DNA of 18,497 bases, from assembly GCA_002730485.1 (NCBI GenBank), contig PCAH01000192.1, forward strand, positions 1-18,497, given 5' to 3'. Made by a program: the position numbers and the translations under genes. The stretch comes from Dehalococcoidia bacterium. Its GTDB lineage: Bacteria; Chloroflexota; Dehalococcoidia; UBA3495. The stretch's first letter is position 1; each line of letters opens with the position of its first letter. The notes under the pieces were generated by a model. It did no database searches. It saw only the letters and a program-made list of their open reading frames with translations, and was not told the origin of the DNA. This document shows, in pieces, positions 1-18,497 of this stretch.

Positions 1-2
1 AG

Positions 3-230
3 GAGTTGCGAGCGCAAGCCACCGGAAACGTGGGAGCGGCCAGGAACTCTCTGGAGCACGGCGTGGTGTTTGGATCACCGGACACAGTATCTGAGAGGAT
101 TCAACAAGCCTACGACTCCGGCGTCGGTGGCGTCATCATCCACTTCCGCCTGGGAGCCATGCCCTACGAAGTCTCCGCAAACAGCATGAAGCTATTCGCG
201 GAGAAAGTCGCACCCAATTTCAAAGACTAA
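3..230 (+). CDS. Luciferase-like (LLM class) flavin-dependent oxidoreductase, C-terminal fragment
   Basis: Only the last 75 or so residues are in the window; the frame is open to the left edge, so the true start lies outside. The visible part has the end typical of bacterial luciferase-like TIM-barrel oxidoreductases: a segment LEHGVVFGSPDTVSERI (the 'G+P+.VAERI' motif before the last helix), then SGVGGVIIHFRLGAMPYE (last barrel strand) and a final helix. Family members use reduced flavin (FMNH2 or F420) to oxidise varied small substrates in the cytoplasm; the substrate cannot be told from this fragment. It ends with TAA and converges on the FKBP gene 25 bases away. The family call is fairly safe, a precise function is not possible. 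Confidence 0.75.
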   Translation, partial: ELRAQATGNVGAARNSLEHGVVFGSPDTVSERIQQAYDSGVGGVIIHFRLGAMPYEVSANSMKLFAEKVAPNFKD

Positions 231-240
231 GGTTTAGTCT
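224..240. terminator. Short hairpin between convergent genes
   Basis: AGACTAA (224-230) pairs with TTAGTCT (234-240) around a 3-base loop, overlapping the stop codon of the monooxygenase gene and sitting before the end of the opposing FKBP gene. There is no clear T-run on either side, so this is at best a weak two-way terminator. Confidence 0.3.
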
Positions 241-255
241 GCCGAGTAGACCAGA

Positions 256-726
256 CTATCTCTGGCTAAAGAACTCCACTTCGAACCTGAGGGTGGCGTT
301 CGGGGGAATCACTCCTCCGGCGCCACCAGCACCATAAGCTAGCTCGGGAGGCATGATCAACTCCACCTTGCCACCGACGTTCATGGTTGCCACACCCTCT
401 TCCCAGCCTTTGATAACCCGTCCGGCGCCCAGTGGGAACTCAAATTGTTGACCCCGGTCCACTGAGCTATCGAACTTGGTCCCGTCCATCAACCATCCTG
501 TGTAATGGACCGATACCGTCTTTCCGACTTCAGCCTTTTCTCCGGTGCCAACCACCAGTGTCTTAATCTGCAGTCCGGAAGCTGTGGTAACTATCTCTTC
601 TGCCATGTCTACCTCTGTATCAATCTCTGAATTAATATTTGCTGTAGTACTTGAATCCGAATCGGAAGACGACCCGCACGCAACTCCAAATATCGCCAAA
701 AACGCCACGATCAAAAGCCAGCGCAT
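256..726 (-). CDS. FKBP-type peptidyl-prolyl cis-trans isomerase, predicted lipoprotein
   Basis: 156 residues. Residues 1-17 form a lipoprotein signal: basic start, hydrophobic core, and a lipobox-like GVAC with Cys17, followed by a Ser/Asp/Thr-rich linker (about 18-45). The rest is one FKBP domain with the hallmark stretches VHYTGWLMDGTKFDSS, FPLGAGRVIKGWEEGV and IPPNATLRFEVEF. FKBPs speed proline isomerisation; this one should be anchored outside the membrane and help fold exported proteins. The start ATG is preceded by GGAGG nine bases upstream on the minus strand. It is divergent from the rhodanese gene. The lipobox is not perfect at -3 (Gly), but the Cys and charged linker support lipidation. 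Domain call very sure; lipid anchor likely. Confidence 0.92.
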   Translation of the reverse strand: MRWLLIVAFLAIFGVACGSSSDSDSSTTANINSEIDTEVDMAEEIVTTASGLQIKTLVVGTGEKAEVGKTVSVHYTGWLMDGTKFDSSVDRGQQFEFPLGAGRVIKGWEEGVATMNVGGKVELIMPPELAYGAGGAGGVIPPNATLRFEVEFFSQR

Positions 727-813
727 GGGTCTTCGCCTCCGTATTCATGTAATTCGCATCCATTTGCGCCCAGAAATGGTAGCACACCGCTTAGTGTGAT
801 GATGCGACATCTG

Positions 814-842
814 TTTCCGATACGCGACATTTAGACTATGAT
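814..842 (+). promoter_or_regulatory. Candidate sigma-70 promoter for the rhodanese gene
   Basis: A -10 like TATGAT (837-842) lies 17 bases after a weak -35 like TTTCCG (814-819), about 32 bases before the start codon. A small CACAC/GTGTG inverted repeat (783-798) lies just upstream, between the divergent genes. Confidence 0.4.
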
Positions 843-874
843 ATACGCCTACTTTGGATTGGGAGGCTACATCG

Positions 875-1258
875 ATGACCGATGATTTCAGACAGCGGGT
901 GGAAGCTGCCAAGGGCAAGACAACACCCGTAAGCGCTGTGGAAAGCAAGAAGCAACTTGACGAGAAGCCCGAGATACTACTGATTGAGACGCGACTCAAG
1001 GAGAACGTTCCTCTGAGCGAGCAGGTCGATAATACGATCTTTATCTCCGTGGAAGAATTGGACGCAGCCGCAGAGGACCGCTCCAAGCTGGACCCGCGTT
1101 TGTCAGACCCCAACGTACAGATCATCACAACTTGAAGACTTGGTAATAGGGCAGCCGTTGGCGCCCAAATACTTCAAGAGATTGGATTCGATAACGTGAC
1201 CTACATGGCAGACGGGATGGAAGGCTGGAAAGAAGCCGGATTCGAAACCAAAGAATAA
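875..1258 (+). CDS. Rhodanese-like protein with in-frame TGA at the catalytic Cys (candidate selenoprotein)
   Basis: A plain reading gives an 86-residue protein ending at TGA 1133-1135. In the same frame the sequence stays open for 40 more codons to TAA at 1256-1258, giving 127 residues if TGA is decoded. The downstream part is a textbook rhodanese end: RLGNRAAVGAQIL, then GFDNVTYMADGMEGWKEAG. Rhodaneses carry their catalytic Cys in CRxGxR; here the residues are TGA-R-L-G-N-R, so TGA replaces exactly that Cys codon (residue 87). The upstream part gives the domain's front strands (EILLIETR near residue 34, VQIITT just before the loop), though the usual HIPGA motif is not evident. ATG 875 has GGAGG eight bases upstream, preferred over TTG 854. 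A SECIS-like hairpin follows the TGA. Rhodaneses move sulfane sulfur as an enzyme persulfide; a selenium version would change reactivity. The alternatives are a TGC/TGT to TGA nonsense mutation or a base error. No selA/B/C/D is in the window. Confidence 0.8.
1149..1166 (+). promoter_or_regulatory. SECIS-like hairpin downstream of the in-frame TGA
   Basis: GGGC (1149-1152) pairs with GCCC (1163-1166); A1153 is a single 5' bulge; GCC (1154-1156) pairs with GGC (1160-1162); the loop is GUU (1157-1159). The loop begins 21 nt after the TGA. Known bacterial SECIS elements, such as that of E. coli fdhF, have a one-base bulge on the 5' side, a short upper stem of about 3 bp and a loop containing GU, roughly 16-37 nt after UGA. 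The bulged base here is A, not the usual U, and the loop is small. Confidence 0.55.
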
Positions 1259-1266
1259 AGTCGAAC

Positions 1267-1283
1267 CAGCCCGATTGGGGCTG
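1267..1283 (+). other. Small intergenic hairpin
   Basis: CAGCCC (1267-1272) pairs with GGGCTG (1278-1283) around a 5-base loop, between the rhodanese stop and the next gene. There is no T-run, so it could be an attenuator, an RNA processing site or nothing. Confidence 0.3.
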
Positions 1284-1303
1284 ACCAAGTTAGGTGGTGA
1301 TAT

Positions 1304-2026
1304 ATGGCTGAGAGAGTCTGGGATAAGTTCTTATCGGAGCAGGACAAGGCTCACGTGGCGTTGGGGGAAAACAAGCAGGTGGGGTTCGGTGAAAGACCGG
1401 CCCTATTGTTGATTGACCTCTACCGCTGGGTGTTTGGCGACAAACCTCAGCCGATCATGGAAGCCACCAAAGAATGGCCGTCGAGCTGTGGTCTGGCAGC
1501 CTGGGACGCTATCCCGGCGCTGCAGACGCTGCTGGCAGCCGCTAGAAACGCGGGCATACCGGTGGTGCATGCCACCGGCCGCGAAGACGACGGACTGGCC
1601 GGCTGGAGCGTGGGTCGCGAGATCTACGGCAACTCTGACCGCAGCCCCGAGGCAGTCGAACGGCGCAACCGCCGCTTTGACATCATCGATGAGGTCGCAC
1701 CCATCGACGGTGAACCGGTCATCCGTAAGAGCTCACCCAGCGCCTTTTGGGGCACGCCACTGATGGGGCACCTGAACGCCCTAGGCGTGGACACCATAAT
1801 TGCCGTGGGTGAGTCCACCAGCGGTTGTGTCCGGGCCAGCGTATTGGATGGCTGCACCAGTCGTTTCCGCATGATTGTCTGCGAAGAGGGTGTGTTCGAC
1901 CGGCACGAGGCCGCCCACGCCATAAATCTTTTCGACATGAACCAGAAATACGCCGATGTCTTACCTTTGGCAGATGTACTGGAGTACCTGGGAGAGGTGG
2001 GAGCCAAACGGGCTTCTGGAGCCTAG
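1304..2026 (+). CDS. Isochorismatase-family cysteine hydrolase (N-carbamoylsarcosine amidase / maleamate amidohydrolase-like)
   Basis: 240 residues. The cysteine hydrolase triad is visible: Asp38 in LLIDLYRWVFGD, Lys142 in IRKSSPSAF and Cys175 in GESTSGCVRASVLDG. The Ser/Thr before the Cys belongs to the usual cis-peptide turn. The longer N-terminal part (residues 1-30, KFLSEQDKAHVALG) and the loop after Asp38 resemble the N-carbamoylsarcosine amidase, maleamate amidohydrolase and ureidoacrylate-type branch rather than true isochorismatases. Members hydrolyse an amide or carbamoyl bond through a Cys thioester in the cytosol. ATG 1304 follows a good purine-rich site (AGGTGGTGA). It lies 45 bases after the rhodanese on the same strand and may share its transcript. 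Substrate not determined. Confidence 0.85.
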   Translation: MAERVWDKFLSEQDKAHVALGENKQVGFGERPALLLIDLYRWVFGDKPQPIMEATKEWPSSCGLAAWDAIPALQTLLAAARNAGIPVVHATGREDDGLAGWSVGREIYGNSDRSPEAVERRNRRFDIIDEVAPIDGEPVIRKSSPSAFWGTPLMGHLNALGVDTIIAVGESTSGCVRASVLDGCTSRFRMIVCEEGVFDRHEAAHAINLFDMNQKYADVLPLADVLEYLGEVGAKRASGA

Positions 2027-2054
2027 CCCCATGCCTAAAAGACCTACGGGCTGG

Positions 2055-2083
2055 TTGATTGGGAATTGAGCCTGTGGTAAATT
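2055..2083 (+). promoter_or_regulatory. Candidate sigma-70 promoter for the bS21 gene
   Basis: TTGATT (2055-2060), 17-base spacer, TAAATT (2078-2083), about 40 bases before the bS21 start codon. Confidence 0.5.
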
Positions 2084-2121
2084 AGCTGTAATAGATTGTC
2101 CGGCAACGATTGGAGATTCGC

Positions 2122-2310
2122 ATGGCCTATGTCACACCTCGCGAGGGCGAGAACCCGGAGAGCCTGGTAAACCGATTCCGAGCATCGGTCCAACATTCGG
2201 GGATTTTGCGCGAACTTAAAGACCGCCGCTTCTTCCGGTCCAAGGCTCAGAAAGAGCGTTTGGCAGCCCAGAGGGCCGCGCGCCGGCGCCGTCGCCAAAA
2301 CCGACGCTAG
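2122..2310 (+). CDS. rpsU: 30S ribosomal protein bS21
   Basis: 62 residues, the usual size for bS21. The family signature RFRASVQHSGILRELKDRRF (residues 18-37) is clear, followed by a very basic tail (QRAARRRRRQNRR) that binds 16S rRNA near the anti-Shine-Dalgarno end. bS21 is a late-joining small-subunit protein involved in initiation. The start is ATG 2122, which has GGAG six bases before it; the TTG at 2110 in the same frame is less likely. The gene has its own promoter candidate upstream and two tandem hairpins downstream, so it is probably transcribed on its own. The short N-terminal extension (MAYVTPREGEN) is seen in some bS21 groups. Confident call. Confidence 0.93.
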   Translation: MAYVTPREGENPESLVNRFRASVQHSGILRELKDRRFFRSKAQKERLAAQRAARRRRRQNRR

Positions 2311-2378
2311 GACACCTTCAACTGTCCCAATCCTGACTGGATAGGGCGAGTGGATGTGCCACAAACAGATGTCTTTAT

Positions 2379-2401
2379 CAGGCGGCCATTTGAGCCGCCT
2401 G
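2379..2401 (+). terminator. First of two tandem hairpins after rpsU
   Basis: CAGGCGGC (2379-2386) pairs with GCCGCCTG (2394-2401), 7-base loop, followed by only three T's. Probably the weaker half of a double terminator. Confidence 0.6.
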
Positions 2402-2409
2402 TTTCCGTG

Positions 2410-2432
2410 AAGGCCGCAGTACGGCCTTTTTT
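2410..2432 (+). terminator. Rho-independent terminator (second hairpin)
   Basis: AAGGCCG (2410-2416) pairs with CGGCCTT (2422-2428), loop CAGTA, with a run of six T's through 2432. Classic intrinsic terminator form, ending the rpsU transcript. Confidence 0.8.
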
Positions 2433-2494
2433 CATTACTGGCCATAGCACTGAAAATCGTGCCCGCGCTCCCATTGAGAGGCCGTTCAGGCACG

Positions 2495-2523
2495 TTGACA
2501 GCCAAATGTGCCCCTGTTAGATT
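2495..2523 (+). promoter_or_regulatory. Sigma-70 promoter for the FmdB-type gene
   Basis: Perfect TTGACA (2495-2500), 17-base spacer ending in TGT (extended -10), then TAGATT (2518-2523). It lies about 70 bases before the GTG start. Confidence 0.65.
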
Positions 2524-2590
2524 GGATTGGTTGCCCTTAGCACTTGCCCGTTGGAATTGCCAAAGGGTAGTCACATTCAGGAGTGTACCC

Positions 2591-2953
2591 GTGCCTCGAT
2601 ACGATTACCGTTGCGAAAGCTGCAAAGAAGAATTTGAATTGGTGCAGACCTTCGCAGAAGCTGGCAAAGGCACCTGCCCAAAATGTTCCGGAGCAGGACA
2701 ACGGGTATACCACGCAGTCCCCGTCATCTACAAAGGCAGCGGTTTCTACACCACCGACTACGGACGACCAAGCCCCCCGATTGAAAGCAAGAGCAGCGAC
2801 AGCTCTTCGTCGTCTGACTCCAAAGCTTCCACCGACTCCAAATCCTCATCGGATTCAAAGTCTGACACTGCATCAAGCTCCAGCAGCGACAGCTCTTCTG
2901 CTTCGTCTTCCGAGTCCAGCAGCGCTTCCTCCACTCCGGCCAGTTCCAGCTAA
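2591..2953 (+). CDS. FmdB-family putative regulatory zinc-ribbon protein with Ser-rich tail
   Basis: 120 residues from a GTG start at 2591, chosen because AGGAG (2579-2583) lies seven bases upstream and the reading then gives the family opening MPRYDYRCESC. The zinc ribbon has Cys8/Cys11 and Cys29/Cys32, then the common RVYHAVPVIYKGSGFYTTDYG segment (38-58). From about residue 66 to the end it is almost all Ser with Asp, Lys and Ala, a low-complexity and probably unfolded tail. FmdB was first described beside formamidase genes as a presumed regulator; the true role of this widespread small family is not known. It has its own promoter candidate and no close partner; dtd begins 108 bases later. 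Family sure, function unknown. Confidence 0.88.
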   Translation: MPRYDYRCESCKEEFELVQTFAEAGKGTCPKCSGAGQRVYHAVPVIYKGSGFYTTDYGRPSPPIESKSSDSSSSSDSKASTDSKSSSDSKSDTASSSSSDSSSASSSESSSASSTPASSS

Positions 2954-3061
2954 CCAGGGTATTTGCCCTCAAAGTTGGCCATGGCCTTGCGTTGGATTAT
3001 CTCAGAGTCCCAACCGCCTCTTTCCCTCAGAATCTTGGCGTAGACTTTCAGTGATGAGCAG

Positions 3062-3526
3062 ATGAGAGCACTGATTCAAAGAGTCACTGAGGCATCTGTT
3101 TCCGTTGATGATGAGATCGTGGGAGAAATTGGCCCTGGATTGGTCGTCCTGCTTGGGGTGTCCAAAGAGGACGATGAAGCAGATGCCAAATATCTGGTGG
3201 AGAAGGTCTCCAATCTGCGAATATTTGCCGACGATGACAACAGCTTCAACCTATCACCCCTGGATATAGGGGCAGGCTTGCTGGTGGTGAGCCAGTTCAC
3301 GTTATATGCAGACACCCGCAAGGGACGACGTCCCGACTTCAATCAGGCTGCCGGCGCAGACGACGCCAGGCGTTTGTACGAGTACACAGTGGGTTTGTTT
3401 CAGGAGACTGGCCTGACAGTGGCCACCGGGAGATTCCAGGAGCACATGCTGGTCACCCTTCAGAATGATGGCCCAGTGACCCTGATGTTGGACAGTTCCG
3501 ATCGGCAACAACCACTTCGGCGTTAG
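3062..3526 (+). CDS. dtd: D-aminoacyl-tRNA deacylase
   Basis: 154 residues, close to the family norm of about 145-150. Hallmarks: MRALIQRVTEASVSVD at the start, IGPGLVVLLGV, the SQFTLYADTRKGRRPDF block (SQF.L motif with the conserved Arg-Pro) and the NDGPVTLMLDS block near the end (cross-subunit Gly-cisPro region is in NDGPVT). DTD cleaves D-amino acids, and also glycine, from mischarged tRNA in the cytosol; it works as a dimer with no protein-derived catalytic side chain. The ribosome site before ATG 3062 is weak. The preceding 108 bases carry no obvious promoter or terminator, so read-through from fmdB is possible. Very sure of identity. Confidence 0.95.
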   Translation: MRALIQRVTEASVSVDDEIVGEIGPGLVVLLGVSKEDDEADAKYLVEKVSNLRIFADDDNSFNLSPLDIGAGLLVVSQFTLYADTRKGRRPDFNQAAGADDARRLYEYTVGLFQETGLTVATGRFQEHMLVTLQNDGPVTLMLDSSDRQQPLRR

Positions 3527-3583
3527 GCGCAATGGAGTGGGGGTTCGTCGGGTTACCTGGTGGGTTTGGCCTACCTGAAGCAC

Positions 3584-3601
3584 GGCGGGTTATAACCCGC
3601 C
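3584..3601. repeat. Perfect 18-base palindrome
   Basis: GGCGGGTTATAACCCGCC is its own reverse complement. It is followed by CCTACG, as in a common interspersed repeat type. A near-zero loop makes it more likely a repeat end than a terminator. Confidence 0.7.
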
Positions 3602-3637
3602 CCTACGTCTGGGTTTGGTCTCTGGTCTGGCCTTTCA

Positions 3638-3730
3638 GTCATTCCGGCGAAGGTCGGAATCCAGGACGTTTCTGCGTATCCATGTCTGGTCATTCCGAGC
3701 AATCTGGATTCCCGCCTTCGCGGGAATGAC
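3638..3730. repeat. REP/MITE-like inverted repeat element
   Basis: The left arm 3638-3665 and right arm 3704-3730 are near-complements: GTCATTCCGGCGAAGGTCGG on the left, and TTCGCGGGAATGAC ending the right arm. The right arm contains its own small hairpin (CCCGCCTTCGCGGG). A partial extra copy of the arm start (GTCATTCCGAG) sits at about 3689-3699. No coding capacity. Confidence 0.7.
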
Positions 3731-3768
3731 GGGTGAGGCAGGGTGCCTAGCTAACTGCCACCATCACC

Positions 3769-3862
3769 GCTCGTCCTGAGCCCGTCGAAGGATGCCGATC
3801 AACCGTGTCTCGCATAAGATTTGTATCGGCGCGTGAGTGGTTCGACAGGCTCACCATGAGCG
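3769..3862. repeat. Second inverted repeat pair, left arm shared with 12157-12178
   Basis: The left arm (3769-3794) includes TCGTCCTGAGCCCGTCGAAG; the right arm (3838-3862) has TTCGACAGGCTCACCATGAG, which is its imperfect complement. The 22 bases 3771-3792 recur exactly at 12157-12178. Confidence 0.65.
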
Positions 3863-3888
3863 ATGTCAGAACCCCAAATTGGGCAGGT

Positions 3889-4419
3889 CTAACGGAACCA
3901 GCCCATGCCGCGGAAGAAGCCTCGCAGGTAGGCTATCTGCCCGCCGTGCGCGACAGTGTCCCAGACCATTTGCCCCATGAGCACTGCGATTGTGCGCGGT
4001 TCTGGTACGGTACCCATGACTATCTTGCGTTCCAGTTCTTCGGGAGTCACGTTGGCCAGGAAATTCCTGGTGTGGTTTTTCATCGCCTCGTAGTAGGCAA
4101 GTTGAACGGCCTTGGGCGGCGGAGACCATTGGGCCACCTGCGCTGCGCTCCAACCGACACCACGGTCTTCCTCGTCGGCGGGCATGCCAAATTTCTCGTG
4201 CCACCCTTCGGAGACCCAGGCCTGAGGAAGGTCACGAAAACGGGTGCAGACAAACATGTCTGTCACCCGACTCAAATGCCACAGTATCCAGGCCACAGAG
4301 TTGCACTGGTCCGTGGGTTGACGGGACATCGCAGCCTCATCCAGATCCATGAGGGCTTCGTCGATCATCTCCCAATTCCGTTCCATCGCCAATGACACCG
4401 GATCAACTGGGCTAGCCAT
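3889..4419 (-). CDS. DinB-fold (DUF664/DinB_2-type) putative metal-dependent protein
   Basis: 176 residues predicted as a four-helix bundle of the DinB/YfiT-like superfamily. The metal-binding His pattern fits: His48 in AWILWHLSRVTDMF and His158 in VWDTVAHGGQIAYLRG, with a possible third near His118 (KNHTRNF). The motif 'W.LWHL.R..D' near residue 45 is the usual first helix end of the family. Members are often damage- or stress-induced hydrolases or thiol transferases; the reaction of this one cannot be told. A strong GGAGGAG lies three bases before ATG (4419 on minus). It stands alone; nadC starts upstream on the same strand and ends 51 bases before this gene, so they could share a message. 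Superfamily call sure, function not. Confidence 0.8.
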   Translation of the reverse strand: MASPVDPVSLAMERNWEMIDEALMDLDEAAMSRQPTDQCNSVAWILWHLSRVTDMFVCTRFRDLPQAWVSEGWHEKFGMPADEEDRGVGWSAAQVAQWSPPPKAVQLAYYEAMKNHTRNFLANVTPEELERKIVMGTVPEPRTIAVLMGQMVWDTVAHGGQIAYLRGFFRGMGWFR

Positions 4420-4470
4420 GTGCTCCTCCGTATTCAGTCACTTCGTTAAATTCCGCAATCCACGCCTAGA

Positions 4471-5325
4471 TTAATCAAATTCCAGGTCCAGACTGATGTC
4501 CAAAGCGTTCACCGAGTGGGTCAGTCCGCCGATGGAAATCAGGTCCACACCCGTTTCTGCCACCGCGCGCACGGTGTCGTAGGTGATGCCACCGGACGCT
4601 TCCACTATGGCCTGGTCGCCGATCACCTTCATGGCCGCCGCCATCTCATGCACAGTCATGTTATCCAGCATGATGATATTGGCACCAGCCTCAAGAGCGT
4701 CTTTCACCTGATCCATGGTCTCCACTTCCACCTCGACCTTGATGGTGTGGGAGGCCCGTGACAACGCCAGCTCGATTACATCTTTGAGACCCATCTCGCG
4801 GAAGCTATTGGCCTGTATGTGGTTGTCCTTGATCAGGATGCCGTCGGCCAGGTTCATGCGGTGGTTGAAGCCGCCGCCCGTGCGCACTGAGTATTTATCC
4901 AGATAACGGTGGCCGGGGACGGTCTTGCGAGTGTCAACGATCCTGACGTCTAGCCCCTGGACCGCTGCAACGTAGCGATTGGTATCGCTGGCGATGCCGC
5001 TCATGCGCTGCATGAAGTTCAGTGCAATTCGCTCAGCCCTGAGTATTCCGGCTGCGGACCCACGCACCATTGCGATGTCATCTCCTGGCGATAGCGACGC
5101 ACCATCTTGAAGGATCGCCCTGACTTCCAGGGATGGGTCAACACGATTAAAAACGGCCACGGCTACATCCACGCCGGCCAGCACGCCATGGGCTTTGGCC
5201 CGCAGCATACCGGTACCCTGAATCTCCTCTGGAACCACTGCTTGGGTTGTGGGATCGTTGAAAGTCTGGTCTTCGGCCACTGCAGCGTCAATCAGCGCGT
5301 GGACGTCGGGGGGGAACTCAGTCAT
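4471..5325 (-). CDS. nadC: Nicotinate-nucleotide pyrophosphorylase (carboxylating), quinolinate phosphoribosyltransferase
   Basis: 284 residues, the normal length. It joins quinolinate and PRPP to give nicotinate mononucleotide, CO2 and PPi, the last committed step of de novo NAD synthesis. Clear motifs: MLRAKAHGVLAGVDVA (40-55), ERIALNFMQRMSGIAS (98-113), DTRKTVPGHRYLDKYSV (131-147) with the substrate-binding Arg/Lys, GGGFNHRMNLADGILIKDNH (150-169), VEVEVETMDQ, MLDNM, EASGGI and ISIGGLTHS at the barrel ends. AAGGAAG lies seven bases before the ATG. nadA is upstream on the same strand with a gap of 177 bases, so the pathway genes are adjacent but perhaps separately promoted. nadB is not in the window. 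Very sure. Confidence 0.97.
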   Translation of the reverse strand: MTEFPPDVHALIDAAVAEDQTFNDPTTQAVVPEEIQGTGMLRAKAHGVLAGVDVAVAVFNRVDPSLEVRAILQDGASLSPGDDIAMVRGSAAGILRAERIALNFMQRMSGIASDTNRYVAAVQGLDVRIVDTRKTVPGHRYLDKYSVRTGGGFNHRMNLADGILIKDNHIQANSFREMGLKDVIELALSRASHTIKVEVEVETMDQVKDALEAGANIIMLDNMTVHEMAAAMKVIGDQAIVEASGGITYDTVRAVAETGVDLISIGGLTHSVNALDISLDLEFD

Positions 5326-5502
5326 AGCAAGTCTTCCTTAGTCTTTATCAATCAGAACTTGAACCGTCAGGACAAGCCTAACCATTCAAGAGGCACAATT
5401 GTACCGCAACTACCACGACTGAGCCACATAGAAAGAATGCTGGAAAAGGGCAAGCAGGTATCGGGGTAGAAAACGGTAAAGAAGTCTAAGAGCTGGGGAC
5501 CG

Positions 5503-6708
5503 TTACTTGAGAGCCAGCATCCGGTCCAGGGCGATTCTGGAGTCCCGTTTGATGTCTTCCGGCACAGTGATCTCGTTGTTGACCTTGCCTTCCAGCAGAC
5601 CATCCAGCATCCAGAGCACGTAGGCTGGGTGGACGCGGTACATGGTAGAACAGGGGCAGGTCACCGGATCCAGGCAGAAGACAGTCTTGTCGGGGTTATT
5701 GATGGCCAGGCGGTTTACCAGGCTGACCTCGGTGCCGATTCCCCATTTGCTTCCCGGTGCACCGGAGTTGACCAATTCACGGATGTATTCGGTGGAGCCG
5801 ACTTTGTCCGCCGCCTGGACGGTCTCCATGGGACACTCAGGATGGACAACTATGTTGATGTCCGGATGAAGAGCCCTGGCAGCTTCGATCTGGCTGACCG
5901 TGAAACGAGTGTGAACCGAGCAATGGCCCTGCCACAGGACCATCTTAGCGTTCTTGAGTTGATCTGGGGTATTGCCACCCAATTGACGGAACGGGTTCCA
6001 GACCACCATCTCATCCAGGGAGATGCCCATCTCAAGAGCAGTATTGCGGCCCAGGTGTTGATCCGGTAGGAACAATACCCGCTCACCCTGGCTGAACGCC
6101 CATTCAAGCACAGGCTTGGCGTTAGAAGAGGTACATACAGCGCCGCCATTACGACCACAGAGGGCCTTGATGCCGGCGATTGAGTTCATATAGGTGACTG
6201 GAATGATTCCACCGGGACCGAGAACATCTTCCAGGTCCGCCCAGGCGTCGTCAACGTCATCCATGGGAGCCATATCGGCCATGGAGCAACCGGCGGTGAT
6301 GTTGGGCAGGATCACCTTCTGATGGGGAGCAGCAAGGATGCAGGCGGTCTCAGCCATGAAGTGCACACCGCAGAAGATGATGTAGTCAGCTTCGGGGCGG
6401 GTGCCAGCTTCACGAGAGAGCAAGAAAGAGTCACCTTGGAAGTCGGCGTACTTGATCACCTCTTCCCTTTGGTAGTGATGCCCCAGGATGGTGACTGTCT
6501 TGCCGAGTTTTTCCCGAGCCTGGCCGATGCGCTGGTCAAGTTGTTCGGCGGTGTAATGCAGATACTCGTCTGGAATCTGCTGCCACCGGACGTTGACAGC
6601 CATTTCTTCGGCTAGCGGCTTGGAAGGGAGGTTGTCTTCGGTCTTGCAAAATGCCGAGTGCTCAAGCTCAGTGATGGGCACTGTAGACCGGCGGCTAGTT
6701 AAAGCCAT
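5503..6708 (-). CDS. nadA: Quinolinate synthase
   Basis: 401 residues. It condenses iminoaspartate with dihydroxyacetone phosphate to quinolinate using a [4Fe-4S] cluster held by three Cys. These are visible in FCGVHFMAETA, GGAVCTSSNA and TCPCSTMYRVHP. Other conserved pieces are ILGHHYQREEVIKYADF, GDSFLLSR, GCSMADMA, LFLPDQHLGRN, WQGHCSVHTRF, VHPECPME and GTEVSLVNRLA. The N-terminus is about 35 residues longer than many; an inner Met (MAVNVRWQQIPDEYL) could be an alternative start. The outer ATG (6708) overlaps the miaB stop by one base (TAATG) with GAGGCGAAG just upstream, which argues for translation coupling and for the longer form. nadC follows. Very sure of function. Confidence 0.97.
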   Translation of the reverse strand: MALTSRRSTVPITELEHSAFCKTEDNLPSKPLAEEMAVNVRWQQIPDEYLHYTAEQLDQRIGQAREKLGKTVTILGHHYQREEVIKYADFQGDSFLLSREAGTRPEADYIIFCGVHFMAETACILAAPHQKVILPNITAGCSMADMAPMDDVDDAWADLEDVLGPGGIIPVTYMNSIAGIKALCGRNGGAVCTSSNAKPVLEWAFSQGERVLFLPDQHLGRNTALEMGISLDEMVVWNPFRQLGGNTPDQLKNAKMVLWQGHCSVHTRFTVSQIEAARALHPDINIVVHPECPMETVQAADKVGSTEYIRELVNSGAPGSKWGIGTEVSLVNRLAINNPDKTVFCLDPVTCPCSTMYRVHPAYVLWMLDGLLEGKVNNEITVPEDIKRDSRIALDRMLALK

Positions 6709-8036
6709 TAATCTTCGCCTCGATTAGCACCCGGTGAAACCGGGTTCAGCAATTTCGCTTCTACAGCCAGGGTACCCTGTAGTGACCACGGGCTGGAGCG
6801 CTCAATCTTCACTTGGACCAGTTTTCCTAGATGATACGCCTCATCTTCAAAGAAAACCAGCTTATGTGAGCGCGTCCGACCTTGCCATTTTCCTCTTTGG
6901 CGGCCCTCCACCAGAATTTCCACGTATTGGCCCACCAACTTGGCGTTTATCTCAGTTTGAATCTGCTCCTGTTGTAGGTCAACCCGTTGGCGGCGTTTTG
7001 TCTTCTCAGCCTCAGGAACAGCATCATCCATGGTCCGAGAGGCAATGGTGCCTGGCCTGGTTGAATACGCAGCGCAGTGGACTTTATCCAATTTGAGCTC
7101 CCCAAGCAAATCCAGGGTCTGTTGGAATTGCTCTTCGGTCTCACCGGGGAAACCTACGATGATGTCTGTGTTCAATGCGACGTCAGGCATGGTCTCTCTG
7201 ATCCGCCCGACTAGGTCGATATAGTCCTGACGGGTGTATTGCCGCCGCATCTCATCCAAGATCCCATCATCGCCAGCCTGTACCGGCAGGTTGATATGCT
7301 CGCAGACCTTGGGCACATCTGCCACTGCCTGAATGATTTCCTGGGTCATGAATTTAGGATGAGAGGTCAGGAAACGGATGCGTTCGATCCCATCGATCTT
7401 GTCCAGCCTGGTGAACAGGTCTGCCAGGTCGGGTTGATCCGGCAAATCGTGCCCATAGGCATCGACGGTCTGACCGAGCAGTGTCACTTCTTTTACGCCC
7501 CTGGCTGCCAGCGTTTCCACTTCCAAGGCCAATTCTTCCACGGGGCGGCTCACCTGGCGGCCACGGCGGTAGGGGATGATGCAGAAGGTGCACATCAGGT
7601 CGCAGCCGTGGATGATGGGCACGTGGCAGGTTATACCTGGGCGGACCGGAGTAAGAGGGCCGACACATCCTTCCCAGTCGACGCCGGTGCGTTCCCCAAC
7701 CATCTCAAGCAACGGCTCAAATTGTTGGGGGCGCATGAATACATCGACATACGGGAAGCGTTTCGCCAGTTCGTCAGACTTGGGGCCAACCATACAGCCC
7801 ATAAGGGCAACGATCCGTTCTGGTTGGTCTTTCTTCAGGGGGGCCATCCACGCCAGGTTACTGACAACCTTGTCTTCTGCGCCCTGGCGGACGACACAGG
7901 AGTTGAGGACGATGACATCTGCATCAGCGGCCTTTTCCACCGGCTGAATCCCCATCTGCTCCAACGCGGCGCCCAGGCGTTCGGAATCAGCGGTGTTCAT
8001 CTGGCAGCCAATGGTCCAGAGGTAATAACTATTCAT
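6708..8036 (-). CDS. miaB: tRNA-2-methylthio-N6-dimethylallyladenosine synthase
   Basis: 442 residues, the family length. It is a radical-SAM methylthiotransferase that adds a methylthio group to i6A37 in tRNAs reading UNN codons. Domain order: UPF0004 N-terminal domain with Cys11 (IGCQMN), Cys47 (NSCVVR) and Cys80 (MGCMVG) for the second [4Fe-4S] cluster; radical-SAM CxxxCxxC as Cys144/148/151 (CDLMCTFC) followed by IPYRRGRQVSRP; VTLLGQTVDAYG; HINLPVQAGDD; ALNTDIIVGFPGETEEQF; and a C-terminal TRAM domain (QYVEILVEGRQRGKWQGRT). MiaB is favoured over RimO/MtaB by this motif set. No Shine-Dalgarno is seen before ATG: the 16 bases upstream are pyrimidine-rich. It begins 98 bases after the tRNA-Ser on the same strand and overlaps nadA by one base. 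Confidence 0.93.
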   Translation of the reverse strand: MNSYYLWTIGCQMNTADSERLGAALEQMGIQPVEKAADADVIVLNSCVVRQGAEDKVVSNLAWMAPLKKDQPERIVALMGCMVGPKSDELAKRFPYVDVFMRPQQFEPLLEMVGERTGVDWEGCVGPLTPVRPGITCHVPIIHGCDLMCTFCIIPYRRGRQVSRPVEELALEVETLAARGVKEVTLLGQTVDAYGHDLPDQPDLADLFTRLDKIDGIERIRFLTSHPKFMTQEIIQAVADVPKVCEHINLPVQAGDDGILDEMRRQYTRQDYIDLVGRIRETMPDVALNTDIIVGFPGETEEQFQQTLDLLGELKLDKVHCAAYSTRPGTIASRTMDDAVPEAEKTKRRQRVDLQQEQIQTEINAKLVGQYVEILVEGRQRGKWQGRTRSHKLVFFEDEAYHLGKLVQVKIERSSPWSLQGTLAVEAKLLNPVSPGANRGED

Positions 8037-8134
8037 GCAAAAAGGAGTGGAGGCTGGGGTGAACGTTTCTCAGTTATTCGATACGTAATTCGTCACAATT
8101 ATGGTGGCAATTTGGCGAATCATTCTAAAGATGA

Positions 8135-8224
8135 TGGCGGAAAGAGAGGGATTCGAACCCTCGGAACCTTTGCAGGCTCACGCGATTAGCAGTCGCGCAC
8201 ATTCGTCCACTCTGTCATCTTTCC
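8135..8224 (-). tRNA. tRNA-Ser(GCT)
   Basis: On the minus strand the 5' arm GGAAAGA (from 8224) pairs with TCTTTCC near the 3' end, followed by discriminator G and an encoded CCA (8135-8137). The anticodon stem CGCGA/TCGCG encloses the loop CTGCTAA, anticodon GCT (complement of 8188-8190). The T-arm has GAGGGTTCGAATCCCTC. The length of 90 bases and a long variable arm (GCCTGCAAAGGTTCC region) are as expected for tRNA-Ser. It reads AGC/AGU serine codons. Confidence 0.96.
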
Positions 8225-8429
8225 ACGCACTTTTAAATGTTACCAAATGGGCCTACGGCCATCAATACCCAACCTAAGACTCAACTCGGGCGTGAGACGG
8301 AGAACAGATATCGGGATTGGCCATGGGTGGGTTTCGATTTATGGCTTGATCGTGCCTCTTATACGACACTATATAGAAAACATTGGTGCGTTTCGGTCAA
8401 TAGTGTCGGTATGTGATACGATTTCGATG
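8225..8429. other. Gene-free stretch between tRNA-Ser and the Lrp promoter
   Basis: No credible gene in either strand; the short open frame in the middle has no family resemblance. AT content rises towards 8340-8430, as expected upstream of a promoter. Presumably it holds the tRNA-Ser promoter on the minus strand, which I could not pin down. Confidence 0.5.
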
Positions 8430-8458
8430 TTGACACCCTAAATGACCGGCAATATGAT
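8430..8458 (+). promoter_or_regulatory. Near-consensus sigma-70 promoter for the Lrp/AsnC gene
   Basis: TTGACA (8430-8435) and TATGAT (8453-8458) are separated by 17 bases, five or six matches per box. Transcription would start near 8465, leaving a leader of about 127 bases with two adjacent small hairpins (GTCGG/CCGAC at 8511-8525; CGGC/GCCG at 8529-8539). Confidence 0.75.
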
Positions 8459-8591
8459 TGGTCGGACAGCTAACGGTAAGACAAAACGGATGGAGCCTCG
8501 ATTGCAAAACGTCGGGGACACCGACAACCGGCTCAGCCGAACCAACAGCGCTTTAATCAAACCGCGCCTCAATCAATGGAGAATGACACCC

Positions 8592-9032
8592 ATGGATGAA
8601 CTGGATCGAAAGATAATCGCTCTACTGCAACTAGATGGTAGGGCCTCCAACGCTAAGATCGCCCGCGAAGTTGGCGTCAGTGAAGGCACAGTTCGGCGTC
8701 GTTTGAGCCGTTTGGTCATGGACGATGTGGTAAAGATCATCGCCGTGCCCAACCTGGAAAAACTGGGATACGCCACCACCGCCCTGATCGGCCTGCAGAC
8801 CGGCCCCGGCAAATCAGACTCGGTTGCAGAAGCCATCGCCAGGTTGAGTGAAGCCCATTACGTGGCGATCACCACCGGTGCCTATGACGTCTTCATCTGG
8901 GCCGGACTGGAGTCTGCTGAGGGTCTGGGAGCGTTCCTCCGCAACAAGGTCGGCGTCATTGACGGAGTCCAGCGCACGGAGACTTTCGTAAACCTTTCGA
9001 TTAAAAAGCGCACCTACGGGCTAGTCCTTTAG
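8592..9032 (+). CDS. Lrp/AsnC-family transcriptional regulator
   Basis: 146 residues from ATG 8592, the family size. Residues 1-48 form the winged helix-turn-helix: MDELDRKIIALLQLDGRASN, then IAREVGVSEGTVRRRLSRL as the recognition part. Residues about 60-140 are the RAM/AsnC ligand-binding domain (GYATTALIGLQTG, then HYVAITTGAYDVFIWAGLES, then FVNLSIKKRTY). Such proteins form octamers that sense amino acids or related effectors and control metabolism; the ligand is not known here. The frame is open back to 8442, but that codon lies inside the promoter spacer and so cannot be in the message; GGAG (8578-8581) sits ten bases before 8592. The last 27 coding bases are repeated downstream (see findings). 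A terminator follows at 9147. Confidence 0.9.
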   Translation: MDELDRKIIALLQLDGRASNAKIAREVGVSEGTVRRRLSRLVMDDVVKIIAVPNLEKLGYATTALIGLQTGPGKSDSVAEAIARLSEAHYVAITTGAYDVFIWAGLESAEGLGAFLRNKVGVIDGVQRTETFVNLSIKKRTYGLVL

Positions 9033-9097
9033 CCTCCGTATAACGAGCTTAGAATCAGTCACTAATCACCAAAAAGCGCACCTACGGGCTAGTCCTT
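9003..9097 (+). repeat. 27-base direct repeat of the Lrp gene 3' end
   Basis: Bases 9003-9029 (start AAAAAGCGCACCTACGGG) recur exactly at 9071-9097, with 41 bases between. The first copy encodes the last nine residues, KKRTYGLVL, then TAG. The second copy stays open in the same codon phase within itself to a TAG at 9140-9142, adding QAVPKDPQGEPLDS. Confidence 0.9.
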
Positions 9098-9146
9098 CAA
9101 GCCGTACCGAAAGACCCCCAGGGTGAACCGCTCGATTCGTAGCTAG

Positions 9147-9174
9147 AACCACCGCCGGTCAGGCGGTGGTTTTC
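9147..9174 (+). terminator. Rho-independent terminator after the Lrp/AsnC gene
   Basis: A 10-bp perfect stem, AACCACCGCC (9147-9156) with GGCGGTGGTT (9162-9171), loop GGTCA, then TTTCTCGTTT. Confidence 0.85.
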
Positions 9175-9187
9175 TCGTTTGGTCGCC

Positions 9188-9215
9188 TTGCAAACATGCG
9201 GCGCTATGCTATAAT
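9188..9215 (+). promoter_or_regulatory. Sigma-70 promoter with extended -10 for ferredoxin
   Basis: TTGCAA (9188-9193), 16-base spacer, then TGCTATAAT (9207-9215): a perfect TATAAT preceded by the extended TGn. It is about 90 bases before the ferredoxin start. Confidence 0.75.
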
Positions 9216-9302
9216 TTCGTTGCATTTTCCGCCAGCCTTAGACAGGCTCACCTCGCCAAAGCGGGCTGGTATCTAATATTGAATCCGAAGGAGCCTCCCA
9301 CT

Positions 9303-9572
9303 ATGACTTACATCATTGCCGAACCTTGCGTTGGACTAAAGGATTCGGCTTGTGTCGATGTCTGCCCCGTAGACTGCATCTATACCCGTGACCAGGACGA
9401 CATGTATTACATCAGCCCGGACGAGTGCATCGACTGCGCCGCCTGCGAGCCGGTTTGCCCAGTCACGGCTATCTTCGCCGAGGATGCAGTCCCCCCACAG
9501 TGGGCCGAGTACATCGAAAAGAACTACGAATACTTCAAGAACGTCGACCCGTCTGAACTAAAGCGCAAGTAA
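9303..9572 (+). CDS. fdxA: 7Fe ferredoxin (3Fe-4S/4Fe-4S)
   Basis: 89 residues. Cys9, Cys17, Cys21 and Cys25 followed by Cys42, Cys45, Cys48 and Cys52 give the C-x7-C-x3-C-x3-C plus C-x2-C-x2-C-x3-CP pattern of the Azotobacter/mycobacterial FdxA type, which holds one [3Fe-4S] and one [4Fe-4S] cluster. The opening MTYIIAEPCVGLKDSACVDV and the tail AVPPQWAEYIEKNYEYF match that type well. It carries electrons in the cytosol; the partner is not known. ATG 9303 is chosen because AAGGAG (9288-9293) lies nine bases before it. It has its own strong promoter and is followed by two hairpins before aconitase, so it is likely a single-gene transcript. Confidence 0.93.
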   Translation: MTYIIAEPCVGLKDSACVDVCPVDCIYTRDQDDMYYISPDECIDCAACEPVCPVTAIFAEDAVPPQWAEYIEKNYEYFKNVDPSELKRK

Positions 9573-9593
9573 ACGACTTCAGTTTTCGTACCC

Positions 9594-9634
9594 GTACCCC
9601 ACATATCTGGGCGATAACAGATGTGTGGGCGTAC
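9594..9634 (+). other. Long hairpin downstream of ferredoxin
   Basis: GTACCCCACATATCTG (9594-9609) pairs with 9618-9634 (CAGATGTGTGGG, then GTAC) with one G-T wobble and one bulged C (9630); loop of 8 bases. No T-run follows. It may stabilise the ferredoxin message or bind a protein. Confidence 0.65.
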
Positions 9635-9649
9635 CTCAGATAGGTCATG

Positions 9650-9686
9650 ATAAAACCTTTAAAGGGTGTCCCTTTAAAGGTTTTAT
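9650..9686 (+). terminator. 17-bp perfect hairpin, probable two-way-shaped terminator
   Basis: Arms 9650-9666 and 9670-9686 are fully complementary around a TGT loop, with the T-run (GGTTTTAT) in the descending arm and its A-run partner opposite. Each arm holds the palindrome CCTTTAAAGG (9656-9665 and 9671-9680), so a protein-binding role is also possible. Confidence 0.65.
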
Positions 9687-9839
9687 ATCGTTAAACGAGC
9701 CGGTCTCCAGGTGGGGCATTATCAGATGAGTCTGAGATTCGATAATGGAACCAGCCTGGAACCCAGATTTGGCTAAACTTTAGACCGAGGCCACTACGCA
9801 GCTTTTTAATGGCCCGGCAGAGAGAGATAGGAGCCCCAC

Positions 9840-12116
9840 ATGAACGTCGACTCAACACCTCAGTTCGTAGAAGAAGCCTATAAGAAGATGGAGCGCAACC
9901 TCGAGGTTGTCCGCGCCCGCTTCAACCGGCCCTTGACCCTGGCCGAAAAATTGCTCCTGGGCCATCTGGACGACGCCCAAGGCGCTGAGCTAGACCCCGG
10001 CGAAAGTTACATCATGCTGAACCCGGACCGGGTTGCCCACCAAGATGTGACCGGTCAGATGGCCATCCTGCAATTCATGCAGTCCGGCCGAAGCGAAGTG
10101 GCAGTGCCGACAACCGTCCACTGCGACCACCTTGTCCAGGCTCGCGTCGGAGCTTCTTCCGACCTGCAAGACGCCCTTAACGAGAGCAGCGAGGTCTACC
10201 AATTCCTGGAGTCCTCCTGCCGTAAGTACGGCATGGGCTTCTGGAAGCCCGGCTCCGGAATCATCCACCAAGTAAACCTGGAAAACTACGCCTTCCCTGG
10301 CTGCCTCGTAATCGGAACCGACTCCCATACCCCCAACGCCGGAGGCCTGGGTTCACTGGCCATTGGTGTGGGTGGAGCCGACGCTGCCGATGTGATGGCC
10401 GGTCTACCCTGGGAGGTGAAGTATCCCACCCTGATCGGCGTCAAGCTCACCGGTGAACTCAGCGGATGGACCGCTCCCAAAGACGTGATCATCTACCTAG
10501 CTGGTGTCCTGACCGTTGCCGGCGGCACCAATGCCATAATCGAGTACTTTGGCCCTGGCGTAAACTCGATTAGCTGCACCGGAAAGGCCACCATCACCAA
10601 CATGGGCGCCGAACTTGGCGCTACTGGTGACGTGTTCCCATTCGACAAAAGAATGGCCACTTACTTGAAATCCACTCGCCGCCCGGAACTGGCCGAACTT
10701 GCCGAGAAGTACAAGCACCTTCTCACCGCAGATCCTGAGGTTGAGAAGGACCCTGCCCAGTATTACGACCGCATAGTGGAGATCGATCTCTCGACATTGG
10801 AGCCCCACATCACCGGGCCCCACTCCCCCGACCGAGCGCGGACCATCTCCGCCATGGCCAAAGAAGCCAAGGAAGAGGGCTTCCCGGATACAGTCTCTGC
10901 TGCCCTGGTCGGCAGCTGCACCAACTCGTCTTACGAAGACATGAGCCGCTGTGCCGATATTGCCCAGCAGGCTTCCGCCCACGGTTTGAATGCCGCGGCC
11001 AAGTTCATGATCACTCCTGGATCTGAGCAGGTACGCGCTACCATCGCCCGTGACGGACAGCAAACTGCCCTGGAGGCCATTGGCGGCACGGTCCTGGCCA
11101 ACGCCTGCGGCCCCTGCATCGGCCAGTGGAGGCGCGACGAGATGCCCGAGGGCGAGCCCAACTCCATCGTCACGTCTTACAACCGAAACTTCCCCAAGCG
11201 GAATGACGCCAACTCAGGCACCATGAACTTCATCTCCAGCCCCGAGCTGGCGGTGGCCATGGCCTTGGGTGGCAGTCTAAGTTTCAACCCGATGACCGAC
11301 ACTCTCACGGGAGCCGACGGCAAAGAATTCATGCTTGAGGCCCCGAAACCCGCTCCCGAGGTTCCTCCGACCGGATTCGACTCCGGCGCCGAGAGTTACG
11401 TCGCACCGCCCGCTGACGGCAGCGGTGTCGACGTGAACGTCAGCGAATCCAGCACACGTCTGCAGATTCTGAACCCGTGGCCCGCCTGGGACGGCAAGGA
11501 CTTCATTGACATGCCAGTGCTGGTCAAAGCGGCCGGAAAGTGCACCACCGACCATATCTCCCCCGCCGGCGCCTGGCTGCGGTTCCGGGGGCACCTGGAT
11601 AACCTGAGCGACAACATGTTCCTGGGGGCGGTCAACTCGTTCACCGACGAGCCTGGAACTGGCAAGAACCAGCTCTCTGGTGAGCAGGTCCAGCCCATCC
11701 CCGAGATTGCTCGGGAATACAAGGCCCAGGGCATGCAGTGGATCGCCATCGGCGACAACAACTATGGAGAGGGAAGCAGCCGCGAGCACGCCGCCATGTC
11801 TCCCCGGATGTTGGGCGCGGCGGCGGTGATCACCCGCAGCTTTGCCAGGATTCACGAGGCCAACCTCAAGAAGCAGGGCGTATTGCCTCTCACCTTTGAG
11901 GATCCAGGCGATTACGAACGCATCCGAGCCGATGACCGCCTGAGCATCATCGGTCTGTCCAGTCTCACACCTGGTGTGCCTCTGGTCTGCGTGGTCACCC
12001 ACGAGGACGGCGAGGAAGAGCGCATCAACCTGCGCCACACCATGAACCCCGGTCAGATCGACTGGTTCAAAGCCGGCTCAGCCATGAACCACATGAAGAA
12101 CATGGCCGAGGATTAA
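9840..12116 (+). CDS. acn: Aconitate hydratase, mitochondrial-type
   Basis: 758 residues, the size of mitochondrial-type aconitase rather than the roughly 900-residue AcnA/IRP type. It isomerises citrate and isocitrate through cis-aconitate in the TCA cycle. The [4Fe-4S] ligands are Cys360 (VGSCTNSSYEDM) and Cys423/Cys426 (ANACGPCIGQW). Substrate-site pieces include VHCDHLVQA, VIGTDSHTPNAGGLG, GKCTTDHISPAGAWLRFRG and the swivel-domain GDNNYGEGSSREHAA. ATG 9840 is preceded by AGGAG six bases upstream. A possible weak promoter (TTATCA near 9719, GATAAT 9741-9746) lies upstream. It is followed by a strong terminator shared with HemQ. The mitochondrial-like type is found in several bacterial phyla including Chloroflexota and Bacteroidota. 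Very sure of function. Confidence 0.97.
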   Translation: MNVDSTPQFVEEAYKKMERNLEVVRARFNRPLTLAEKLLLGHLDDAQGAELDPGESYIMLNPDRVAHQDVTGQMAILQFMQSGRSEVAVPTTVHCDHLVQARVGASSDLQDALNESSEVYQFLESSCRKYGMGFWKPGSGIIHQVNLENYAFPGCLVIGTDSHTPNAGGLGSLAIGVGGADAADVMAGLPWEVKYPTLIGVKLTGELSGWTAPKDVIIYLAGVLTVAGGTNAIIEYFGPGVNSISCTGKATITNMGAELGATGDVFPFDKRMATYLKSTRRPELAELAEKYKHLLTADPEVEKDPAQYYDRIVEIDLSTLEPHITGPHSPDRARTISAMAKEAKEEGFPDTVSAALVGSCTNSSYEDMSRCADIAQQASAHGLNAAAKFMITPGSEQVRATIARDGQQTALEAIGGTVLANACGPCIGQWRRDEMPEGEPNSIVTSYNRNFPKRNDANSGTMNFISSPELAVAMALGGSLSFNPMTDTLTGADGKEFMLEAPKPAPEVPPTGFDSGAESYVAPPADGSGVDVNVSESSTRLQILNPWPAWDGKDFIDMPVLVKAAGKCTTDHISPAGAWLRFRGHLDNLSDNMFLGAVNSFTDEPGTGKNQLSGEQVQPIPEIAREYKAQGMQWIAIGDNNYGEGSSREHAAMSPRMLGAAAVITRSFARIHEANLKKQGVLPLTFEDPGDYERIRADDRLSIIGLSSLTPGVPLVCVVTHEDGEEERINLRHTMNPGQIDWFKAGSAMNHMKNMAED

Positions 12117-12156
12117 CCCAACCCATTTCTAAATGACATCGTGTCCAGCAAACCGG

Positions 12157-12178
12157 TCGTCCTGAGCCCGTCGAAGGA
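12157..12178. repeat. 22-base repeat, exact copy of 3771-3792
   Basis: The sequence starting TCGTCCTGAGCCCGTCGAAG is identical to the left arm of the inverted pair at 3769-3862. Here it stands as a single arm between the aconitase stop and the terminator. It is a short interspersed repeat. Confidence 0.7.
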
Positions 12179-12209
12179 CCTGCGACAGTCAAACCCACAA
12201 GGTAAACAG

Positions 12210-12242
12210 AAAGGGCCTCCCGATTAACCCGGGAGGCCCTTT
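12210..12242. terminator. Two-way rho-independent terminator between aconitase and hemQ
   Basis: AAAGGGCCTCCC (12210-12221) pairs with GGGAGGCCCTTT (12231-12242), with one further G-C pair possible inside. A T-run of eight follows on plus, and a purine-rich A-run on the left gives a T-rich end for the minus strand. It serves both converging genes. Confidence 0.9.
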
Positions 12243-12270
12243 TTTATGCCTGATTAGTTGAAGTTGCTTT

Positions 12271-12969
12271 CTAGCCGAGGTCGCCTAGGCAGGCTTCCAC
12301 GGTTTTGTTGATGCAGGAGAAGATCGGCGTGTCGATCAGCGTATAGGGTCTGGCCTTGGATTCCCGGAGATCCATCACCAGGTCCAGGAAATTCGACGGA
12401 TCATCAGTCTCAAATCCGAGGACAAATTCTTGATCATCCAGACCGAATGAGTACGCGGTGCTTATCTTCACATTGGGGTATTTATGCCCAATGACAAAGT
12501 GCTCGTTCATCAACTCCTGACGTTCTCCCTTGGGTAGTTGGTACCACTCGTGGGTTTTCACAAACGGATAGATGAACAAGTACTTCCGGCCAACGATACG
12601 CATGGTCGCAGTTCCGGTCCCTTCCTGGCCCTCGTGTTGGTGGTCGTCGATGTAGGGCGACCGCCGCGTCATGGCTAGGTAGGAATGGGGCATGGTCAGG
12701 TAGGGGGCCAGATCGGTGTGGTTGACCCGCGCCATCAACTCATTGATGGCCTCAACCTCCTCGCTAACCTTCCAGAGCATGAAATCGGCGTCGCCGCGGG
12801 TGCCGACCAGGCTGTAGCTGGACATTGAGACCCGGTCTGAGAACTCGTTCAGAACCTCGGCAAACTGCGCTTTGCTATCCTGCCTCTCTTTCACCGGGAG
12901 GCGGCGCCATTCGGGATCGACTTTAAAAAATGAGTACTTTACGAAATCTCGCCTGACTTGTTCTGTCAT
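12271..12969 (-). CDS. hemQ: Coproheme decarboxylase (HemQ), chlorite dismutase family
   Basis: 232 residues. The family signature is plain: RKYLFIYPFVKTHEWYQLP (128-146) with the likely catalytic Tyr134, MNEHFVIGHKYPNV (154-167) with probable proximal heme ligand His157, then TAYSFGLDDQEFVLGFETDD and YTLIDTPIFSCI. HemQ converts iron-coproporphyrin III to heme b with peroxide, the last step of the coproporphyrin-dependent heme route used by Firmicutes, Actinobacteria and others. True chlorite dismutases share the fold, but the Tyr in YPFVK favours HemQ. Here the start ATG has only a short site (CAGGG, four bases before). No other heme genes are nearby. It converges on aconitase, sharing a terminator. 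Confidence 0.9.
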   Translation of the reverse strand: MTEQVRRDFVKYSFFKVDPEWRRLPVKERQDSKAQFAEVLNEFSDRVSMSSYSLVGTRGDADFMLWKVSEEVEAINELMARVNHTDLAPYLTMPHSYLAMTRRSPYIDDHQHEGQEGTGTATMRIVGRKYLFIYPFVKTHEWYQLPKGERQELMNEHFVIGHKYPNVKISTAYSFGLDDQEFVLGFETDDPSNFLDLVMDLRESKARPYTLIDTPIFSCINKTVEACLGDLG

Positions 12970-13104
12970 TTAACCCTGCTTCGCGGTATCCGTGGTGAAC
13001 CCGCAGACTGAAGATGGATGCGGGAGGTATCGGGAGTAATCATAGCAACGCCCACTGGCCTGTGGCAATGCGACGCTCTCTTAGAGGCGATTAACACTCA
13101 GCGT

Positions 13105-13192
13105 TTAAGTAATTCTATTCTATATATTAATTTTTTTAAGTAACATATTGATATATTTGATTCATCTAATACAATAAAGACATATTACTTAA
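13105..13192 (+). promoter_or_regulatory. Three TTAAGTAA-type sites, candidate operator
   Basis: TTAAGTAA occurs at 13105-13112 and 13136-13143, and its inverse TTACTTAA at 13185-13192. The second and third bracket the candidate -35 and -10 boxes; the first two are 31 bases apart, about three helical turns. The stretch is strikingly AT-rich against its surroundings. Confidence 0.5.
13148..13175 (+). promoter_or_regulatory. Sigma-70 promoter for the DUF2089 operon
   Basis: TTGATA (13148-13153), 16-base spacer, TACAAT (13170-13175). Transcription would start near 13182, giving a leader of about 20 bases. Confidence 0.65.
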
Positions 13193-13201
13193 GGTGATGT
13201 G

Positions 13202-13564
13202 ATGTCTCAGGACTGGCAGCAACTTACAAAGCTCACCGGAAACCACCCTCTGTTGGTGGAGCGAGTACGTCTGGAAGCGGAAGAAACGGCCATTGAAGGC
13301 AGCTTTGAACTGCCTCCCTTGGCACGGCTGTCTGGCGATGACCAGATCTTTGTGATCGCCTTTCTCCGGGCCCATGGTTCCATCAAAGAGATGGAGCGGG
13401 TCTTCGGCATCAGCTACCCCACAGTCAAGAACCGGCTGAACCGTATCGCAGAACAGTTCGAATTCGTCCAGTCCGACGCCCAACCGCAGCAGTCAGAGGT
13501 CCTCGCCCTGTTGAATCAGGGAGAGATCAGCGCCGCCGAGGCGATAGAGAGGCTTTCACCATGA
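13202..13564 (+). CDS. DUF2089-family protein, probable DNA-binding regulator
   Basis: 120 residues from ATG 13202 (AAGG eight bases before; the preceding GTG 13199 is also possible). The middle, about residues 40-85, has PPLARLSGDDQIFVIAFLRA then IKEMERVFGISYPTVKNRLN, a helix-turn-helix like that of sigma-factor region 4, which is the DUF2089 feature. The C-terminus VLALLNQGEISAAEAIERL is the short helical hairpin also found at the N-terminus of the third gene in this operon. Function is not known; the helix-turn-helix and the inverted sites in its promoter suggest it controls its own operon. It ends in ATGA, the stop overlapping the start of the membrane protein gene. Confidence 0.85.
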   Translation: MSQDWQQLTKLTGNHPLLVERVRLEAEETAIEGSFELPPLARLSGDDQIFVIAFLRAHGSIKEMERVFGISYPTVKNRLNRIAEQFEFVQSDAQPQQSEVLALLNQGEISAAEAIERLSP

Positions 13565-13839
13565 TTCGACCACCGTGGCTGTTGCACCTGAGGGTCAAGG
13601 GAAAGAACCGCGGGTTCAGATTGGCGTTCCCTCTGTTCGTGATCTGGCCGTTCTTGCTGCTCACTGCCGTGCTGTTAGCTCCGATAGTGCTGACACTCGC
13701 CGTAGTATTTTGGTCTACCGGTTGGCGGCGGCCAATGCTTTCTTCAGGTCCCCGGTTCTTCACCATGTTCTGTGCGCTTCGTGGGCTTGAGATTGACGTT
13801 CAAAATCAAGACAAACACGTCTATTTGAGTATTCGTTAG
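13561..13839 (+). CDS. Small membrane protein of the DUF2089 operon
   Basis: 92 residues. After a basic N-terminal stretch (HLRVKGKNRGFR, 9-20) there is a long hydrophobic part (about 21-51: LAFPLFVIWPFLLLTAVLLA onwards), enough for one long or two short membrane helices, then a polar C-terminal tail of about 40 residues ending VYLSIR. I do not recognise a named family, although small membrane proteins in this position of DUF2089 operons are familiar. It starts at the ATG inside the ATGA overlap with the DUF2089 gene, so translation is coupled. Thirty-eight bases separate it from the SHOCT-like gene. The positive-inside rule suggests the basic N-terminus is cytoplasmic. Confidence 0.75.
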   Translation: MIRPPWLLHLRVKGKNRGFRLAFPLFVIWPFLLLTAVLLAPIVLTLAVVFWSTGWRRPMLSSGPRFFTMFCALRGLEIDVQNQDKHVYLSIR

Positions 13840-13877
13840 ACCAACCGAAATAATCGTTCTAGACAAGAGGAATAACC

Positions 13878-14312
13878 ATGGATAACAACAGAAGACAGAT
13901 ACTGGACATGCTCGCGGAAGGCAAGATCCAGGTGGATGAAGCAGAGCGCTTATTGACCCTGGTATCCACAAAAGACGAGCCGGTCGAATCGGGAATGCCA
14001 GCCGGTTCCAGCAGAACCTCCGGAAAATATCTGAAGGTGATGGTGGAGCCAGGCGAAAACGCCGATGGCGACAGCCCGGAGCGGGTGAATATCCGCGTGC
14101 CCATCGCTCTGATACGCGCCGGAGTCAAACTGGCTGCACTCATACCCAGTTCCTCAGCGGATTCAGTCAATGAAGAATTGAGAAAGAACGGTATTCAATT
14201 CGACATCGGGAGCCTAAAACCCGAGGATTTGGAAGCCCTGGTCGACTCCCTGCAAGACCTGGAAATCGACGTCAAGGATGGCCAACACAAGGTCAGGGTG
14301 TTCGTAGAGTAA
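13878..14312 (+). CDS. SHOCT-like / YvlB-N-type domain protein
   Basis: 144 residues. Residues 5-27 (RRQILDMLAEGKIQVDEAER) form the short helical hairpin called SHOCT-like or YvlB/LiaX N-terminal domain. The rest, KYLKVMVEP, RVNIRVPIALIRAGVKLAALIP and a C-terminal part (GIQFDIGSLKPEDLEALVDS, then IDVKDGQHKVRVFVE), matches the layout of small proteins that travel with DUF2089 genes. No membrane segment or signal is seen; it is probably cytoplasmic or binds at the membrane. AAGAGGAAT precedes the ATG. It is the last gene of the operon. Related domains occur in envelope-stress proteins such as LiaX, so a link to envelope state is a fair guess but no more. Confidence 0.8.
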   Translation: MDNNRRQILDMLAEGKIQVDEAERLLTLVSTKDEPVESGMPAGSSRTSGKYLKVMVEPGENADGDSPERVNIRVPIALIRAGVKLAALIPSSSADSVNEELRKNGIQFDIGSLKPEDLEALVDSLQDLEIDVKDGQHKVRVFVE

Positions 14313-14334
14313 GCCCAGAAGTAACTGCAGGCCG

Positions 14335-14362
14335 TTGATTTCCCGACTGGCGATGCTACAAT
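14335..14362 (+). promoter_or_regulatory. Sigma-70 promoter with extended -10 for the NHL propeller gene
   Basis: TTGATT (14335-14340), 16-base spacer ending TGC, then TACAAT (14357-14362). It is 71 bases before the start codon. Confidence 0.65.
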
Positions 14363-14433
14363 CTCCGAGGGCCCGTAAGGGGCCGCCGTCAATGATCCGA
14401 TGGCAAGCCAATAGCTGATTTGAGGTTGTAACC

Positions 14434-15381
14434 ATGGTAACTTTAGGCTCGGGTTCCTACACTTACGAAGTAGAAGAGGGTTGGGGCAAGCTCCCCGACG
14501 GTTGGTCTTTCAAAGAGTGCGCCGCAGTTGGCGTTGACGCCCAGGACAACGTTTACGTTTTCAACCGGGGCGAGCACCCCATGATCGTCTTTGATAAGGA
14601 CGGAAATTTCCTCCGCTCCTGGGGCGAGGGTGTCTACCCCAGGGCCCACGGCGTGACCATGGGCCCCGACTACAGCATCTATCTCACCGATGACGGCGAC
14701 CACACCGTGCGCAAGTGCAACATGGACGGCTCGGTGATCTTCACCCTGGGGATTCCAGGCAAGCCCTCTGCCTTCATGGGCGGTGACCCTTTCAATCGCT
14801 GTACCCACGTGGCCCTGGACCCACAAACCGCCGAGTTCTACGTCTCTGACGGTTACGGTAACGCCCGCGTCCACAAGTATTCTCCAGACGGCAAACTCCT
14901 CTTCTCCTGGGGAGAGTCGGGGACCGGAGAGGGTCAATTCAACATCGCCCATAACGTATGCACCGACAAGGACGGCTGGGTCTATGTGGCCGACCGCGAG
15001 AACCAACGCGTGCAGGTCTTCGACAAGAACGGCAAGTTCGAGACCCAGTGGAAGGACATGGCCCGCCCCTGTGGCCTGTTCATCGACACCAGCGGCGACC
15101 AGAAGGTCTATGTGGGTGAATTGGGCGTGGCTATCGGTCCCAACGACCAGGCCTCCGGTCTCGGCCCACGCATCGGGATCATGGACACCAAGGGCAACTA
15201 CCTGGCCAAGCTGGGTGACGTGCCGGAGAGCGAAAACGCGGGCAGCTTCATCGCCCCCCACGGTGTATGCATCAACTCCAAGGGCGACATCTTCGTCGGT
15301 GAAGTGTCCTGGACGCATACCGGCAGCCGCCTGAACCCGCCCCGCGAGGTACGCTCCCTACAAAAACTAACCAAGAAGTAG
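14434..15381 (+). CDS. NHL-repeat six-bladed beta-propeller protein, peptidylglycine-amidating-lyase-like
   Basis: 315 residues built of NHL-type blades, for example HTVRKCNMDGSVIFTLG, NARVHKYSPDGKLLFSWG, ENQRVQVFDKNGKFETQW and RIGIMDTKGNYLAKLG, with intervening DPxxxxxYVSDGY- and DKDGWVYVADR-type strands. The arrangement resembles bacterial homologues of peptidyl-alpha-hydroxyglycine alpha-amidating lyase (PAL). Whether it is an enzyme is open; many bacterial PAL-like propellers have no known activity. No signal peptide is evident, so it should be cytosolic, unlike eukaryotic PAL. It has its own extended -10 promoter and stands alone, with a MITE-like element downstream. Fold sure, function unknown. 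Confidence 0.85.
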   Translation: MVTLGSGSYTYEVEEGWGKLPDGWSFKECAAVGVDAQDNVYVFNRGEHPMIVFDKDGNFLRSWGEGVYPRAHGVTMGPDYSIYLTDDGDHTVRKCNMDGSVIFTLGIPGKPSAFMGGDPFNRCTHVALDPQTAEFYVSDGYGNARVHKYSPDGKLLFSWGESGTGEGQFNIAHNVCTDKDGWVYVADRENQRVQVFDKNGKFETQWKDMARPCGLFIDTSGDQKVYVGELGVAIGPNDQASGLGPRIGIMDTKGNYLAKLGDVPESENAGSFIAPHGVCINSKGDIFVGEVSWTHTGSRLNPPREVRSLQKLTKK

Positions 15382-15410
15382 ACAATTCTGATAATCGCTT
15401 CTTAGGCGAG

Positions 15411-15540
15411 CAGTTGCCCCCTCTAGCTCTCTCCCTTGCGAGGGGGAGAGAACTTCAATGGTCTTTCTTGCCAGTTGATTGCCCAGCAAGGGCAAAATCC
15501 CTTCCCCCTCGCAAGGGGGAAGGTTAGGATGGGGGCGCTG
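15411..15540. mobile_element. MITE-like element with long terminal inverted repeats
   Basis: The left arm 15411-15450 (starting CAGTTGCCCCC) and the inverse of the right arm 15501-15540 (starting CAGCGCCCCC) align over about 40 bases, sharing the exact core CCCTTGCGAGGGGGA. Each arm also folds on itself (CTCCC/GGGAG; CTTCCCCC/GGGGGAAG). The roughly 50-base middle has no coding capacity. No clear target duplication is seen. It would also work as a terminator for the propeller gene. Confidence 0.7.
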
Positions 15541-15598
15541 TACCAAAGCCCTCATGTTCAACTAAACAACTCAACCACCAATCCGGAGCAACAACCAC

Positions 15599-16288
15599 AT
15601 GGAAATAAGTCTTGGCAGCCTGAAAAGAGGTGCCGAAGAAGCCCAGGGCACCGCGATAATCATTGACGTTTTCCGGGCCTTTACAACGGCGGCCATCGCC
15701 TTTGACCACGGCGCCAAGGAGATCATCCTGTTTGCCGAGCCTGACAACGCCCTGGCCCTGCACAAAAAGGGCGTTGGTGACTACCTGATGGGGGAGGTCT
15801 CCGGGAAAAAGCCGGACGGCTTCGACTTTGGAAACTCGCCCCACGAGATTTCCGATGTGGACATGACTGGAAAGACGCTGATCCAATCCACCAGAGCCGG
15901 AACCGTGGGCGTGGAGGCCGCAACAAACGCCTCGGAGATATTCCTGGGCTCGTTTGTCGTCGCCCAGGCCACCATAGCCGCCATCAAGAAAGAAGGCCCC
16001 GACCTGGTTTCAATCATTGCCATGGGAGATCAGGGCGTGGTGAGGGCAGACGAAGATGAGCAATGTGGTATCTACCTGAGGAACATCATGGAAGACCGCA
16101 AACCCGACTTCGAAGCGGTGAAGAGTCTGATCCTGACCGGAGGCGCCACTCAGAAGTTCTTTGACCCTGAACAGCCCCAGTACCACCCTGAAGACGTGAC
16201 GCTGGCCCTGCAGGCCGACACGTATTCATTCGCCATGAAGATCAGCCGTGAAGACGGTCTGCTAGTGGCGCGAAGACAGGACGGGTAA
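15599..16288 (+). CDS. 2-phosphosulfolactate phosphatase family protein (ComB-like)
   Basis: 229 residues. ComB signature blocks are present: IIIDVFRAFTTAA (20-32) with Asp23, the GEVSGKKPDGFDFGNSPHE block (65-83), LIQSTRAGTVGVEAA (94-108) and the acidic DEDEQCGIYL (151-160) near the Mg site. ComB removes phosphate from 2-phosphosulfolactate in methanogen coenzyme M synthesis; many bacteria have homologues without a complete CoM pathway, perhaps making sulfolactate. No comA or comC is in the window, so the substrate here is uncertain. ATG 15599 has only a loose site (CCGGAG, ten bases before). It converges on the FAD oxidoreductase with just ten bases between, leaving no room for a terminator. 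Confidence 0.85.
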   Translation: MEISLGSLKRGAEEAQGTAIIIDVFRAFTTAAIAFDHGAKEIILFAEPDNALALHKKGVGDYLMGEVSGKKPDGFDFGNSPHEISDVDMTGKTLIQSTRAGTVGVEAATNASEIFLGSFVVAQATIAAIKKEGPDLVSIIAMGDQGVVRADEDEQCGIYLRNIMEDRKPDFEAVKSLILTGGATQKFFDPEQPQYHPEDVTLALQADTYSFAMKISREDGLLVARRQDG

Positions 16289-16298
16289 ACCGCCTGGC

Positions 16299-17414
16299 TT
16301 AGAACCGATCCAGCTTCAGGTGTTCAGCCCCATCAACGTCGGTTTTACCGGTGTCAATCAGGTCAAACATCGCCTGGGCCATGCCGGTGCTCCAGAGAAT
16401 CCCCTTCCGACCGGCCCCAGTGGCCACAAAGAGGTTGTCCCAGCCGGTGACCTTATCGACGATGGGCATACCGTCGCCCGATAGAGGACGAAGGCAGGCT
16501 GTCTGCTGTACAAGCTCTGCGTCGTCCATACCAGGGATCATCTTCATGAAGTCGGCCATGATGCTGTCTCTAGCCTCTGCCGTGGTGCTCTCCTCAAATC
16601 CGGCCTCTTCCTCGGTTGTGCCAGCCCATATCAGGCCGTCTGTCTTCGTGGCCACATAGCTGTGGGCGTAGTTCACGGCCATATTCAGGGCTTTATTCTC
16701 TGAGCGCAGCCGCAGTATCTGTCCCCTCAAAGGAGTGACGGGGATATTCACACCGCACCATTCAGAAGCCAGGCCTGTCCACGGCCCCATAGCCAGCAGC
16801 ACGATTCCAGCGTTGATGGTTCCGTTCTCCAACTGAACCCCGGTACATCTGTCACCCTCGGTGATCAGGCCGATCGCCCTGCGTTGCACCATCTCCACAC
16901 CGTAACTCTCGCCAGCCCGCATGGCCGCCAGGATGAACCGGTACGGTTCCAGGGCACCCGGGCTCTGCTCAAACAGCGCGCCGATGCACACACCGCTCAC
17001 TTGAGGCTCTAATTCCAGCGCCCGTTGAGTGTCCACCCACTCGACGTTGAACCCACCAACATCCTTCATCCATTCGATGTTCTTCTTGGACTCGGCAGCT
17101 TCTTCTTCAGTGAATGCCAGATGCAGTCGGTCTCGCAATTCGAATCCGACATCTATCCCGGTGTAGTCATGCAGCTCTCTGGCGAGGCCCCGATGACGGC
17201 CATAGCACCAGAGACTGAACTCCAGCAGGGGATAGGGCGTCCCAACGCCGGTCAGTGGGTCCAATCCGCCAAAGGCGAACCCAGAGGCGTGGCTCCCCAG
17301 GGAATCAGCCTCCAAGATGGTCACTTTGTAGCCCTGTCGACCCAGTAGGTAGCCGGTGAGACAGGCTACGATTCCCCCACCAACGATTACCACGTCACGT
17401 GATTCAGTGGTCAA
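16299..17414 (-). CDS. FAD-dependent amine/amino-acid oxidoreductase (DAO family)
   Basis: 371 residues. The N-terminal Rossmann fold shows VVIVGGGIVACLTGYLLGRQ and the strand-end acid in VTILEADSLGSHASG. Later blocks are VVLLAMGPW-like (IVLLAMGPWTGLASEWCG), PLRGQILRLR, and the C-terminal FAD piece ACLRPLSGDGMPIVDKV followed by NLFVATGAGRKGILWSTGMA, all typical of the DAO family (glycine oxidase ThiO, sarcosine oxidase, DadA). It should oxidise a primary or secondary amine, giving an imine and passing electrons to oxygen or a carrier. The start is TTG at 17414: an in-frame TAG lies not far upstream, no ATG or GTG intervenes, and GAGAGG is six bases before the TTG. The exact substrate is unknown. 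Confidence 0.85.
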   Translation of the reverse strand: MTTESRDVVIVGGGIVACLTGYLLGRQGYKVTILEADSLGSHASGFAFGGLDPLTGVGTPYPLLEFSLWCYGRHRGLARELHDYTGIDVGFELRDRLHLAFTEEEAAESKKNIEWMKDVGGFNVEWVDTQRALELEPQVSGVCIGALFEQSPGALEPYRFILAAMRAGESYGVEMVQRRAIGLITEGDRCTGVQLENGTINAGIVLLAMGPWTGLASEWCGVNIPVTPLRGQILRLRSENKALNMAVNYAHSYVATKTDGLIWAGTTEEEAGFEESTTAEARDSIMADFMKMIPGMDDAELVQQTACLRPLSGDGMPIVDKVTGWDNLFVATGAGRKGILWSTGMAQAMFDLIDTGKTDVDGAEHLKLDRF

Positions 17415-17437
17415 TTTATGCCTCTCTTTTTCCGCCT

Positions 17438-17465
17438 AATATCCGGCCGAAGGAGCCCGGATATT
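17438..17465 (-). promoter_or_regulatory. Inverted repeat upstream of the FAD oxidoreductase
   Basis: AATATCCGG (17438-17446) and CCGGATATT (17457-17465) form a perfect 9-bp inverted repeat with a 10-base gap, 24 bases before the TTG start. It could be an operator or a leader hairpin. Confidence 0.5.
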
Positions 17466-17552
17466 CAGGCGCGTCTTTATGTCTTGTACGAGCTTACCAC
17501 AGGCGCGGCACCAGATTAATGACCGGCGGCACTCGCCGTGTATATCCCATTA

Positions 17553-18377
17553 TTAAAGACCCTTGAACCAGACTTCAAACTGGTCCAGGTGGGAGATTTC
17601 CCCGGTAACCGCCAAACGACCCAGGTGAATCCCGTCTTCGGCGGTCAGTCGTCCGTAGGTGAACAACAGGTATTGCTCTCCAGTTGCAGAGAGTGACAGG
17701 TCCGGATTCCGGGCGGATTCCGGTTTCATTTCAAACGCGTCGCCAGTCACCACTAACTGGGATTTTTCTCCATCAACATCAAAGCCATAGACCACCGGTT
17801 TTGGCAACTTCTCGGAAGGGCGGAAGCACATGCCGAGCCACCTCGGGGTCATATCCACCAGGACCGGCACACAATCTGAGTCGAGCCCTGCGTTCGCCTG
17901 AAATGCCGACCGTATATCAAAGTCGTGGATCGCCAATTCCTGAATCCGCAGTTCCACGTACGCCGCAGCCGTCATGGCCCCCCGGCGGACATGCCAACAG
18001 AGAGTGTCCCAAGAGGTCTTGGCGAACTCATCAAACTCCAAATGCAGCTTCTTGTAGCTGGCGTCGAATGATTCCAGAAAGTGGCCTGCCATCTCATTGC
18101 GGCGATTGATATCCCGCTGGGCATTGGCAGCGGAAAGTTCAGCTGGTTGGGGAGGCACGAATCCGGCGGGCGGGTTGGAATCCCCGCCACGGCCGCGCTC
18201 CATGCTCTCAGCCTGCCGTTCTGCGCCGCCAATCAGATGGCTCACCACGTCCTGGACCTGCCATTCGGCGCAGGCGCTGGGCAGTTCCCACTGTTCCGTT
18301 GTCAAATCGCCCAGGTATTTTCGGATATTGGCCGCCAATCGCTTGGCCACAGCCACGCGATGTTCTATCTCAGTCAT
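17553..18377 (-). CDS. Maleylpyruvate isomerase-family (MDMPI_N, DinB-fold) protein
   Basis: 274 residues from ATG 18377, where AGGAG lies six bases upstream; the frame is open 13 codons further. The first half is a DinB-fold bundle: LPSACAEWQVQDVVSHLIGG with His47 as expected metal ligand, and ELAIHDFDIRSA near residue 160 with a second His. The second half (from about residue 190, VYGFDVDGEKSQLVVTGDAF onwards) resembles the SCP2-like C-terminal domain common in mycothiol-dependent maleylpyruvate isomerase relatives. Actinobacterial members use mycothiol; which low-weight thiol this organism uses is not shown. Reaction unknown. It is read toward the FAD oxidoreductase with a gap of 138 bases. 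Confidence 0.82.
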   Translation of the reverse strand: MTEIEHRVAVAKRLAANIRKYLGDLTTEQWELPSACAEWQVQDVVSHLIGGAERQAESMERGRGGDSNPPAGFVPPQPAELSAANAQRDINRRNEMAGHFLESFDASYKKLHLEFDEFAKTSWDTLCWHVRRGAMTAAAYVELRIQELAIHDFDIRSAFQANAGLDSDCVPVLVDMTPRWLGMCFRPSEKLPKPVVYGFDVDGEKSQLVVTGDAFEMKPESARNPDLSLSATGEQYLLFTYGRLTAEDGIHLGRLAVTGEISHLDQFEVWFKGL

Positions 18378-18497
18378 TTCGTGCTCCTGCCTTGCCGTTT
18401 GCCTGGTCGGTGGCATCGGTATCTACGTTCTTGTACAATTCCAGGCAACCGCGCCCGTGGGCGTATGGCAACCCCTTAAACGAGGAACTTCAGCTAT

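What the first reader, a model, noticed from the sequence alone, without database searches (positions are those of the whole stretch)
875..1258. Rhodanese whose catalytic cysteine codon is TGA: candidate selenocysteine sulfurtransferase
The frame runs from ATG 875 through TGA 1133-1135 to TAA 1256-1258 with no other stop. The 40 codons after the TGA encode the second half of the rhodanese active loop and conserved C-terminus (RLGNRAA, MADGMEGWKEAG). TGA occupies exactly the Cys of CRxGxR. A random nonsense mutation would be unlikely to hit this one codon while leaving both flanks conserved. Annotation tools would truncate it to a meaningless 86-residue protein. I recall rhodanese-type selenoproteins being predicted in marine metagenomes, so this may be a known but untested type, possibly in a new lineage.
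Basis: partly seen in the sequence, partly recalled or inferred. Interest (0 to 1): 0.88.

Follow-up and report, generated by a model that had tools for sequence, protein, structure and literature searches.

The report
Selenium-using rhodanese of SAR202 ocean bacteria
A small sulfur-handling protein of SAR202-type ocean bacteria very probably carries selenocysteine where relatives carry cysteine, because the "stop" codon at its active site and an RNA hairpin right after it are conserved across the group; such selenium-containing rhodaneses were predicted before, but this one is listed in databases as a truncated 86-residue protein.

Summary
Observation confirmed, interpretation supported. Frame 875-1258 has one internal stop, TGA 1133-1135, at the catalytic Cys position of a rhodanese domain. 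All 13 family members recovered with DNA (window plus 12, 44-91% identical) have TGA there. Selection after the TGA equals that before it (pN/pS 0.221 and 0.226, 12 members). A stem-loop fitting the published bacterial SECIS model starts 13 nt after the TGA; its pairing third codon positions are frozen, bulge and loop positions vary. Of eight relatives' genome bins, four have SelA, SelB, tRNA-Sec(UCA) and SelD, a fifth all but a full-length SelB; the other three have partial sets (bin completeness unknown). All eight SelD genes contain a TGA themselves. Two further TGA rhodanese families occur in the same order with other stem-loops; three Cys versions of one lack it. Selenocysteine rhodaneses have been predicted since 2005, and my searches found no biochemical test of one. 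No NCBIfam model matches this subfamily above cut-off, and I found no paper on a SAR202 selenoprotein; identity with published 'UxxG' forms could not be checked. Sulfur transfer is inferred. The window's own genome is not held, so its Sec machinery is inferred from relatives.

The parts
875..1258 (+). Sec-containing single-domain rhodanese gene (family A), 127 residues, no Cys besides the Sec
   Evidence: translation with TGA=U; Pfam Rhodanese 3.3e-9; no other Cys in 12 of 13 family A members, one in divergent L049
861..866 (+). GGGAGG, likely ribosome-binding site 8 nt before ATG 875
   Evidence: read directly
1133..1135 (+). in-frame TGA, codon 87, at the catalytic Cys position of the rhodanese loop (U-R-L-G-N-R)
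   Evidence: conserved in 12 of 12 other family A loci; aligned to Cys of PDB rhodaneses and of Cys homologues L050/L098
1149..1166 (+). SECIS-like upper stem-loop GGGC-A-GCC-GUU-GGC-GCCC: 7 pairs, one bulged base, GUU apical loop at 1157-1159, 21 nt after the TGA
   Evidence: 12 of 12 close members form all 7 pairs; L049 keeps 5 of 7 (read); geometry; fits the bacterial SECIS model quoted in PMC13188914
1139..1143 (+). 5' arm of a possible lower stem (CUUGG)
   Evidence: 93.3% of cells paired with 1174-1178 over 12 members
1174..1178 (+). 3' arm of the possible lower stem (UCAAG)
1304..2026 (+). isochorismatase-fold hydrolase gene 45 bp downstream, possibly co-transcribed; functional link unknown
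   Evidence: Pfam Isochorismatase 2.9e-24; within 100 bp of the rhodanese gene in 8 of 11 related loci, about 1.8-1.9 kb away in 2, not found in L006 (L088, where the gene ends the contig, not counted)
256..726 (-). FKBP-type peptidyl-prolyl isomerase, divergent upstream neighbour
   Evidence: Pfam FKBP_C 1.4e-35; same place in 11 of 11 related loci (L088 not counted)

Best explanation
The gene encodes a 127-residue single-domain rhodanese in which UGA at codon 87 is decoded as selenocysteine. A stem-loop directly after the UGA, inside the coding sequence, recruits SelB with Sec-tRNA (UCA anticodon; made by SelA with selenophosphate from SelD). Shown here: the conserved TGA, selection on both sides of it, the conserved SECIS-like element, and the machinery in close relatives. 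Inferred: that the window's organism has the machinery and makes the protein, and that Sec87, the only Cys/Sec residue, at the start of a six-residue loop (URLGNR), accepts sulfane sulfur as a selenyl-sulfide and passes it to an acceptor, as Cys does in Sud or GlpE. The confidence given is for selenocysteine decoding; for sulfur transfer I would say 0.6.
For: (1) TGA in 13 of 13 family A loci with DNA, at 44-91% protein identity. (2) pN/pS 0.226 before and 0.221 after the TGA over all 66 pairs of 12 members. (3) Stem-loop with 7 of 7 pairs in 12 of 12 close members, loop GUN, spacing 21 nt. (4) The four codons whose third bases pair in the stem are invariant in 12 members (AGG, GCC, GGC, GCC), while the two whose third bases lie in the bulge or loop vary; elsewhere 3 of 30 amino-acid-invariant 4/6-fold codons are invariant (Fisher 4/4 against 3/32, p 0.0006; grouping chosen after seeing the data, on related sequences). 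(5) tRNA-Sec with tca anticodon in 5 of 8 home genomes, full SelA in the same 5, SelB over cut-off in 5 of 8 plus a fragment in G004, SelD over cut-off in 8 of 8, each with one TGA at the CAGU motif. (6) Family B Sec members (8 of 8) form a 6-pair stem of which each of the 3 Cys members breaks at least 3 pairs. (7) Family C forms 7 of 7 pairs in 11 of 11 loci, with one pair changed on both sides in 2 (these loci were picked because they held a TGA). (8) AlphaFold2 model pLDDT 93.4, with rhodanese-domain entries making up most of the best PDB matches.
Against: No protein-level evidence. The window's genome is not held. Three of 8 home bins lack SelA and tRNA-Sec (G002, G003, G007; G003 has SelB and SelD, the other two SelD only), which I read as incomplete bins without proof. 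Family A's stem does not vary in 12 members, so it gives no covariation of its own; divergent L049 keeps only 5 of 7 pairs. tRNA-Sec is in 161 of 197 genomes of the order, so its presence does not discriminate. Five full-length catalogue relatives have R, S, C, W, W at codon 87 (P0002-P0005, P0242), each on a single contig; error and real loss cannot be told apart. Rfam has no match at the element. The window's own fold z-score is only -1.57.
Confidence: 0.92

Rival explanations
1. Pseudogene: a nonsense mutation or sequencing error broke a Cys rhodanese.
For: Gene callers give only an 86-residue hypothetical protein.
Against: Same TGA in 13 of 13 loci, no other stops, pN/pS 0.22 after the stop, frozen stem positions.
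Confidence: 0.01
2. UGA is decoded, but as cysteine (or tryptophan or another residue) by a recoded tRNA rather than as selenocysteine.
For: Cys homologues exist at this position; two singleton proteins have Trp.
Against: Full-length SelA, a tRNA-Sec and TGA-containing SelD in relatives; a stem-loop of SECIS geometry at the UGA; the window's other recognised genes are open without TGA read-through (looked over).
Confidence: 0.03
3. The stop is mostly real: the 86-residue product is functional and read-through is incidental or regulatory (for instance selenium-dependent).
For: Nothing specific; Sec genes can terminate when selenium is scarce (general knowledge).
Against: The 86-residue form ends before the active-site loop and lacks the helix after it, the last strand and the last helix of the model; the downstream part is as constrained as the upstream part.
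Confidence: 0.04
4. A true selenoprotein, but not a sulfurtransferase: Sec serves peroxide reduction, selenium trafficking, or another redox step.
For: Most prokaryotic selenoproteins are thought to be redox proteins (PMC9312934, abstract); no substrate evidence here.
Against: Six-residue loop and single chalcogen residue resemble sulfur-carrying rhodaneses (loop rule recalled); best single-domain PDB sequence match is Sud, a polysulfide-sulfur transferase (1qxn, 35.3 bits). No second Cys in 12 of 13 members to resolve peroxidase-type chemistry.
Confidence: 0.35

Closest known systems
Predicted Sec rhodaneses: rhodanese-related sulfurtransferase COG2897 (Sargasso Sea, PMC1088965), cd01449/COG0607/COG2897 forms (GOS, PMC2398784), rhodanese-like forms 1-5 in PMC13188914 (forms 2 and 4 with UxxG); passages read only
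   Same: Rhodanese-type domain with predicted Sec and a bacterial SECIS; partly marine; UxxG motif shared with forms 2 and 4
   Different: Sequences of those forms could not be fetched here, so identity with form 2 or 4 is not excluded. cd01449/COG2897 are two-domain types by recall; family A is single-domain
Sud polysulfide-sulfur transferase, Wolinella succinogenes (PDB 1qxn)
   Different: Cys, not Sec; periplasmic by recall, while family A from ATG 875 shows no signal peptide by inspection
GlpE thiosulfate sulfurtransferase, E. coli (PDB 1gmx)
   Different: Cys enzyme; NCBIfam GlpE model NF001195 matches far below its cut-off (15.8 of 102 bits)
NF041203 rhodanese_LYCAU (rhodanese-related (seleno)protein) and NF045694 TsoB
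   Same: Rhodanese domain, selenoprotein families
   Different: Matches far below cut-off (18.1 of 115 and 12 of 805 bits); Sec in other motifs (CxU; UxxxxU per PMC13188914 passages)

Membership tests
Rhodanese domain (PF00581) | Profile match over the gathering score | tested here: met
   37.6 bits against 22.2, residues 25-121
Rhodanese domain (PF00581) | Rhodanese fold | tested here: met
Rhodanese sulfurtransferase, classical Cys type | Cys codon at the active-loop nucleophile position | tested here: not met
   TGA there; if read as Sec it is the chemical equivalent
Bacterial selenoprotein gene | In-frame UGA aligned with Cys of homologues | tested here: met
   Cys homologues in family B: L050, L098, L099, and 120 of 120 listed hits of L098
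[quoted passage not shown]
   GUU loop, 7 bp with one bulge, 21 nt, -9.9 kcal/mol; model from PMC13188914 passage
Bacterial selenoprotein gene | SelA, SelB, SelC, SelD in the organism | tested here: inconclusive
   Window genome not held; all four in 4 of 8 relatives' genomes, partial sets in the other 4
Bacterial selenoprotein gene | Selenium incorporated in the protein | not testable with these tools
   needs 75Se labelling or mass spectrometry
Sec rhodanese forms 2/4 (UxxG) of PMC13188914 | UxxG motif in a PF00581 domain | tested here: met
   URLG, Pfam match
Sec rhodanese forms 2/4 (UxxG) of PMC13188914 | Sequence similarity to the representatives MBM9537886.1 or MCY3690685.1 | not testable with these tools
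   no accession look-up for these records
Sulfurtransferase activity | Transfers sulfane sulfur to an acceptor | not testable with these tools
   inferred from fold and loop only

The most novel reading that the evidence does not exclude
One bacterial order recruited selenocysteine several separate times at the same catalytic position of paralogous rhodaneses. Families A, B and C carry stem-loops of different sequence and spacing (21, 25, 23 nt) although the aligned proteins have no gaps there. A selenium-based sulfane-sulfur carrier chemistry would then be a repeated, lineage-specific choice in SAR202-type bacteria.
Probability: 0.3. Interest if true: 0.68.

Novelty: new member of a known kind. 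Interest (0 to 1): 0.52.

Why it matters
It turns a family of 86-residue 'hypothetical proteins', some clusters of which stand for over a hundred contigs (P0007 106, P0076 152, P0092 122), into a credible selenoenzyme of SAR202, a group abundant in the dark ocean (recalled). It links selenium supply to sulfur handling there, and family B offers a natural Sec/Cys comparison for asking what selenium adds to a rhodanese, a question for which I found no biochemical test (searches, an open-licence library).

Tried and rejected
Pseudogene and random nonsense: rejected by conservation. Window genome search and file: not available. Rfam gives only a tRNA in the window and nothing at the element even at E 5. 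The tRNA-Sec search reports 7 of 8 genomes over cut-off, but ARAGORN shows L014 (G007) and L015 (G002) to be tRNA-Ser; I count only the 5 with tca anticodon. Co-occurrence of tRNA-Sec with the gene is uninformative within the order because tRNA-Sec is nearly universal there (161 of 197). An order-wide SelA search was asked three times and not answered. Covariation: family A none. Family C rests on one varying pair (cells changed on both sides 6/500 shuffles as high, but number of such pairs 181/500). Family B's covariation measures on all 11 rows are reached by 48 to 498 of 500 shuffles, only the percentage paired by 0, so the B argument rests on Sec members pairing and Cys members not. B's isolated 17-nt elements fold at -4.8 to -7.7 kcal/mol, 5 of 8 short of the -7.5 limit, and L049's at -5.6. 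Family C loci were chosen because one search flagged a TGA; order-wide rhodanese hits without a stop were mostly not read, so no Cys/Sec ratio is claimed for C. Tree: family A (13 rows, 99/98) and Sec family B (8 rows, 100/96) are each one starred group and 2 changes of the Sec/Cys label are needed; the fork joining Sec B to 19 Cys rows is not starred (89/75), a single origin is not excluded, L049 is a long row, and P0218 looks chimeric (N-terminal part B-like, C-terminal part nearer C). Other selenoproteins in the window: the read-through ORF list was only looked over. The phage, plasmid and E. coli collections were not searched.

Full report
OBSERVATION. Window 875-1258 reads ATG to TAA with one internal stop, TGA at 1133-1135. 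The read-through product is a rhodanese domain spanning both sides of the stop (Pfam 3.3e-9, residues 25-121). Codon 87 aligns with Cys in all four PDB sequences matched (6mxv, 1qxn, 1yt8, 3tp9).

RELATIVES. A scan of GTDB species genomes returned 8 loci, all bins labelled Chloroflexi, SAR202 or Dehalococcoidia, 67-90% identical, all with TGA at the same codon and no other stop. Searching 50 genomes of the same taxonomic family gave 23 matches: 11 genomes with this family (A), all '1 TGA'; one divergent A-like gene in G190 (about 45%, TGA, running off the contig end); and 11 paralogous genes (B), 8 with TGA and 3 with an uninterrupted frame, which reads Cys at the position. In 197 genomes of the order, a third family (C) with TGA at the same place was met; 11 such loci, picked because they held a TGA, were extracted, as was one two-domain gene with TGA in its second domain (L085). 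In the protein catalogue 318 hits were found for the window protein; of the 120 listed, 115 end exactly before the TGA, one (P0070) is shorter, and 4 are longer; the other 198 were not seen. The 4 longer ones carry R, S, C (in a garbled stretch) and W at the place, each on one contig; P0242 (44% identical) carries W. All are residues reachable from TGA by one base change, and such proteins are the only kind a standard gene caller could report full length, so they are an ascertained set. By contrast, all 120 listed relatives of the Cys member L098 (of 1155 found) have Cys there.

SELECTION. Over 12 family A members and all 66 pairs, pN/pS is 0.226 before and 0.221 after the TGA (the codons around a two-codon insertion and the divergent L049 were left out). 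These 12 have no other Cys; L049 has one.

SECIS. Directly after the TGA, 12 of 12 close members can form GGGC-n-GCC-GUn-GGC-GCCC, 7 of 7 pairs, with a lower stem paired in 93.3% of cells. L049 keeps 5 of 7 upper pairs (read). [quoted passage not shown] In codons +5 to +10 the four third bases that pair never vary (AGG, GCC, GGC, GCC; 12 of 12), while the bulge (GCA/GCC) and loop (GTG/GTT/GTC) third bases do; in the rest of the gene 3 of 30 amino-acid-invariant four- or sixfold codons are invariant (p 0.0006, a grouping made after seeing the data, on related sequences). Because the stem is invariant it gives no covariation, and a shuffle test on the window alone is weak (z -1.57). From paralogues: family C forms 7 of 7 pairs in 11 of 11, one pair changed on both sides in 2. 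Family B Sec members (8 of 8) form a 6-pair stem with G-C, G-U and A-U at one pair, and each of the 3 Cys members breaks at least 3 of the 6 pairs.

MACHINERY. In the 8 home genomes: tRNA-Sec with anticodon tca in G001, G004, G005, G006, G008; full SelA in the same five; SelB over cut-off in G001, G003, G005, G006, G008, and a 31-bit C-terminal fragment in G004; SelD over cut-off in 8 of 8, each with one TGA, at a CAGU motif near the N-terminus. So four genomes have all four, one has three and a fragment, one has SelB and SelD, and two have SelD alone. Completeness was not reported. 161 of 197 genomes of the order have tRNA-Sec. The window's own genome is not held; its nearest relative, L001 in G001 (90% identical), has the full set.

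EVOLUTION. In a 51-row tree, family A (13 Sec rows) and Sec family B (8 rows) are separate starred groups; 19 Cys rows join Sec B at an unstarred fork (89/75); 2 label changes are needed and one origin is not excluded. One Cys row near the base, P0218, looks chimeric and carries no weight. The three families' stem-loops sit at different codons (spacing 21, 25, 23 nt) though the proteins align there without gaps. That suggests separate recruitment or complete SECIS turnover.

LITERATURE. Sec rhodaneses were predicted in the Sargasso Sea (3 sequences, COG2897; PMC1088965, passages) and in GOS (several forms; PMC2398784, passages). PMC13188914 (passages) lists five rhodanese forms, in rows after the header 'Predicted with high confidence'. 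PMC9312934 (passages) gives MQG53192.1 for the COG2897 form; PMC5029168 (passages) lists one sulfurtransferase. I could not fetch these records, so family A may coincide with form 2 or 4 (UxxG). Searches for SAR202 with selenoprotein (0 papers) and with selenocysteine (2 papers; of PMC5649159 passages were read, which report SelA/SelB COGs in most sponge symbiont bins; PMC2629846 seen in listing only) found no description of a SAR202 selenoprotein. Dehalococcoidia with selenoprotein gave 7 papers and a four-term search 51 (20 listed), all seen in listing only apart from those named above. NCBIfam has no model that matches above cut-off (8 weak matches).

VERDICT. A conserved selenocysteine-encoding gene of a known kind, in a lineage and subfamily that I could not find described; function inferred.

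Noticed in passing
L051, L052, L100-L105 (Sec); L050, L098, L099 (Cys) (family B): A second Sec rhodanese family (motif TUGGGQMAALGAQ or similar) with 8 TGA and 3 Cys members among 50 genomes; five genomes (G001, G003, G005, G006, G200) carry both A and B.
   Followed up: partly
L053, L054, L064, L077-L084 (family C): A third Sec rhodanese family (AHUGGSGRAALAGQ or similar), 11 loci picked for their TGA, with a 7-pair stem-loop and one compensatory change.
   Followed up: partly
L085 2371-3261: Two-domain rhodanese with TGA in the second domain (TYUQGG), possibly the published COG2897-type selenoprotein.
   Followed up: no
L035-L042: SelD itself contains a TGA in 8 of 8 genomes (HCAGU motif).
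   Followed up: partly
L075 (G006 C27): The tRNA-Sec gene lies about 4 kb from the family B rhodanese gene.
   Followed up: no
window 3889-4419 (-) and 17553-18416 (-): Two DinB/mycothiol-transferase-like proteins (Pfam DinB_2, MST, MDMPI_N); the thiol cofactor of this lineage is not known to me.
   Followed up: no
window 15599-16288 (+): 2-phosphosulfolactate phosphatase-like protein (Pfam 2.1e-38), best known from coenzyme M synthesis (recalled).
   Followed up: no
window 3620-3880: Intergenic stretch with palindromic, repeat-like sequences, seen by eye only.
   Followed up: no
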